Positions 1 through 64,000 of a stretch of 64,000 bases of DNA are shown in pieces; the stretch's first letter is position 1; each line of letters opens with the position of its first letter. Source of the DNA: Dyella silvae (lineage in GTDB: Bacteria > Pseudomonadota > Gammaproteobacteria > Xanthomonadales > Rhodanobacteraceae); contig NZ_JAPJBQ010000011.1 of NCBI RefSeq assembly GCF_026421305.1, positions 1 through 64,000 on the forward strand, given 5' to 3'. The position numbers and the translations under genes were made by a program. The notes below the pieces were generated by a model. The model searched no databases and had not been told where the DNA came from. It saw only the letters and a program-made list of their open reading frames with translations.

Positions 1-240
1 CTTCCGGGCTGCAAGCCCGGAAGGCGCGCCATCGGGGTGGCCTTTCTCTTGGTTACTTCTCTTTGGCCACGCAAAGAGAAGTGACCCGCTGTCCGGCAGG
101 ACAGCGGAAGCCCGCCGCAGGCGAGCCCGGTCGCGGTAGCGCCACATCAGCGCCAAGAGCAAAGCTGACAGATAGAAACGCTACAGCGAGCACCCGCCCC
201 TCACCCCAACCCTCTCCCCGAAGGGGAGAGGGAGCTAAAA
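1..240. repeat. End of a composite REP-type repeat island
   Basis: This stretch is a chain of short palindromes: CCGGGCTGCAAGCCCGG at the left edge, an AACAAGAGAAGT-type arm around positions 50-90, a CTGTCC/GGACAG hairpin near 90-107, and a TCTCCCCGAAGGGGAGA hairpin near 213-230. The same modules in the same order recur at 31306-31580 and 44290-44583. The open reading frames crossing it on both strands translate repeat sequence and are not genes. The island probably continues left of the window. Seen directly by comparison inside the window; its mobility or function is not known from the sequence. Confidence 0.8.
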
Positions 241-380
241 GCTCGCGCCATTCGCGTCGCCGCGCCCACTCAGTCAACCTGCAACCATTCCACCCACAAC
301 ACCACCAACACCCCAACCTCCAAGTGTTTGATTTTCGTCAAATGAACACCCGCTAACCAAAACCGCCTCGCCTCGTGCAA

Positions 381-538
381 CTTTCGCCGCGCAACGCGTT
401 CTTACTTTACGGATGCACGCAACGGCATCCGCCGGCTCACCACCTCCCTGGATGAGCCAACCGGTAAGCGAACCTCTCCCCTGGGTTTCGCTTCCATCCG
501 GCCCCGAGGATTCCCCCCTAATCCTCGGGGCTTTTTTT
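381..538 (+). ncRNA. Candidate structured small RNA ending in a rho-independent terminator
   Basis: Four successive hairpins lie between the repeat island and the regulator gene: GGATGC (411-416) with GCATCC (425-430); GGCTCA (434-439) with TGAGCC (453-458); AAGCGAA (466-472) with TTCGCTT (487-493); and a GC-rich terminator stem at 501-531 followed by seven T (532-538). No convincing reading frame occupies the region. The 5' end is a guess, since no clear promoter could be chosen. It could instead be an attenuated leader of the downstream regulator gene, whose GTG start is 120 bases after the T run. The terminator is well supported; an independent RNA is inference. Confidence 0.5.
501..538 (+). 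terminator. Rho-independent terminator upstream of the LacI-family gene
   Basis: CCCCGAGGATT (502-512) pairs perfectly with AATCCTCGGGG (520-530), with one further G-C pair outside, and is followed by TTTTTTT. It ends any plus-strand transcript coming from the region before position 500. Confidence 0.85.
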
Positions 539-657
539 CGCCCACAGTTTCTCTCAGGCCCGATCAAGGACAGCGACCGCACAAATCGCTAGGATTTGCG
601 GCATCCTTCGCAATTGGCCACAAGGAGCGCGGCCGGCATTTCAAAGGTCACGGCTGC

Positions 658-1710
658 GTGCAGATCAAGGGAAAAGTCACCTCATTTGATATTGCCCATC
701 TGGCTGGGGTCTCTCAGTCGACGGTCTCACGCGCCCTGCGCGGCAGCCCGCTGGTCAACGAGGAAACCCGCCGGCGCATCCAGGCAGCCGTCGATGAACT
801 GAACTACAAAGTCGACAAGAACGCGTCCAGCCTGCGCGCCAAGCACACCGGCACGTTGGCGCTGCTGCTGTTTGAGGACCCGACGGCGGACGAGTCGCAC
901 ATCAACCCGTTCTTCCTGTCGATGCTGGGCTCGATCACGCGCGCCAGTGCGCAGCGTGGTTACGACCTGCTGATTTCGTTCCAACAGTTCTCGCATGATT
1001 GGCATGCCGACTATGCGGACAGCAAAAAATCTGACGGCATCATCCTGCTCGGCTACGGCGACTACCTCGCCATCCGCGACAAGCTGCAGAAACTGGTGAA
1101 TCAGGGCACGCGCTGCGTGCGTTGGGGCGCGGTGCTGGCCGACCAGCCGGATATCTCCGTGGGCTGCGACAATCTCAGTGGCGGACACGCGGTGACCACG
1201 CATTTCATGGAACAGGGTTGCCGGCGAATCGCCTTCCTGGGCGACGCCTCCAGCCACTACCCGGAATTCTTCGACCGCTATCGCGGCCACATTCGCGCGC
1301 TGAACGATGCGGGGCTGGAGGCCGAGCCGCTGCTGCAGGTGAATGCCGAGAGCACCGAACGCTCCGGCTACGACGCCCTCGAAACACTGCTTGCGCGAGG
1401 CATCACGTTTGATGCGGTGTTCGCCGCCAGCGACCTGATCGCCATCGGCGCCATGCGCGCCATGGACGACCATGGCCTGAAAGTACCGGACGACGTACTC
1501 CTGGCCGGCTTCGACGACATTCCCATGGCCAGCTTCGTCAATCCGCCGCTGACCACGGTGCTGCAGGACACCAATCTGGCCGGTGAGATCCTCGTGGACA
1601 ACCTGCTGAGCCTGATCCGTGGCCAGCCCGCCGAAAGCGCCATGCTCCCGGCGAAGCTGATTGTGCGGAAATCGAGCCTGAGGGGCCGAGAAGACAAGAG
1701 CGAGAAGTGA
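658..1710 (+). CDS. LacI-family transcriptional regulator, likely repressor of the maltodextrin locus
   Basis: A 350-residue LacI/GalR-type regulator. The N-terminal helix-turn-helix (residues about 7-29) has DIAHLAGVSQSTVSRAL, followed by the hinge region near YKVDKNASSLRA, then a periplasmic-binding-protein-like sugar-sensing domain with the family motif GFDDIPMASFVNPPLTTV near the C terminus. The start is GTG at 658, with AAAGG ten bases upstream (643-647); no in-frame ATG is available. It is convergent with the sugar transporter gene and next to a full maltodextrin locus, so it probably controls that locus through the palindromes at 12571 and 12797 (inference). The last codons (EDKSEK and the TGA stop) lie inside a dispersed purine-rich repeat, so the C-terminal tail may be repeat-derived. 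Confidence 0.9.
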   Translation: MQIKGKVTSFDIAHLAGVSQSTVSRALRGSPLVNEETRRRIQAAVDELNYKVDKNASSLRAKHTGTLALLLFEDPTADESHINPFFLSMLGSITRASAQRGYDLLISFQQFSHDWHADYADSKKSDGIILLGYGDYLAIRDKLQKLVNQGTRCVRWGAVLADQPDISVGCDNLSGGHAVTTHFMEQGCRRIAFLGDASSHYPEFFDRYRGHIRALNDAGLEAEPLLQVNAESTERSGYDALETLLARGITFDAVFAASDLIAIGAMRAMDDHGLKVPDDVLLAGFDDIPMASFVNPPLTTVLQDTNLAGEILVDNLLSLIRGQPAESAMLPAKLIVRKSSLRGREDKSEK

Positions 1711-1768
1711 GAAGTGAGAGAAGAGCGGCCCCGCCTGCTTTCTCTCACTTCTCACTCCTCTTAACTCA
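1698..1768. repeat. Purine-rich palindromic repeat (copy A) between convergent genes
   Basis: AGTGAGAAGTGAGAGAA (1706-1722) pairs with TTCTCTCACTTCTCACT (1740-1756) around a GC-rich loop. The element overlaps the stop codon of the LacI-family gene on the left and, through GGAGCCAGGAGTGAG on the other strand, the stop codon of the transporter gene on the right. Related copies lie at 26929-27021 and 46518-46604. It may act as a two-way transcription terminator. Confidence 0.75.
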
Positions 1769-3238
1769 CTCCTGGCTCCCAGCCGGCTCCGCCACGCGCA
1801 GCGTGCAAAGCCCCGCCATCACCAGACTTGCGCCCCCCATAGCCAGCGCCCAGATCGGCTGCCCGTGGAAGAACAGGCGCAGTAACAAACCCAGCACACT
1901 GGCCGCCAGCAACTGCGGTATGACGATGAAGAAGTTGAAGATGCCCATATAGACGCCCATCTTCGCGGCCGGCAGGTTGTCCGACAGCAGCGCATACGGC
2001 AGCGAAAGAATGGACGCCCAGGCGAAGCCCACGCCAACCATCGACAGCAGCAGCCAGTGCGGGTCGCGGATCAGCAGGAACGACAACAGCCCTGCACCAC
2101 CCAGCCAGAGATTGATCAGGTGGCTCATGCGCAAACCCCAGCGCCGGACCATCCAGGGAATCACCACGGCAGCCAATGCGGCGAAAGCGTTGTAGGCGGC
2201 AAACAGCACGCCTACCCAGTTGGCACCGTCGTTATACGCGGCCGAATGCGTATCGGTGCTGCCAAAGTGCACGGCGGCCACCGCCGGCGTGGTATCGATC
2301 CACAAGGCAAACAGCGCAAACCACGAGAAGAGTTGCACCCACGCGAGTCGGCGCATGGTCGCCGGCATGTGGTACAGATCGCCCATCATCTGCCGCACCA
2401 TGCCGCTGCTGCTGGTCGCCGAGAGCCAGACGAACAACGCGCCGAACACCAGCAGGCCACCTGCAAGCAGATACAACTCTTTTTCCAGGGAATAGTGATA
2501 GATCACCGGCACCAGCAGCGCGCCCAGCACAAACAACGTGCCACCGATACGCCACGCGCCAGATGCGCTGGTCACCGGCGCTTCTGCACCGGCATCATCG
2601 AAAGATGCGAGTTCCTCCGGCGGATACTCCGGCGTGGACAGCACGGTCCACAGTACCGAGATCAGCAGCACCGCACCGCCCAGATAGAACGCGTACTTCA
2701 CTGTATCGGGTATGCCGCCCACGCCCGCCACATTGCTGACGCCCACCTTGGCGAGCAGCCACGGCAGCAGTGAAGCCACGACTGAGCCCACGCCGATAAA
2801 AAAGCTCTGCATGGCATAGCCGAGCGGCCGCTGCCGCGGCGGCAACTGATCGCCAACAAAAGCGCGGAACGGCTCCATCGAAATGTTGATCGACGCATCC
2901 ATGATCCACAGCAAGCCCGCCGCCACCCACAGCGCAGGCGAATTGGGCATGCACAGCAGCGCGACGGTGGTGAGCACCGCGCCGATCAGGAAATAGGGAC
3001 GGCGGCGCCCGAGCCGGTTCCAGGTGCGGTCGGACAGATAGCCGATGATGGGTTGCACGATAAGGCCGGTGAACGGCGCCGCAATCCACAGCGCAGGGAT
3101 GTCACCCACGTCCGCGCCGAGCGTCTGGAAGATACGGCTGACGTTCGCATTCTGCAGCGCGAAGCCAAACTGGATGCCCAGAAAACCGAAGCACATGTTC
3201 CAGATTTGCCAGAACGACAGTTCAGGCTTGCGGGTCAT
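1766..3238 (-). CDS. Inner-membrane sugar/proton symporter (MFS, SLC45/SuxC-like), likely for maltose
   Basis: A 490-residue, roughly 12-segment major facilitator. It begins MTRKPELSFWQIWNMCFGF and carries the family signatures IGYLSDRTWNRLGRRRPY (loop 2-3) and MEPFRAFVGDQLPPRQR, typical of sucrose/maltose transporters related to plant SUTs, SLC45 and Xanthomonas SuxC. The ATG at 3238 overlaps the TGA of the upstream glycosidase gene by four bases (ATGA), so translation is probably coupled; a longer frame to 3391 only reads through that gene. Last gene of the minus-strand maltodextrin operon. It probably imports maltose or short maltodextrins from the periplasm; the exact substrate is inferred from the neighbouring alpha-glucosidases. 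Confidence 0.88.
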   Translation of the reverse strand: MTRKPELSFWQIWNMCFGFLGIQFGFALQNANVSRIFQTLGADVGDIPALWIAAPFTGLIVQPIIGYLSDRTWNRLGRRRPYFLIGAVLTTVALLCMPNSPALWVAAGLLWIMDASINISMEPFRAFVGDQLPPRQRPLGYAMQSFFIGVGSVVASLLPWLLAKVGVSNVAGVGGIPDTVKYAFYLGGAVLLISVLWTVLSTPEYPPEELASFDDAGAEAPVTSASGAWRIGGTLFVLGALLVPVIYHYSLEKELYLLAGGLLVFGALFVWLSATSSSGMVRQMMGDLYHMPATMRRLAWVQLFSWFALFALWIDTTPAVAAVHFGSTDTHSAAYNDGANWVGVLFAAYNAFAALAAVVIPWMVRRWGLRMSHLINLWLGGAGLLSFLLIRDPHWLLLSMVGVGFAWASILSLPYALLSDNLPAAKMGVYMGIFNFFIVIPQLLAASVLGLLLRLFFHGQPIWALAMGGASLVMAGLCTLRVAEPAGSQE

Positions 3239-5454
3239 GGGGTGGCCTTTTCTGTCGGCTGCGGCGACACCAGCAAGGCATCGATGGTGGCTTCGTTGAC
3301 CGGCCCGCCCGCACCGCCCTGCTCGCCCGTGTAGTGAGCATTGTGGCTGAGGTAACTCATGTTGAAGCCCTGATCCAGGCTGAAGCGGCAAGGTGTGCCT
3401 GCGTGCGCCGTGATGGTGACAGAGGTGGAGCGCTGCGGGCCGGCACTATGTGGCATCAGCACCGGAAGTGGCTGCGGCTGGCCACTGTCGCAGCGGATAT
3501 CGAGTAGTTTCACTGCAGCAGTCACGCCGGTGTTGATCGGCCCGTGGGCGTTGGTATACGCGAATGCCACGCGATAGGTGCCGTCTGCCGGAGCACGCCA
3601 CTCCCACGGTCCCTGACCGGCGACGCGTGCTTCATCGCCTTCGCAGGTTTCCTTGCTGGGTAACGACTCCATGCCACCTTCGCCCACCTGGGTGAGCTGA
3701 AAACATTGACGGGTGCCGCTGTCCGGCACCACCAGGCTGCCTTCAACAAGCCCTGTGCGGCGGCCATCGACATAGAGCATCGCCTTGCTCGGGGAGGCAA
3801 TCTGCCATCCCTTTGCGGTTGCTGTCACCGACGGCGCATCGGGCATGGCCGGGCCGTAGAGCGGCGCATCGATGCGCAGCGGTTTCGCACCTGATGTGAT
3901 CGCTTTGAGCTGGACGATGGTTTCGTCACCCTCACGAGACTGCGCCGCGGCCACCAACAGATCGCCATCGGCATTGGCAGGGCGCACCAGCGTGATGTGC
4001 TGGCTGCCCAGATCCAGCGTAATGCGCTGCGCGTCACCGAACAGCGGCGCCAGCCATGCCGACGGCAGCTTCGGATCAATGCGTCCGTCGTCGCCAAGAC
4101 CGAATACACCAGTCATCACCATGTCGAGATAGGCAGCTACCGACCACAACTGGCGCGGTGAATTCACGACCGGACCACTGAGCGCGCCTTCGTCGACATG
4201 TACCGCCTGCGAAACGAGCTCGTAATTTTCCATGTTGGATGCAGCCAGCGCTGCGCCCCGCACCAGCGAATCCATTTCATGCGCGATGCGCGGAGCATCG
4301 TTGACGGCGCGTGCGGCGCGCAGCGCATAAGCGCTCACGAACGGCCATATCGCGCGATTGTGATAGATCGGCTGATCTGCCCGCTCGGGCCAGATCACCG
4401 GGCTGCCGGCCGGCCATGAGGGGTAGTTCGCCAGCGCCTGCTTCGCGCGCCCTTCGTCCGCCACACCGCTGGTGATGGCCAGTGATAACCCGAGCAGGTC
4501 ATAGGTATCCACCGGCATGGCGTTCGGGCCGATGTAACTCATATACATGCCGCGCTCATCGCGCCAGAAATGCGCGTTGATGGCCTGCCTGAGCGCATCA
4601 GCCTGCGCGCGGTACTCGGCGGCTGTCGCGTCATGGCGCTGCGCTGCCTGCTGTGCAGCGAGTTGCAGGGCCTGATAGTGCAGCACATTGGTCGACAAGG
4701 CGAAGGACTCGCCGATAAAGCGCACATCCTTCTCGGTCCAGCGCGGATACGTCTGCTGGCGCCAGTCAAGGAAAGAAGTTTCGCCGCGATACAGGCCCAG
4801 CCTGCCATCGAAGGTATAGAGCCGATCCTGCGCCAGCGTGTCTTTCAACGCGCGCCACGTGTCATCCGCAAACGCGGCATCGTCCAGCAGGTGCCGCGCG
4901 CCGAGGAACCACACCACGCGATCGGTACTGATGGGCCAGCTGCCACCCGAGCCGGTGTCCTGCATCACGTACAAGCCTTGCGGCGCCGACGGTTCGCGAA
5001 CATCCGAAAGCTTGAAGCGCATCGACTGCCGCGCGCGCGCCGGATCCAGCCGCCACAGCGCAAGATCGACCGAGTACGACAGGTCACGTGTCCACACAAA
5101 CGGCCATTTCGCGCCGGTGGCAAAGCACTCGCATGGCATCGGGTGGCCGTGGTCATACGCGCCGTCGCGAATTGCCGCGACAGAGTCCTGCTGCAACTCG
5201 GCCTGCGCCATGGCAAACAGGCCATCAAACATCGGGCTAGCGGTGTGCACCGCCAGTTTCTGAGCGGCGATCTTGCGTTCACCCTTCGGCGCATGCAGCA
5301 CGAAGCCGCCGTTATTGCCGGCACTCATGCTGGCGACCTTGTCCTGCCAGGCAACGTCGCCCTTGGCACCGATGACATCGGCATGCGCAGCGGCGGCAGA
5401 CAGCATCACGGCACAGGCGAGTGCCAGACGACGACGCATCAACGTTGCCATCAT
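3235..5454 (-). CDS. Exported six-hairpin glycosidase-like protein of the maltodextrin locus
   Basis: A 739-residue protein with a signal peptide (MRRRLALACAVMLSAAAAHA after a short leader). The central region (about residues 100-480) has the look of an (alpha/alpha)6 barrel glycosidase, with FVWTRDLSYSVDLALWRLDP, DRVVWFLGARHLL, YHNRAIWPFVSAYALRAAR and an acidic ENYELVSQ stretch, resembling glucoamylase, GH63 or debranching-type enzymes. A C-terminal beta-rich part follows. The start ATG overlaps the stop of the GH31 gene (ATGA at 5454-5451) and its own stop overlaps the symporter start. I cannot assign a CAZy family or identify the catalytic acids with confidence. Context suggests action on alpha-glucans in the periplasm. 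Confidence 0.75.
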   Translation of the reverse strand: MMATLMRRRLALACAVMLSAAAAHADVIGAKGDVAWQDKVASMSAGNNGGFVLHAPKGERKIAAQKLAVHTASPMFDGLFAMAQAELQQDSVAAIRDGAYDHGHPMPCECFATGAKWPFVWTRDLSYSVDLALWRLDPARARQSMRFKLSDVREPSAPQGLYVMQDTGSGGSWPISTDRVVWFLGARHLLDDAAFADDTWRALKDTLAQDRLYTFDGRLGLYRGETSFLDWRQQTYPRWTEKDVRFIGESFALSTNVLHYQALQLAAQQAAQRHDATAAEYRAQADALRQAINAHFWRDERGMYMSYIGPNAMPVDTYDLLGLSLAITSGVADEGRAKQALANYPSWPAGSPVIWPERADQPIYHNRAIWPFVSAYALRAARAVNDAPRIAHEMDSLVRGAALAASNMENYELVSQAVHVDEGALSGPVVNSPRQLWSVAAYLDMVMTGVFGLGDDGRIDPKLPSAWLAPLFGDAQRITLDLGSQHITLVRPANADGDLLVAAAQSREGDETIVQLKAITSGAKPLRIDAPLYGPAMPDAPSVTATAKGWQIASPSKAMLYVDGRRTGLVEGSLVVPDSGTRQCFQLTQVGEGGMESLPSKETCEGDEARVAGQGPWEWRAPADGTYRVAFAYTNAHGPINTGVTAAVKLLDIRCDSGQPQPLPVLMPHSAGPQRSTSVTITAHAGTPCRFSLDQGFNMSYLSHNAHYTGEQGGAGGPVNEATIDALLVSPQPTEKATP

Positions 5455-7772
5455 GGCTGCACCGCCATGCCGTCGAGCTTCAGCTCGCGCGCCTCACCCG
5501 CCGTCACCTTGACGTAGGTGACATCGCCAAAGCGATCCTTGCCGCGCGCCCAGCCCTCGCCGGCTGCCGCGCACAGGGCGTCCACACTGTCGAGCATAGG
5601 CAAGGGTTTGCCAGCGCTGGTCGCGGCGCGTGCTGCACCGCCGTGGATCGCGAGCACGTAGTTTTGCCAGCTGGACGAGAAACGTCCGCTGCGGGCTGCG
5701 GCGTGGAATGTCACGACATCACCCTCCCGGCGCACGCGGATGGGCTGCAGGAAGTACGCACCCTTCTCATAGCCATAGGTTTCCCCGTCATCGTCGTACA
5801 GCTCGAAACCGCTCTCGCTGTCGGCAGGGAATATCTGCACGTCCAGCGTCGTCACCGGATGCTGCCCAACGTAATCCATGACAGGCTGCTGGGGAATGAT
5901 CGCGCCCTCACGAATAAAGAGTGGAATGTCGCTCCAGCCTGCCGCGTCAACCGCCAGCGTGATCTCGCGCCCACCTTCGTATGCCTTGCCGTCAAACCAG
6001 CCGACCCAACGGCCGGATGGCAACGCCAGATGCTTCACCTTTTGCCCCTGCTCCACCACGGGCGACACCAGCAGATAGTCGCCAAACATCCAGGCGTCGA
6101 TGCGATCGCGCTGCGCGGCGTCGGTGGGGTAAGCAAACTGCAGCGGCCTCACTACGCCGATGCCGCTCACGTGATTCATGTGTTCGTAGGCGTAGATGTA
6201 CGGAATCAGGCTATAGCGCAGGCGAATGGCGTCCGTCGCCGCTTTCTCCGCCACCGGGCCGTAGACCCACGGTTGACGCTTCTGCCCGAAGTCGCCATGC
6301 ACGCGGAATACCGGCGTGAACGCGCCAAACTCGATCCATCGCGCGTAGTTCTCATCGGTGGGACGCGGTGCCTTGAAGCCGCCGCCATCCATGCCCCAAT
6401 GCATCGCGCCGACGTTGAAGGCCGCCAGCATGCGCTGCCGCTGCGCCGCCATGCTGGCAAACCCGCTTTGGATGTCGCCCGACCACACACCATAGGCGTA
6501 GCGCTGGGAACCCAGGTAAAAATTGCGGTTTACGGACCACACGCGCTGATCGCTATGCGCGCGCTGGCCGTCGTACATGGCACGCTGCATGTTCAGGAAC
6601 TGCGTGTCGACGCCGCTGTCATCCGCCTCGTCGTTCCACCAGCCGGCGATACCCGTATCGAACGAGTGCTTCAGCGCATCGTTGAAGAACCATGCACGCA
6701 CTTCCGGCTTGTCGAAGTCCACATCGCGCACCGGCTTGTGCGAGAAATAGTCGGGTGCTTCTTTTGATTGCGCCAGCCAGTACCCGCGTTCGGACGCTTC
6801 GCGCCCTTCCACGGTATTCACATGCAGGCGCGGCTTCATGATGCCGGTCATGTGCATGCCGCGCTGATCCATCAACTTTTTGAGCTTGCCGTCCGGTCCA
6901 TCGGGAAAGGTTTCGGTGTTCCAGCGGAACTCACCCATGTCCTCACCCCACGCCTTCCAGTCGAAGTCGAAGGTGAAGTTGTCGATGGGAATGTGTTTGG
7001 CGCGATAGGTATCGACCAGTGACAATGCCTCCTGCTGATTGATACCCCACTGACTGTTGGTGAAACCCATCGACCACTTGGGAAACATCGGTGCCGCCCC
7101 GCTGAGCTGACGGAGCTGCGAGAACAACGCGACGGGCTGGCCCGCGAGCAGATAGATCGTGTGGATCGGTTGCTTGTCCGCGTGAATGGCAATGGCGGTG
7201 TCGGACAGATCGAAATGCGCAGGCTCGGCATCGGCCAGCACGCCATAGCCCGCCGTACTCCATACGAACGGCGCACCGGTGTGACCTTGTCTGCCCGCCG
7301 TAGCGACCTGCTTACCCTGCCGCAGCAGATCACCGGTTTGCGCGTCGAACGCATTGAGTCCGCCCACGCCGTACTGCGGATCGCCCTTGGCATGACGCAG
7401 CGACCAGTGGCCCTGCATGGCGTGGGAGAGATCCGCATCGAGCAGCAGGTGACCGTGCTGGTCTTCCATATGCAGCACCGCCTGGCGCGGGTTCCAACGC
7501 AGAGTCACGCAATCGGATCGCATCACCTGCTCGTCGCCTTGCTGCTCGCGCCTCACCGGCACCGGGTCGAAACTGGCCTGCGGATCGATGACCGGCGTCG
7601 CCGGTTCGCGCGTGCCATCCACGCGCAACTGCACGATGCCGGGCGCGAGCAGGCGCAGTTCGAGCTTGCCCTGGGGCACCGCCAGCTCCATGCGGTCGGC
7701 GGACGCATCGGCCGCCTGGGCCGCGCCACCGAAAATCGACAGTAGCCCCAGCGCAAACAGGCGGCGGCGCAT
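5451..7772 (-). CDS. Exported GH31 alpha-glucosidase or alpha-glucan-modifying enzyme
   Basis: A 773-residue protein with signal peptide MRRRLFALGLLSIFGGAAQA. Family 31 layout: N-terminal beta-sandwich, then a TIM barrel with FDFDWKAWGED and the presumed nucleophile Asp in GIAGWWNDEADDSG (about residue 377), and the presumed acid/base Asp in VWSGDIQS (about residue 431), then HWGMDGGGF and C-terminal beta domains. The WWNDE nucleophile loop differs from the WxDMNE loop of classical alpha-glucosidases, so transglycosylation or an alpha-1,6 preference is possible. Start and amylase stop share one base (TGATG, 7774-7770), indicating translational coupling. Expected in the periplasm or outer membrane. 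Confidence 0.88.
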   Translation of the reverse strand: MRRRLFALGLLSIFGGAAQAADASADRMELAVPQGKLELRLLAPGIVQLRVDGTREPATPVIDPQASFDPVPVRREQQGDEQVMRSDCVTLRWNPRQAVLHMEDQHGHLLLDADLSHAMQGHWSLRHAKGDPQYGVGGLNAFDAQTGDLLRQGKQVATAGRQGHTGAPFVWSTAGYGVLADAEPAHFDLSDTAIAIHADKQPIHTIYLLAGQPVALFSQLRQLSGAAPMFPKWSMGFTNSQWGINQQEALSLVDTYRAKHIPIDNFTFDFDWKAWGEDMGEFRWNTETFPDGPDGKLKKLMDQRGMHMTGIMKPRLHVNTVEGREASERGYWLAQSKEAPDYFSHKPVRDVDFDKPEVRAWFFNDALKHSFDTGIAGWWNDEADDSGVDTQFLNMQRAMYDGQRAHSDQRVWSVNRNFYLGSQRYAYGVWSGDIQSGFASMAAQRQRMLAAFNVGAMHWGMDGGGFKAPRPTDENYARWIEFGAFTPVFRVHGDFGQKRQPWVYGPVAEKAATDAIRLRYSLIPYIYAYEHMNHVSGIGVVRPLQFAYPTDAAQRDRIDAWMFGDYLLVSPVVEQGQKVKHLALPSGRWVGWFDGKAYEGGREITLAVDAAGWSDIPLFIREGAIIPQQPVMDYVGQHPVTTLDVQIFPADSESGFELYDDDGETYGYEKGAYFLQPIRVRREGDVVTFHAAARSGRFSSSWQNYVLAIHGGAARAATSAGKPLPMLDSVDALCAAAGEGWARGKDRFGDVTYVKVTAGEARELKLDGMAVQP

Positions 7773-9340
7773 CAGTGCAGCACCACGGTGCTATAGGCCG
7801 GGAGAGACAGCTGGCCCTTTTCCAGGGCGGCTTGCGGTTGGGTCGTGAGCAGCACGGCGGCGTCCTTGGGCAGCAGTGATGCCTGAGGTTTCCACATCGC
7901 GGCCTTGCCGGAAAGGTTATGCACGACCAGCACGCGCTGCTTGCCGTCGTCGCGCCAGTAGGCAAGCAGGCGCGGATTGCCGGTGGCCTGCTGCTGCAGT
8001 TTGCCATCGCGCAGTGCGCTGTTCTGTGCACGCCAGCGGATCAGCGTGCGATACGTGTTGAGCAGCGACGAGGGGTCGTCCTGCTGCGCCTGCACCGATA
8101 CGGCCTGACCCTGATGCACGCTGGAAGGCTTCCAGCGGGATTCACCCACGCTTGCTTCGCGCTGCCAGCGCATCGGCTCGCGCAGGTTCTCGTCGGGCTT
8201 CCTGCCCTCCATGCCCAGCTCTTCGCCGTAATAGATATACGGACGGCCCGGCAACGTCAGCAGCATGGCCGCAGCCACGCGCATGTGATCGAGATTGCCA
8301 TCGAGGCGGCTCATCACGCGTTCCTGGTCGTGATTGGACAGGAAGGTGGAGTCGATGAACGACGTGTCGCCCGCTTCGCTATAGGCCGCGTAGGTGTTCT
8401 TCAGCAAGGTATCGAGCTTACCGACGCGTTCGCTCTTCGCGCTCACGATCAGCTGCTCGGCCAGCGGAAAGTCGAAAATGGAACCCAGCGGCTTGAGATA
8501 GGGCGCCAGTTCCTTCGGCGATGTGGCGCTCACCTCGCCCACCAGGGTCACCTTGGGATTCACCCTGGCCAGCGCGTCGTGGTACTCGATCCACCACTCG
8601 ACGTTCTTTGTCAACGCCTTGAGGCTATGTACGTCCGACTTGAAGTCGACGTAGATGTGCTTGGCGGCATCCAGGCGGAAACCATCCACGCCCTTGCCCA
8701 GCCAGTACTGGCCCACCTTGATCATCTCGGCGCGCACCGCCGGGTTGTCGTAATTGAGGTCCGGCATGTGACCGCCGAACACGCCGATGTACCAGCCATC
8801 ATCGCCGGCGTGCCAGATCGGTGTATCGGTGGCGCTAATCGCCTTGAGGTCTGGCCGCGCGGTGCTCCAGGTGTACCAGTTCCGGTAGGGATCGTTGGCC
8901 TTCTGCGCTGCCTTGAACCAAGGATGTTCGTTGCTGGTGTGGTTGATCACCATATCCATGGTCACAGCGATGCCGCGCTTGTGCGCTTCGGCGATCAGCC
9001 GTTCGAAATCGGCGATGGTGCCGTACTGCGGGTTGATGCCGTAGTAATCGGTGATGTCGTAGCCGTGATAGCTCGGCGAGGTATTGATCGGCATCAGCCA
9101 GATGCCGCTGATACCCAGCGATTTCAGGTAATCGAGCTTGGCGGTCACGCCATTGAGATCGCCGATGCCATCGCCGTTGGTGTCATACCAGGCGCGGACA
9201 AAGATCTCGTAGTAGACGCCGGAGGAAGGGGCCGCCTGTTGCGGCGTGATGTCCTGCGCGTGAGCGGCCGGAAAAGAGGCTGCGCCAACGGTGGTGGCGA
9301 CCAGAAAAGCCAACGAGCTGAACAAGCGGGTCCGAAACAT
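7772..9340 (-). CDS. Exported GH13 alpha-amylase family enzyme
   Basis: A 522-residue GH13 enzyme with signal peptide MFRTRLFSSLAFLVATTVGA. The four conserved GH13 regions are visible: DMVINHTSNEHPWF, GVDGFRLDAAKH (nucleophile Asp), TLVGEVSA (acid/base Glu) and FLSNHDQER (stabilising Asp). YYEIFVRAWYDTNGDGIGDL near the N terminus is typical of the family. The chosen ATG at 9340 has GGAG six bases upstream; the ATG four codons earlier lacks a site. It should cleave maltodextrins to maltose and short oligomers outside the cytoplasm. A terminator-like hairpin separates it from the receptor gene, so it may be expressed at a lower level or from its own promoter. Confidence 0.92.
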   Translation of the reverse strand: MFRTRLFSSLAFLVATTVGAASFPAAHAQDITPQQAAPSSGVYYEIFVRAWYDTNGDGIGDLNGVTAKLDYLKSLGISGIWLMPINTSPSYHGYDITDYYGINPQYGTIADFERLIAEAHKRGIAVTMDMVINHTSNEHPWFKAAQKANDPYRNWYTWSTARPDLKAISATDTPIWHAGDDGWYIGVFGGHMPDLNYDNPAVRAEMIKVGQYWLGKGVDGFRLDAAKHIYVDFKSDVHSLKALTKNVEWWIEYHDALARVNPKVTLVGEVSATSPKELAPYLKPLGSIFDFPLAEQLIVSAKSERVGKLDTLLKNTYAAYSEAGDTSFIDSTFLSNHDQERVMSRLDGNLDHMRVAAAMLLTLPGRPYIYYGEELGMEGRKPDENLREPMRWQREASVGESRWKPSSVHQGQAVSVQAQQDDPSSLLNTYRTLIRWRAQNSALRDGKLQQQATGNPRLLAYWRDDGKQRVLVVHNLSGKAAMWKPQASLLPKDAAVLLTTQPQAALEKGQLSLPAYSTVVLH

Positions 9341-9465
9341 GCCGTGCTCCATTCGAAAGCCGGGAAGCTTCGATGGAACGGTACACCGAAACGTTGCAGC
9401 GCTTCGGACCGGTGACCGCCACGCCGGGCCTCGCGGTAGGCGGGCCTGCGCAACATGCGCAGCCC

Positions 9466-9507
9466 CAAAAACATCGCGCCGGTGCCCTTGCGGGACACCG
9501 GCGCGAT
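9466..9507 (-). terminator. Terminator or attenuator after the TonB-dependent receptor gene
   Basis: ATCGCGCCGGTG (9473-9484) pairs perfectly with CACCGGCGCGAT (9496-9507) across an 11-base loop. On the minus strand the stem is followed by GTTTTTGGGG. It sits directly after the receptor stop codon and before the amylase gene, so it probably ends most receptor transcripts while some read through into the hydrolase genes. Confidence 0.8.
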
Positions 9508-9513
9508 CGTGGT

Positions 9514-12411
9514 TTACAGCTTGAACTCGACGCCGAGGTAAGTGGTACGACCGAAGTACTGGATCGTGCCGGTCTGCGAAGGGTCGGAGCCGAAGTAGGT
9601 GCGGGTCGGCTGGTTACTGAGATTCAGCACCTGCGCCACCGCGCGCCACTGGCTGCTGATCGCGTACGACGCCTGGAAGTCGTAGACCGTTTCGGCAGCG
9701 AAGGTGACCATCTGGTTGTTCACCGACATCTGCGTATCGGAGGCGAACTTCGAGCGGTAATTGCCCGATACGCGCGCCGAGAACGGACCGTAGTCATAGA
9801 ACACCGCCGCGCTTGCCACGCGCTTGGACAGGCCCGGCAGACTGAGGTTCGCCGTGGGGCCGCCCAGCGTGTTCGGATCACGCACGTTGCTGGTGGTCAG
9901 TGCGAAGTTCGCCTGCACGCCCAGGCCTTCCCAGATGCCCGGGAAGATGTGGTTCTTGGCGAACGACATTTCCAGGCCCTTCACGCTGCCGCCTGCGGCG
10001 TTGTACGAAGTCTGGTACTGGCCGTTCTCGTAGGGCTGACCGGTGGCCGGGTTGGTCGGCACAGGGATGCCTGCCGCCGCGAAGTCGTAGCCGTTGTAGG
10101 TCACGTCCTGCACGAACGAGTCGATGTGCTTGTAGAACACGCCAGCACTGACCATGCCCGACTGATCGTCAAAGTAGTGCTCGTAGCCCAGATCCCACTG
10201 GAACGCGCGCAGCGGATCGAGCAGTGGGCTGGTGCCGCCCCACACGTTGTACTGGGCGAGCGGACCGGCACCCGACACCCACGAACCGGAACCCGCCAGC
10301 ATCTTGTTGATCGGCGGACGCGCCAGCACCTTGGCGGCCGAGAAGCGCATCTGGTCGTCATCGGTCAGGTGGTACACCAGGTTCAACGACGGCAGCCAGT
10401 CGGAGTAGGTCTTGCCGACGTGGAGCGGCGCGTAGTCGGTGCTGGTGTAGCCATTGCCGTCGGTAATCGGCACGCCAGCGCCGTTACCCACCTGCTGCAG
10501 GCCATCGCTGTACTGGTACTGGTGCGAGTAGCGAACGCCAATGTTGCCGGTCAGCTCGTGGCCGAAGACATTCTGCGAATCGATATCGGCCTGGAAGTAC
10601 AGGTCGCGGGTCTGCTCATTGACCGAGCCGCTCTGGATCATCGACCAGCTGTTGTTGTGGATGTCCTTCACCGGGTTGGCGACGATGCCGTGCGCAGCGA
10701 GGATGGCCGGGCCATTCAACTGCAAGAAGCATGGCATGCCGGCGAACGTGCCCTTCCAGCAACGCACGTTGGCGGCGCTGGACGGAATGGTCAGCGGGAG
10801 GCCGGCCGTGGGGTCGGTACCCCATTCCGAACCGTAGACGTAGACCTCGCGATCGGCGTTGTACGTGTGATTGTTCAGGTAAACGCCCGCTTCCAGCGCC
10901 GAGAACCACTCGCTGTTGGGCAGGTCGTACTTCACGTCGGTACGGAACGCCTTGATCTTGTCGTGATAGATGTAGGGGTACACGCCATAACGCGACAAGC
11001 CCATGTCGTTGAGATTGGTGTAGATGCCCGGGTTGGCGAACGACACCGAACCCACGCTACGACCGGCCAGCTGATAGGTGGTGGACTGCGCCATCAGCGA
11101 CGGGGTCGCCGTGCCCAGACCGTTGTACGGATCGGCCGTGGTGTCCACGTTGATCTCGTTGCTGGTGGCGCGTGACAGCGACAGATCGGTGTTGACGTGC
11201 CAGCGGTCGTGGTTCCACTTCATGTTGAGACCACCCGAGAACACGCTGGTGTTCGTCGTGTAGTTGTCGGCGGTGGTCTCGTTGGAGAAGTTGTTGGCGC
11301 CCGGGCTGGTCACCGTGCCACCGGTCATGGTGCCGTACGGACCAAGCACGGCGTTGGAGATCAGGTTCTGGTTGCCGTAGATGTTCTGCGTGCGGAAGCC
11401 GTAGCCGAACGAGGTGTCCTTGAACTTCGAGTAGAACGCGTCGGCGCCGAACTGCAGTTCGTCGGTGGCCTTCCACACTACGGTGGCCATTTCGCCGGTA
11501 CGACGCTCGTTACCGCCGTTCTGCTGCACCTGCAGACCCTGGGTGAGGTAAGCCTGCTGACCGCTCGGCAGCGTGACACGGTTGCCGTCGGACGCTTCGC
11601 CCACGAACTGCTCGGCCACGTGCGGCTGGTACATCTGCGCCACGCCCAGGCCGACACCCAGCGTGTCGTTGAGGAACTTGCCCTGCCACGCGGCGCTCAC
11701 GCGATAGCCGGTGGAGTTGGCACCTGCCACATCATTGGCCTGGCTGTTGTAGCTGCCACGCGCGTCGATGTTGAGGTTCTGCTCCTTCGGCGCATTGAGC
11801 GGGTTGGCCGTCTCCATGGCGATGGTGCCGCCCACGCCGCCGGTGATCAGCGACGACTGCGAGGACTTGTACACCGTGGCCATGTTGATCAGTTCGGAAG
11901 GGTACTGATCGAAATTGATGTAGTTGCTGCCGCTGGTGGACGGCTGCTCGCGACCATTGAGCGTGGTCTGGATGAAGTTGCCCGACAGACCACGAATGTT
12001 GATCTGCGAAGCCTGTCCGGCAATGCGCTCGGCCGACACGCCCGGCAGGCGGGTCAATGCGTCGGCAATCGACTGATCGGGCAGGCCGCCGATGTCGGCA
12101 GCGGTGATTACGTTCTGGATAGTGTCGGCGTAGCGCTGGTAGTCGATCGCCTTTTCCATGCCCTGGTTGTAGCCAGTCACCGTGATGGTGGACAGGCTCT
12201 TGGCCAGCTGCTGGTCCTGCGTCTGCTTGGACTTGTCCGCGCTCTGGTCGTTCTGCGCGTTGGCAGGCGCTGCCTGGTCGCCGGTTGCACCATTGCCGGC
12301 AGCGACACCACCGGTGTTTGCATCCGTCTCAGCCGGCGTCGCGTGAATGCCGGCGGTAAAACAAAGGCCGGACGCCAGCGCCAGGGCCAGCACATTACGT
12401 TTCAGTATCAC
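9514..12411 (-). CDS. TonB-dependent outer-membrane receptor, likely maltodextrin uptake
   Basis: A 965-residue receptor. Signal peptide region (V/M)ILKRNVLALALASGLCF, an Ala/Gln-rich linker, TonB box STITVTGYNQ, then the plug domain (ITAADIGGLPDQSIADALTR, INIRGLSGNFIQTTLNGRE) and a 22-strand-type barrel ending TYLGVEFKL. GTG at 12411 is chosen because GGAGG lies eight to ten bases upstream; a longer frame to 12501 adds 30 non-signal residues without a binding site. Co-location with alpha-glucan hydrolases and a sugar symporter indicates import of maltodextrins across the outer membrane, as for the Caulobacter MalA-type system (established for that family, inferred here). Its promoter region contains a LacI-type operator and a strong leader hairpin. 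Confidence 0.9.
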   Translation of the reverse strand: MILKRNVLALALASGLCFTAGIHATPAETDANTGGVAAGNGATGDQAAPANAQNDQSADKSKQTQDQQLAKSLSTITVTGYNQGMEKAIDYQRYADTIQNVITAADIGGLPDQSIADALTRLPGVSAERIAGQASQINIRGLSGNFIQTTLNGREQPSTSGSNYINFDQYPSELINMATVYKSSQSSLITGGVGGTIAMETANPLNAPKEQNLNIDARGSYNSQANDVAGANSTGYRVSAAWQGKFLNDTLGVGLGVAQMYQPHVAEQFVGEASDGNRVTLPSGQQAYLTQGLQVQQNGGNERRTGEMATVVWKATDELQFGADAFYSKFKDTSFGYGFRTQNIYGNQNLISNAVLGPYGTMTGGTVTSPGANNFSNETTADNYTTNTSVFSGGLNMKWNHDRWHVNTDLSLSRATSNEINVDTTADPYNGLGTATPSLMAQSTTYQLAGRSVGSVSFANPGIYTNLNDMGLSRYGVYPYIYHDKIKAFRTDVKYDLPNSEWFSALEAGVYLNNHTYNADREVYVYGSEWGTDPTAGLPLTIPSSAANVRCWKGTFAGMPCFLQLNGPAILAAHGIVANPVKDIHNNSWSMIQSGSVNEQTRDLYFQADIDSQNVFGHELTGNIGVRYSHQYQYSDGLQQVGNGAGVPITDGNGYTSTDYAPLHVGKTYSDWLPSLNLVYHLTDDDQMRFSAAKVLARPPINKMLAGSGSWVSGAGPLAQYNVWGGTSPLLDPLRAFQWDLGYEHYFDDQSGMVSAGVFYKHIDSFVQDVTYNGYDFAAAGIPVPTNPATGQPYENGQYQTSYNAAGGSVKGLEMSFAKNHIFPGIWEGLGVQANFALTTSNVRDPNTLGGPTANLSLPGLSKRVASAAVFYDYGPFSARVSGNYRSKFASDTQMSVNNQMVTFAAETVYDFQASYAISSQWRAVAQVLNLSNQPTRTYFGSDPSQTGTIQYFGRTTYLGVEFKL

Positions 12412-12456
12412 CGTCTTCCCCTCCCACGGGTTTGCACTTCTATGGTTTTGTAGTTG

Positions 12457-12484
12457 CCGCCGCAGTCCCCACAGACTGCGGCGG
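12457..12484 (-). promoter_or_regulatory. Hairpin in the 5' leader of the receptor mRNA
   Basis: CCGCCGCAGTC (12457-12467) pairs perfectly with GACTGCGGCGG (12474-12484) around a six-base loop, about 46 bases upstream of the receptor GTG. No T run follows on the minus strand, so it is not a terminator. It may stabilise the messenger or influence translation; function is a guess. Confidence 0.5.
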
Positions 12485-12570
12485 GCTACGCGCCAGTGCA
12501 TGCCGAGTATTCGGAGGGCCCCGTCGCGTGGCGGCCATGGTAGGGCTGCGCCAAAGGGCGAACAGGTCTA

Positions 12571-12584
12571 TGCATACGTATTCA
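12571..12584. promoter_or_regulatory. Likely LacI-family operator on the receptor side
   Basis: TGCATACGTATTCA fits the palindrome TGNATACGTATNCA with a central CpG, as LacI/GalR-family operators usually have. It lies 160 bases upstream of the receptor start. The identical 14-mer occurs in inverted orientation at 12797. Assignment to the regulator encoded at 658 is inference. Confidence 0.75.
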
Positions 12585-12796
12585 TGACCGCGTTTTTTTG
12601 TGCACCTTTGACAAAATTCTAATGGCTCGCACGTTCGGTTGACACATCAAATCGCGCACACCGCGAAGATCACTCTGCGGTGAGACTGCCAATGGTGCAG
12701 CGGTTTTTACGCGTTGACGCACCATCGGCGCTCGCGATTTTTTTCATCGCGCCAACGCGGCAACGCATGCTGCTGCATCGCAATATCGCGTTTTTC

Positions 12797-12810
12797 TGAA
12801 TACGTATGCA
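12797..12810. promoter_or_regulatory. Likely LacI-family operator on the alpha-glucosidase side
   Basis: TGAATACGTATGCA is the exact reverse complement of the site at 12571-12584. It lies 100 bases before the alpha-glucosidase start, so each divergent gene has one site. Centres are 226 bp apart, which would allow two independent operators or a repression loop. Confidence 0.75.
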
Positions 12811-12909
12811 GTCAAAGCATCTGCTTCGCACTCTGCCTTTAAGCTGCCCCCGCGCTTCGCTCTGGGCGGGGTCCGGTGATGCGCGCATTGGGCAAACGGG
12901 ACATGCGAC

Positions 12910-14526
12910 ATGAGTGATGCACCTTGGTGGCGCGGAGCAGTCACCTATCAGATCTATCCACGCAGCTTCATGGACACCAACGGCGACGGCGTGGGTGATC
13001 TGCCGGGCATCATCGACAAGCTCGACTACGTGGCCAGCCTTGGCGTGGACGCGATCTGGATCTCGCCGTTCTTCCGCTCGCCCATGGCCGACTTCGGCTA
13101 CGACATTGCCGATTACCGCCTGGTCGACCCCTTGTTTGGCAGCAACGACGACTTCGACCGTCTGCTGGCCAAGGCCCACAAACTGGGCCTGAAGGTGATG
13201 ATCGACCAGGTGCTCAGCCATACCTCGGCCGAGCACGCCTGGTTCAAGGAAAGCCGCGAAAGCCGCGACAACGCCAGGGCGGATTGGTACGTGTGGGCCG
13301 ACGCCAAAGACGACGGCACGCCGCCCAACAACTGGCTGTCGCTGTTTGGCGGCGGCGCCTGGCAGTGGGAACCGCGTCGCGGCCAGTACTACCTGCACAA
13401 CTTCCTGACGTCGCAGCCCGACCTCAACTATCACAACCCGGACGTACGCCGCGCTGTGCTCGGCGAGGTGAAGTACTGGCTGGACAAGGGTGTGGACGGC
13501 TTGCGCCTGGACGCGATCAACTTCTGCTTCCACGACGCCGCGCTGCGCGACAACCCGCCCAAGCCGGAAGACAAGCGCGTAGGCCGTGGCTTCAGCCCGG
13601 ACAACCCGTACGCGTTCCAGTACCACTACTACAACAACACGCAGCCGGAAAACATTGCGTTTCTCGAAGAGCTGCGCGCATTGATGGACCAGTACCCTGA
13701 CGTGGCGGCCATCGGCGAAATTTCGTCGGAAGATTCGCTCGCCACCACGGCCGAATACACCAGCGGCCATCGTCTGCACATGGGTTACAGCTTTGAGCTG
13801 CTCACCGATGACTTCAGTGCGGCCTACATTCGCGGCACGGTGCAGAACCTCGAAGCGCAGATGCTGGAAGGCTGGCCCTGCTGGGCCATCTCCAATCACG
13901 ACGTGACGCGCGTGCTCAGCCGCTGGGGCAATGGCCAGGCCTCTCCTCAGCTGGCCAACTTGCTGAGCGCGATGGTGTGCTCGCTGCGCGGCTCGGTCTG
14001 CGTCTATCAGGGCGAAGAGCTTGGCCTGACCGAGGCCGACGTGCCGTTCGATGCGCTGCAGGATCCCTACGGCATCACCTTCTGGCCCACCTTCAAGGGC
14101 CGCGACGGCTGCCGCACGCCGATGCCGTGGAATGCCGGCATCAACGCCGGCTTCAGCATGGCCGATCCCTGGCTGCCGGTACCGCCCGAACATCAGGCGC
14201 TCGCCGTCACCGCGCAGGAAGCGGCGCCGGATTCGGCGCTCAATGGCTTCCGCGCCTTCATGACGTGGCGCAAGACACAGCCGGCGCTGCGCTGGGGCGA
14301 TATTGAGTTCATCGAGACGCCCGAGCCAGTGCTGGCTTTTACGCGCCGGCATGGCAACGACACCCTGCTGGCTGCCTTCAACCTCTCCGGTCAGGCGGTA
14401 ACGATGCCGCTGCCCGCACGGGGTACGGTCACGGCAGTCAACGGGCACGGACTCGCCCAGGGCCATCTGGCCGGCGGCACGCTCAGCCTGCCGGCGCACG
14501 GCGCGCTGTTTGCGCGCGTGGACTGA
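12910..14526 (+). CDS. Cytoplasmic GH13 alpha-glucosidase
   Basis: A 538-residue GH13 enzyme without signal peptide. It starts MSDAPWWRGAVTYQIYPRSF and shows all family regions: IDQVLSHTSAEHAWF, GVDGLRLDAINF (nucleophile Asp), AAIGEISSED (acid/base Glu), WAISNHDVTR (stabilising Asp). The pattern is that of bacterial alpha-glucosidases and oligo-alpha-glucosidases of the Xanthomonas/Halomonas type. It should hydrolyse maltose and short maltodextrins to glucose inside the cell, completing the pathway of the divergent operon. It shares the control region with the receptor gene. No strong ribosome binding site was seen before the ATG. Confidence 0.92.
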   Translation: MSDAPWWRGAVTYQIYPRSFMDTNGDGVGDLPGIIDKLDYVASLGVDAIWISPFFRSPMADFGYDIADYRLVDPLFGSNDDFDRLLAKAHKLGLKVMIDQVLSHTSAEHAWFKESRESRDNARADWYVWADAKDDGTPPNNWLSLFGGGAWQWEPRRGQYYLHNFLTSQPDLNYHNPDVRRAVLGEVKYWLDKGVDGLRLDAINFCFHDAALRDNPPKPEDKRVGRGFSPDNPYAFQYHYYNNTQPENIAFLEELRALMDQYPDVAAIGEISSEDSLATTAEYTSGHRLHMGYSFELLTDDFSAAYIRGTVQNLEAQMLEGWPCWAISNHDVTRVLSRWGNGQASPQLANLLSAMVCSLRGSVCVYQGEELGLTEADVPFDALQDPYGITFWPTFKGRDGCRTPMPWNAGINAGFSMADPWLPVPPEHQALAVTAQEAAPDSALNGFRAFMTWRKTQPALRWGDIEFIETPEPVLAFTRRHGNDTLLAAFNLSGQAVTMPLPARGTVTAVNGHGLAQGHLAGGTLSLPAHGALFARVD

Positions 14527-14636
14527 ATCACTGGTTACTCCCCCGACGGCGGACGTGTTCGATAGCGCCGCCGTCGCTTTTCCCTCGCACGCACCGCTTC
14601 TATGATCGAGCCCTCGATCCCCAGGGAGCCTTCCCC

Positions 14637-14855
14637 ATGCGTGCAGTTCTGATCATCCTCGGCCTCTTGTTGCTGGCCGGCGGCGTCTGGGTTGTCTTCG
14701 GCAACGGCAGTTACCAGACCACCGATACATTGCTGCAGATCGGCTCGGCGAAGATCACTGCCACGCACGACAAGGCCATTCCGTCCTGGATCGGCATGGC
14801 GAGCATGGCTGTCGGCGCGTTGATGGCGCTGGGTGGATTCCTCAAGAAGGGCTGA
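14637..14855 (+). CDS. Small two-segment membrane protein (DUF3185-like)
   Basis: A 72-residue protein with two hydrophobic segments, one at the N terminus (AVLIILGLLLLAGGVWVVFG) and one near the C terminus (IGMASMAVGALMALGGFL), joined by a short polar loop. GGGAG precedes the ATG by about nine bases. It resembles short DUF3185-type membrane proteins in size and layout, but this rests on pattern only. It stands alone between the alpha-glucosidase gene and a repeat pair. Confidence 0.65.
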   Translation: MRAVLIILGLLLLAGGVWVVFGNGSYQTTDTLLQIGSAKITATHDKAIPSWIGMASMAVGALMALGGFLKKG

Positions 14856-14893
14856 CGATATCGTCCCACCCAGTACACCGCGCTTCTTAGGTT

Positions 14894-15030
14894 CGTCATT
14901 CCGGCGCAGGCCGGAATCCAGTGACAGTTGCGTTCGATGGTCGCGATCACGAACATTGACCAACAGTCTTGCCGTATCGCGAAGTCCAAGCGACGACGCC
15001 ACTGGATTCCGGCCTGCGCCGGAATGACGA
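14894..15030. repeat. REP doublet (REPIN-like inverted pair)
   Basis: CGTCATTCCGGCGCAGGCCG-type sequence at 14894-14923 recurs inverted at 15000-15030, each copy being a hairpin with CCGGCGCAGGCCGG as core. The spacer is about 76 bases. Inverted REP pairs of this kind are usually mobilised by REP-associated tyrosine transposases, but no such gene is in the window. It lies directly upstream of the oxidase gene, and a false longer start of that gene would read through it. Confidence 0.8.
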
Positions 15031-15070
15031 GCATGTAGGCTTGCCACGTCATCACACCGGGGAAACACGC

Positions 15071-16255
15071 ATGGAACGACGCCAATTCCTGCGCCAGGCG
15101 GGCGCCACGCTCGCCGTGGCCTCCACGGCAGGCCTCGCCGCCTGTGCAGGGCAGCCATCGCGCCCGGTGTCGACGGGGCGCGCGCTTTCGCTCGCCCCCA
15201 TCCGCGCAAGCACCGATCGCATCACCGGCGTCTATGTGTGCACGCGTCCCTTTCGCGCGGCCGGACCGCGCATCGAGATGCAGAAGCTCGGTGCCAAGAC
15301 CATCGTGCACAACTATGGACATGGCGGCAGCGGCTGGTCGTTGTCGTGGGGCGCAGGCACGCTGGCCTTGCAGATGGCGCAAAGCACGGGCGTACGGGAG
15401 CTGGGTGTCATCGGCTGCGGCGCCATTGGACTCACGACAGCCTTGCTGGCACAACGCGCAGGGCTTGCGGTGCGCATCTACGCCAAGGCGTTGCCGCCCG
15501 ATGTGTTCTCCATGCGCGCCTCCGGCCTGTGGACGCCTGACTCGCGCATCTGCGATGCCGCGCATGCGCCCGCCCTGGCGGACCGCTGGGAAATGATGAC
15601 GCGCATTTCCTACGCGCGTTACCAGAGCCTGCTCGGCCTGCCGGGCAACCCCATCGAATGGATCGACGGCTATTCGCTATCCGATGCGCCGTTTGGCAAA
15701 TTCCACGGCGACGTGCCGGACGAACCCGAATACGGCGACTTCGCCGATCGCGTGCGCGATCTCACACCGAGGCCGGTAGAGCTGCCGCCGGGCAGCCACC
15801 CGTTTCCTGAGCCTTACGTGCGCCGCTACAGCACCATCATGTTCAACATCAGCAGCTACGCCAATCTGCTGATGTCCGAATTTCTCGCGGCGGGCGGCAA
15901 GATCGAAGTGCGCGAGTTTCAGCACGCCGATGAGCTGCAGAAGCTCCCGGAGCACACGCTGGTCAACGCCACCGGTTATGGCGCACGCGCGTTATTCAAC
16001 GACGACTCGGTGATTCCCGTGCGCGGCCAGACCGCACGGCTGATTCCGCAACCCGAAGTTACCTACGGCCTGCGCACGCACAATCTCAGCGTGGTGCCAC
16101 GCACCGACGGCCTCATGGTGCAGGTGCTGGGTGACAGCGGCAATTTCAACAACGACGACATCACGCCTCATCGCGAGGTGTCCGAGGCGGCCGTGCGCGA
16201 ACTGGCGGAAGTCGTCTCGCAGATGAAAAGCGACCCGGCGCACAGTCCCGCCTGA
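15071..16255 (+). CDS. FAD-dependent oxidoreductase of the D-amino acid oxidase family, Tat lipoprotein
   Basis: A 394-residue protein. The N terminus MERRQFLRQAGATLAVASTA is a twin-arginine signal, followed by a lipobox LAAC, so the mature protein is probably lipid-anchored in the periplasm. A dinucleotide-binding motif GVIGCGAIGLTTALLAQRAG lies near residues 113-132. NYGHGGSGWSLSWG resembles the DAO active-site loop, here placed before the GxGxxG motif as well as a FAD-contact VNATGYGARALF later. The order suggests a rearranged or circularly permuted DAO domain, or that this glycine loop is an added segment. GGGGA lies about 11 bases before the ATG. Substrate unknown. Confidence 0.75.
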   Translation: MERRQFLRQAGATLAVASTAGLAACAGQPSRPVSTGRALSLAPIRASTDRITGVYVCTRPFRAAGPRIEMQKLGAKTIVHNYGHGGSGWSLSWGAGTLALQMAQSTGVRELGVIGCGAIGLTTALLAQRAGLAVRIYAKALPPDVFSMRASGLWTPDSRICDAAHAPALADRWEMMTRISYARYQSLLGLPGNPIEWIDGYSLSDAPFGKFHGDVPDEPEYGDFADRVRDLTPRPVELPPGSHPFPEPYVRRYSTIMFNISSYANLLMSEFLAAGGKIEVREFQHADELQKLPEHTLVNATGYGARALFNDDSVIPVRGQTARLIPQPEVTYGLRTHNLSVVPRTDGLMVQVLGDSGNFNNDDITPHREVSEAAVRELAEVVSQMKSDPAHSPA

Positions 16256-16358
16256 AAGCTCGCTGACGCGCGTTGACGCGACGCAGACGCCGGACTGGGT
16301 GCGGCGCGGCATACTGGACGCCCGTTTTCGCCGCGCCCCACCCTTCAAGGAGTCACGC

Positions 16359-18314
16359 ATGCCCCTCGCCGCGCCCGCCGTGAAGAGCCGGTTCCCGTGG
16401 CGCGAGCGCATGGCGGCGCTGGCATTGATGTTGCTGCCGATGACGGTCTGGGCGCAGTCGCCAATCCAGATCACGCCGTTGCCGGAGGCGAAACACGCGA
16501 GCGTGACCCCGTTGGGCGCCGCCGACCTGAGTGCCACCGACCTGCAATCCTGGTTGGACGCGCCGATGAACGGCCTGATGCAGCAGGGATCGGCGACAGG
16601 CTCTGTAGTGGTCGTGGTGAAGGATGGCGAGATTCTGTTTGCCCAGGGCTACGGCTATGCGGACGCGGAGACCCGCAAGCCCGTCGATCCCGCCACGACC
16701 CTGTTCCGCGTGGGCGCGATGTCCGGCATGGTCACGGCGACGGCTGTGATGCAGCTGGTGGAACACCACAAGCTCGACCTCGATGCCGACGTCAATCGCT
16801 ACCTCGACTTCACCATCCCGCCGCGCGATGGCAAGCCGGTCACGCTGCGTGACTTGCTGACCAACACTGCGGGCTTCGAGGACGTGATCAAGGGCCAATA
16901 CGTCACCGACCCGAAGCTGATCGACAGGGACGAGCTGGGCATCCATCACGGAACCCGAATACCCGCACGAATCTATCCGGCAGGTGAAGTACCCGCCTTT
17001 TCCGCTTACGGCATGGCACTGGCGGGTTACATCGTGCAACGGGCATCGGGCCAGCGCTTCGACGAATATGCCGAGCGCCATATCTTCGAACCACTGGGCC
17101 TGCAGCACACCACGTTTCGTCAAATGTCGCCGCTATGGAAGGGGCTCGCGACCAATGCCGGTACGGGAGGAGTGCCGGAACCCGTGACGAAGCTGGTCAT
17201 TCCCACGCCCGCACTAGGACTGACCATCAGCGGCGCTGACATGGCTCGCCTCATGATGGCGCAACTGCAATACGGTCGCGTGGGCCATGCGCAGCTGCTC
17301 GAGCAGGCCAGCGTGAAGGAGATGCAGAACGCTTCGCGCGCGACGATTCCCGGCCTGCCTGGCATGGCGCTGGGCTTGGCTCGCATGGAACGCAACGGCC
17401 TGACCACGCTTCGTCAACACGGTCATTTCAACGGGTTCCACAGCCTGCTGGCGCTGTTCCCCGAACAGCATGCCGGCATCTTCATCGCGACCGTCGGTGG
17501 CGATACGGGGCTGCTGCTGCGCCCGCTGGCCGAGGGTTTTGCCGATCGTTACTTCCCACCGCTGCCGCAACTGAAACAACCCTCGCTCGCCACTGCCACG
17601 GTCCACGCCGCGCAACTGGCCGGTCGTTACACCTCCAGCATCACGTCTCAAAGCAACGTGCTCGCGCTGCGCAATGTGTTTCACCAGAGCACGATCAGCC
17701 TCGGGACCGATGGCTCGCTGATCACGCCCATGTTCGCCGCGGCGCACTGGCGAGAAGTAAAACCCTATCTATGGGTCGATGACGCCACGGGCCGACACCT
17801 CGGCGCCGTGGTCCACGACGGCAAGGTGCGCATGCTGTCGATCGACACGCTATCCCCCACGCAGGCCTACCTGCCGGCCACCGGGGTAACACCCGCGACC
17901 ATCGTACGCGTGGCGTCGCTGTTGCTGGCGTTTTTTGCGTTGATCGCACTCTCGTGGCCGGCCGTTGCCTGGCTGGCCCGGCGTCAACCCTCGCTGAACT
18001 TGCCTGAACGAGACGAGCGCTGGTATCGCCTCAGCCGCATCACGGCCGTGCTCTATCTGCTGTTTGCAGGCGGGTGGTACCTCATGTTGCCGCGACTGGG
18101 CGCGCTCCATCTTGAGATGCGTTTGTTTCTGCTTTTCGTGATCGGCTTGCTGGCCGTGCTCGGCACGGTGGCTGTCGCTGTTGAAAACTGGCGGGCGTGG
18201 CGTAGCGGGCACTGGTGGCGCAGGATCAGTGGCGGGATTTTGCTGATGTGCTGCCTTGGCGCCATCGCGTTCATCGCCTCGTGGCACCTGTTGAGCATCA
18301 ATCCCGCCTACTGA
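16359..18314 (+). CDS. Beta-lactamase-class-C-like membrane protein lacking catalytic residues
   Basis: A 651-residue protein with a signal peptide, a class C beta-lactamase/serine hydrolase fold (about residues 40-380) and at least four membrane segments after residue 500 (near VASLLLAFFALIALSWPAV, ITAVLYLLFAGGWYLML, LFLLFVIGLLAVLGTVAVA and LLMCCLGAIAFIASWHLL). The family SxxK motif in FRxGSxSK is replaced by FRVGAMSG, so both Ser and Lys are missing. The YxN motif is FSA, and the HxG region reads QHGHFNGF. AAGGAG lies eight bases before the ATG at 16359. It is probably a non-hydrolytic relative, perhaps binding peptidoglycan or D-amino acid peptides. Not a resistance enzyme. Confidence 0.8.
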   Translation: MPLAAPAVKSRFPWRERMAALALMLLPMTVWAQSPIQITPLPEAKHASVTPLGAADLSATDLQSWLDAPMNGLMQQGSATGSVVVVVKDGEILFAQGYGYADAETRKPVDPATTLFRVGAMSGMVTATAVMQLVEHHKLDLDADVNRYLDFTIPPRDGKPVTLRDLLTNTAGFEDVIKGQYVTDPKLIDRDELGIHHGTRIPARIYPAGEVPAFSAYGMALAGYIVQRASGQRFDEYAERHIFEPLGLQHTTFRQMSPLWKGLATNAGTGGVPEPVTKLVIPTPALGLTISGADMARLMMAQLQYGRVGHAQLLEQASVKEMQNASRATIPGLPGMALGLARMERNGLTTLRQHGHFNGFHSLLALFPEQHAGIFIATVGGDTGLLLRPLAEGFADRYFPPLPQLKQPSLATATVHAAQLAGRYTSSITSQSNVLALRNVFHQSTISLGTDGSLITPMFAAAHWREVKPYLWVDDATGRHLGAVVHDGKVRMLSIDTLSPTQAYLPATGVTPATIVRVASLLLAFFALIALSWPAVAWLARRQPSLNLPERDERWYRLSRITAVLYLLFAGGWYLMLPRLGALHLEMRLFLLFVIGLLAVLGTVAVAVENWRAWRSGHWWRRISGGILLMCCLGAIAFIASWHLLSINPAY

Positions 18315-18386
18315 CACTAGCGGCCGCCCCTGCACGTTGACGGGGAATTCGGGACCGATTTCGCCTCGCCCGGTACAATAGGCGGG

Positions 18387-20678
18387 ATGGATGTCTCCCA
18401 CCTGATCGACAAGCTCAACGACGCGCAACGCGAAGCCGTGTGCGCGACACCTGGCAACTACCTGGTGCTCGCCGGCGCCGGTTCCGGCAAGACACGCGTG
18501 CTTACCCACCGGATTGGCTGGCTCACCCAGGTTGAAGGCGTACCGCCGTGGGCCATTCTCGCAGTGACCTTTACCAACAAGGCCGCCGGCGAAATGCGCG
18601 CACGCCTGGATCAGCTGATCCCGGGCGGTACGCAGGGCCTCACCGTGGGCACCTTCCACGGCATTGCGCACCGCTTGTTGCGCCGCCACTGGCGCGAAGC
18701 GGGTTTGCCCGAAAGCTTCCAGATCCTGGATGCGGATGACCAACAGCGCATCGTCAAGCGCGTGGTCACCGGGCTGGGTTTGGACGAGGCGCGCTTTCCG
18801 CCACGTCAGGCCACCTGGCAGATCAACCAGTGGAAGGACGAAGGCAAGCGCCCGGACAGCATCGAGCACCGCGATCACCCGATGACGCGCACGATGGTGC
18901 AGATCTATCAGGCTTACGAAGAGGCTTGCCGCCGCGCCGGCCTGGTGGATTTCGCCGAACTGCTGCTGCGTGCGCATGAGCTGTGGCTCAACAACCCGCA
19001 TGTGCTCGAGCACTATCGCGACCGCTGGCGCTACCTGCTCATCGACGAGTTCCAGGACACCAACACGCTGCAATACGCGTGGATCCGCGTGTTGGCCGGC
19101 ACCACGGGGCAGGTGTTCGTGGTGGGCGACGACGACCAGGCCATCTATGGCTGGCGCGGCGCCAAGGTGGAGAACGTGCAGCAGTTCCTGCGCGACTTCC
19201 CGGGCGCCAAGACCATCAAGCTGGAACAGAACTACCGTTCCACCTCCACCATCCTCAAAGCCGCCAATAGTGTGATCGCCCGCAACGGCGGCCGCCTCGG
19301 CAAACAGCTGTGGACGGACGGCGGCGAAGGCGAGCGCATTGCGCTGTACTCCGCCTACAACGAGCAGGACGAAGCGCGCTTCGTGATCGAACGCATCCGC
19401 GAATACATCTCGGAACACGGCGAGGCGCGCGACTGCGCGATCCTCTATCGATCCAACGCACAGTCGCGCAACTTCGAAGAGCAGCTGATGCAGCGCGATA
19501 TCCGGTTTCGCGTGTACGGCGGCCAGCGCTTCTTCGATCGCGCGGAAATCAAAGACGCACTGGCTTATTTGCGCCTGTCCTCCAACCGCCACGACGATGC
19601 TGCGTTTGAACGCGCCGTCAACACGCCGCCGCGAGGCATCGGCGATCGCACGCTGGATGTGCTGCGCCGACGCGCGCGCGTCGAAGGCAGCTCCATGTGG
19701 GAATCGGCGCTCAGTGAATTGAGCGGCGGCAAAGAGCTGGCTGGCCGTGCCAAGAATGCGGTGAAAGCCTTTCTGGTGATGATCGAAGACATGGCGCGTG
19801 CATTCGCTCCCTCTCCCCTTCGGGGAGAGGGCTGGGGTGAGGGGTCAATCTTGCCGGAAGGCCTCGCTTCGAATGCCCCCTCACCCAACCCTCTCCCCGA
19901 AGGGGAGAGGGCTTCCAGTGGAATGACCCTTGCCGAGCAAATCGATCACGCCATCACCCACACCGGCCTGCGCGACTTCTACGAGAAGGACAGCCGCGGC
20001 AACGCCGAATCGCGCGTAGAGAACCTGGACGAACTGGTCAACGTGGCCAGCCGTTTCGAACTGACGCCCGACGATATCGACGCGGGCCTGAGCGAACTGG
20101 CCGCTTTCCTCTCGCATGCGGCGCTGGAGGCCGGCGAAGGCCAGGGCGAAGCGTGGGACGACTGCGTGCAGCTGATGACGCTGCATTCGGCCAAGGGGCT
20201 GGAGTTCCCGGTCGTGTTCCTGGTCGGCATGGAGGAAGGTCTGTTCCCCAGCCAGCGCTCGGTGGAAGACGAAGGCCGCCTCGAAGAGGAACGCCGCCTT
20301 GCCTATGTAGGCATCACGCGTGCACGCGAGCGCCTGTTCATCACCTTTGCCGAATCGCGCCGCATGCATGGCGTGGAGATGCTGGCGCGTCCCTCGCGTT
20401 TTCTGTCGGAGATTCCACCCGAGCTGATCGATGAAGTGCGCCCGCGCGTGCAGGTGAGTCGTCCGCTTTACGGTGCCCGGCCCGGCGCCAGCGGATCGAT
20501 CTCGCTGGAAGAGAGCATGCCGCTTAAGCTCGGCCAGCGCGTCAGCCACCCAAGCTTTGGAGAGGGCACCGTGGTTAGTGCGGAAGGCAGTGGTGCGCAC
20601 ATGCGCATCCAGGTGAATTTCGCCGGCAACGGCAGCAAATGGCTGGTCTACGCCTATGCCAATCTGACGCCGCTGTAA
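18387..20678 (+). CDS. uvrD: DNA helicase II UvrD, with a repeat-derived insert
   Basis: A 763-residue superfamily 1A helicase. It starts MDVSHLIDKLNDAQREAV, with Walker A AGAGSGKT (about residues 29-36), TFTNKAAGEMRAR (Ia), LIDEFQDTN (II), GDDDQAIYGWRGA (III), LEQNYRS (IV), LMTLHSAKGLEFPVVF (V) and AYVGITRARERL (VI). The C-terminal Tudor-like end (KWLVYAYANLTPL) matches UvrD more than Rep. It unwinds DNA in nucleotide excision and mismatch repair. Residues 474-512 are a translated REP doublet absent from other UvrD proteins I know. Without these 39 residues the length is 724, close to the 720 of E. coli UvrD. The insert falls in the 2B subdomain region and keeps the frame. Confidence 0.95.
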   Translation: MDVSHLIDKLNDAQREAVCATPGNYLVLAGAGSGKTRVLTHRIGWLTQVEGVPPWAILAVTFTNKAAGEMRARLDQLIPGGTQGLTVGTFHGIAHRLLRRHWREAGLPESFQILDADDQQRIVKRVVTGLGLDEARFPPRQATWQINQWKDEGKRPDSIEHRDHPMTRTMVQIYQAYEEACRRAGLVDFAELLLRAHELWLNNPHVLEHYRDRWRYLLIDEFQDTNTLQYAWIRVLAGTTGQVFVVGDDDQAIYGWRGAKVENVQQFLRDFPGAKTIKLEQNYRSTSTILKAANSVIARNGGRLGKQLWTDGGEGERIALYSAYNEQDEARFVIERIREYISEHGEARDCAILYRSNAQSRNFEEQLMQRDIRFRVYGGQRFFDRAEIKDALAYLRLSSNRHDDAAFERAVNTPPRGIGDRTLDVLRRRARVEGSSMWESALSELSGGKELAGRAKNAVKAFLVMIEDMARAFAPSPLRGEGWGEGSILPEGLASNAPSPNPLPEGERASSGMTLAEQIDHAITHTGLRDFYEKDSRGNAESRVENLDELVNVASRFELTPDDIDAGLSELAAFLSHAALEAGEGQGEAWDDCVQLMTLHSAKGLEFPVVFLVGMEEGLFPSQRSVEDEGRLEEERRLAYVGITRARERLFITFAESRRMHGVEMLARPSRFLSEIPPELIDEVRPRVQVSRPLYGARPGASGSISLEESMPLKLGQRVSHPSFGEGTVVSAEGSGAHMRIQVNFAGNGSKWLVYAYANLTPL
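19809..19912. repeat. REP doublet inserted in frame in uvrD
   Basis: CCTCTCCCCTTCGGGGAGAG at 19810-19829 and its inverted partner CTCTCCCCGAAGGGGAGAGG at 19891-19910 are each perfect hairpins with a GTGAGGGG/CCCCTCAC flank, separated by about 30 bases. The same element appears in intergenic islands throughout the window. The translated segment (19806-19922, 117 bases) encodes 39 residues rich in Gly, Glu and Pro without a stop. Confidence 0.92.
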
Positions 20679-20689
20679 TCGCCCTTACG

Positions 20690-21268
20690 ATGAACACCCG
20701 ACAGCCCTTGCGAGAGAACCTGCGGCGCCTGCGTGACGTCGAGCAGGGCCTTGGGGCGTTGTATCAACGGCTACCCTGGACGCAACGAACGCTCAAAGGC
20801 CTGTGGCAAGCACTGCTGGCGCTGGTGGCCGCAAGCGCCGCCTACGCCCTTGGCCTGCTGCTGCACACGCAACAGGCGTTCTGGGCCGCGCTGACCGCCA
20901 TTGCGGTGACGCAGCAGAGCTATCTCGATACTCGCGCGTCCTCGCGCGACCAGATCGTCGGCGCGCTGGTGGGCGGCGTGATTGGCCTCGGCACTGCCTT
21001 GCTGTGGGGCGAGCACTACAGTGCGTATGCTGTCGCCATCGTGGTTGCCATCACTACCTGTTGGATGCTTGGGGTAGGCAGCGCGGGGCGCCTGAGCGGC
21101 ACCACGACGACCATCGTGATGCTGGTGCCGCACACCGGCCCGTTCTGGCTGATCGCGTTGACGCGTATCGGGGAGGTTGCGTTGGGCATCGCGTGCGCGC
21201 TGGCCGTGGTCGGCGTGGCCGAGCTGCTGGCACGTCGCTGGTTGCAACCCGCCGAACCGGAACTGTAA
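20690..21268 (+). CDS. Small FUSC-family membrane protein
   Basis: A 192-residue protein with five to six hydrophobic segments (LLALVAASAAYALGLLL, FWAALTAIAVTQQ, IVGALVGGVIGLGTALL, AVAIVVAITTCWMLGVG, IALTRIGEVALGIACALAVV). The layout and the RDQIVGALVGGVIG stretch resemble the membrane half of fusaric acid resistance/aromatic acid exporter proteins (FUSC). It lacks the large cytoplasmic part of full-length AaeB-type pumps. The start ATG is 11 bases after the uvrD stop, so co-transcription is likely. Substrate unknown. Confidence 0.75.
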   Translation: MNTRQPLRENLRRLRDVEQGLGALYQRLPWTQRTLKGLWQALLALVAASAAYALGLLLHTQQAFWAALTAIAVTQQSYLDTRASSRDQIVGALVGGVIGLGTALLWGEHYSAYAVAIVVAITTCWMLGVGSAGRLSGTTTTIVMLVPHTGPFWLIALTRIGEVALGIACALAVVGVAELLARRWLQPAEPEL

Positions 21269-21371
21269 GCCAGCCGGGCATCCGCTTCCTTAACGCAAAT
21301 CCGCCCGCGGGGAACCCTCGGGCCATGCACGAGCTCCATGTTTCCATGGTTTCTCAGAGGCAGGCCAGGCC

Positions 21372-21728
21372 ATGACACCGCAACCCTTCGAAGATGCACC
21401 CGAACGCCCTCGCACGCGGCTGGATCACGACATCTGCGTGCACATCTTCACCGCTTCCGCCGCGATGGTGGGCGTATGCCTCACGGTCATCGGCATCCTT
21501 CGTGTGGTGATCTCGATACGCAAGGAAGACTTGCTTGGCGACGATCTTCTGGCCGTGAATTCGATGCTCTATCTGGCCTCGTGCCTGCTCTCGTACTGGG
21601 CACTGCGCACGCGCAGTGCCCGCCGCAATCACCGGCTGGAAAGGACGGCGGATATTATTTTTCTGGCCGCATTGGTGTTCACTGCGGTCAATGCCGGTTT
21701 CATCACCTGGGCGATTTCAGCCAGCTGA
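21372..21728 (+). CDS. Hypothetical three-segment membrane protein
   Basis: A 118-residue protein with a basic/acidic N-terminal tail and three hydrophobic segments (near SAAMVGVCLTVIGILRVVI, VNSMLYLASCLLSYWAL and DIIFLAALVFTAVNAGFI). AGAGGCAGG lies about ten bases before the ATG. It is convergent with hemY, whose stop codon is only six bases away. I do not recognise a family. Confidence 0.7.
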   Translation: MTPQPFEDAPERPRTRLDHDICVHIFTASAAMVGVCLTVIGILRVVISIRKEDLLGDDLLAVNSMLYLASCLLSYWALRTRSARRNHRLERTADIIFLAALVFTAVNAGFITWAISAS

Positions 21729-21734
21729 CCGAAC

Positions 21735-22991
21735 TTACTCAGGCAGGCGCGGCACACCATGCTCGCTGCGCTCTTCCATCGCGATGGGGCGTGTATCCAG
21801 CCGAGTGGAGCGAGCACCCTGCGGCAGTTCCTGGATCGGTTCGCCACGCGCCAACGCCAGCGCGTTGCGATAACAGCGCTGGGCCAGCGCGGCATCGCTT
21901 TGACCGGCATACACGTCACCCAGGGCTTCCCATGCACCGCTGCTCGGCGACAGCGCCAGCGAGCGCTCGAGATACTGCGTCGCCTTGCCCCACAGACTCA
22001 GCCGTGCGCACATGCGACCCAGTGTGAGCAGCAGATTCGCATCGTTGGGGTGCGCGTCCAGCCAGGATTCCGCGCGACGCAGCCGCGCTTCGATATCGTC
22101 GCCACCCAGCGCGCCGTACGTTTCGATCAACAGCGGCGACCACTCGCGGCGCAATGCCGATTCCACTTCGTCCATCGCCGGCAACACCATGCCGAACGAT
22201 GCGGCCTGACGCGCGTACGCATCGATGGCAGCCGGCACGCGGCGCTGCGCCTTGGGCAACTGCGACCACAGTGTGTTGAGCGCCGCGGCATCGGGCGAGG
22301 CCCGCAACGAGGCGGACAGTACATTGGCCTCCAGCGCAGCGAAGCCGCGTGAGCCGAGCGCGCCACTCTTCTGCAGCGGCTCCAGTGCCTGTCGCGCGCG
22401 ACGCATGTCGCCACTGTCCGTTGCCGCCAGGGCGAGCTCGCGCCAGCCGCCCGGCGTGAGGCTGCCGCTGTCGGCATCGGCGGCCAGCAGATTCACCGCT
22501 TCGGTCGATTTGCCTTCGCGCCGCAGCACGCGGGCACGCAGCACGCGCGCAGCGCGCGGCGATACCTGACCGGCTTCATCCAGCGTGGTCAGCGCACGGC
22601 TGTGTTCGCCGCGGCGCGATGCCGCTTCCGCCGCGGCAAGCAAGGCGGGCCCGCGCAGCACGTCCAGACGCGAGGCGCGATGCAGGTCGCGCTCGGCATC
22701 GCCGTGACGACCTTCCATCAGCGCCACCAGGCCTTCGCTCATCTTCTTCCGGCTGAGCCGGCGATGGCGGCGCGTCAACGCGCCAAACGGCCAACGCACG
22801 GCAAACCACGCTGCGCCAAGCAGCGCCCAGGCCAACAGCAGAATGACCAGGGCAGCGACCACGGTGGTCTCCGCCTGCCAGCCGCGCAACTGCACCAGTA
22901 CGTAACCCGGGTCTTCTGCCACCCAATGCCAGCCAAAAGCGGCCAGCGCGGCAACGATCACCAACAACAGCAACCAGCGCCACAGCTTCAT
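21735..22991 (-). CDS. hemY: HemY, TPR-containing membrane protein of the hem operon
   Basis: A 418-residue protein with two N-terminal membrane segments (LWRWLLLLVIVAALAAFGW and VVAALVILLLAWALLGAAWF) flanking the conserved DPGYVLVQLRGWQAETT, followed by tetratricopeptide-type helices (ARRALEPLQ, YRNALALARGE). This is the proteobacterial HemY of COG3071, not the protoporphyrinogen oxidase also called HemY. In proteobacteria it sits after hemD and hemX and is thought to help organise haem synthesis at the membrane. Its ATG overlaps the hemX stop by four bases (ATGA). Confidence 0.92.
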   Translation of the reverse strand: MKLWRWLLLLVIVAALAAFGWHWVAEDPGYVLVQLRGWQAETTVVAALVILLLAWALLGAAWFAVRWPFGALTRRHRRLSRKKMSEGLVALMEGRHGDAERDLHRASRLDVLRGPALLAAAEAASRRGEHSRALTTLDEAGQVSPRAARVLRARVLRREGKSTEAVNLLAADADSGSLTPGGWRELALAATDSGDMRRARQALEPLQKSGALGSRGFAALEANVLSASLRASPDAAALNTLWSQLPKAQRRVPAAIDAYARQAASFGMVLPAMDEVESALRREWSPLLIETYGALGGDDIEARLRRAESWLDAHPNDANLLLTLGRMCARLSLWGKATQYLERSLALSPSSGAWEALGDVYAGQSDAALAQRCYRNALALARGEPIQELPQGARSTRLDTRPIAMEERSEHGVPRLPE

Positions 22992-24100
22992 GACTTGGCC
23001 CCGGCCGACGCGCTGCTTGCGGGTTTCAGCGAATGCACCGCACGCAGGTTGCGCAATTCGTTCAGCGCGGCGCCCAGCTGCACCGGCGTGGACGGCTGCT
23101 GTGTCATCAAGGTCGCAAGCTGTTCGCGCGCGTGCTTGACCACGGGCGCGTTGACGTCGAACTGCGCGGCGATGCCTTCATCGGCACGTTTGAGCGCTGC
23201 CGCGTAAGCATCGCGGTCCGAAGCCAGCAAGGCAGCCTGCGCCTGCGCCAGGTCGATGGACGCCAGTTCGCGCGCAAAACGTGCATCGGCGACGGAGAGC
23301 GGCGCGCCGTTGGTGCGTTGCACCTTCACCACGTTGTTCAATGCCCCGACGATGCGCGACCAGCTGCCGGTCGTATCGCCTGCCTCAGGCGCATCCAGCG
23401 GCTTGAGCGGCAGCTCCTGCATGGACGCACGCAGGCCGGTGAGCGCGGACAATGCCGCGTCCAGCCCGGCAGGCTGACTCTTGGCGAGTGCCTCGCGCTC
23501 CGCGCCGATGCTCTGGCGCAGACCGGAGAACGCGCCGTCGTTCACCGCCGCCAGCGTCTGATCCGCCAACCCGTAGGCGGTCAATGCGCCCTGCGCGTCG
23601 TGGAACAGCTCGTAGCGCTCCTTGGCCATGCGCAGCAGCGATTCGGTTTCATCGAGCAGCATGGCATCGTGGCCAGACAGCGTCTTTTCGGACAGCTTGG
23701 CCACCGCATCTTCGAGATTGCGCGTGCGCTCGGCCTGGCTCAGCAGCTCTTCGCGCAGCGAGCGATTGACCTGATCGGCATCGCCGAGTCGCTGACGCAG
23801 CAGATTGCGCTCGCTTTCGCTCGCCGTCGCCGCAGTTTCCAGACCGTTGACGGTTTGCTTGAGCGCACGCAGGTCCGCGCTATCGGCAGCGCTGCCCTGC
23901 TCGTGCTGCCATTGGCGCCAGCCCACATAGCCACCGCCGCCGATAGCAACCAGCGAAAGCAGCAAAGTGACCGCCAGCGTGCCGCCACCCCGACGAGCCA
24001 CTGGGGCTGGACGGGTGCTGCGGGAAGAAGTGGCGTCGGGTCGCGCGCTCGTGGACGCGCCAGTATCGGGAGTGGAGTCGTCGTGGCTCATGCGCGACAT
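22988..24100 (-). CDS. hemX: HemX, membrane-anchored coiled-coil protein
   Basis: A 370-residue protein with a Ser/Thr-rich cytoplasmic head, a single membrane segment (LAVTLLLSLVAIGGGGYVGW), a coiled-coil region (about residues 85-160) and a helical C-terminal domain with LLDETESLLRMAKERYELF. This matches COG2959 HemX; the old label uroporphyrin-III C-methyltransferase is not supported, since there is no methyltransferase domain. The ATG at 24100 or the one three codons later (24091) could be used; neither has a strong binding site. Middle gene of hemD-hemX-hemY. Confidence 0.88.
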   Translation of the reverse strand: MSRMSHDDSTPDTGASTSARPDATSSRSTRPAPVARRGGGTLAVTLLLSLVAIGGGGYVGWRQWQHEQGSAADSADLRALKQTVNGLETAATASESERNLLRQRLGDADQVNRSLREELLSQAERTRNLEDAVAKLSEKTLSGHDAMLLDETESLLRMAKERYELFHDAQGALTAYGLADQTLAAVNDGAFSGLRQSIGAEREALAKSQPAGLDAALSALTGLRASMQELPLKPLDAPEAGDTTGSWSRIVGALNNVVKVQRTNGAPLSVADARFARELASIDLAQAQAALLASDRDAYAAALKRADEGIAAQFDVNAPVVKHAREQLATLMTQQPSTPVQLGAALNELRNLRAVHSLKPASSASAGAKS

Positions 24101-24183
24101 GCTAACAGCCCACGGCGGGGTGCTCGCATCAAGCGTGCGTGAAGAACGGCGCGTTGGCCTGTCGTCGGACCGCTACTTACGGC

Positions 24184-24954
24184 TCAGCGCGCTGCAGCCG
24201 CCAGCAAGTCGGAGGACAACGCCGACGCCGCCACGACGACCTTGCTGAACCCGCCCGCACGCGCGGCCTCGGCCAATCGCTCGCTGCTCACTACCGCCAC
24301 CGCGGCATGAAGCCGCGCGTAGCCCGCCGCGGGCAACCCTTGCTGCAAGTTGTCGAGCGCTTCGGCGCTGGACAGCAACACGCGCGCGTCAGCAGGCAAT
24401 TGCGCCAGTGCATCGAGCTGGCGGCGCCGCCAGCGGGGCGTGCCGCGCCGATAGACGTGGACCTCGCGCAACTGTGCGCCGCGTGCGGCCAGTTCGGTAC
24501 GCAGCACGCCGCGGCCGCCGGGCGCCCCGATCAGTGCCACGCGGCGCCCGCGCAGATCGGCGAGGGTGTAATGATCAAGCAAACCTTCGCTGTCCTGTCG
24601 CTGCACCGGAGCGAGCGGCTCGCTCACGCCATGGCGGCGCAAGGCCTGGGCGGTACCCTGCCCCACCGCCAGCACCACGGCCCGGGTACGCAGCGGGGTC
24701 AGGCGGGCAGCGAAGCGGACGGCCGCTGGACTGGTGAATACCAGCAAGTCGTCTCCCATGGCGGCTCGCAAGGCATCGGCCATGTCATCGGGGCGGTCGG
24801 TGCCATGCAGCGAGAGGCCGGGCAACAGCAGGGCGATCCCGCCAAGGCGGCGCACTTGCCGCGCCAGCGGCGAACCGGTGCCCGCCGGACGCGTAATGAC
24901 CACGGTACGGCCGTTAAGCGCAGGCCCGGCGGTGGTCGTGGATCGCGTGGTCAT
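24184..24954 (-). CDS. hemD: Uroporphyrinogen-III synthase HemD
   Basis: A 256-residue two-domain HemD. It contains VVITRPAGTGSPLARQVRRL near the N terminus, VFTSPAAVRFAARL, ALIGAPGGRGVLRTELAARG and VYRRGTPRW, all usual family positions. It closes hydroxymethylbilane to uroporphyrinogen III with inversion of ring D. ATG at 24954 is chosen because GGAGAGG lies three to nine bases upstream; a longer frame to 25047 would read into the cloverleaf repeat. The hemC gene that often precedes it is not here. Confidence 0.92.
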   Translation of the reverse strand: MTTRSTTTAGPALNGRTVVITRPAGTGSPLARQVRRLGGIALLLPGLSLHGTDRPDDMADALRAAMGDDLLVFTSPAAVRFAARLTPLRTRAVVLAVGQGTAQALRRHGVSEPLAPVQRQDSEGLLDHYTLADLRGRRVALIGAPGGRGVLRTELAARGAQLREVHVYRRGTPRWRRRQLDALAQLPADARVLLSSAEALDNLQQGLPAAGYARLHAAVAVVSSERLAEAARAGGFSKVVVAASALSSDLLAAAAR

Positions 24955-25013
24955 GAGCCTCTCCATGGGAACGCCTGGCAGTGTACCGGCCGTTGCGGCC
25001 ATGGTCCTGGGCG

Positions 25014-25302
25014 GGGGGTGCTCTGCTCCATTCCGCGTGCCCGGCATGACGTCCAGAAGGCCCGCCGGCAGTGTCGCGTGGCGCAGGGCAGACTGGCCGT
25101 CTGTTCAAGCCGCGCGGTGCTGCCGGCGGGCCTGCTGGACGTCACCCCGTCAATTCAATTCAGAATGTTGGGGCCGCACGGTATGCGCGCAACGCTTCGC
25201 CCCGCCGCCTCGACAGACAGCCAGTCTGCCTTCGCCGTCGGGACTATGCGTTGCGCGCATACCGTGCGGTGACGGGCACGCGGAATGGACCAGAGCACCC
25301 CC
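25014..25302 (+). repeat. Cloverleaf repeat element, copy 1
   Basis: Outer arms 25014-25043 and 25273-25302 pair at 29 of 30 positions and include GGGGTGCTCTG. Inside are two long hairpins: arm A, 25048-25071 with 25120-25143 (23 of 24), starting GACGTCCAGAAGGCCCGCC; and arm B, 25173-25195 with 25248-25270 (22 of 23), starting GCCGCACGGTATGCGCG. The tips carry AGACTGGCCGTCTG (arm A) and CAGACAGCCAGTCTG (arm B), which are related in inverted orientation. The element fills most of the 395-bp gap between the divergent hemD and thioesterase genes, leaving about 59 and 47 bp outside. The same architecture recurs at 28073 and 29782. Confidence 0.9.
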
Positions 25303-25349
25303 TCGGGTGCGTACACTACGCCTCCCCCCAAGTCGCCTCCCCCACACCG

Positions 25350-25832
25350 ATGAGCAACACCGAACGACAGACGCTAGCGCGCAAGCTGGTCAGCTTCATG
25401 CGCGACGAAATTCCGCTGGCGCAGAACATGGATCTGCGCCTGCACAACTGCGACGAACGGCAGTTTTCCATGGCCGCGCCTCTCATGCCCAACGTGAACG
25501 ACAAGGGGTGCGCGTTTGGCGGCAGCCTGGTGAGCACGATGACACTGACCGGCTGGGGTCTGGTGGAGCTGGAACTGCGCATGCGCGGGCTCGATTGCGA
25601 CGTTTTCGTGGGCGAATCGACCGTGCGCTACCTCGAGCCGGTCTGGACCGACTTCGTCAGCGAGGCACGCCTGAGCGACGGCGCGGACTGGGCCACGTTT
25701 TTCGAAACGCTCGCCGCACGCGGCCGCGCCCGCATCGAAGTGACGTGCCAGGTACCGGGCACGGCAGAAAAGCCAGCCGCCACACTGTCAGCCCGATTCG
25801 TCGCCAAACGGCGCTCACCCGACGCCGTATGA
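25350..25832 (+). CDS. Hotdog-fold thioesterase, YiiD C-terminal type
   Basis: A 160-residue protein resembling the YiiD_C/putative thioesterase family. The NDKGCAFGGSLVSTMTLTGW segment corresponds to the family motif with an internal helix, and VGESTVRYLEPVWTDF is the conserved beta strand. Predicted to hydrolyse an acyl-thioester; substrate unknown. The ATG lies 47 bp after cloverleaf copy 1. Downstream is a lipoprotein gene on the same strand, 53 bp away. Confidence 0.82.
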   Translation: MSNTERQTLARKLVSFMRDEIPLAQNMDLRLHNCDERQFSMAAPLMPNVNDKGCAFGGSLVSTMTLTGWGLVELELRMRGLDCDVFVGESTVRYLEPVWTDFVSEARLSDGADWATFFETLAARGRARIEVTCQVPGTAEKPAATLSARFVAKRRSPDAV

Positions 25833-25885
25833 AAACGCGGCCTCGCTTGGGCACAATGCGGGGTATCGCCCAAGGGGGAAGTTCC

Positions 25886-26299
25886 ATGCGCCGCATCCTG
25901 ATCTTGCTGGTCACGCTCACCACGCTGCTGCTCGGCGGTTGCGCCACCGACCAGCGCAACGACGCGCTCACCACAACACTCAACGCCTACGCGCACACGG
26001 TGCGCTGGGGCGATTTCAACAGCGCGCTGCAGTTCGTCGATCCCAAAGTGCGCGAGGCGCATCCGATTCCCCCTCTGGAAATGTCCCGCTACCAGCAATA
26101 CAAGGTGAGCGAATATGACGAGGGCAAGGGCCCGATTCCCAAAGGCGAGTTCGAAGTGACCCAGGTGGTGCAGATCAATCTGGTGAACGTGAACACCCAA
26201 TCCGAGCGCACCGTGACCGATCACCAGACCTGGCGCTATGACGCCGAGGGCAAGCACTGGTGGTTGGTGAGTGGGTTGCCGGATATCAGCCGGCAGTAA
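25886..26299 (+). CDS. Hypothetical lipoprotein
   Basis: A 137-residue protein with a lipoprotein signal (MRRILILLVTLTTLLLGGC, lipobox LLGGC). The mature part starts ATDQRNDALTTTLNAYAHTV and contains RWGDFNSALQFVDP and a C-terminal TWRYDAEGKHWWLVSGLP strand, consistent with a small NTF2-like or ketosteroid-isomerase-like alpha+beta fold. AAGGGGGAA precedes the ATG. Envelope location expected; role unknown. Confidence 0.8.
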   Translation: MRRILILLVTLTTLLLGGCATDQRNDALTTTLNAYAHTVRWGDFNSALQFVDPKVREAHPIPPLEMSRYQQYKVSEYDEGKGPIPKGEFEVTQVVQINLVNVNTQSERTVTDHQTWRYDAEGKHWWLVSGLPDISRQ

Positions 26300-26336
26300 C
26301 CGGCATCAGGCACACGACGGGCCGGCGGCAAAACAG

Positions 26337-26366
26337 CGTCATCCCCGCGCAGGCAGGGATGACGCG
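26337..26366. repeat. Single REP-type hairpin
   Basis: GCGTCATCCC and GGGATGACGC pair around CGCGCAGGCA. It belongs to the family of hairpins also seen at 30763, 35659, 44500 and 59875. It lies just after the lipoprotein stop and could serve as a weak terminator. Confidence 0.75.
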
Positions 26367-26422
26367 CGCGGGCCGCAGGCGCAAGAAAGCCAGCCCCAGC
26401 ACCGCATGACCCCGCCAACCCG

Positions 26423-26428
26423 TATAAT
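26423..26428 (+). promoter_or_regulatory. Possible -10 element upstream of the rhodanese-like gene
   Basis: A perfect TATAAT lies 55 bases before the rhodanese-like start codon. No good -35 hexamer was found at 16-18 bases upstream, so the promoter call is tentative. Confidence 0.35.
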
Positions 26429-26482
26429 CGCCCGTTCTGTCCAACCCACGCGGCCCCTGGCTGCGCCTGCGGAAGCTTTCGA

Positions 26483-26929
26483 ATGAGCGATGTCCTGCAC
26501 AAGCTGCCCGAGTTCATCGGCAACCATCTCGCGCTCGTGGCGCTGTTTGTGGCCCTGCTGCTCGCCGTCATCGTGACGCAGCTGCTCTCGCTGTTCCGCA
26601 AGTACAAGGAACTGACTCCGGGCGGCCTGACCCTGCTGATCAATCGCGAAAGCCCGCTGATGGTGGACCTGTCCGCCTATGCGGACTACGAAAAGGCGCA
26701 CGTGCCCGGTTCGCGCCACGTGGCCATGAGCCAGTTCGATCCCGAGCAGAAGGACCTGGCCAAGGCCAAGGATCTGCCGGTGGTGCTGATCGACAAGGAC
26801 GGCCGCGGCGCCAGCGAAAAGGCCGCACAGCGTCTGGTCAAGGCGGGCTTCACCAAGGTCCACACCCTGGGCGGCGGCGTGCTCGCCTGGCAGCAGGCGC
26901 AGTTGCCTGTCGCGAAAGGCAAGAACTGA
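26483..26929 (+). CDS. Membrane-anchored rhodanese-like protein without catalytic cysteine
   Basis: A 148-residue protein with one membrane segment (residues about 16-36, ALVALFVALLLAVIVTQLL) and a cytoplasmic rhodanese domain (MVDLSAYADYEKAHVPGSRH, then LPVVLIDKDGRGASEKAAQRL, then GGGVLAWQQAQLP). The active-site loop normally begins with Cys; here Asp104 (IDKDGRG) takes that place, so sulfurtransferase activity is unlikely. This layout resembles E. coli YibN-type proteins, which also have a single anchor. Its stop codon touches repeat copy B. Confidence 0.88.
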   Translation: MSDVLHKLPEFIGNHLALVALFVALLLAVIVTQLLSLFRKYKELTPGGLTLLINRESPLMVDLSAYADYEKAHVPGSRHVAMSQFDPEQKDLAKAKDLPVVLIDKDGRGASEKAAQRLVKAGFTKVHTLGGGVLAWQQAQLPVAKGKN

Positions 26930-27021
26930 AGAAGTAAGAGTGAGGAGTTAGAAGTGAGAAGTGAGAGAGAGCCAGGCGCTATTCTCTCGTTACTCACTCC
27001 TCTTCACTCGTTTCTCGCTCC
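26929..27021. repeat. Purine-rich palindromic repeat (copy B) between convergent genes
   Basis: The left half (GAGTGAGGAGTTAGAAGTGA from 26939) and right half (TTCTCTCGTTACTCACTCCT from 26983) form an imperfect long hairpin. The right half encodes the C-terminal RETSEEE and the stop of the flavoreductase on the minus strand; the left half begins at the last base of the rhodanese stop. Copies A and C are at 1698 and 46518. Probable two-way terminator. Confidence 0.72.
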
Positions 27022-28070
27022 AAAATCCCGGCGCGGCTGCCCAGGATCTGCGCCAGTACATCGGGCGCGTAGTCGAACGAGTCGTAGTAAAGCCGCTCTT
27101 CCGGCAGATTGGCCTCGATGAAGAGCTTGCGCCCCGCGTCGATCATCGCGGGCGGACCGCTCATGTAGACGTCATAGCCGGCGAGATCCGGCTGGTCTTC
27201 CAGCAGCGCCTCGTGCACCAGGCCCGCGCGTAGACCACTGGCAGCGGCCTGCTCGGGGTCGGAAATCACCGCCTGAAATACCAGGTCGTGGGCCGTGCGT
27301 GCCCAGCCTTCGGCGAGTTCGCGCAGGTAAAGGTCGGCCGTGTTGCGCGCACCCCAGTACACCCGCATGGGGCGCCGGGTGCCCAGCGCAAGGAAATGCT
27401 CCACGATCGCCTTCACTGGCGCGAAGCCAGTGCCACCTGCCATGAAGATCATTGGCCGCTCGGAATCCTCGCGCGGCACAAAGGTACCCAGCGGCCCTTC
27501 GATGCGCAGCGCCTCGCCCTCTTTCAGCGCGTCGTTCACCCATGAGGTAAAACCGCCGCCGGCCACGTGCCGCACGTGCATTTCGATCGTGCCGTCCGGC
27601 TGGGGATGATTGGCGATGGAAAACGGGCGTCGCCGCCCCTCATCCAGCAACACATCAAGATACTGGCCCGGGAGCCAGGTGAGCCGCGCCTGCCCCGGAG
27701 CGGGCTTCAGGTGCAGACCCACGACATCGGGCGCCAGCATCCATTTGCGCGACACCACCACGTCCAGCCGTCGACGCACGATGTCCTCTACCGAGGTCAC
27801 TTCGCGCGCTTCGATGCGTAAGTCGCTACAGGGCACCGCCTGGCACAACAGGATGGCGTGTTGCGAGGGCGCCGTGCCGCTCAGGGCCAGCGGCGGATTG
27901 CGCGGATAAACACAACCACCCTCCAGCAGCGTAGCCTTGCAGCTGCCACATACGCCGGCACGACAGGAATACGGCAACGCGATGCCGGCCCGCTGCGCGG
28001 CTTCCAGCACGGTTTCGCCAGGCGCCACCGGGAATTGGCGGCCCGAAGATTGAATGGTGACAATAAACAC
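26994..28070 (-). CDS. 2Fe-2S ferredoxin/flavin reductase (CDP-6-deoxyglucoseen reductase-like)
   Basis: A 358-residue two-part electron-transfer protein. N-terminal plant-type ferredoxin (CRAGVCGSCKATLLEG with a later LLCQA; four Cys ligands), then an FNR-type FAD domain (RRPFSIANHPQ) and an NAD(P) domain (GGTGFAPVKAIVEHF, VYMSGPPAMIDAG, and a C-terminal YYDSFDYAP). It passes electrons from NAD(P)H through FAD to the iron-sulfur cluster; the partner is unknown. The start is GTG at 28070, and no Shine-Dalgarno sequence is visible because the outer arm of cloverleaf copy 2 begins two bases upstream (28073). The C-terminal seven residues come from repeat copy B. Confidence 0.88.
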   Translation of the reverse strand: MFIVTIQSSGRQFPVAPGETVLEAAQRAGIALPYSCRAGVCGSCKATLLEGGCVYPRNPPLALSGTAPSQHAILLCQAVPCSDLRIEAREVTSVEDIVRRRLDVVVSRKWMLAPDVVGLHLKPAPGQARLTWLPGQYLDVLLDEGRRRPFSIANHPQPDGTIEMHVRHVAGGGFTSWVNDALKEGEALRIEGPLGTFVPREDSERPMIFMAGGTGFAPVKAIVEHFLALGTRRPMRVYWGARNTADLYLRELAEGWARTAHDLVFQAVISDPEQAAASGLRAGLVHEALLEDQPDLAGYDVYMSGPPAMIDAGRKLFIEANLPEERLYYDSFDYAPDVLAQILGSRAGILERETSEEE

Positions 28071-28072
28071 TA

Positions 28073-28340
28073 GGGGTGCTCTGTTCTATGAAACGCGGGT
28101 GTCACCGGCTCTGTCTGCCCGCAGATGTGTGTCGCGTCGGTGAAGGCTGGCTGGCCGCCTGTCGAGACGACGTGGCGCGCAGCAGCCGGCAGACAGAGCG
28201 GCCTTGCGGGTGATGTCCAGAAAGCCCGCAGGCCGCGGTGTGCGGCTTGCCCAGGCAGCCAGCCTGGGCTGCGCCACACCCCACATCCTGCAAGCTTTCT
28301 GGACATCATGCCACCCACGTTTCATAGAACAGATCACCCC
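28073..28340 (-). repeat. Cloverleaf repeat element, copy 2
   Basis: Outer arms 28073-28101 and 28312-28340 pair at 27 of 29 positions and share GGGGTGCTCTG with copy 1. The inner arms are in swapped order relative to copies 1 and 3: GCTCTGTCTGCC (28108-28119) with GGCAGACAGAGC (28188-28199), then GATGTCCAGAAAGC-type 28212-28232 with 28287-28307 (19 of 21). This places copy 2 in the opposite orientation. It fills almost all of the 333-bp gap between the divergent flavoreductase and thioesterase genes, so any promoter for the flavoreductase must lie inside it. Confidence 0.9.
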
Positions 28341-28403
28341 GAACATTGTCGCGGCTACAACGGTCGAACGACAATGTGGGCCCCCTCGCGAGAATCAACC
28401 ACC

Positions 28404-28844
28404 ATGGCTATCTGGAAGCAGGACACCTCGCTCGACCGCCTCAACGGCATGAGCGCCAACACCATGATGGAGACGCTGGGCATCCGCTTTACCGAGACCG
28501 GTGATGACTGGCTCCGGGGCACCATGCCGGTGGATCACCGCACCCATCAGCCTTATGGCTTGCTGCATGGTGGCGCCTCCGTAGTGCTGGCCGAGACGCT
28601 GGGCAGCATGGCCGCCATGCTGACGCTCGACCCCGCGCAGGAAGCGGCGGTGGGCCTGGACATCAACGCCAACCACATCCGTGGCGTGCGCAGCGGCACG
28701 GTGACCGGTACCGCACGCGCGGTGCATATCGGCCGCTCCACGCAGGTGTGGGAAATCCGCATCGAAACCGAAGTGGGAGAGCTGGTATGCATTTCGCGTA
28801 TCACCATGGCGGTGATTCCGGCTCGCGCGGTAGCGCCACGTTGA
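28404..28844 (+). CDS. Hotdog-fold acyl-CoA thioesterase (PaaI/MenI-like)
   Basis: A 146-residue hotdog protein. The motif HQPYGLLHGGASVVLAETLG with the catalytic-helix Glu, and the GLDINANHIRGVRSGTV strand, match the YdiI/MenI-PaaI group. It should hydrolyse an aromatic or fatty acyl-CoA; E. coli MenI acts on 1,4-dihydroxy-2-naphthoyl-CoA, but no men genes are nearby, so the substrate stays open. It overlaps the start of srkA. Confidence 0.87.
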   Translation: MAIWKQDTSLDRLNGMSANTMMETLGIRFTETGDDWLRGTMPVDHRTHQPYGLLHGGASVVLAETLGSMAAMLTLDPAQEAAVGLDINANHIRGVRSGTVTGTARAVHIGRSTQVWEIRIETEVGELVCISRITMAVIPARAVAPR

Positions 28845-29785
28845 GTCTCGAAGCTCCTTACGCATCGCTCGACCCCGATCGTGTGCTCGACGCCGTGACG
28901 GCGTGCGGCTTGTGGCCGGATGGCCGCCTGCTCGCGCTCAACAGCTACGAAAACCGCGTATGGCAGGTAGGCATCGAGGATGCCTCGCCGGTCATCGCCA
29001 AATTCTATCGCCCCTATCGCTGGAGCGATGCGGCCATTCTGGAAGAGCACGCCTTCGCGCTCGAGCTCGCTGCCGACGACCTGCCGGTGGTCGCACCATT
29101 GGTATTTGGTGGCCGCACGCTGCTGCACCACGAGGGCTTTCGCTACGCGCTCACACCACGACGCGGCGGCCGTGCGCCGTCGCTGGAGTCGGCCGAACAA
29201 CTCGAATGGCTTGGACGTCTGATTGCACGCATCCACAGCGTGGGCGCCAGGCAACCGTTCCAGCATCGTGGGCGCATAGATCGCGCCACGCTGATCGAGC
29301 AACCGATGAGCGCCGTGCTGTCGTCATCCCTGTTGCCGCCTTCGCTGCACGCCGCGTATCGCGCTGCGGCCGAGAGAGTGGATCAGGCCGTTGCCCATCG
29401 TTTTGAAGCCGTCGGCCCGGTACGTCAGTTACGCCTGCATGGAGACTGCCACCCAGGCAACGTGCTGTGGACCGATACGGGCCCGCACTTTGTCGATCTC
29501 GACGACGCGCGCATGGGCCCCGCCGTGCAGGACCTTTGGATGCTCGCCAACGATGAGGCGGCCATGCAGGCCCTGCTCGACGGCTACCAGCAAATGCGCG
29601 ACTTCGACTTCAGCGAGCTCGCCCTGGTTCCTGCCTTGCGCGCCATGCGCCAGCTGCACTATGCGGGCTGGATCGCCACCCGCTGGCACGACCCGGCCTT
29701 CCCCGCCGCCTTCCCGTTCGTGGCCGAGCCGCGCTGGTGGGAGCAGCACATCACTGACCTGCACGAACTGGCGGACGAGCTCTAG
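28787..29785 (+). CDS. srkA: Stress response kinase A (SrkA/YihE family)
   Basis: A kinase of the choline/homoserine kinase-like fold. Strong matches to E. coli SrkA include LNSYENRVWQV, VIAKFYRPYRW, ILEEHAFALEL, the catalytic LRLHGDCHPGNVLW, the metal-binding FVDLDDARMGPAVQDLWML and LRAMRQLHYAGWIATRWHDP. It phosphorylates Ser/Thr proteins and protects against stress-linked death in E. coli. ATG at 28787 has GGGAGAG about six bases upstream but gives a long overlap (58 bases) and an unlike N terminus. TTG at 28841, overlapping the previous stop as TTGA, gives a length closer to SrkA and is a serious alternative. Its TAG stop lies in the outer arm of cloverleaf copy 3. Confidence 0.92.
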   Translation: MHFAYHHGGDSGSRGSATLSLEAPYASLDPDRVLDAVTACGLWPDGRLLALNSYENRVWQVGIEDASPVIAKFYRPYRWSDAAILEEHAFALELAADDLPVVAPLVFGGRTLLHHEGFRYALTPRRGGRAPSLESAEQLEWLGRLIARIHSVGARQPFQHRGRIDRATLIEQPMSAVLSSSLLPPSLHAAYRAAAERVDQAVAHRFEAVGPVRQLRLHGDCHPGNVLWTDTGPHFVDLDDARMGPAVQDLWMLANDEAAMQALLDGYQQMRDFDFSELALVPALRAMRQLHYAGWIATRWHDPAFPAAFPFVAEPRWWEQHITDLHELADEL

Positions 29786-30075
29786 GGATGCTCTGAACAA
29801 GTTTGCGCAGCCGCCATGATGTCTGGAAGACCCGCCGCCTGTGTTGTACGGCGCCGGGAAGACTGGCCGTCTTGCCAAGCCGTGCGGCGCAGGCGGCGGG
29901 CCTTCCAGACATCACCATAACCCTTAAATAATCCGGCGATGGCCGGCTCTGTCTGCCCGCATCTCTTCGGGGCGCCGGCTCGACAGACCGCCAGTCTGCC
30001 TTCGCCGACTCCCCTGCGATCTGCGCGCAGACAGAGCCGGTGGCGGCTGCGCAAACTTGTTCAGAGTATCCCTAG
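29782..30075 (+). repeat. Cloverleaf repeat element, copy 3
   Basis: Outer arms 29782-29816 and 30041-30075 pair at 34 of 35 positions (CTAGGGATGCTCTGAACAAG at the left end). Inner arm A, 29818-29841 with 29890-29913 (23 of 24), starts GATGTCTGGAAGACCCGCC; inner arm B, CCGGCTCTGTCTGC (29943-29956), pairs perfectly with 30027-30040. Tips again carry AGACTGGCCGTCT and CAGACCGCCAGTCTG. The element begins inside the srkA stop codon and may terminate its transcript. Confidence 0.92.
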
Positions 30076-30176
30076 CGGCATGTCCCTGTACGGCACCCGA
30101 CGAAACGCCAACCGGCTCTGGTAACACGGCGGTGGCGATCCGCTAAGCTCGCCGCTTTCGACCCTGGATCTGGCAC

Positions 30177-30611
30177 GTGCGCAATTTCCTTTTCCGACTT
30201 ATCGGCATCCTCGAGGTGGCGGGTGGCTTCTTCGGCATGGTGAACATGCTGCGCCGGCTGTTGCCCTTCGGATCGCACGACTCGCTGGTGGCGGTGATCG
30301 GTCTGGTGCTGTACGTGTTCGTGATGGTGGCGGGTGTGCTGTTGCTGGAAGGTAGCGAGCGCGGCGTATCGCTCTCGGGCTGGGCACAGGTGCTGCAGCT
30401 GCCGCTGATCGCTACGCCGATCCTGAGTTATGCGCTGTTCTCTGGTGGCTACGTGAATGTCTACGCCACGCTGCATTTGCCGGTGAGCCTTGGGCTGGAT
30501 TGGCATTTCGGCAGCGAGGGGTTTGTGTTGGCGGTGGCGGGGCCTTCTGTATCGAGGTTGGGTATTAATTTGCTGGCGTTGTTGTCGTGGTTGGCGTTGC
30601 GGATTCGCTGA
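30177..30611 (+). CDS. Hypothetical four-segment membrane protein
   Basis: A 144-residue protein with four hydrophobic segments (near FRLIGILEVAGGFFGMV, VAVIGLVLYVFVMVAGVLLL, LQLPLIATPILSYALFSG and INLLALLSWLALRI). It starts at GTG 30177 with no strong binding site; no ATG is available near by. It has no neighbour on the same strand within reach and I do not recognise a family. Confidence 0.65.
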   Translation: MRNFLFRLIGILEVAGGFFGMVNMLRRLLPFGSHDSLVAVIGLVLYVFVMVAGVLLLEGSERGVSLSGWAQVLQLPLIATPILSYALFSGGYVNVYATLHLPVSLGLDWHFGSEGFVLAVAGPSVSRLGINLLALLSWLALRIR

Positions 30612-30684
30612 GTTTTCTTTTGTTGGTCGTTGATTGAGCTCGTGGCTTCGCCACAAGTGGCTGAGTTAGCGCAACGCTTGCGCT

Positions 30685-31590
30685 TCTAGCTCCCTCTCCC
30701 CTCCGGGGAGAGGGTTGGGGTGAGGGGCGGGTGCTCGCGGTAACGTAGATTTCCCTCACCGTCATCCCTGCGAAAGCAGGGATCCAGTGACTTTGCTCTA
30801 GTGTGGGGTTTCCGCGACCTGGCTCGCCTGCGGCGGGCTTCCGACCTCCTGCCGGAGGCCGGGTCACTTTTCTTTGCGTGCTCAAAGAAAAGTAACCAAA
30901 AGAAAGAGCACCCCACTTGGCGCTTGCCGGGCTGATAGCCCGGCAAGTCCGTGAGGGTTGGCCGGGCTTTTCGACAGGGCTTCCTGCCCTGACGAAAAGG
31001 GATCGGCATCCATGCCGATCCCCCTGCGGGCCTGATCGTCCAACCCTCACCGCCGCACAGGGGCCCCTCAGATCAAAAGTACACGGCTCGTGCCGCTGGC
31101 GCGGCACATCGCATCACCTCATATCGCGTGCTTTTTTTGTAGGAGCGCACTTGTGCGCGACCAGCCGACGGAGCGGCAACGATGGGACGCGGCGGTCGCG
31201 CACAAGTGCGCTCCTACAGTGAAATCATGGGCATGGGGAAACCACGGCCGCAGCTTCTGGGGCGCCTCGCGCGCCGCTCTAGCTCTGGCTCTTGACCTCC
31301 GGGCCCCTATGGCGCGCCATCGGGGTGGCCTTTCTCTTGGTTACTTCTCTTTGGCCACGCAAAGAGAAGTGACCCGCTGTCCGGCAGGACAGCGGAAGCC
31401 CGCCGCAGGCGAGCCAGGGTGCGGAACTCTGAAAAGAGCGAAAGGCACTGGATGACCAGCCTTCGGCTGTTGTGAAGCGCTTCCAGCTTCCGCTGGGATG
31501 ACGGTGAGGGGAATGAGCGTTACCGCGAGCACCCCCCTCACCCCAACCCTCTCCCCGAAGGGGAGAGGGAGCTAAAAGCATCGCCGACTC
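30685..31590. repeat. Large nested palindromic REP island 1
   Basis: This gene-free stretch is built from at least ten hairpins. Its left half runs TCTCCCCTCCGGGGAGA (30698-30714), a GTCATCCCTGCGAAAGCAGG hairpin (30763), a CTCCTGCCGGAG arm, GCCGGGCTGATAGCCCGGC, AGGGCTTCCTGCCCT and GGGATCGGCATCCATGCC (to about 31022). The centre is a GTAGGAGCGCACTTGTGCGC pair (31139-31217). The right half runs the related modules in reverse orientation to TCTCCCCGAAGGGGAGA (31551-31567). Island 2 at 43587-44590 has the same plan and near-identical stretches. Reading frames on either strand here only translate repeats. Confidence 0.85.
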
Positions 31591-31673
31591 GCGTCCCCAT
31601 ACCTTCAGCATCACAAATACAGCCACCCACAGCCCCAACCAGACCACCCTCCCACACCAGTTATCATGTGCGG

Positions 31674-32849
31674 ATGAGTACCCCCGATTCCCCCTCCCCC
31701 ACCATCCGCCTCAAAACCGACCGCGCCCCCGGCCACCCCTGGGTGTGGTCCGCCCAAGTGCACAAGCCCGAAACGCGGCTGCCCCCCGGTTCCGTCGTCA
31801 ATGTGGAAGACGCCAAAGGCCGCTTCGTAGGCCGCGGTTTCTGGAATGGCCACGCCCGTATCGCGCTGCGCCTGTTGACCACCGACCCGGATGAGGCCAT
31901 CGACACCGACTGGATCACCGCACGCATCGACCGCGCCGTGGCATTGCGCCAGGACTGGCTGCAGCTCGATCACGTGAGCGATGCCTGGCGCGTGGTGCAC
32001 AGCGAAGGCGATGGACTCTCCGGCCTCGTGGTGGATCGCTACGCCGACATCCTGGTGATCGAGTACTTCGCCGCCGGCATGTGGCGCTTCCGCGAAGCCA
32101 TCCATGCCGCGCTGCTCCGCCACTTCCCCGGCGCGCGCCTGTACTGGTTCGCCGAGACGCATGTGCAGAAGCAGGAATCGTTCGACTGCCGCATGGCCGA
32201 AGCACCCGCGCCGGTGGAAGTTCATGAGCACGGCCTGCGTTTTCATGCGGCACCCGGCTACGGCCACAAGACCGGCTTCTTCGCCGACCAGCGCGAGAAC
32301 CGCCATCACTTCGCGCGACTCGCCAAGGGCCGCCGCGTGCTTGATCTTTGCTGCAACGCGGGCGGCTTTGCCGTTCATGCGCTGGCCGCCGGTGCGCGCG
32401 AAGCGATCGGCGTCGACATGGACCCTGGCATTCTGGAAATCGCCCGCGCCAACGCTGCGGCGAATGATGTGCCGGCGGTGTTCGAGCAAGGCGATATCTT
32501 CGACTGGCTGCGCAACGCGGTGGCACGCGGCGAGCAGTTTGATGCGGTGATTCTCGACCCGGCCAAACTCACGCGCGATCGCAACAAAGTTATGGACGCG
32601 CTGAAGAAATACTTCGTGATGAATCGCCTGGCGCTCGACGTGATTCCGCCGGGCGGCCTGCTGCTGACCTGCTCGTGCACCGGTCTGGTCAGCGAAGGCG
32701 ATTTCCTGGAAATGCTGCGCCGCGTGGCACTCAATGCGGGGCGCGAGATCCAGGTGCTGCACGTGGCCGGCGCCGGTGCGGACCATCCGTTCCGCAGCGA
32801 TGTGCCGGAGGGGCGTTACCTGAAGGCTGTGTTCTGCCGTGTGATGTAA
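31674..32849 (+). CDS. rlmI: 23S rRNA methyltransferase RlmI family
   Basis: A 391-residue protein close to the 396 residues of E. coli RlmI. An N-terminal PUA domain (about 1-80, TDRAPGHPWVWSAQVHKPE) precedes the RlmI central region (GDGLSGLVVDRYADILVIE) and a Rossmann methyltransferase (TGFFADQRENRHHF, VLDLCCNAGGFAVHALAAGA, FDAVILDPAKLTRDR, and LLLTCSCTG with the catalytic-type Cys). It should methylate C1962 of 23S rRNA (m5C). The ATG at 31674 follows the repeat island by about 80 bases. The DUF2252 gene follows 24 bases downstream. Confidence 0.88.
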   Translation: MSTPDSPSPTIRLKTDRAPGHPWVWSAQVHKPETRLPPGSVVNVEDAKGRFVGRGFWNGHARIALRLLTTDPDEAIDTDWITARIDRAVALRQDWLQLDHVSDAWRVVHSEGDGLSGLVVDRYADILVIEYFAAGMWRFREAIHAALLRHFPGARLYWFAETHVQKQESFDCRMAEAPAPVEVHEHGLRFHAAPGYGHKTGFFADQRENRHHFARLAKGRRVLDLCCNAGGFAVHALAAGAREAIGVDMDPGILEIARANAAANDVPAVFEQGDIFDWLRNAVARGEQFDAVILDPAKLTRDRNKVMDALKKYFVMNRLALDVIPPGGLLLTCSCTGLVSEGDFLEMLRRVALNAGREIQVLHVAGAGADHPFRSDVPEGRYLKAVFCRVM

Positions 32850-32873
32850 CCACCCGCTCGTGGAGGACGTGAC

Positions 32874-34076
32874 ATGATCGATGTCGTCGAAGCCATCCGC
32901 AGTTACAACGCCAAGCGCGATCCCGAGCGTTTGCAGCGCAAGTACACGGCGATGCGGCACGACCCTTTCACGTTCCTGCGCGGCACCTGCCATCTGTTCT
33001 ACGCGCAGCTCCCGGCCGCCAAGGTGCTGGCCAAGGCGCCGCCCACCTGGGTGTGCGGCGACCTGCATCTGGAAAACATGGGCAGCTACAAGGGCGATAA
33101 CCGGCTCGTCTATTTCGACCTCAACGATTTCGACGAAGCCGCGCTGGCTCCCTGCAGCTGGGAGCTGATCCGCCTGCTGACCAGCGTGCACATCGCGGCG
33201 AGCAGCCTGTCGCTGAGCCGGGACCAGGCCAGCCAGTTGTGCCGGCACTTTCTCAACGCCTATGTCGGCGCCCTGCGCAACGGCAAGGCGCGCTGGATCG
33301 AGCGCGACACCGCCACGGGTATGGTCGGCGACCTGCTCGGCAGCCTGCGGGGACGGCTGCGGCCGCACTTTCTCGACTCTCGCACCGAACGCAAGGGCAA
33401 AGTGCGCAAGCTGCGGCTCGACGGACGGCGCGCCTTGCCAGTGACGGACAAGCAGCGCGACAAGGTCACTGCGCTGGTCCACAAGATCGGCGCGCGGCAA
33501 CCCGACCCAAGTTTCTACAAGGTGCTCGACGTGGCGCGGCGTATCGCGGGCACCGGCAGCCTGGGCGTCGAGCGCTACGCCATTCTGGTGGAGGGCAAAG
33601 GTTCACCCGATGGCAATTACCTGCTGGATCTCAAGCAGGCGATGCCCTCGTCGCTCACGCCGCATCTCAACATCGCACAACCCGATTGGGACACCGAAGC
33701 CGAGCGCGTGGTCTCGGTGCAACGGCGCATGCAGGCCATTTCGCCTGCCTTCCTGCAGGCGGTGACCATGGGCCGCAAATCCTACGTATTGCGCGGCCTG
33801 CAGCCCACTGAAGACCGTGTGGCACTCACCGAATGGAACGGCAAACTGGAACGCCTGGACGGCGTGCTGGAGGCCATGGGCAAGCTGGTGGCCTGGTCCC
33901 AGCTACGCAGCAGCGGCCGGCAAGGCTCGGCCACGACGGACGAGCTGATCGCCTTCGGCGAGAAGGCGCGCTGGCCCAAACAGTTGGCGCAACTGGGCCA
34001 GGAGAGCACCAAACAAGTGCGGCGCGACTGGAAAACCTACTGCAAGGCCTACGACCAGGGCGCCTTCAAGGTCTGA
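32874..34076 (+). CDS. DUF2252 family protein, kinase-like fold
   Basis: A 400-residue member of DUF2252. Signatures are MRHDPFTFLRGTCHLFYAQL, WVCGDLHLENMGSY and VYFDLNDFDEAALAPCSWEL, which parallel the catalytic loop (HGDxxxxN) and metal-binding (DxxD) motifs of aminoglycoside/choline kinases. Biochemical role is not known for the family. GGAGG precedes the ATG by six bases. Likely co-transcribed with rlmI. Confidence 0.88.
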   Translation: MIDVVEAIRSYNAKRDPERLQRKYTAMRHDPFTFLRGTCHLFYAQLPAAKVLAKAPPTWVCGDLHLENMGSYKGDNRLVYFDLNDFDEAALAPCSWELIRLLTSVHIAASSLSLSRDQASQLCRHFLNAYVGALRNGKARWIERDTATGMVGDLLGSLRGRLRPHFLDSRTERKGKVRKLRLDGRRALPVTDKQRDKVTALVHKIGARQPDPSFYKVLDVARRIAGTGSLGVERYAILVEGKGSPDGNYLLDLKQAMPSSLTPHLNIAQPDWDTEAERVVSVQRRMQAISPAFLQAVTMGRKSYVLRGLQPTEDRVALTEWNGKLERLDGVLEAMGKLVAWSQLRSSGRQGSATTDELIAFGEKARWPKQLAQLGQESTKQVRRDWKTYCKAYDQGAFKV

Positions 34077-34154
34077 ACGCACCGCGCTGACGAAAATCCC
34101 GGCTTCTGAGACGTCAGCGCGTACACTTGGCCCCCTGTGCTACCGGGTGTTGCC

Positions 34155-35603
34155 ATGTCCGTAACCGACATTCTGTTGATCGTGCTCGTTCTCGCCGTGT
34201 TGGTGATGATCGCGCTGCAAACAATGAGCCTGCTGCGTCATCGCGACGATGGCGGTCTCGCCGCGAGGCTCGACACCCTCAAGGACGACAACCGCCACCT
34301 GCGCGATGCGCTGGCACAGGAGCAGCGCGCCGGGCGCGCTGAAATGAGTCAGTCGATGGGACAGTTCCGCTCGCTCATGCAGGAGCAGCTGAGTGGCATG
34401 AGCACGCAGCAGCACGAACGCATCGCACAGTTCGGCCAACGTCTGGAGACCCTCACTGAGCGCACCGACCAGGGCCTTCAACAACTTGCGCAGCGCCTCA
34501 CCGAAGACGCACGTCACAGCCGCGAAGAACTGACGCTGACACTCAAGCGCTTCGGCGAACAACAGCAGCAGGGTCTCGCTACGCTTACCGCCGACAACGA
34601 GAAGCGCCTCAACGAAGTGCGCGCCACGCTGGAAACCAAGCTCAAGGCGATTCAGGACGACAACGCCGCCAAGCTTGAGCAGATGCGCGCCACAGTCGAC
34701 GAAAAATTGCAGACCACGCTGGAAACCCGCCTGGGCCAGTCTTTCGCACTCGTCTCCGAACGACTGGAACAAGTGCAGCGCGGCCTCGGCGAAATGCAGA
34801 ACCTCGCCACCGGCGTGGGCGACCTCAAGCGCGTACTCACCAATGTGAAAACGCGCGGCATTCTGGGCGAAGTGCAGCTCGGCGCCTTGCTTGAACAGAT
34901 GCTCACGATCGAGCAGTACGAATCGAATGTCGCTACCGTCCCCGGCAGTGCTGAGCGTGTGGAGTTTGCTGTGCGCATGCCTGGTCCCGGTGACGAGGCG
35001 CCGCTCTACCTGCCCATCGATGCGAAGTTCCCGGTAGAGGACTACCAGCGCCTGCTCGACGCCCAGGAAGCGGCAGACGCCGAAGGCGCCGCGGCGGCTG
35101 GCCGCGCACTGGAAGCTCGCGTACGCGAGGAAGCCAAGCGCATCCGCAGCAAGTACGTCGCCCCGCCACATACGACCGACTTCGCCGTGCTGTTTCTGCC
35201 CATGGAGGGCCTGTATGCGGAAGTGATCCGCCGCCCCGGCCTGTTCGAAGCGCTGCAGCGCGATCACCACATCACCGTGGTTGGCCCCACCACGCTCACG
35301 GCGCTGCTCAACAGTCTGCAGATGGGTTTCCGCACGTTGGCCATCGCCAAGCGCAGCAGCGAGGTGTGGACACTGCTTGGTGCGGTGAAGTCCGAGTTCG
35401 GCAAGTTCGGCACGGTGCTGGAGAAAACCCGCAAGCAGCTGGATACGGTGCGCAACAGCATCGACAGCGCCGGCCAACGCACGCGCGCCATCGAGCGCCG
35501 CCTGCGCAGCGTGGAAACGCTGTCGGGCGAGGATGCCAAACAGCTGCTGGGCGACGGCTTGCCAGCCATCGAGGATGCCGACGAGGACGATGTGGAGGTT
35601 TAG
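34155..35603 (+). CDS. rmuC: DNA recombination protein RmuC
   Basis: A 482-residue RmuC (E. coli 475). One N-terminal membrane anchor (VTDILLIVLVLAVLVMIAL), a long coiled coil (about residues 45-230), then the nuclease-like core with TRGILGEVQLGALLEQML, EFAVRMPGPGD, PIDAKFPVEDYQRLL and TDFAVLFLPMEGLYAEVI. RmuC proteins restrict recombination between short inverted repeats in E. coli, which is of interest in a genome with so many palindromes. ATG at 34155 is favoured over an upstream GTG. Confidence 0.93.
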   Translation: MSVTDILLIVLVLAVLVMIALQTMSLLRHRDDGGLAARLDTLKDDNRHLRDALAQEQRAGRAEMSQSMGQFRSLMQEQLSGMSTQQHERIAQFGQRLETLTERTDQGLQQLAQRLTEDARHSREELTLTLKRFGEQQQQGLATLTADNEKRLNEVRATLETKLKAIQDDNAAKLEQMRATVDEKLQTTLETRLGQSFALVSERLEQVQRGLGEMQNLATGVGDLKRVLTNVKTRGILGEVQLGALLEQMLTIEQYESNVATVPGSAERVEFAVRMPGPGDEAPLYLPIDAKFPVEDYQRLLDAQEAADAEGAAAAGRALEARVREEAKRIRSKYVAPPHTTDFAVLFLPMEGLYAEVIRRPGLFEALQRDHHITVVGPTTLTALLNSLQMGFRTLAIAKRSSEVWTLLGAVKSEFGKFGTVLEKTRKQLDTVRNSIDSAGQRTRAIERRLRSVETLSGEDAKQLLGDGLPAIEDADEDDVEV

Positions 35604-35654
35604 GAGCCCGGTCAAAAATTGCTGGCTTTGAATTCCTTAGCAACCTAATCGCCC

Positions 35655-35725
35655 CCTCACCGTCATCCCCGCGAGGCGCTTTTCAACAGCCGAAGGCTGG
35701 TCAAGCGGGGATGACGGTGAGGTAA
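35655..35725. repeat. REP-type hairpin after rmuC
   Basis: CACCGTCATCCCCGC (35658-35672) pairs with GCGGGGATGACGGTG (35706-35720) around a loop that itself contains CAGCCGAAGGCTG. It fills the middle of the 245-bp gap between rmuC and the next gene and may end the rmuC transcript. Confidence 0.8.
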
Positions 35726-35848
35726 CGACAAGACGGTGCGCGGATTCTGAAAGCGCTCTCAGACTCCGTCAGAATTTCTAAACCCCATTGCGCGTCACGC
35801 GACGTTTCATTAGATGCATCGGCTGGCGATGCATCCTGGAGTCGTCGC

Positions 35849-36637
35849 ATGAAACTCTCACTCGTTGCCCCTGCGTTGCTGGCCGCTCTGATCGTCAACA
35901 CGCCGGCCTTGGCGGTAGGCCGCCTGCTGGACATGAGCGTGTACGACCGCACCACGCAACAGGAGTTGCCGGTCTATCGCTACGAGGGCCGCTACTACAT
36001 TGCCGGGCAACCCGGCCACCGTTACCAGATTCAACTGCACAATCGCGAAGGCAGCCGCGTTCTCGGCGTGCTTTCGGTCGATGGCGTAAACGTGCTCTCC
36101 GGCGACACCGCCGACTGGTCGCAAACCGGCTATGTGCTCGATCCGTTTGCGGCATCCGATATACGCGGCTGGCGCAAAAGTCTTTCGCAAGTGGCCGACT
36201 TCGTCTTTGCCGATGCGTCGCGCAGTTATGCCGCGCGCACCGGGCGCCCGGACAATGTGGGCGTGATCGGCATGGCCGTGTTCCGTTCGCGCCCGCCGCT
36301 ATTGCCCATTCGCCCCATGGCGGTGGCGCCGGCGAACCGGGCCACCGAGAGTTCTGCCGCACCGGCAGCCGCAGCGCAGGCTGCGCCGTCCGCCGAGGCG
36401 AAAGCAATGGCGGACCTTGGCGAACCCTTAGGCACCGGTCATGGTCAGCGCGAAACGTCGGTGGTGAGTTACACCGACTTCCGGCGCGTCTCATCAACCC
36501 CCGACGAGGTGGTCACGCTGTATTACGACACGCGCGAGCGCCTTGTCGCGCAGGGCGTGATTCCAGCGGCCGAGCGCACGTCAGTGACCCTGCCCGACCC
36601 CTTCCCGGCCGGTCACTTCGTGCCCGATCCGCGATAA
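35849..36637 (+). CDS. Hypothetical exported protein
   Basis: A 262-residue protein with signal peptide MKLSLVAPALLAALIVNTPA. An N-terminal domain of about 140 residues has an alternating aromatic pattern (PVYRYEGRYYIAGQPGHRY, VLSVDGVNVLSGDTADW, SRSYAARTGRPDNVGVIGMA) suggestive of a beta-sandwich. A Pro/Ala-rich linker and a C-terminal segment (ETSVVSYTDFRRVSSTPDE) follow. No cysteines or enzyme motif noted. Probably periplasmic or surface exposed; I do not recognise a named family. Confidence 0.72.
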   Translation: MKLSLVAPALLAALIVNTPALAVGRLLDMSVYDRTTQQELPVYRYEGRYYIAGQPGHRYQIQLHNREGSRVLGVLSVDGVNVLSGDTADWSQTGYVLDPFAASDIRGWRKSLSQVADFVFADASRSYAARTGRPDNVGVIGMAVFRSRPPLLPIRPMAVAPANRATESSAAPAAAAQAAPSAEAKAMADLGEPLGTGHGQRETSVVSYTDFRRVSSTPDEVVTLYYDTRERLVAQGVIPAAERTSVTLPDPFPAGHFVPDPR

Positions 36638-36711
36638 CGCCAGCGCGTTCAACTTCCGTCAGGCTGGCGCATGTCAGCATGCCTGTCGTGCGCCGTTGAC
36701 GGAACCCCTCC

Positions 36712-37575
36712 ATGCCGAATGCTTTGCACAACCTGATCGGCGATCTCGAAAACGATCGCTCACTCGACCAACCCACCCGGTGGCGCGAGCGTATCGATGC
36801 GTTGGAGCGCATCGAAGATCTGCTCGTGTACGAGGCCGAGGCACTTCCCCCAGCTACGCCACTGCACCAGCGCGTGCGGGCGCTACAGTCACGACTGGAG
36901 AGCATCCAGAGCCGCCTCTACGAAGCAATCCGCATGGCCATCGTGCAGGGCGCCGGCGCCCAGGCGTTGCGCGGTTGGGCATCGCCGTGTGACGACGCCG
37001 ACCCGCAAAGCTACGACCATCTCGATGCGCTGATCAGCGATGTGCTGTCGTTCGAGGAACCTTCGGGCGCGATCGCGGCGCTGGACGATGAGATGGTGTT
37101 CTACCAGCCCACGCCCGCCCGCCATGTGTTCGACCTGATCGAACGCGCCGGTATCGGCCCGCACGATGTGCTGATCGATCTGGGTTCAGGGCTCGGGCAC
37201 GTGCCCTTGCTGGTGTCCATCTGCACCGGTGCACGCTGTATCGGCATCGAACGAGAGGCTGCCTATGTCACGGCGGCACGCCGTAGCGCAGAAAGCCTGA
37301 AGGTGCGCGATGTGGCCTTCATTGCGCAGGATGCACGCGAGGCCGATCTTTCCCGCGCGACCGTGTTCTATCTCTATACGCCATTCACCGGCGGCTTGCT
37401 TCGCGAAGTGCTCGACAAGATCCGGCACGAGGCCGGCAAACGCGCTATACGCATCGCCACGCTGGGCCCCTGCACCGCGATGGTGGGTGCCGAACCCTGG
37501 CTGACACCGGTTGGCGCGCAGCACGCCCACCGCATCACCCTGTTCCGGCCGAACGCGCTGCCAGGTCGCCATTAA
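36712..37575 (+). CDS. Class I SAM-dependent methyltransferase
   Basis: A 287-residue protein. The C-terminal half holds a Rossmann methyltransferase core: VLIDLGSGLGHVPLLVSICT (motif I), CIGIEREAAYVTAARR (motif II), VAFIAQDAREADLSRATVFY (DOT1-like motif order). The N-terminal half is helical and acidic. Substrate cannot be deduced. Stands 75 bases after the previous gene on the same strand. Confidence 0.78.
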   Translation: MPNALHNLIGDLENDRSLDQPTRWRERIDALERIEDLLVYEAEALPPATPLHQRVRALQSRLESIQSRLYEAIRMAIVQGAGAQALRGWASPCDDADPQSYDHLDALISDVLSFEEPSGAIAALDDEMVFYQPTPARHVFDLIERAGIGPHDVLIDLGSGLGHVPLLVSICTGARCIGIEREAAYVTAARRSAESLKVRDVAFIAQDAREADLSRATVFYLYTPFTGGLLREVLDKIRHEAGKRAIRIATLGPCTAMVGAEPWLTPVGAQHAHRITLFRPNALPGRH

Positions 37576-37789
37576 GCGGAGAGGAAAGCCTTTCCGGGCT
37601 TCGCCCTTGGCATGCCAGCGCGTCCATGGGCACAGCATGATGGTGTTGAGCCACTCCCGCAGGTGCGGTCGCCGGGCGCGCACCCTGCCAACCCCTTGAT
37701 CCCGAAAGACTCAGGGCAGCGCTTCGGCTCAAAGCTTGACGGTGGCGTTACACTTGCGCGTCTGTGCTGTAACCCCCGAAGGAACCCGC

Positions 37790-38392
37790 ATGAGCGAGCG
37801 TCACGATCCGACCGAAGTCACCCGCGAACAGGCCGAAGAGGCCGTGCGCGTCCTGCTGCGCTGGTCGGGCGAGGATCCCAGCCGTGAGGGCCTGCTGGAT
37901 ACGCCCAAGCGCGTGGTGAAGGCGTATCGCGACTGGTTCTCCGGTTATCAGATCGACCCAGGCGAATATCTGCGCCGCACCTTCGAAGAAGTGGCCGGTT
38001 ACGACGAAATGGTGGTGCTGCGCGACATCGAGTTCGAAAGCCACTGCGAGCATCACATGGCGCCGATCATCGGCCGCGCGCACGTCGGCTACCTGCCGAC
38101 CAACCGTGTAGTGGGCATCAGCAAACTGGCGCGCGTGGTCGACGCTTATGCGCGCCGCTTCCAGGTGCAGGAAAAGATGACCGCGCAGATTGCGCAGTGC
38201 ATCCAGGAAAACCTGCAACCAGCCGGCGTGGCCGTGGTGGTCGACGCCAGCCACGAATGCATGACCACGCGCGGCGTACACAAGCGCGGTGTGTCGATGA
38301 TCACCAGCCAGATGCTGGGTGCGTTCCGCGATGACGCACGGACGCGCTCGGAGTTCCTGCAGTTCATCGGCATCCGCGGCGGCAACCGCTGA
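37790..38392 (+). CDS. folE: GTP cyclohydrolase I FolE
   Basis: A 200-residue type I enzyme converting GTP to 7,8-dihydroneopterin triphosphate, the first step of folate/pterin synthesis. The zinc-site motifs are visible as [12 protein letters not shown] (Cys86, His89) and SHECMTTRG (Cys157). [21 protein letters not shown] and [15 protein letters not shown] are typical. ATG at 37790 has GAAGGA upstream. Only 13 bases separate its stop from the condensin-like operon, so transcription may continue into it. Confidence 0.95.
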
Positions 38393-38405
38393 AGCCGTCC
38401 GCTTG

Positions 38406-39707
38406 ATGCATTCGATCGATAGCGCAGACGCCGACGAGCGTCTGCAAGACGTACTGCGCGGCGGCGTCAGCGCCGAAGACCTCCCAGCCGTATTTCCGCT
38501 GCTGCGCGGCCGCTCGCTGCTGCGCGCTTTCAGCGCCCTGTTCCATGGCAGCGAAACCCAGGTGGTGCTTCGCCTGCTGGTGCTGCGCACGCTGGGCGCG
38601 CGCGCTCACGCACCGGAATGGACGCCCGCCGAGATCCGTGACCAGCTCGCGTTTGTCGAGCCGGTGAAGCTGGAAACGGTGGTGCAACGCCTCAAGGAGC
38701 ACGAGCTGCTCACCTGGGACAACGAAACGCTGCGCTATCGCGTGAGTCCGTTGGGCCGCAAAGCACTCGCCGCCGTCAGCACGCTGCTCGAATTTGAGCG
38801 CGACGACGAAGACGGCCTGGGCTACATCACCGCGCAGCTCGCCGCGGGGCAGGCAGTGGGCCGCATTTCCGCCGACGAGCTCGGACACCTGTTGTCGCGC
38901 CTGTCGGAGCTGAAGGAAGACTTCGACCGCGCCGTGCTGTCCGGCTCCGAACACCGTATTCGCCGTGCGGCGCTTCGCCTGGAATCGGTGTGGACCTGGG
39001 TGGAGAAAGGCACCGAGGTGGTGAGCGCTATCGCCGATAGCGAAGAACTCGACTCCGCCGCGCACCGTCTTGCCCAGGCCGTCGGCCGTGCGCAAAGCGC
39101 GTTGCTGCGGCAGGCCGGCGTATTCCAGCGCGAACTCAACAAGATCGATCAGCACCGCGTGCATCTCGGCCGCACGGGCCTTTCGTCGTCCGATCTCGTG
39201 GCGTGGCTGCGCTCGCTGACGCCCGATGCGCTGGCCCAGCACGCCGACGAAGCACATCAGCTGCCGCTGCAGCCGCCCTTTCTGCAAGACCAGATCGCGC
39301 TGGACGTGGCCGAGTACGAACTACTGGAACGCGAGCGTGCCGCTGCTGAAAGCACCGAGCTGCCAGCATCGGAAAGCACGCCGACCACGCACGATCTGCC
39401 GATCGACGAGGACGACCTGTCGCCGTTGCTTACCTGGCACAGCGAACTGGCAGCCGTGAACGAACCGCTGGAACTTACCGATGCGTTGCGCGGCGATGAC
39501 TACGCGCTAAGCGCCTATCGCCTTTCGCTGCTCGGTCTGCTCGGCGATCCCGAATCTTCTGCGCTGCAGGGCCCCACCGCCGACCTGGCACGGTTGCCGC
39601 TGAAGCTGGAAATCGAACCGCGCCTGATCGATCCAGGCCTGGCGACGATCGCGCTGGTCAGCGCGGGTCGCCTGCATCCACGCAAGGATAAGAAACCCCA
39701 TGCATGA
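38406..39707 (+). CDS. MksF/JetA-like kleisin subunit of an SMC complex
   Basis: A 433-residue protein, first of three overlapping genes. It has an N-terminal helical/winged-helix part (EWTPAEIRDQLAFVEPVKLE, LKEHELLTWDNETLRYRVS), a long helical middle (SRLSELKEDFDRAVLSGSEH) and a C-terminal domain, which fits a kleisin of the MukF/MksF/JetA kind. Sequence similarity is weak to my eye, so the call leans on the gene order F-E-B, the size and the SMC partner downstream. It overlaps the next gene by eight bases. Confidence 0.68.
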   Translation: MHSIDSADADERLQDVLRGGVSAEDLPAVFPLLRGRSLLRAFSALFHGSETQVVLRLLVLRTLGARAHAPEWTPAEIRDQLAFVEPVKLETVVQRLKEHELLTWDNETLRYRVSPLGRKALAAVSTLLEFERDDEDGLGYITAQLAAGQAVGRISADELGHLLSRLSELKEDFDRAVLSGSEHRIRRAALRLESVWTWVEKGTEVVSAIADSEELDSAAHRLAQAVGRAQSALLRQAGVFQRELNKIDQHRVHLGRTGLSSSDLVAWLRSLTPDALAQHADEAHQLPLQPPFLQDQIALDVAEYELLERERAAAESTELPASESTPTTHDLPIDEDDLSPLLTWHSELAAVNEPLELTDALRGDDYALSAYRLSLLGLLGDPESSALQGPTADLARLPLKLEIEPRLIDPGLATIALVSAGRLHPRKDKKPHA

Positions 39708-40413
39708 CGAAACCGCCGCGCTCGTCGCGCGACTGTTATCCCAGCGCTGGCTGCCACGCGACGACGCGCAGGCACGCAAGGCGCTGCTCGACGAAGCGTT
39801 TCGCGAAGAGCTGGACCGCCGCCTCGCGGCCGTCGGGCTGGAACTGCGCGAACACCCCTACTCTGCCTATATCGGCGTCGCCGTAGCCCGCGCCAACGAG
39901 AAGCACGTGTTCGGCGGCAGCGACAGCTGGATCTCCAACACACTGCAACTGGATCGCGACGCGGTAGCGTTGCTCGTGGTGCTGTGGGCGCTGATCGTGC
40001 TGCCCAAGCGCCAGCGACAGCTCGAGCGCCAGCAGGCCGAGGCCGATGCCTCGCAGACACTAATGTTTGCCGAGGCAAAACCGATTTCGCGCGATCCGTC
40101 GCTCTCGCCCGTAGTGGCCGAGCGCACCCTGCTTGCCGACTTCGCCGACAAGCTCGGTGGCAAGACGCGCGTGAACTTCAATCTTGGCCTGCTCTCGCGC
40201 CACGGCTTCATCGCCCGCCGCAAAGGTGACCTCGCCGAGGGACCGCTGCTCGATCTGGTGTTCGATTACGAACGCACCGCGCGACGCATCCTCGATGGCG
40301 CACTGGGCGATCTGCTTGCCGGCCTCACGCCTCGCGACGCCGGCAACGACAGTGACGAGCCCTTGTACGACGACACCGAACTCGAAGACAGCGAAGTGAC
40401 CGACGATGTTTGA
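39700..40413 (+). CDS. MksE/JetB-like accessory subunit of an SMC complex
   Basis: A 237-residue protein with two winged-helix-like portions (LALL-type helices at LQLDRDAVALLVVLWALIVL, then VVAERTLLADFADKLGGKTR and LGLLSRHGFIARRKGDLAEG with a beta wing) and an acidic C-terminal tail. This is the layout of KITE subunits such as MukE, MksE and JetB, which bind the kleisin and DNA. Start and stop overlap the neighbouring genes by eight bases each, so the three proteins are probably made in fixed ratio. Confidence 0.68.
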   Translation: MHDETAALVARLLSQRWLPRDDAQARKALLDEAFREELDRRLAAVGLELREHPYSAYIGVAVARANEKHVFGGSDSWISNTLQLDRDAVALLVVLWALIVLPKRQRQLERQQAEADASQTLMFAEAKPISRDPSLSPVVAERTLLADFADKLGGKTRVNFNLGLLSRHGFIARRKGDLAEGPLLDLVFDYERTARRILDGALGDLLAGLTPRDAGNDSDEPLYDDTELEDSEVTDDV

Positions 40414-43198
40414 TTTCCGCAGCCTCGAAGTCATTCACTGGGACTACTGGCAGCGCTTCAGCCTGCCACTGGATACCAACATCGTTACCGTCGTGGGCCC
40501 CAACGGTTCGGGTAAAACCACGCTGCTCGATGCGCTGCGCACGCTGCTCACCATCGATTGCGCCGGCAACCGCGACTACAAGAGCTATCTGCGCCACAAC
40601 GGCAAGCCGTTTTCGTGGCTGCGCGCCCGCGTAGGCAACATCCCGGGGCCACGCGGCGAGCGTCCGTTCTTCCCGATCATGGACAGCGAAGTGACGCTGG
40701 CCGTGCGCATCCAGAAGAAGGGCGGCGAATGGCAACGCCAGTACGCCGTGCTTGGCGGCGACGTGAGCATCGATGACATCGAAGCGCGCAACGATTGGCT
40801 GGGGTTGCGCGAGTATCGCGTACGGCTGGAAGGCGCCGGCCTTTCGCAAGCGATTCGCCGCGTGCTCACGCTGGAACAAGGCGCCACCGACAAGCTTTGC
40901 CAGATGGCGCCCAAGGCGCTGCTCGATCTGGTGTTCGACGTGTTCGGCGACAAGGTCGTGCTCGAGGACTACCAGCGCGCGCGCAACGAACAAGCCGAGG
41001 CCGATCGCGAGCTGCACGGCCTGGAGCATCAGCTCTCCCTGATCGGCGTAAGCCTGCAGGAGGCCGAGGGCCGCGTGCGTTCGTGGCAGGAGTGGGACGC
41101 GCTCAAGCACGAGCACACCGATCTCGTGGCCGAAACATTACCGCGCACCGAGCTGGCAGAACTGCACGCCGCCATCCGTGGCGCGCGCCCGCAACTGCTT
41201 GGCCTCAAGCGAAAGTGCCGCGATCTATCGGCACGCGACGTGGAATTGCAGCTGCACCTCCAGACGCTCGACGCCCAGGAAGAGCATTTGCGCGGCCAGC
41301 AGCACTCTGCCGACCAGGCTCGTCAGCAGGCCAAGCAACAGCTGGATGAGGCACGCCGCGCCGAGACAGAGAACGCCACGCTGCTCAAACAGGATCAGCA
41401 CCTGCGCAAGCTGGTGGCCGAACAGGATGGCGCTGATCACGAGAAGCAGGGTAAGCAGCTGGTGGATGCACGCAGCCAGCTGGGACGTCTGCAGACGGAA
41501 GAGACTCGTCTGCGCGATCAGTTGACCACGCTTACCGCCCAGCTGGGCGCATGGCGCCGCGGCCAGCGCTACACGCCAGAGTTCGAGCAATCGTTCCGCC
41601 GTGCCCTGGATGATGCCGGCATCGGCCACAGCATGCTCAGCGAAATCGTGGAGATCAGCGATCCTCGCTGGCAGGCCGCTGTCGAAGCTGTCCTCGCGGG
41701 TTATCGCCATGTGGTGCTGCTCGATCATCCCCGCGACCGCGAGGCAGCGTGGCGCCTCGGCGAACAGCATCGCTACAAGCATTTCGTGGTGGCCGATCGC
41801 GCGCCTTCCACCACGCCTACCCGTGGCTCGCTGCTCGAAGTGGTGGATTTCAACGCCGCCGCGCCCGAGTGGCTGTTGCGCCAGCTCGATCGCATCCGCC
41901 GCGTCGATGACGTGGCCGACGGCGCCAAGCTGGGCAAGGATCAGGATTGGATCACGCCGCAAGGTTACTTCCGCGAACGTCGCGGCGGCCGTCATCTCGG
42001 CGTGGACGATGTCTATTTCGGCAGCGCTGCACGCGAGCGCCAGCTGCGCGAGGGCGAGGCGCGCTTGCAGTCGATCGAGCAACAGCTGCGCACCATCGCC
42101 GAGCAGCGCAAGCAATGGCAGCAGCAGGCCAGCGATGCTGAAAGCCTGCTACGCGGTGCCAACGCCAGCGGCCAGCTGGCCGACCGCGCCGATGAATTCG
42201 CGGACGCGCATGAAGCGCAGGCAGCGCTGCAAGATGACGTACAGCGTTGTGCCGACAGCTATGCCGCTGCCGAAGCCCACTACGAAGCTGTGCGCGAAAA
42301 GCGACAGCAGAACTCGCGCCAGCGCGACAACGATGCGCGCGAACACAAGCAAGTGCAGCAGCAACTGGCCGACAGCGCGCGTCAGTTCAACCAGTTCCGC
42401 AACGAGCAAGTGGATCGCCTCAAGGCGTTCCGGCACAAACGCGGCCACGTGCGCCCCGCTCACCGCAGCCGCCGCGCCATGCTCGAACTTCGCGAACGCT
42501 ACGAATCGCCTGCATCCGTGCGCCGCGAAATCGATCGTATCGAACGCCGCCTCAACGAAGGCCACTGGGAAACCGACGAAGGCTGTCTGCCGCTGCGCGA
42601 CAAGTACTCCAACGACCATGAAGGTCTGAAGGACGATCTGCAGCGCCGCCGCGTACACCTGGAACGTGCCGGCCGCATCACCACCGAAGCACGCGGCGCC
42701 TATCTCAACGTGCTGCGCAACACGGTGAAGCGCTACGCCCGCAATCTCAAGGTGTTGGCGGACCTGGCGGGCATCGGCGTCGAAGTGGATCTGCCGGAGC
42801 TGTCCAACGAAGACCTGGCACTGGCGCAGGCTGGTCTCACGGTCCGCTTCGAGTTCGACAAGAAGGGCTGGATCGGCATGGACGACGGCGAAGCCTCCGG
42901 CGGTCAGCAGGTGATGAAGTCGCTGTTGCTGCTGGTGGCGCTGATGCGCGACGAAGATCGCCCCGGCGGCTTCGTGTTCATCGACGAACCGTTCGCCCAT
43001 CTGGACATCTTCAACATCGATAAGGTGGGCGCCTTCCTCAAGTCGACTCGCGCCCAGTACATTCTCACTACCCCGGCCACGCACAACATCAACGTGTTCC
43101 AGCCCAGCGACCTCACCCTGGTGACCAGCAAGCGCCGTCCCGGCGCCACCTGGGCGCAACCGTTGGCGGTACTGCGCCGCCGCACTGAGGCCGCCTGA
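40406..43198 (+). CDS. MksB/JetC-like SMC ATPase
   Basis: A 930-residue SMC-type ATPase. Walker A GPNGSGKT is at residues 31-38, the ABC signature ASGGQ at 830-834, Walker B FVFIDEP at 856-862 followed by the D-loop HLD. Two coiled-coil arms (about 190-390 and 545-760, with QQAKQQLDEARRAETENAT and EHKQVQQQLADSARQFNQF) flank a compact hinge (about 395-540, with ISDPRWQAAVEAVLAGYRHV). This is shorter than MukB (about 1480) and near MksB size. All ATPase residues look intact. It probably loops or compacts DNA with the two preceding proteins. No JetD/MksG nuclease gene follows. Confidence 0.82.
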   Translation: MFDFRSLEVIHWDYWQRFSLPLDTNIVTVVGPNGSGKTTLLDALRTLLTIDCAGNRDYKSYLRHNGKPFSWLRARVGNIPGPRGERPFFPIMDSEVTLAVRIQKKGGEWQRQYAVLGGDVSIDDIEARNDWLGLREYRVRLEGAGLSQAIRRVLTLEQGATDKLCQMAPKALLDLVFDVFGDKVVLEDYQRARNEQAEADRELHGLEHQLSLIGVSLQEAEGRVRSWQEWDALKHEHTDLVAETLPRTELAELHAAIRGARPQLLGLKRKCRDLSARDVELQLHLQTLDAQEEHLRGQQHSADQARQQAKQQLDEARRAETENATLLKQDQHLRKLVAEQDGADHEKQGKQLVDARSQLGRLQTEETRLRDQLTTLTAQLGAWRRGQRYTPEFEQSFRRALDDAGIGHSMLSEIVEISDPRWQAAVEAVLAGYRHVVLLDHPRDREAAWRLGEQHRYKHFVVADRAPSTTPTRGSLLEVVDFNAAAPEWLLRQLDRIRRVDDVADGAKLGKDQDWITPQGYFRERRGGRHLGVDDVYFGSAARERQLREGEARLQSIEQQLRTIAEQRKQWQQQASDAESLLRGANASGQLADRADEFADAHEAQAALQDDVQRCADSYAAAEAHYEAVREKRQQNSRQRDNDAREHKQVQQQLADSARQFNQFRNEQVDRLKAFRHKRGHVRPAHRSRRAMLELRERYESPASVRREIDRIERRLNEGHWETDEGCLPLRDKYSNDHEGLKDDLQRRRVHLERAGRITTEARGAYLNVLRNTVKRYARNLKVLADLAGIGVEVDLPELSNEDLALAQAGLTVRFEFDKKGWIGMDDGEASGGQQVMKSLLLLVALMRDEDRPGGFVFIDEPFAHLDIFNIDKVGAFLKSTRAQYILTTPATHNINVFQPSDLTLVTSKRRPGATWAQPLAVLRRRTEAA

Positions 43199-43200
43199 CC

Positions 43201-43554
43201 ATGCGCCGGCCTGCGTCACCTGCCTTTCGCAGCGTGATGCTGGCCGGCCTGCTTTTGCTGCCGATGGCGCTCCGGGCGCAGAGCACGCCTGAGGAGTATC
43301 TGCGCACGTTTGACACGGATGGCGATGGGCGGGTCAGCGAGGCTGAGTATGTCGCCCATTTGAGTGAAGGTTTTTACCGGCTGGATCGCAATGGGGATGG
43401 GGTATTGGAGGCCGATGAGTTGCCGGGTGGTCATGGCAAGCCGGTGACGCTCAAGCAGTTTCAGGACAATTTGCGACGGCAGTTTCATAAGTTGGATCGC
43501 AACCACGATGGGTATCTGGACGCGCGTGAGTTGACGCAGCCGCCGCAAGGGTGA
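43201..43554 (+). CDS. Exported EF-hand calcium-binding protein
   Basis: A 117-residue protein with an N-terminal signal peptide (SVMLAGLLLLPMALRAQ) and three EF-hand loops: DTDGDGRVSEAE, DRNGDGVLEADE and DRNHDGYLDARE, each with acidic positions 1, 3, 5 and 12. It should bind calcium in the periplasm or outside the cell. Its ATG is two bases after the SMC gene stop, so it is probably translated from the same message despite the unrelated location. Confidence 0.88.
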   Translation: MRRPASPAFRSVMLAGLLLLPMALRAQSTPEEYLRTFDTDGDGRVSEAEYVAHLSEGFYRLDRNGDGVLEADELPGGHGKPVTLKQFQDNLRRQFHKLDRNHDGYLDARELTQPPQG

Positions 43555-43586
43555 GGCTGCCTCCGATCTTCGCTCCTGCCCTTATC

Positions 43587-44590
43587 TCCCTCTCCCCTCC
43601 GGGGAGAGGGCTGGGGTGAGGGGTGGGTGCTTGCGGTAGCGTTTCTATCTCTCGCCTTTGCTCTGATGTGACGTTTCCGCCAGCGTGCTCGCCTGCGGCG
43701 CTTCCGACGATCTGCCGATCGCCGGGTCACTTCTCTTTGCTTGCCCAAAGAGAAGTAACCAAGAGAAAAGGCACCCCGCTTGGCGCTTGCCGGGCCTTAT
43801 GGCCCGGCAAGTCCGTGAGGGTTGGCCGGGCTTTTCGACAGGGCTTCCTGCCCTGACGAAAAGGGATCGGCATCCATGCCGATCCCCCTGCGGGCCTGAT
43901 CGTCCAACCCTCACCGCCGCACAGGGGCCCCGCAGGTCAAAAGCGCAAAGGCTCGTGCCGCTGGCGCGGCACATCGCATTGCAGTTCGTCTGGCGGTTTT
44001 TCTGTAGGAGCGCATTGGTGCGCGACCAGCCTACGGAGAGGCAACGACATGACGCTGCGGTCGCGCACAAGTGCGCTCCTACAGGGAACCCATGGGCACG
44101 GAGAAACCACGGCCGCGGCTTCAGGCGCGCGGTGCGCGCCGCTCTGGCTCTGGCTTTCGCTCTTGACCTCCGGGCCCCTATGGCGCGGCGGGCGGGTGGA
44201 GGAATAGCCCGCAGGGTGGCCGGCAGGGAGGCCGGCCAGTTTTTCGTCAGGACAGGGATGTCCTGTCGAAAAACCCCGTAACCCGCCCGCGTACCTTCCG
44301 GGCTGCAAGCCCGGAAGGCGCGCCATCGGGGTGGCCTCTCTTTTGGTTACTTTTCTCTGGCCAAACAGAGAAAAGTGACCCGGCCTCCGGCAGGAGGTCG
44401 GAAGCCCGCCGCAGGCGAGCCAGGTCGCGGAATCCTCACACCAGAGCAAAGTCACTGGATGACCAGCCTTCGGCTGTTGTGAAGCGCTTCCAGCCTTCGC
44501 TGGGATGACGGTGAGGGGAATGGGCGTTACCGCGAGCACCCACCCCTCACCCCAACCCTCTCCCCGGAGGGGAGAGGGAGCTAAAAGCAT
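43587..44590. repeat. Large nested palindromic REP island 2
   Basis: Same plan as the island at 30685. From the left: TCTCCCCTCCGGGGAGA (43592-43608), a CGATCTGCCGATCG arm, TGCCGGGCCTTATGGCCCGG, AGGGCTTCCTGCCCT, GGGATCGGCATCCATGCC (near 43863-43883), the central GTAGGAGCGCA pair (44004-44083), then modules in reverse to TCTCCCCGGAGGGGAGA (44560-44576). The stretch 43783-43930 is nearly identical to 30914-31061. An extra CGACAGGACATCCCTGTCC hairpin and CCGGGCTGCAAGCCCGG occur in the right half. No gene is supported within it. Confidence 0.85.
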
Positions 44591-44667
44591 CGCCAGAACT
44601 CCCCCTCCCCCACACCCCTCTTCCCCCCAATCAGCTATCGTGCATGCCTCCCCACGAGTCTCATCTC

Positions 44668-46017
44668 ATGGACCAGCCCACCCCCACCGACCTTCACCCG
44701 CGCCGTCGCGCAGCGCTGGCACTCATCTACGTCACCGTGGTGCTGGACATGCTGAGCTTCGGCATCGTCATACCGGTACTGCCCCATCTGATCGAACAAT
44801 TGGCCGGCGGCGGCATTTCCAACGCGGCATGGTGGGTAGGCGTGTTCAGCACGGTGTTCGCACTGGTGCAATTTGCATTCTCGCCGGTGCAGGGCGCGCT
44901 TTCCGACCGCTTCGGCCGGCGGCCCGTGATCCTGATTTCCAACGCAGGGCTGTCGCTGAACTTTGTGTTGCTGGCTATCGCGCCAACGCTGTGGCTGTTG
45001 TTCGTGGCGCGTGTGCTGCTCGGCATGACGGCGGCCAGTTTCACCACGGCCAATGCCTACATCGCCGATATCACGCCCAAAGAGAAACGCGCCGCTGCTT
45101 ACGGCATTCTCGGTAGCGCCTTTGGGCTCGGCTTCATCATCGGCCCGGGCGTTGGCGGCTTTCTTGGGCATTACGACCTGCGCCTGCCGTTCTGGGTGGC
45201 GGCGGTGCTGGCCGCCTGCAACTTTCTCTATGGCTTGTTCGTGCTGCCGGAATCGCTGCCCAAGGAGCGCCGCACGGCACGCTTTGAGATGCACAGCGCC
45301 CATCCATTGGGCTCGCTGAAACTGCTCCGTCGCTACCCGCTGGTGCTGAACCTCGCCGTGGTGATGTTTCTGGTTTATCTGGCGCACTACGTGCTTCAGA
45401 CCACCTTTGTGCTGTATGCGGATTACCGCTACAGCTGGGGCCCGCAGGCGGTGGGTTATGTGCTGATGCTGGTGGGCGCCTGTGATGGGTTTGTGCAGGC
45501 GGTGCTTACCCGCCGTCTGGCGCCTCGCATGGGCGAGCGACGCCTGATGCTGAGCGGCATGCTGTGCGGTATCGGCGCGTTTCTGGTGATGGGCCTGGCC
45601 AACACCGGCGCCATGTTCTTGCTCGGTATCCCGCTAATGGCGCTGTGGGGGCTGTCACAACCGCCGATTCAGTCATTGATGACACACCAGGTCGATCCGT
45701 CCGAGCAAGGGCGTTTGCAAGGGGCCATCAGCAGCCTGGCCAGTTTTGCCGGTATTTTTGGCCCCTTTTTGTTCGCCCAGGTATTCTCGTTTTCGATTTC
45801 GCCGGCCTCGCCGTTGCACTTGCCAGGTCTCGCGTTCGTGTTGTCCGCCGCATTGCTGGCTATCGGCGCCGCCATCGCGTGGCACGTGACAAGGCACACC
45901 AGCGACCTCGCAAAAGCGGATGACGCTACGCCCCATGCATCGCCCGGCGAACTGTCTTCCGTCGTCTCGCTGCAAGGCACGACGACTTCCACTGAAACAT
46001 CGGAGCATTCCCCATGA
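44668..46017 (+). CDS. MFS transporter of the TetA-type drug/proton antiporter family
   Basis: A 449-residue, about 12-segment transporter. SFGIVIPVLPHLIEQLAGG (segment 1), GALSDRFGRRPVILISNAG (motif A), RVLLGMTAASFTTANAYIAD and GFIIGPGVGGFLG (motif C of antiporters) match the TCR/TetA exporter subgroup. The substrate is not known and resistance should not be assumed. ATG at 44668 is preferred by analogy; the ATG at 44644 is possible. It overlaps the DUF1993 gene by four bases. Confidence 0.87.
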   Translation: MDQPTPTDLHPRRRAALALIYVTVVLDMLSFGIVIPVLPHLIEQLAGGGISNAAWWVGVFSTVFALVQFAFSPVQGALSDRFGRRPVILISNAGLSLNFVLLAIAPTLWLLFVARVLLGMTAASFTTANAYIADITPKEKRAAAYGILGSAFGLGFIIGPGVGGFLGHYDLRLPFWVAAVLAACNFLYGLFVLPESLPKERRTARFEMHSAHPLGSLKLLRRYPLVLNLAVVMFLVYLAHYVLQTTFVLYADYRYSWGPQAVGYVLMLVGACDGFVQAVLTRRLAPRMGERRLMLSGMLCGIGAFLVMGLANTGAMFLLGIPLMALWGLSQPPIQSLMTHQVDPSEQGRLQGAISSLASFAGIFGPFLFAQVFSFSISPASPLHLPGLAFVLSAALLAIGAAIAWHVTRHTSDLAKADDATPHASPGELSSVVSLQGTTTSTETSEHSP

Positions 46018-46520
46018 CACTGTCGATGTACCAAGCCTCGGTTCCGGTCTTCCTGCGCGCGCTCAACAATCTGCAGCACGTGCTGCGTAAGGGCGAGGCA
46101 CACGCTGAGGCACGCAAGTACGAGTCCTCCCTGCTACTGCAATCGCGCCTGACGGTGGACATGCTGCCGCTGACGCGCCAGGTACAGATCGCCACCGACA
46201 TGGCCAAGAATTGCTGCGCTCGCCTGGCCGGGGTCGATCCGCTGAAGTTCGACGACAATGAGACCAGCTTTGCTGAGCTGCATGCCCGCATCGATCGCGC
46301 CATCGAGTACATCAAGAGCTTCAAGGCGGACCAGATCGATGGCAGCGAAACGCGCGCCATCACGCTCAAGCTGCGCAGCGGCGAACAGCATTTCGAAGGT
46401 CAGGGTTATCTGCTTCACTACGTGATCCCCAACGTGTTCTTCCACTGCACCACTGCCTACGCCATCCTGCGTGAGGCTGGCGCGGATCTCGGCAAGGCGG
46501 ATTTCATCGGCAAGCCGTGA
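46014..46520 (+). CDS. DUF1993 family protein
   Basis: A 168-residue protein with the family features MSMYQASVP-like start (TLSMYQASVPVFLRALNNLQ), LPLTRQVQIATDMAKNCCARLAG-type helices and YLLHYVIPNVFFHCTTAYAI near the end. The fold is of the DinB-like four-helix group; function unknown. ATGA overlap with the transporter stop indicates coupled translation. Confidence 0.9.
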   Translation: MTLSMYQASVPVFLRALNNLQHVLRKGEAHAEARKYESSLLLQSRLTVDMLPLTRQVQIATDMAKNCCARLAGVDPLKFDDNETSFAELHARIDRAIEYIKSFKADQIDGSETRAITLKLRSGEQHFEGQGYLLHYVIPNVFFHCTTAYAILREAGADLGKADFIGKP

Positions 46521-46604
46521 GAGCCAGGAGATAGTGAAGAGGAGTGAGTAGTGAGAGGTGCAAGCGCGCTTTCTCTCGTTTCTCACTTCTCGCTCCTCAC
46601 TCCT
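46518..46604. repeat. Purine-rich palindromic repeat (copy C)
   Basis: GAGCCAGGAGATAGTGAAGA and following purines (46521-46558) face a pyrimidine-rich half (TTTCTCTCGTTTCTCACTTC, from 46570) around GCAAGCGCGC. It follows immediately after the DUF1993 stop codon and shares the GAGCCAGGAG flank with copy A. Here the downstream gene is on the same strand. Confidence 0.7.
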
Positions 46605-46675
46605 AAAACCACTTGATTTCTGACAGCTCAAGTCCCACTAAGAGCTGATCGAAACCTGTACGCAAGAGCCAGTTC

Positions 46676-47329
46676 ATGACCACCCCTACTCCCATCAAGA
46701 TCGACTTCGTCTCCGACGTGGTGTGCCCGTGGTGTGCCATCGGCCTGAAGTCGCTGGAACAAGCGCTGGAGCGCATGGGTAGTGACGTTTCGGTGGATCT
46801 GCATTTCCAGCCGTTTGAGCTCAATCCGCAGATGGCGGCTGAAGGCGAGGACATTGGCGAACATCTGGCGCGCAAGTACGGCAGCACGCCTGAACAGATG
46901 CGCGCGAATCAGGAAGCGATCCGGCAGCGTGGCGCAGAGCTCGGTTTTGTCTTCGACATGAACCGGCGCAGCCGCATCGTGAACACCTTTGACGCGCACC
47001 GCCTGCTGCATTGGGCCGCGCTGGAAGGTCGCCAGGCGGAGCTCAAGCAAGCCCTGCTCGCCGCCTATTTCACCGAAGGCCGTGACGTGAGTTCGCGTGA
47101 TGTATTGGTGGATGTGGCGGCCCGGGTTGGGCTGGATGCGACCGCCGCCCGCCACGTGCTGGATGAGGATCGCTATGCGCAGGAAGTACGTGCGCAGGAG
47201 CAGTTCTACCAGTCGCAGGGTATTCAGGCGGTGCCGTCGGTGATCGTCAATGACCGCTATCTGATCCAGGGCGGGCAGCCGCCGGAAGTGTTCGAGCAGA
47301 CGTTGCGAAAGATTGCGGCGGAGGGTTGA
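46676..47329 (+). CDS. DsbA-family oxidoreductase (FrnE-like)
   Basis: A 217-residue cytoplasmic thioredoxin-fold protein. It has the redox motif CPWC (VVCPWCAIGLKSLEQAL), the cis-Pro strand region QAVPSVIVNDRYLIQGGQPP and helical insertion typical of FrnE/2-hydroxychromene-2-carboxylate isomerase relatives. It probably acts as a dithiol-disulfide oxidoreductase without a signal peptide. Neighbouring genes give no substrate hint. Confidence 0.9.
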   Translation: MTTPTPIKIDFVSDVVCPWCAIGLKSLEQALERMGSDVSVDLHFQPFELNPQMAAEGEDIGEHLARKYGSTPEQMRANQEAIRQRGAELGFVFDMNRRSRIVNTFDAHRLLHWAALEGRQAELKQALLAAYFTEGRDVSSRDVLVDVAARVGLDATAARHVLDEDRYAQEVRAQEQFYQSQGIQAVPSVIVNDRYLIQGGQPPEVFEQTLRKIAAEG

Positions 47330-47413
47330 AGCCTTCGCCAAGCGCGTCGGGCCAGCCCCCAGCCGCTCAGCCATGCGAAAATACCCGGCCGCTCCCCCTG
47401 ACCGCCGCATCGC

Positions 47414-49048
47414 ATGATCCGACTGACTGACATCAAGCTCCCGCTGGACCACGCAGAAGGCGCCGTCGAGGCCGCTATCCGCGCGAAGCTGGGGCTGGGC
47501 AAGGACAGCCTGTGTGGCTTCGCCGTGTTTCGTCGTGGCTACGACGCCCGCAAGCGGGGCGCCATCCAGTTGATCTATACGCTCGATGTGGACGTGACCG
47601 ATGAGGCCGCCGTATTGAAGCGGCACGCCGACGACAAGCACGTACAGCCATCCCCGGACACGAGCTACCACTTTGTGGCCAAAGCACCGGAAGGGTTGCA
47701 GCAGCGCCCTATCGTGATCGGCATGGGCCCCTGTGGCCTGTTCGCCGGGTTGTTGCTGGCGCAGATGGGTTATCGCCCCATCATTCTCGATCGCGGCAAG
47801 GCGGTGCGCGAGCGCACGGTGGATACCTGGGGCCTGTGGCGCAAGCGCAAGCTGGAGCCCGAGTCCAACGTGCAGTTCGGTGAAGGCGGCGCCGGCACGT
47901 TCTCCGATGGCAAGTTGCACAGCCAGATTTCCGACCCGCACCATCATGGCCGAAAGGTACTCACCGAATTCGTGCTGGCCGGTGCGCCGGAGGAAATCCT
48001 CTACGTCAGCAAGCCGCATATCGGCACGTTCCGCCTGGTTACCATGGTGGAGAACATGCGCGCGACCATTGAGTCACTGGGCGGCGAGATCCGCTTCAGC
48101 CAGCGCGTGGAAGACGTGTTGGTCGACACCGCCGCCGACGGCACGCGGCAGGTGCGCGGTGTAGTGCTGGCCAATGGCGAATCGCTGCTCAGCGATCACG
48201 TGGTGCTCGCCGTGGGCCACAGCGCGCGCGACACCTTTTTCATGCTGCATGATCGTGGCGTTTACCTGGAGGCCAAGCCGTTCTCCATCGGTTTTCGCGT
48301 GGAGCATCCGCAGTCGATTGTCGATCAGGCGCGCTTCGGTCCGCAGGCCGGCCATCCGATTCTGGGCGCAGCGGATTACAAGCTGGTGCACCACTGCAAG
48401 AACGGCCGCTCGGTCTACAGCTTCTGCATGTGCCCTGGCGGCACGGTCGTTGCGGCCGCATCCGAACCGGAACGCGTGGTCACCAATGGCATGAGCCAGT
48501 ATTCGCGCAACGAGCGCAATGCCAATGCCGCCATCGTGGTGGGCATCGACCCCAAGGATTTCGCCGCGTTTGACGACAGCGGCAGCCCGCTGGCCGGTAT
48601 CGCTCTGCAACGCGCGCTGGAATCACGCGCTTATGAATTGGGTGGGCGCGACTACAGCGCGCCGGGGCAGCTGGTGGGCGATTTCATTGCGGGCAAACCG
48701 TCGAACGAGTTCGGCAGCGTGCAGCCTTCCTACAAGCCGGGCGTGCATCTCACCGACCTGGCGCCTGCGCTGCCCGATTACGCCATCGAGGCGATTCGTG
48801 AAGCGCTGCCGGCCTTCGATCGCCAGATCAAAGGCTTCGCCATGCACGACGCCGTGCTCACCGGCGTCGAAACCCGTACGTCCTCGCCGGTGCGGATCCG
48901 CCGCGGCGAGGATTACCAGAGCCTCAATACGCGCGGCCTGTACCCCGCTGGCGAGGGCGCCGGTTATGCCGGCGGCATCCTCTCCGCGGCCGTCGACGGC
49001 ATCCGCGTGGCCGAGGCCATGGCGCTGGCCATCAACGCGGCACGCTGA
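47414..49048 (+). CDS. FAD-dependent dehydrogenase (COG2509 type)
   Basis: A 544-residue protein. A small N-terminal domain of about 95 residues precedes a FAD domain with RPIVIGMGPCGLFAGLLLAQ (GxGxxG), the conserved FGEGGAGTFSDGKLHSQI, VLAVGHSARDTFFML and a C-terminal RGLYPAGEGAGYAGGILSAA. This is the widespread uncharacterised FAD dehydrogenase family. Electron donor and acceptor are unknown. Cytoplasmic. Confidence 0.9.
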   Translation: MIRLTDIKLPLDHAEGAVEAAIRAKLGLGKDSLCGFAVFRRGYDARKRGAIQLIYTLDVDVTDEAAVLKRHADDKHVQPSPDTSYHFVAKAPEGLQQRPIVIGMGPCGLFAGLLLAQMGYRPIILDRGKAVRERTVDTWGLWRKRKLEPESNVQFGEGGAGTFSDGKLHSQISDPHHHGRKVLTEFVLAGAPEEILYVSKPHIGTFRLVTMVENMRATIESLGGEIRFSQRVEDVLVDTAADGTRQVRGVVLANGESLLSDHVVLAVGHSARDTFFMLHDRGVYLEAKPFSIGFRVEHPQSIVDQARFGPQAGHPILGAADYKLVHHCKNGRSVYSFCMCPGGTVVAAASEPERVVTNGMSQYSRNERNANAAIVVGIDPKDFAAFDDSGSPLAGIALQRALESRAYELGGRDYSAPGQLVGDFIAGKPSNEFGSVQPSYKPGVHLTDLAPALPDYAIEAIREALPAFDRQIKGFAMHDAVLTGVETRTSSPVRIRRGEDYQSLNTRGLYPAGEGAGYAGGILSAAVDGIRVAEAMALAINAAR

Positions 49049-49392
49049 CGCCACCCAGGCGAATCTCCTCGCCAAGCCCTGTGAAGGTAGCCATGCATTG
49101 GCTGCCAACGACGCCGTGTGCCTGACCGCCTGCGAGTGACTGCGGCCAGATCTCCCCCTGCATCCATCACCACTTCTGCCCGCGCACCTAGGGGATCAGG
49201 CGACCCGTGACTTGTCGCCTATGGCCTCTATGAATTTGCGCTTCGTCAGTTTCATGCAAGGCAATTGTGATCGAATCGTAAAATCTTGCTGCTACCCCCA
49301 TAGCAAGAACCCCCGCCGACGGCTGTCCCCGAGTGACGTTGCAAGACGTCGGCTCTCCATAACTCTATGCCCCGTAAGGGAGAGACGGTTGC
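49049..49392. other. Gene-free region upstream of the second TonB-dependent receptor
   Basis: No reading frame here looks real. Two small palindromes are visible: CTTGCT/AGCAAG (49285-49307) and GACGT-TGCAAG-ACGTC (49335-49350), the second 43 bases before the receptor start and a possible operator. A GGGAGA at 49379-49384 is the likely ribosome binding site. No clear -10/-35 pair could be fixed. Confidence 0.5.
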
Positions 49393-52353
49393 ATGAAGAA
49401 CCCAAATTACACCCGCAAACTGCTGGCCCTGGCCTGCTTGGCCGCTATCGCTGGCCCGGCCGCCGCGCAAGATGCTGCGAAGAACGACGCCTCGCCCGCT
49501 GATGCCAGCCAGGCCACCAAGCTGGAGACGGTAACCGTTACCGGTACCCGCATTTCCAACCCGAACGTCATCTCGCCGACCCCGGTCGCCGTGATGAGCG
49601 CCGCCGAAATCAAGGCCACCGGTGCGATCAACATCGGCGATTTGATGACGACAATGCCGCAGCTGGCTACCACTTTCACCATGGGTAATTCGGGCCGTTT
49701 CATCGGCACCGCAGGCGTGGCCGAAATGGACCTGCGCAACCTGGGTACCAGCCGCACGTTGGTGCTGGTCAATGGTCGTCGTTTTGTGGGTTCCAGCGCG
49801 GGTGACACCGGCGTCGACGTGAACCTGATCCCGGCCGACTGGATCGAGCGCGTTGAAATCATCACCGGCGGCGCCTCGGCAGTGTACGGTGCCGACGCAG
49901 TGACCGGCGTGATCAACTTCATCCTCAAGAAGAACTACCAGGGCGCCAACCTGCACGCGCAGCTCGGCACCTCGGAGCACGGTGGCTTCAAGAAGGGCCT
50001 GTTCTCGCTCTCCGGCGGCATGAACTTCGACAACAACCGCGGCAACATCGCGGCGTCGGTGGAGCATAGCGACCAGGACGAGCTGATGTTCCGCGACCGC
50101 TTTGGCCACGAAGCCTACGCGACGATCAAGACGCCCAAGGGCCCGACCAACTCCGCCCTGTTCGACAACGCCGGCGGTTACACGCGTGTCGATGCCGGCA
50201 CATTCTCGATCGGCAAAGCCACGGACGTCTCCAAGCGTTACGTGTTCAACCAGGATCACACGATCCGCAAGCAGCAGTTCAACGGCATCTATGACGACGC
50301 CGGCTACTGCCAGGATTGCGATCGCTCGGACAACAATAAGTACGTGCAGCTGCAGCCGAAGTATGGCCGCACCACGCTGAGCACGATCGCCAGCTATGAC
50401 CTGACGCCCGAGCACAAGCTGTACTTTGAAGGCACCTACAGTCACGTCGACGTCAAGCAGCAGTCGTCGCCGGCATTCGACAGCACCCGCGCCAAGGGCA
50501 ATGGCTATGTGATCACACGCGACAACGCCTACATCACGTCCGATCTCGCCGCGCTGATGGACGCCAACAAGCTGAAGTCCATTCGCGTTTCCCGCATCGA
50601 CGGCGATGCCGGCGTGCGTGGCGAAGACACCAAGCGCGACACCGCACGTGCCGTGTTCGGCGCGAACGGCGTGATTGCCTCCGACTGGCAGTACGACGCT
50701 TCGGTGAACTACGGTGTGACGGACGAAACCCGCCACAACCTCAACAACCGCATCCATGATCGCTTCTTTGCGTCCATCGATGCTGTAAGGGACAGCAACG
50801 GCAATATCGTCTGCCGTTCCAGCATTAATCCGAACTACATCAACCCGAACCACATCAACGTGGCTCAGAACAACCGCGGCGGCGTACTCAACCCGATCGC
50901 GCTGGGTGGCGGCTGCGTGCCCACCAGCATCTTCGGCGCTGGCGTGATCAACCCGGCGGCGGCACGTTGGTTCAACACCACCACCACCACCACGTCGCAT
51001 CTGACGCAGTTTGTGGGTGGCGGCTCGATCACCAACAACAATCTGTTCCAGATGCCGTTCGAAGCGGGCGCCGCCAGCATGGCCGCCGGCATCGAGTACC
51101 GCCGCGAAACCAGCAGCCAGACCACGGATCCGCTGGACCAGCAGGGCTTGACCTTCCTCAATGCCATCCCGAGCTCGGGTGGCGCGTACAACGTGAAGGA
51201 AGGCTACATCGAAACGGCGCTGCCGCTGATTTCCGGCCGCCCGTTTGCGCAGAACCTGACCTTCGACGCAGCGGCCCGTTTCTCCGACTACAGCACCATC
51301 GGCCACACCAAGGCTTGGCGCTGGGGCCTGGACTGGTCGATCATCGATGACCTGCGCCTGCGTGGCACCATGTCCAGCGCCGTGCGTGCACCGAACATCG
51401 GCGAGCTCTTCGGCGGCCAGACCCAGAACTTCTTCACGATCAGCAACGACCCGTGCTCGGCCGACCAGTTGCAGAACGGCGCAAGCCAGGCCGTACGCAC
51501 GGCGAACTGCGCCGCGCTGGGCATTCCTGCGGGTTGGCAGTCCACGCGCACTTCCTCTGTGCAGGGCGTTTCGGGAAGCAATCCGGATCTGAAGCCGGAG
51601 CAGGGTCGCACCTGGACCGCGGGCATGGTGATCACGCCGCGCTTTATCGACAACTTCGGCCTGACGCTGGACTACTGGAACATCAGGCTGACCAACGCGA
51701 TCACCGCGCCGGGCGGCTTGGACATTGTGGATCGCTGCGTGGACACGCCGAGCGGCATCAACAACGTCTACTGCCTCAACGCAGAGCGTGATCCGGTGAC
51801 GCATGAGCTGGTGTCGATCCGTTCGGTCAACCAGAACATCTCCGCCCTCAGCACCTCGGGCGTGGATATTGGCGCGTACTACAGCACCGAGGTCGGCGGC
51901 GGCAACCTGAAGTTCAACCTCAATGCCACCAAGGTGATCGCGTTTACCGAGCATCCGTTCCAAGACGACCCGAGCACGGCCATCCAGGACAATGGCACCG
52001 CCACGACCAATGGCGCGTTCCCGAAGTGGAAGGCCACGCTGTACACCACTTACGGCTGGAACAACTGGGTGTTTAACTGGAACATGCGCTACTTCTCCTC
52101 GATGCTTCGCGTGAGCAACGAGAGCTACGCGTCGAACCCGATCCAGACGACCCCGATCAAGACGGGTATCGGCTTCTTCAACGACGCCAAGGTCAGCTAC
52201 TCGATTCCCAACAGTGGCTGGCAGGTGTACGGCGGCATCACCAACGTGTTCGACCGCAATCCGCCGGTGAACTTCTTCGGTACCGGTGCTTCCAGCGGTA
52301 TCTACGATGCCATCGGCCGCGCCTACTACGCAGGCTTCAACTACAACTTCTGA
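49393..52353 (+). CDS. TonB-dependent outer-membrane receptor
   Basis: A 986-residue receptor with signal peptide (MKNPNYTRKLLALACLAAIA), TonB box KLETVTVTGTRI, plug domain (SPTPVAVMSAAEIKATG, TLVLVNGRRFVGSSAGDTG, VEIITGGASAVYGADAVTGV) and a barrel ending YYAGFNYNF with the usual terminal Phe. The NGRR and GASAVYGADA pattern is that of the large receptors found in Xanthomonadales and sphingomonads, often for peptides or sugars. No transport or degradative genes flank it, so the substrate is open. Confidence 0.93.
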   Translation: MKNPNYTRKLLALACLAAIAGPAAAQDAAKNDASPADASQATKLETVTVTGTRISNPNVISPTPVAVMSAAEIKATGAINIGDLMTTMPQLATTFTMGNSGRFIGTAGVAEMDLRNLGTSRTLVLVNGRRFVGSSAGDTGVDVNLIPADWIERVEIITGGASAVYGADAVTGVINFILKKNYQGANLHAQLGTSEHGGFKKGLFSLSGGMNFDNNRGNIAASVEHSDQDELMFRDRFGHEAYATIKTPKGPTNSALFDNAGGYTRVDAGTFSIGKATDVSKRYVFNQDHTIRKQQFNGIYDDAGYCQDCDRSDNNKYVQLQPKYGRTTLSTIASYDLTPEHKLYFEGTYSHVDVKQQSSPAFDSTRAKGNGYVITRDNAYITSDLAALMDANKLKSIRVSRIDGDAGVRGEDTKRDTARAVFGANGVIASDWQYDASVNYGVTDETRHNLNNRIHDRFFASIDAVRDSNGNIVCRSSINPNYINPNHINVAQNNRGGVLNPIALGGGCVPTSIFGAGVINPAAARWFNTTTTTTSHLTQFVGGGSITNNNLFQMPFEAGAASMAAGIEYRRETSSQTTDPLDQQGLTFLNAIPSSGGAYNVKEGYIETALPLISGRPFAQNLTFDAAARFSDYSTIGHTKAWRWGLDWSIIDDLRLRGTMSSAVRAPNIGELFGGQTQNFFTISNDPCSADQLQNGASQAVRTANCAALGIPAGWQSTRTSSVQGVSGSNPDLKPEQGRTWTAGMVITPRFIDNFGLTLDYWNIRLTNAITAPGGLDIVDRCVDTPSGINNVYCLNAERDPVTHELVSIRSVNQNISALSTSGVDIGAYYSTEVGGGNLKFNLNATKVIAFTEHPFQDDPSTAIQDNGTATTNGAFPKWKATLYTTYGWNNWVFNWNMRYFSSMLRVSNESYASNPIQTTPIKTGIGFFNDAKVSYSIPNSGWQVYGGITNVFDRNPPVNFFGTGASSGIYDAIGRAYYAGFNYNF

Positions 52354-52383
52354 TCCTGGGTGGCAGCCCAGGAGCTTGGGGTG

Positions 52384-52413
52384 AAAGGGCCGGCCTAGCC
52401 GGCCCTTTCTTTT
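52384..52413 (+). terminator. Rho-independent terminator after the receptor
   Basis: AAAGGGCCGGC (52384-52394) and GCCGGCCCTTT (52398-52408) pair perfectly around CTA and are followed by CTTTT. It lies 31 bases after the receptor stop. Confidence 0.92.
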
Positions 52414-52426
52414 CTAACCACCCGAG

Positions 52427-52454
52427 CAAAAAGAAAGGCCCCCTTGCGGGGGCC
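52427..52454 (-). terminator. Minus-strand terminator
   Basis: GGCCCCC (52437-52443) and GGGGGCC (52448-52454) form a hairpin. On the minus strand it is followed by TTTCTTTTT (52428-52436). It would stop transcripts coming from the right, although no minus-strand gene lies between here and dinG, which raises the possibility of an unseen antisense or small RNA. Confidence 0.7.
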
Positions 52455-52659
52455 GGGGGTCAGACCTAAGGGGAGGAGCCTGACCCGATGCTCCCAGAGG
52501 GATGGCATGGGGGATATGCCCAGGGAGCGCACGTAGGTTGCCCCGTACCGAACCTTTCGCCTATCGGCGACTTCCGATAGTTATGTCGTTCATGGACGTC
52601 ACATCACCTCACTGCCAATGCCGGACAAATCAGGCTTCTACTTTCAGATTCGTCTTATG

Positions 52660-52849
52660 TTTTGCCGCCCCACCGACTCATAGAGTGACAGGCGTCCCAC
52701 GTGAGCAAGGAATGCACGCGGGCCCGCGGTGACGCGCGCGACGAGTCCGGGGATAAGGCTCCTGCCCCCTTTGGAGCCGGGAAACGTCGGGACATTTGAA
52801 CAACGTGTGATGGGGAGAGCGGGTGATCTGGGTCACCCGCTCTTTTTTT
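52660..52849 (+). ncRNA. Candidate small RNA or terminated leader before dinG
   Basis: The 670-bp gap before dinG has no supported protein gene. Its right part folds readily: CGACG (near 52738) with CGTCG (near 52788) enclosing GGCTCC/GGAGCC (near 52757-52783), then a strong terminator with GAGCGGGTGA (52817-52826) pairing TCACCCGCTC (52833-52842) and seven T (52843-52849). The 5' end is arbitrary. dinG begins 177 bases after the T run, too far for a simple attenuator but possible. I could not match a known RNA family. Confidence 0.45.
52817..52849 (+). terminator. Strong rho-independent terminator upstream of dinG
   Basis: A perfect ten-pair GC-rich stem with a six-base loop, followed by TCTTTTTTT. 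There is no coding gene directly before it, which supports a short non-coding transcript ending here. Confidence 0.9.
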
Positions 52850-53025
52850 GTTTGAGATAAGGGTCGGCCGGAGACTCCCGCAAATAGCTCCAACAGCCGT
52901 GCAGGACGCTCGCTCGGGGCTATCGGGTTGGCTGGGCCGCCCGTCCGTCCACCGTCCAGGGCAATACCCGGTCCGACATGCGAGAATGACCGACCGACGC
53001 GGCCACCCTCGCCCGACCTGCCCCC

Positions 53026-55128
53026 ATGCTTGCCGACACAACCAAAGACGCGATCCGCGCCGCTTATACGCGCCTAAAGGACGGCCTGCCCGGCTTTCGC
53101 GCACGTGCGTCGCAAGGAAAGATGATTGCCGAGGTGGCGAAAGCGCTGGCACAGGAGGGTGGCGCAGCGGTTATCGAAGCGCCCACCGGCACCGGCAAGT
53201 CGATGGCCTATCTCATCGCCGGTGTCGAGGTAGCGCGCGCCCACAAGAAGAAACTGCTCATTGCCACCGCCACCGTGGCGCTGCAGGAGCAGTTGGTACA
53301 GCGCGATATCCCGCTTTATCTCCGGCTCAATGGCAGCGAAGCGAAGGTGGCCTTGGCCAAGGGGCGCGGCCGCTACCTGTGCCCGCGCAATCTCGCCATG
53401 GCCAGCAATAGCCTCAGCGAAACAGCGCAGATGGGCTTAGGGTTCGACGCCGACCTGGCCTTGTGGACCAAGCCGCCGCAGGAGCGCGACAAGAAGGCGC
53501 TATCGAAGCTGGCTGGCCTGTTCGATCGCAACGAATGGAACGGCGATATTGACGCCGCGCCGGAGCCGATCAGCGACGTGCTGCGGCCCATGATCACGAC
53601 GAGTGCGGGAGGCTGCACGGGCCGCAAGTGCGTGCAGTTCATGAACTGCCCGTTCTTCGCAGCACGGCGGGCGGTAGGCGACGCCGACATCATCGTGGCC
53701 AATCAGGACCTGGTGCTGGCCGACCTCACCATGCCGCGCGAGGAAGACGGTTTTGGCGGCGTGATCCTGCCGAAGCCGGACGAAACGCTGTACATCTTCG
53801 ATGAAGGTCATCACGTACCGTCGAAAGCGATCGACCGCGGTGCTGCCGAGGTCTATATCAACGCGGCTGTGCGGCAGTTGAGCCGGCTTGGCCGCCAGAT
53901 CCACGCCGCCTATTCGCTCACCGACAAGGAAGTGATCGGCAAACTGCCGCTCGATGCCGGTGATCAAAAGCTGCAGGAACTCAGCGATGCGCTGGAGGAG
54001 CTGGAGAAAGAAATCCGGCTCAGCTGGCTGCCTTCGCCCGATGACGACGAGCCGATGTATCGCGGTTCGCTCGGCCAACTCCCCGACGCGTGGGTAGAGC
54101 ACGCGCGGGCGCTTTACGTGTTCACTGGCGAAGTGGAACGTTGGGTGGGCGCAGTCCGTCGCGCCGTGCTGGAGATGACGGAAAGCGGCCCAACACACGA
54201 AGCGCTGTCGCGCGAACTCGGTATGGCCCTCGAACGCATCGATCGCCAGCTGCGTACCTGGCGTGCGTGGTCCGCGACCGACGGCGATAATTCGCCGCCA
54301 TTGGCACGCTGGGTGACGCTGAGTCCAGACCAGCAGTTGATCTGTCATGCATCGGCGGTATCGGCAGGCGGCTTGCTGCGCAGCGTGCTGTGGGGCAACG
54401 CGAGCGCCGTCGTGATGACGTCGGCCACGCTGAGCGCCGGCGGCAATTTCCGCGGCTTCGCCGATGCGGTGGGCTTACCGGATGATTCCATAACCCTGAG
54501 CCTGCCGTCACCGTTCGATCTCGCGTCGCAGGCACGGCTGGAAGTTCCTGCCATGCGCGCACTGCCTGATGCACGCGAAGAGCACGTGCAGGAGATCTGC
54601 GACTGGCTGGCCGAGCATCTTGATTGGGACGCCGGCAACCTGGTGCTGTTCACGTCGCGCGCAAAACTCGATCGCGTGTTGCAAAAGTTGCCGATCGAAC
54701 ACGTGCGCAAGGTTCGCGCGCAAGGCTCGCTCGGCAAAGCGCAACTGGTTTCCGAGCACATTGCCGATATCGAAGCGGGCAAAGGCAGCACACTGTTCGG
54801 ACTCGCTTCATTTGGTGAAGGTCTCGATCTGCCGGGCAAACTGTGCGAGACCGTAGTGATTACGCAACTCCCCTTTGCCGTGCCCACGGACCCCGTGGGT
54901 GCCACCTATGCGGAATGGCTTGAATCTCGCGGGCGTAATCCATTCATTGAAGTCACGGTGCCAGAAGCCACGCGGCTGCTTACGCAGTATTGCGGGCGCC
55001 TGATCCGCACAGAAACCGATCGCGGCCGCATCGTGCTGCTGGATCGCCGCGTTGTGCTCAAGCGCTACGGCGAACGCATGCTCAAGGCGTTGCCCCCGTT
55101 CACCCGCGTCATCGAGAAGGTCGCATGA
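53026..55128 (+). CDS. dinG: ATP-dependent helicase DinG
   Basis: A 700-residue superfamily 2 iron-sulfur helicase (E. coli DinG 716). Walker A APTGTGKS is at residues 52-59, the Fe-S cluster cysteines include GRYLCPRNL and CTGRKCVQFMNCPFF, the helicase box is IFDEGHHVP (DEGH), and motifs TSATLSAGG, FTSRAKLD and QYCGRLIRTETDRG follow. It unwinds DNA-RNA hybrids and R-loops with 5'-3' polarity. The stop overlaps the HutD-family gene start (ATGA). Confidence 0.93.
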   Translation: MLADTTKDAIRAAYTRLKDGLPGFRARASQGKMIAEVAKALAQEGGAAVIEAPTGTGKSMAYLIAGVEVARAHKKKLLIATATVALQEQLVQRDIPLYLRLNGSEAKVALAKGRGRYLCPRNLAMASNSLSETAQMGLGFDADLALWTKPPQERDKKALSKLAGLFDRNEWNGDIDAAPEPISDVLRPMITTSAGGCTGRKCVQFMNCPFFAARRAVGDADIIVANQDLVLADLTMPREEDGFGGVILPKPDETLYIFDEGHHVPSKAIDRGAAEVYINAAVRQLSRLGRQIHAAYSLTDKEVIGKLPLDAGDQKLQELSDALEELEKEIRLSWLPSPDDDEPMYRGSLGQLPDAWVEHARALYVFTGEVERWVGAVRRAVLEMTESGPTHEALSRELGMALERIDRQLRTWRAWSATDGDNSPPLARWVTLSPDQQLICHASAVSAGGLLRSVLWGNASAVVMTSATLSAGGNFRGFADAVGLPDDSITLSLPSPFDLASQARLEVPAMRALPDAREEHVQEICDWLAEHLDWDAGNLVLFTSRAKLDRVLQKLPIEHVRKVRAQGSLGKAQLVSEHIADIEAGKGSTLFGLASFGEGLDLPGKLCETVVITQLPFAVPTDPVGATYAEWLESRGRNPFIEVTVPEATRLLTQYCGRLIRTETDRGRIVLLDRRVVLKRYGERMLKALPPFTRVIEKVA

Positions 55129-55679
55129 GTTTTCATATCATCCGCGCAGCCGACATGAAACCTCAGCCGTGGAAGAACGGCCTGGGCACGACACGCGAAA
55201 TTGCCCGCTTTCCTGCCGACGCGGGCAGCGACGATTTTCTGTGGCGTGTGAGCGTGGCGGAAGTGAACAGCGCCGCGCCGTTCTCCGCTTTTCCGGGCAT
55301 CGACCGGCAGATTGCGCTGATCGATGGCGAAGGCTTCACCATGACCATGGATGGCCAGCACACGCATGCGCTGACCACCCCCTTCGCGCCGTTCGCCTTT
55401 CCGGGCGAGGCCCATGTGGATGTCGTGATGGCTGGCGGCGCCACGCGCGACTTCAACCTGATGGTGCGCCGCGCCTGGGGCCGCGGCGACGTCCGCGTTC
55501 GCACGCAGGCGGGAAGTCACGTACCCGATCCCGGCTGTGTACTGATCTATATCGCACGCGGCACGGCGACGACCATCGACGGCGATCTGCAGGCGGGTGA
55601 CGCCTGGCAGCCTGATCGCAGCCCATTCGAGCTAGGCGAGGACAGCGTAGCGCTGCTCGTCATGGCGGAACCGCGCTAA
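55125..55679 (+). CDS. HutD/Ves family cupin protein
   Basis: A 184-residue bicupin of the HutD family: MKPQPWKNGLGTTREIARFP at the N terminus, FLWRVSVAEVNSAAPFSAFP and RQIALIDGEGFTMTMDGQ in the cupin strands, and FNLMVRRAWGRGDVRV. Members are linked to histidine use in Pseudomonas or cold response (Ves) in E. coli; no hut genes are here. ATGA overlap with dinG suggests coupled translation. Confidence 0.9.
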   Translation: MSFHIIRAADMKPQPWKNGLGTTREIARFPADAGSDDFLWRVSVAEVNSAAPFSAFPGIDRQIALIDGEGFTMTMDGQHTHALTTPFAPFAFPGEAHVDVVMAGGATRDFNLMVRRAWGRGDVRVRTQAGSHVPDPGCVLIYIARGTATTIDGDLQAGDAWQPDRSPFELGEDSVALLVMAEPR

Positions 55680-55748
55680 CGACTGTCACCTCAGCGGCAA
55701 CCGTAAGGGCTATCATCGCCGAGATTCCGCCAACCCCACGGTGAGCCC

Positions 55749-56327
55749 ATGGTGCTGCTGATCCTCGGTCTGGTGTTGTTTCTCGGCGTGCATTCCGTAC
55801 GCATCTTTGCCAACGACTGGCGTAGCCGCCAGCTGGCCCGCCTCGGCGAAAAACGCTGGAAAGGGCTCTATACGCTTATTTCCATCGCTGGTTTTGTCCT
55901 GCTTATCTGGGGCTTCGGGCTGGCGCGGCAACAGCCGGTGCTGCTCTATGTGCCGCCCCTGTGGCTGCGGCACCTCAATGCGCTGTTCACGCTGGTGGCC
56001 TTCATTCTGGTGATCGCCGCCTATGTGCCCGGCAATCACCTGAAGGCCAAGTTGGGCCACCCCATGCTCGCCGGCGTGAAGACTTGGGCGTTTGGCCATC
56101 TGCTGGCCACCGGCATGCTGCATGACGTGGTGCTGTTCGGCGCCTTCCTGCTGTGGGCAGGCGTGGATTTCCTGGTCTGCCGCCGCCGTGACCGCGCCGC
56201 TGGCGTCACCTACCCCGCCGGCACGATGAAGGGAGACATCATCGTGGTAGTGGCAGGCTTCGTTTTCTGGGCGATCTTCGCTTTCTGGCTTCACGGCTGG
56301 CTGATCGGCGTAAAGCCGATGGGGTGA
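55749..56327 (+). CDS. NnrU family membrane protein
   Basis: A 192-residue protein with five to six membrane segments. The family landmarks are LFLGVHSVRIFANDWRSRQ, RLGEKRWKGLYTLISIAGFV, YVPGNHLKAKLGHPMLAGVK and TWAFGHLLATGMLHDVVLFG. NnrU is named from denitrifying rhizobia and relates to isoprenoid-type or haem/NO-linked membrane enzymes; function in bacteria without nitrite reductase genes is uncertain. Confidence 0.9.
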   Translation: MVLLILGLVLFLGVHSVRIFANDWRSRQLARLGEKRWKGLYTLISIAGFVLLIWGFGLARQQPVLLYVPPLWLRHLNALFTLVAFILVIAAYVPGNHLKAKLGHPMLAGVKTWAFGHLLATGMLHDVVLFGAFLLWAGVDFLVCRRRDRAAGVTYPAGTMKGDIIVVVAGFVFWAIFAFWLHGWLIGVKPMG

Positions 56328-56396
56328 AGGTAGTCATCTACGCGGCGCCATGCCGCTGAGCTAGAGTGGCGCCAACTTCGGGACGAGGATCGGGCT

Positions 56397-56594
56397 ATGG
56401 CTGCTTTTCTGCTTTGGCTTTTGCTGCTGGTGATCTGCTGGCCGATCGCCCTGGTGGCGCTCATTCTTTATCCCATCGTGTGGTTGCTGATGCTGCCGTT
56501 CCGCCTGATCGGCATCACGGTGAGCGCCGTGTTCGCAGCGCTCGCTGCCATGCTGATGCTTCCCGCGCGCGTGTTGCGCGGTCGTCCGGTTTAA
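56397..56594 (+). CDS. Small hydrophobic membrane protein
   Basis: A 65-residue protein made of two hydrophobic stretches (FLLWLLLLVICWPIALVALI and FRLIGITVSAVFAALAAMLM) with a basic C terminus (RVLRGRPV). Its stop codon touches the GTG start of the next gene, which supports expression as one unit. No family recognised. Confidence 0.68.
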   Translation: MAAFLLWLLLLVICWPIALVALILYPIVWLLMLPFRLIGITVSAVFAALAAMLMLPARVLRGRPV

Positions 56595-57188
56595 GTGGAA
56601 AAGCCCGACGCGCCCTCCTGCGAGCGCAACCGCGATCCCATCCTCGATGTGTTGCGCACGTACTTCGCCGATCGCCGGCACGTGCTGGAGATTGGCAGCG
56701 GTACCGGGCAACACGCGGTGTATTTCGCTGCGGCGCTGCCGCATCTGCAGTGGCAATGCACTGATCGCGCGGAGAACTTGCCGGGCATCCGCATGTGGCT
56801 GGATGATGCCAGCCTGCCAAACACACCCGCGCCGCTCGAGCTGGATGTAGGTGGCCCATGGCCTTCGCGTCGATATGACGCCGTTTTCAGCGCCAACACG
56901 CTGCACATCATGGCCTGGGACGAGGTCGAGCAACTGTTTGAGCATCTTGCCGGCGTGACCACCGACGACGCCATGCTCGTTATCTACGGCCCGTTCAACT
57001 ATGACGGCCACTACACCAGCGACAGCAATGCTTCGTTTGATCAGTGGCTACAGGCGCGCGGCGTCCACATGCGTATTCGTGACGCGGAAGCCGTCGATGC
57101 GCTGGCCGAGATTCATGGGTTCGATCTCATCGACGATATCGCCATGCCTGCCAATAACCGGACTCGCATCTGGCAGCGCAACCGCTGA
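56595..57188 (+). CDS. DUF938 family SAM-dependent methyltransferase
   Basis: A 197-residue protein with APSCERNRDPILDVLRTYF at the start, the SAM motif VLEIGSGTGQHAVYFAAALP, FSANTLHIMAWDEVEQLF and a C-terminal MPANNRTRIWQRN, all characteristic of DUF938. GTG at 56595 follows directly on the TAA of the previous gene. Substrate unknown. Confidence 0.9.
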   Translation: MEKPDAPSCERNRDPILDVLRTYFADRRHVLEIGSGTGQHAVYFAAALPHLQWQCTDRAENLPGIRMWLDDASLPNTPAPLELDVGGPWPSRRYDAVFSANTLHIMAWDEVEQLFEHLAGVTTDDAMLVIYGPFNYDGHYTSDSNASFDQWLQARGVHMRIRDAEAVDALAEIHGFDLIDDIAMPANNRTRIWQRNR

Positions 57189-57257
57189 CCCCTGAATATT
57201 CGGCATTGGCATTTGGATGGGAAGGCGGCACGATGTGCTCAGCCCTTGACCCGGATC

Positions 57258-57680
57258 ATGCGACCCTACGTGCAAGCCATTGACACGCTAACCCCTTGCC
57301 CCTGTGGCAACGATGCCGGCTATGCCCACTGCTGCGGACTGCTGCATGACGGCGGCATCGCGGCCACGGCCGAGCAGCTCATGCGCTCGCGTTACAGCGC
57401 CTACGTGCTCAAGCGCGAGGACTACCTGCTTGCCACCTGGCATCACAGCACGCGCCCGGCACACCTGAAGCTGAGCGCCCAGCAACCGGCACCGACCTGG
57501 CTGGGACTCACGGTCAAGCGCCATGAGAGCGATGGCGACGAGGCTACGGTGGAATTTGTGGTCCGGCTGCGCTACGGCGGTGGCAAAGCGCAGCGCATGC
57601 ATGAGATCAGCCGCTTCGTGCGTGAGAACGGACGCTGGTTCTACGTGGACGGCGAATTTCCGGAAGGATCCACCGACTGA
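57258..57680 (+). CDS. YchJ family protein (SEC-C motif)
   Basis: A 140-residue protein with an N-terminal zinc-binding SEC-C-type motif ([14 protein letters not shown]), the family segment [29 protein letters not shown] and [10 protein letters not shown], and an NTF2-like body ending in [11 protein letters not shown]. coli YchJ has a second SEC-C motif at the C terminus that is missing here. Function unknown. Confidence 0.9.
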
Positions 57681-57683
57681 CTT

Positions 57684-57716
57684 TCCTTTGCAGGAGCGCA
57701 CTTGTGCGGCCCTGCG
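57684..57716. repeat. Lone half of a GTAGGAGCGCA-type repeat
   Basis: GCAGGAGCGCACTTGTGCGG (57692-57711) resembles one arm of the paired elements at the centres of the two REP islands. It lies between convergent genes. The palindrome GCGCACTTGTGCG makes a short hairpin. Confidence 0.65.
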
Positions 57717-57728
57717 ACAGGCAAAGGA

Positions 57729-58490
57729 TCACGGTGAGAACGGGATAGCCGTCTCGCCCTCTTCGCGACCAAACGGTCCAAAACGCCGCTCCACCACGAC
57801 ACCGCGACCGTCGTAACCCACAGCCACCACCGTGCTTGCGCGCGTGCCGTAATGCTCGCCTCGTATGAAGGCGGATGACAGCCAACGCTCCCGTTCCAGA
57901 CCAACACCCGTATCGGGCAGCTCGTCATCGGGATAGCCACGGGGATCGGCCAGCGCTTCGAACAAGGGCGCGAACTCGTCGTCATGGCCCGCGTCGATCC
58001 ACGCCTGCAATTGCTGCATCAGCGTGCGTGTCTTTGGCCATGGCGTATTGAAGTCGGCATTCGAAAGACCATGCACGCCAGGCGTTACCGCCTGCGCACG
58101 CGGCTCGGGTCGATTGCCGAGATAGAACGCATGCGTGGTGTCGAATGTGAGCAGATTGAAGGGTCTGTAATCGGCGGCGGTCTTCAGCAACGCATCGGCG
58201 TGGTTTGTCGCATCGGCGACGCCGCCAAGGTAATCCAGGGCAAGCAGCCCACGCGAACGCCCATGTTGCGGGTCGCGCGGATCGCGCACGTTGGTCACGA
58301 CGCTGCAACGCCCGCCGTCGGTGACACCCAGCCAGGTGCCACCGGCTTCCAGATCCTTTCCCGCGATGATGGGCGGCGTTTCCCAACGCGCCAGCGGCAC
58401 ACTGGGTCGTGCATGGAATTCGTCACGGTTGCCGGCGAGCAATAGCCGCCAGCGCGGGTGAACCTGCCATGCGAAGGCGATCAGGCACAT
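57729..58490 (-). CDS. NRDE family protein (TANGO2-like)
   Basis: A 253-residue protein beginning MCLIAFAWQVHPRWRLLLAG followed by the name-giving NRDE motif (GNRDEFHARPS), with WETPPIIAGKDLEAGGTWLG and GLSNADFNTPWPKTR further on. The N-terminal Cys2 suggests an Ntn-hydrolase fold. The human homologue TANGO2 is linked to lipid and haem handling; the bacterial role is unsettled. It lies 50 bases after the mgsA-like gene on the same strand. Confidence 0.92.
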   Translation of the reverse strand: MCLIAFAWQVHPRWRLLLAGNRDEFHARPSVPLARWETPPIIAGKDLEAGGTWLGVTDGGRCSVVTNVRDPRDPQHGRSRGLLALDYLGGVADATNHADALLKTAADYRPFNLLTFDTTHAFYLGNRPEPRAQAVTPGVHGLSNADFNTPWPKTRTLMQQLQAWIDAGHDDEFAPLFEALADPRGYPDDELPDTGVGLERERWLSSAFIRGEHYGTRASTVVAVGYDGRGVVVERRFGPFGREEGETAIPFSP

Positions 58491-58539
58491 ATCGATGCGG
58501 CTCCGAGCGTGAGGCCGCCATTGTCCGCGAGCATTACCT

Positions 58540-59409
58540 TCAACGCCAGCTGGCGCGCGAGCGTACCGCTGCTGCCCAACGCGCGGCCACGCGAGGCGAG
58601 GTCATGCACACCGCATCGTCGGTGCGCGTGGTAACGGCACGCTCAAGCAGCTGGATATCCGCCTCGTGCTGTCGCGCGACATGCGGGTCTTCAAAAAAGA
58701 TCACGCGTTGGCAGCGCCGTTCCAGCACAAGGTCGGCAATCTGCGCATCGCCACCCATCGGACCACTCTGATAGCGCGTCACCCATGGCACATCCTTGGG
58801 CCAACCGAGGCTCCACGCCAGTTCATTCAAGCGCTGACCCGTGGTTCCCGTGCCGACACGATGCGCAAAACGCGACAACACGTCGAAGTGCTCGGCCGCG
58901 TACGCCAGCATCTGCGGTTTCATGGCGTCGTGTGCAATCAACGCAACCGTTTGCGTCTCCAGTGCGTAGAACCCGTTCGCCCCGACATCCGGGGCCAGCC
59001 CACCATGGATACGTTCCATCTCGATCCAGTCCCGGGCAGATGCCACCGTGGAAATAAATGGCTTGCCATGAATGACGCACTGACGCTTGAGCGCCACCGC
59101 TTCGGGAAAAATCGATGACGGATCAACCGGGTCGATCAGGTAGATGGCGCCATTCAGCACACGATCGCCCAACCCCACCACCTCGGCGACCAGTTTCATC
59201 AGGCCGCCTTCCCGCCCGTAGGGATAGCGTTGCAACGACGCATAGCCATCCAGATAACCGGTGCGATGAATCGCATCGTAGGTGCGCCCTACGGCATGCA
59301 GACCCAGCTTAAGTTCGCGGATGCCTGTCTCGCAGGCACGCAGCCAGCGGAACAGCGCAGCATCCGCATGAGCGTGGTGGAGTTGGTTGGCGGCGAGGCC
59401 GAGACGCAT
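58540..59409 (-). CDS. Two-domain methylglyoxal synthase-like protein
   Basis: A 289-residue protein about twice the length of MgsA (152 in E. coli). The C-terminal half has the complete active site: VALIAHDAMK (His160, Asp161, Lys164), GTGTTG (186-191), SGPMGGD (Asp221) and FFEDPHVARQH (His248). The N-terminal half (1-135) follows the same order in degenerate form: LHAVGRTYDAI, YGREGGLMKLVAEVVG, AIYLIDPVDPSSIFPEA and GKPFISTVASARDWIE. It should convert dihydroxyacetone phosphate to methylglyoxal; the N domain may regulate or assemble the enzyme. GGAG lies nine bases before the ATG. Confidence 0.85.
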   Translation of the reverse strand: MRLGLAANQLHHAHADAALFRWLRACETGIRELKLGLHAVGRTYDAIHRTGYLDGYASLQRYPYGREGGLMKLVAEVVGLGDRVLNGAIYLIDPVDPSSIFPEAVALKRQCVIHGKPFISTVASARDWIEMERIHGGLAPDVGANGFYALETQTVALIAHDAMKPQMLAYAAEHFDVLSRFAHRVGTGTTGQRLNELAWSLGWPKDVPWVTRYQSGPMGGDAQIADLVLERRCQRVIFFEDPHVARQHEADIQLLERAVTTRTDDAVCMTSPRVAARWAAAVRSRASWR

Positions 59410-59502
59410 GGGGTCTGCTCCGGGGGAGATGGCTTGGAGGGTGAGAGGGTAGCCGAATGGGACAAAGCGAAATGCGCTTTGAAATGATCGTGTCGCAAGA
59501 TT

Positions 59503-59963
59503 GGCCCCTCACCCCAGCCCTCTCCCCGAAGGGGAGAGGGAGAAGTGCGGTGCCTCGCAAAATACCCAAAGCGCCAGCAAAGAGAATGCGAAGCGACGTT
59601 CGGCTTTAAGCCCTCTACGCGATGGCGCGTTGCGAAGCGCTCTGAAGTATCCGCTGTGTGGCGGCGGAGGTTGCCAAGCAACAACGCGCCTCGCGCGTTC
59701 GGGCTTATCCCTGCGCAATGCTGCCAGCTCTTAAGGCCATTTTCTTTGGGTACTTTTCTTTTGGGCCAGCAAAAGAAAAGTGACTCGGCCTCCGGCAGGA
59801 GGTCGAAACGCCCGCTGCGTAAGCGGCCAGATCGCGGCATCGCGGCAACCGGAGGCCAGGAGCAAAGTCACTGGATCCCTGCCTTCGCAGGGATGACGGT
59901 GAGGGAGAACCATGCTAATCGTGAGCCCCCTCCCCCTCGCTCGCCGCAGGGGAGAGGGAGTAC
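59503..59963. repeat. REP island 3 between mgsA-like and gltD genes
   Basis: Contains TCTCCCCGAAGGGGAGA (59521-59537), an AAAAGAAAAGTGACTCGGCC arm near 59770, the GGATCCCTGCCTTCGCAGGG hairpin near 59873, and a degenerate CCCCCTCGCTCGCCGCAGGG near 59933. These are modules of the larger islands at 30.7 and 43.6 kb. Between 59545 and 59735 I see no gene and no further repeat. Confidence 0.75.
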
Positions 59964-59968
59964 AGCCA

Positions 59969-64000
<4,032 letters not shown>

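Follow-up and report, generated by a model that had tools for sequence, protein, structure and literature searches.

The 64,000-nucleotide stretch of Dyella silvae DNA analysed here (the window) holds three cloverleaf-like repeats whose stems differ between copies and yet remain paired, which raises the question of whether RNA, DNA structure or repair of palindromes maintains them. The reading favoured here, with a probability of about 0.6, is that these repeats have the chassis of a MITE and display an RNA hairpin on either strand. All three elements described in the first-pass annotation are recovered (Table 1), and each is strongly structured: the RNA fold z-scores of copies 1, 2 and 3 are -17.4, -14.2 and -19.2, respectively, relative to 200 dinucleotide shuffles per copy, none of which matched the native fold. 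The four-way layout proposed there holds for the closing stem and the two long arms, but the short linker hairpin appears in the predicted folds of copies 1 and 3 and is absent in copy 2. Each outer stem does pair with its own partner. Shared sequence, which had been limited to short motifs, is in fact larger: copies 1 and 3 align without gaps over 132 nt (74% identity) and again over 97 nt (73% identity), and copy 2, whose orientation has to be corrected as opposite to that of the others, aligns in reverse over about 130 nt with copy 1 (73% identity) and with copy 3 (71% identity). At the left end of copy 3, the upstream phosphotransferase-like gene has its stop codon in the TAG of the terminal CTAG.

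Table 1. Parts of the three elements (e1-e3, copies 1-3) in window coordinates
Feature	Positions	Strand	Basis or remark
e1, whole element	25014..25302	+ (arm A first on +)	sequence comparison and fold; HemD-like gene (-) on one side, thioesterase-like gene (+) on the other
e1 left outer stem / terminal repeat	25014..25046		94% complementary to 25270-25302
e1 arm A hairpin	25047..25144	+	inverted repeat and fold; inverted-repeat limits of this first inner hairpin 25042-25149
e1 arm A tip, GGC-GCAG-7 bp-pentaloop-CAA-GCC	25080..25111	+	exact pattern match
e1 arm B hairpin	25174..25269	-	tip motif of the GAAG/CGA kind, read on the - strand
e1 right outer stem / terminal repeat	25270..25302		complementarity
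e2, whole element	28073..28340	- (arm A first on -)	sequence comparison and fold; ferredoxin-oxidoreductase-like gene (-) on one side, thioesterase-like gene (+) on the other
e2 left outer stem	28073..28104		91% complementary to 28309-28340
e2 arm B hairpin	28108..28199	+	decayed in fold relative to the G002 orthologue
e2 arm A hairpin	28211..28308	-	inverted repeat
e2 arm A tip (GCAG/CAA)	28244..28275	-	pattern match
e2 right outer stem	28309..28340		complementarity
e3, whole element	29782..30075	+	CTAG at both ends
e3 left outer stem	29782..29816		97% complementary to 30041-30075
e3 arm A hairpin	29817..29914	+	inverted repeat
e3 arm A tip, loop variant GCCG/CAA	29850..29881	+	variant missed by the strict pattern
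e3 arm B hairpin	29943..30040	-	inverted repeat
e3 right outer stem with CTAG end	30041..30075		complementarity

The three copies belong to a larger family. Further copies, a check suggested by the first-pass annotation, are readily found: 23 are seen in the Dyella silvae genome, and the arm is present in 66 of 96 pattern-matched public stretches, 64 of these 66 being labelled Lysobacterales. Deletion derivatives occur among the copies (L055, L058, L059, L112 and L157); neither the single TIR-like matches (L063-L065) nor the weak ones (L066-L068 and L075) count as elements. No Rfam 15 family is matched at its gathering score. The search returned one tRNA in a flank and sub-threshold matches to microRNA, eukaryotic and similar families, so far under the gathering scores that they are taken as chance. 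As to the remark that no described element is known with this plan, no Rfam family matches, but the chassis, a MITE with IS5-type ends, is of a known kind. Plasmid records give no match to e1 and phage records none to e3; in the plasmid and phage comparison, an element of the class-wide set (L263) matches one Halomonas record over 64 nt. A literature search by sequence string returned nothing apparently relevant, and since most subscription journals lie outside its coverage, this absence is weak evidence.

The elements are MITE-like: they have no transposase, they carry terminal repeats, many copies have YTAR flanks, and relatives hold empty sites. The terminal repeats, about 30 bp long, are aligned in 77 elements, with one candidate (L136) below score. 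YTAR adjoins the left end in 38 of 68 elements, the right end in 37 and both ends in 23. Four-base-pair direct repeats flank 10 of 41 type 1 elements, compared with 3.9 expected and a maximum of 8 in 200 shuffles; no excess is observed in type 3 (24 elements) or in type 2 (only 3 elements), and the target-site duplication signal across types is weak. Empty sites had likewise been proposed as a check. The e1 site is empty in all 17 relatives, and the e2 site in 16 of 17, being occupied only in G002; two genomes without e2 (G010 and G014) retain a 35-bp TIR-like remnant, and comparison of filled and empty e2 sites reveals no clear duplication. At the e3 site, short empty stretches (15-53 bp) are found in 4 of the 17 relatives and other sequence in the remainder.

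A candidate mover is found in two relatives, whose genomes contain IS5-family transposons with type 1 ends (L210 and L215, among 30 loci). The L210 transposase scores 350.6 bits against NF033581 (cut-off 140) and 111.4 bits against PF01609, and L215 has one stop within its transposase domain match. Among 28 loci of 18 further genomes, only L291 (G392) has MITE-like ends, which match L261 of G466. Only type 1 ends and those of one other type, the latter across genomes, are matched to a transposon. A PF01609 profile search of the Dyella silvae genome gives no match, and the copies there may be fossils. Based on heuristic gene calls, the orientation of the elements relative to neighbouring genes shows no bias (tandem cases split 22 to 19, n = 41), and divergent genes flank 24 of the 74 elements that could be placed; for both reasons a 3'-UTR role is not favoured.

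Pairing is kept through compensated change. Among the full-length copies (n = 30), compensated change occurs at 70 of 99 predicted pairs. In arm A, 93.6% of cells are paired, compared with 77.7% after shuffling, and double-change cells number 183 against 62, a value reached in none of 500 shuffles, so that the compensated change described earlier lies far above control. The outer stems contain 308 double-change and 21 single-change cells, and strand asymmetry is absent apart from a conserved pair at the junction; their two sides change together, which fits template-switch repair of DNA palindromes. Arm A differs in its inner 19 pairs, where 285 G-T and 3 A-C pairs are counted over 76 arms, and 44 and 2, respectively, in the 13 arms below 80% identity. 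This count omits one position outside the stem, which contributes 52 A-C and makes the whole-arm figures (G-T 303 versus A-C 63) misleading. The inner pairs of arm A tolerate G-T and hardly A-C; therefore, one strand folds, most likely as RNA. The stem filter is not the source of the asymmetry, because allowing A-C still leaves the 30 rejected public matches at no more than 17. Since different parts of the same element fit each, both readings offered in the first-pass annotation are supported, maintenance of structure by inner arm A and renewal of arms by conversion by the outer stems.

In arm B, the outer 20 pairs are symmetric (50 versus 51), and the inner 14 pairs show 37 A-C versus 13 G-T in the 25 of 77 elements fitting the type 1/2 pattern, as expected if the sense strand of arm B is the opposite strand. 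In type 3 (14 elements, register not settled), the count is 14 G-T versus 3 A-C. The A-first orientation has the lower MFE in 56 of 77 elements, a mixed signal because the two arms differ, and pair-wise counts are therefore used instead. Between e2 and its G002 orthologue (whole-element folds of -189 and -221 kcal/mol), 16 pairs have changed: pairing survives 4 double changes and 4 single ones and is lost in the other 8. These are too few to weigh, and e2 arm B is decayed.

The arm A tip also occurs in other Gammaproteobacteria. It consists of two helices of roughly 7 bp on either side of a conserved, asymmetric internal loop (GCAG/CAA, also seen as GCCG/CAA or GAAG/CGA), and ends in a loop that is usually NGGYN. 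With free stems, this pattern occurs in 34 of 369 Gammaproteobacteria genomes, on elements with several different ends; the reversed-pattern control gives 0 among the matches listed for the same 369 genomes. A version allowing 3 mismatches was dropped (1251 and 1242 matches versus 757 and 701 in the control), viral contigs yield no tip-pattern match, and a trained model (R1) matched only 6 of the 369 genomes. In the independent set of 79 hairpins, among the matches listed from the 34 genomes, helix 2 is paired in 94.0% of cases versus 64.4% after shuffling, with 40 G-T versus 5 A-C. Where a second motif is detected, it faces the opposite way in 34 of 36 elements and the same way in 2; it is not detected in 66 of 102 elements (47 of 72 from Lysobacterales and 19 of 30 class-wide loci). 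Within the class-wide set, 5 of the motifs on the opposite strand have the GCCG/CAA variant seen in e3.

These data bear unequally on the alternatives. That a single-stranded DNA hairpin or cruciform, read by a transposase or replication protein, is what matters appears possible but rather unlikely. Copy 1 folds as DNA with a z-score of -17.1, the symmetric, jointly changing outer stems suit such a structure, and facing hairpins would give one sense hairpin per DNA strand; single-stranded DNA could also produce a one-strand asymmetry of the kind observed. However, G-T pairs are weak in DNA and good in RNA, and inner arm A keeps many of them (pair 1 is G-T in 50 of 77 copies) with A-C nearly absent. 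A tip common to elements with differing ends is, moreover, unlikely to be the site of one transposase. An element without function, its palindromes renewed by template switching and its conserved tips left over from common descent, seems improbable: in the accessible parts of the two reports, switching is a known process that homogenises inverted repeats and maintains hairpins (PMC8794818, PMC8604942), and the outer stems and deletion derivatives agree with it, but it leaves unexplained both the retention of G-T with avoidance of A-C and the conserved unpaired loops between covarying stems across the class. That arm A is a separately promoted small-RNA gene riding on the MITE is highly improbable despite its strand-specific structure and strong covariation, as the region 24950-30200 holds no sigma-70-like promoter (0 found versus 0.8 expected, for this promoter type only) and no terminator-like site (stem and T run) coinciding with arm A, and the elements are inserted in either orientation.

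Comparison with known systems places the chassis more readily than the hairpins. Like IS5-family MITEs, the elements have ends in common with an IS5-family transposon, a YTAR-type target, no internal transposase and many intergenic copies; unlike them, they have a body without recognisable IS remnant and a conserved covarying hairpin pair also carried by elements whose ends differ. Correia/NEMIS repeats (Neisseria) and ERIC (enterobacteria, Yersinia) are, in the accessible parts of their descriptions, also short MITEs whose transcript forms a long hairpin, but theirs is a single stem-loop closed by end-to-end pairing, whereas in the present elements two arms face each other and their internal loops are conserved. 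We know of no sequence relation to either. The available text proposes that NEMIS are cut by RNase III and that ERIC hairpins set the expression of neighbouring genes (PMC2229807, PMC2267715). The CcrM-associated intergenic repeats (CIR) of Caulobacter and Brucella come closer in plan, with two linker-joined arms that the accessible part of one report contrasts with end-to-end pairing repeats (PMC2229807). By description, CIR have GANTC at a loop, whereas the present elements are closed by a stem and differ in their loops. REP/REPIN units carry a GTAG or CGTC tag and, together with BIMEs, are likewise intergenic, palindromic and sometimes paired in opposite orientation. REPs measure 20-40 bp in the available part of the source (PMC3733652), unlike the present elements, which span about 265-296 bp including terminal repeats and are not classed with them. 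RNA hairpins maintained by template switching also show two-sided changes without intermediates, although the case set out in the accessible text (PMC8794818) is a mutational process, not an element family.

Under the favoured reading of a MITE carrying an RNA hairpin, an IS5-family transposase acting in trans would mobilise the repeat; this enzyme would recognise the outermost 14-17 bp of the terminal repeats and prefer YTAR (CTAG/TTAA) targets. With two hairpins of one kind facing oppositely, a transcript entering from either side would carry one sense hairpin, whose tip would be the working part, read as RNA by a putative host factor. The hairpin most likely serves, whatever its orientation, in the processing or stability of intergenic transcripts, a role of the kind suggested for NEMIS and ERIC, and such action would make insertions tolerable or useful. 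Template-switch repair would keep the outer stems complementary at the DNA level and also let both terminal repeats change jointly. A broader version can be offered only tentatively: a class-wide RNA hairpin passenger untied to one transposon, in which facing hairpins would be carried by MITEs with the ends of several transposases and both ends would be rewritten together by palindrome repair, the RNA module changing movers over evolution while remaining an orientation-independent signal wherever it lands.

If the favoured reading is true, the elements represent a structured RNA family of Gammaproteobacteria that Rfam lacks; transposition would have spread it to many intergenic regions, making it a ready-made distributed regulator. 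One 290-bp element would combine RNA-like change through G-U intermediates with DNA-like simultaneous change of two arms, and these modes, lying side by side, make the upkeep of long-hairpin pairing directly testable. The joint change of both ends also points to a way in which a MITE could pass to new transposases.

Each element consists of an outer closing stem, formed by the terminal repeats, and of two long hairpins inside it, arm A and arm B; the tip of arm A carries a conserved internal loop, GCAG/CAA, between two helices. The first-pass annotation had placed three such cloverleaf-forming repeats in the window, and this is borne out by their fold z-scores (see the table). The window also holds a shorter palindromic repeat (GTCATCCC...GGGATGAC), and related CGTCATTCCC sequences occur as inverted repeats flanking two transposase loci, L204 and L218.

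Cloverleaf repeats and neighboring features in the window
Feature	Position	Strand	Setting	Fold z-score
Copy 1	25014-25302	+	intergenic, HemD-like gene / thioesterase-like gene	-17.4
Copy 2	28073-28340	- (opposite to the other copies)	intergenic, ferredoxin-oxidoreductase-like gene / thioesterase-like gene	-14.2
Copy 3	29782-30075	+	intergenic, phosphotransferase-like gene / gene without Pfam match	-19.2
Hot spot	29785-30176		3' of phosphotransferase-like gene	
Shorter palindromic repeat	26334-26365			
Shorter palindromic repeat	30757-30783			

In this genome 23 copies were seen, namely the three in the window and 20 of 27 fetched loci; the other seven loci are not elements. The arm A tip pattern, GGCGCAG-N6-CTGGC-N-G-N6-CAAGCC, matches 96 stretches in public genomes; flanks pair at no fewer than 21 of 25 positions in 66 of these, and at 17 or fewer in the remaining 30. 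Labels of the paired matches are Dyella, Rhodanobacter, Pseudoxanthomonas, Xanthomonas or other Lysobacterales in 64 cases, plus one Eremiobacteraeota bin and one Alphaproteobacteria bin. Two of those 30, L143 and L150 from Collimonas and Ideonella, are complete cloverleaf elements with an additional internal loop; they have the end TAGGGCCTGTT and the tip of arm A in common with each other, and their arm B is a different one. The sequence of locus L101 is truncated by the end of its stretch. Within the order, the pattern is present in 14 of 299 genomes, and its reversed control gives none among the matches listed. Further copies, for which the first-pass annotation had proposed a search, are thus found in other genomes.

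The 77 elements delimited by script (16 from this genome, 61 public) are 164-384 bp long, 69 of them 255-310, with terminal repeats of about 30 bp. After exclusion of nine that did not fit the anchor, the CTAG/TTAA-like motif YTAR adjoins the left end in 38 of 68, the right end in 37 and both in 23. Four-base direct repeats occur in 10 of 41 elements of type 1 (types are groups by ends), against 3.9 expected from shuffled pairings with a maximum of 8 in 200; outside type 1 there is no excess over shuffled pairings. Additional nested hairpins (CTCGCTCCTCAAAGCCG...CATCCATG) within arm B bring L123, L126 and L155 to 327-384 bp. In type-3 elements (L070-L074, L076 and others) the arm B tip differs, with GTGTATCGACATACAC between GCGTCATCGCTCGG and CCCTC-CTCTTCCTTG, and its stem varies too.

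The transposase domain PF01609 has no match in this genome and is matched in 38 of 78 genomes of the family. Two of 30 fetched loci, L210 and L215, each consist of a transposon, about 1.2 kb long, that ends in AGGATGCTCTGAT or GGGATGCTCTGA, as type-1 elements do. L210 encodes an IS5-family transposase, and the arm A pattern has three matches in the genome of L210 (G116) and four in that of L215 (G076). Several more of these loci have IS5-like ends of the form YTAR-GGAAGGTCTGAACAA, and the ends of L228 and L231 are, by eye, close to those of Pseudoxanthomonas elements. Empty sites in relatives, which were also to be sought, do exist: all 17 relatives have an empty site in place of copy 1, and the site of copy 2 is filled in one (G002) and lacks the element in 16. 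Two of these 16 (L188 in G014 and L199 in G010) keep a 35-bp TIR-like remnant beginning GGGCTGCTCTG, which suggests an older element lost by deletion. At the copy 3 site most relatives have other sequence, and G013 has an element of the same family in reverse orientation. Several relatives carry other palindromic repeats here, and the region, together with the same site in relatives, is a hot spot.

The proposed compensated change in the stems is supported. Over the inner 70 nt of 43 arm A hairpins, pairing reaches 93.6% of cells vs 77.7% with partners shuffled, double-change cells 183 vs 62, and the covariation score 0.505 vs 0.204, values reached by none of 500 shuffles, with the caveat that kinship among sequences may beat shuffles even without structure; when the partner is shifted by 1-3 columns, the score does not exceed 0.122. 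The predicted fold of 30 full-length elements is the cloverleaf, with compensated change in 70 of 99 pairs. Double vs single changes number 166 vs 14 in the outer stem, 37 vs 1 in outer arm A, 105 vs 6 in arm B and 41 vs 91 in inner arm A; among nine sequences below 80% identity, they are 56/3, 18/0, 29/1 and 18/22, respectively. These counts indicate that inner arm A, unlike the remaining stems, passes via G-U states. Changes on both sides are a known outcome of template switching (PMC8794818).

The inner 19 pairs of arm A contain 285 G-T vs 3 A-C pairs in 76 arms, and pairs 20-33 contain 14 vs 8; in 13 arms below 80% identity, the counts are 44 vs 2. Such asymmetry cannot result from a process that treats both DNA strands alike. 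G-T pairs are better tolerated in RNA than in DNA, and since they occupy the most G-T-rich position in 50 of 77 arms, folding of arm A as RNA rather than DNA is the preferred reading. Inner arm B (25 elements) exhibits the opposite asymmetry, 37 A-C vs 13 G-T.

The trained model R1 finds at least 13 places in this genome and weak matches in five others among 369 of the class; those inspected outside this genome are likewise whole or partial elements whose two arms face each other. A wider pattern derived from R1 matches, AAGGC-N7-GCAG-N17-21-CAA-N7-AACGCC, in which only loop and junction letters are fixed, occurs, often repeatedly, in 34 of 369 class genomes and 26 of 272 genera, vs none for the reversed control among the matches listed. 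It misses this genome's own copies, from which the AAGGC/AACGCC junction is absent. In 79 sequences from the matches listed (34 genomes, within-genome repeats mostly excluded), helix 2 pairing is 94.0% vs 64.4% shuffled, with 40 G-T vs 5 A-C. Of 72 long elements, 23 have the strict motif (loops GCAG/CAA, GCCG/CAA or GAAG/CGA; background 43 of 6000 random stretches) in arm B on the opposite strand and 2 on the same strand, and in 47 it is undetected; for a second motif in 30 class-wide loci, the counts are 11, 0 and 19. A long terminal repeat is detected by script in 21 of these 30. The ends of these 21 fall, by eye, into at least eight groups, one of which (L261, L283) resembles the ends of L291, an IS5-family transposon in another genome; the remaining groups, we infer, belong to different transposases.

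By heuristic gene calls, the neighbors of 74 elements are tandem genes in 41 cases, divergent genes in 24 and convergent genes in 9, and a role confined to 3' ends is not supported by this placement. The tandem cases comprise 22 sense and 19 antisense elements, so orientation makes no difference, as the facing design predicts. Most likely, an IS5-type transposase would once have inserted the elements at YTAR sites, often stop codons; any transcript crossing an element, in whichever orientation, would then contain one sense hairpin, on whose tip a putative host factor would act. The first-pass view that no described element has this plan does not hold for the chassis, which is a known kind of element. 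For the cargo it appears to stand: the elements have no Rfam match, and no published description was found in the literature searched, which omits most subscription journals. The cargo and its two regimes of change appear to be new.
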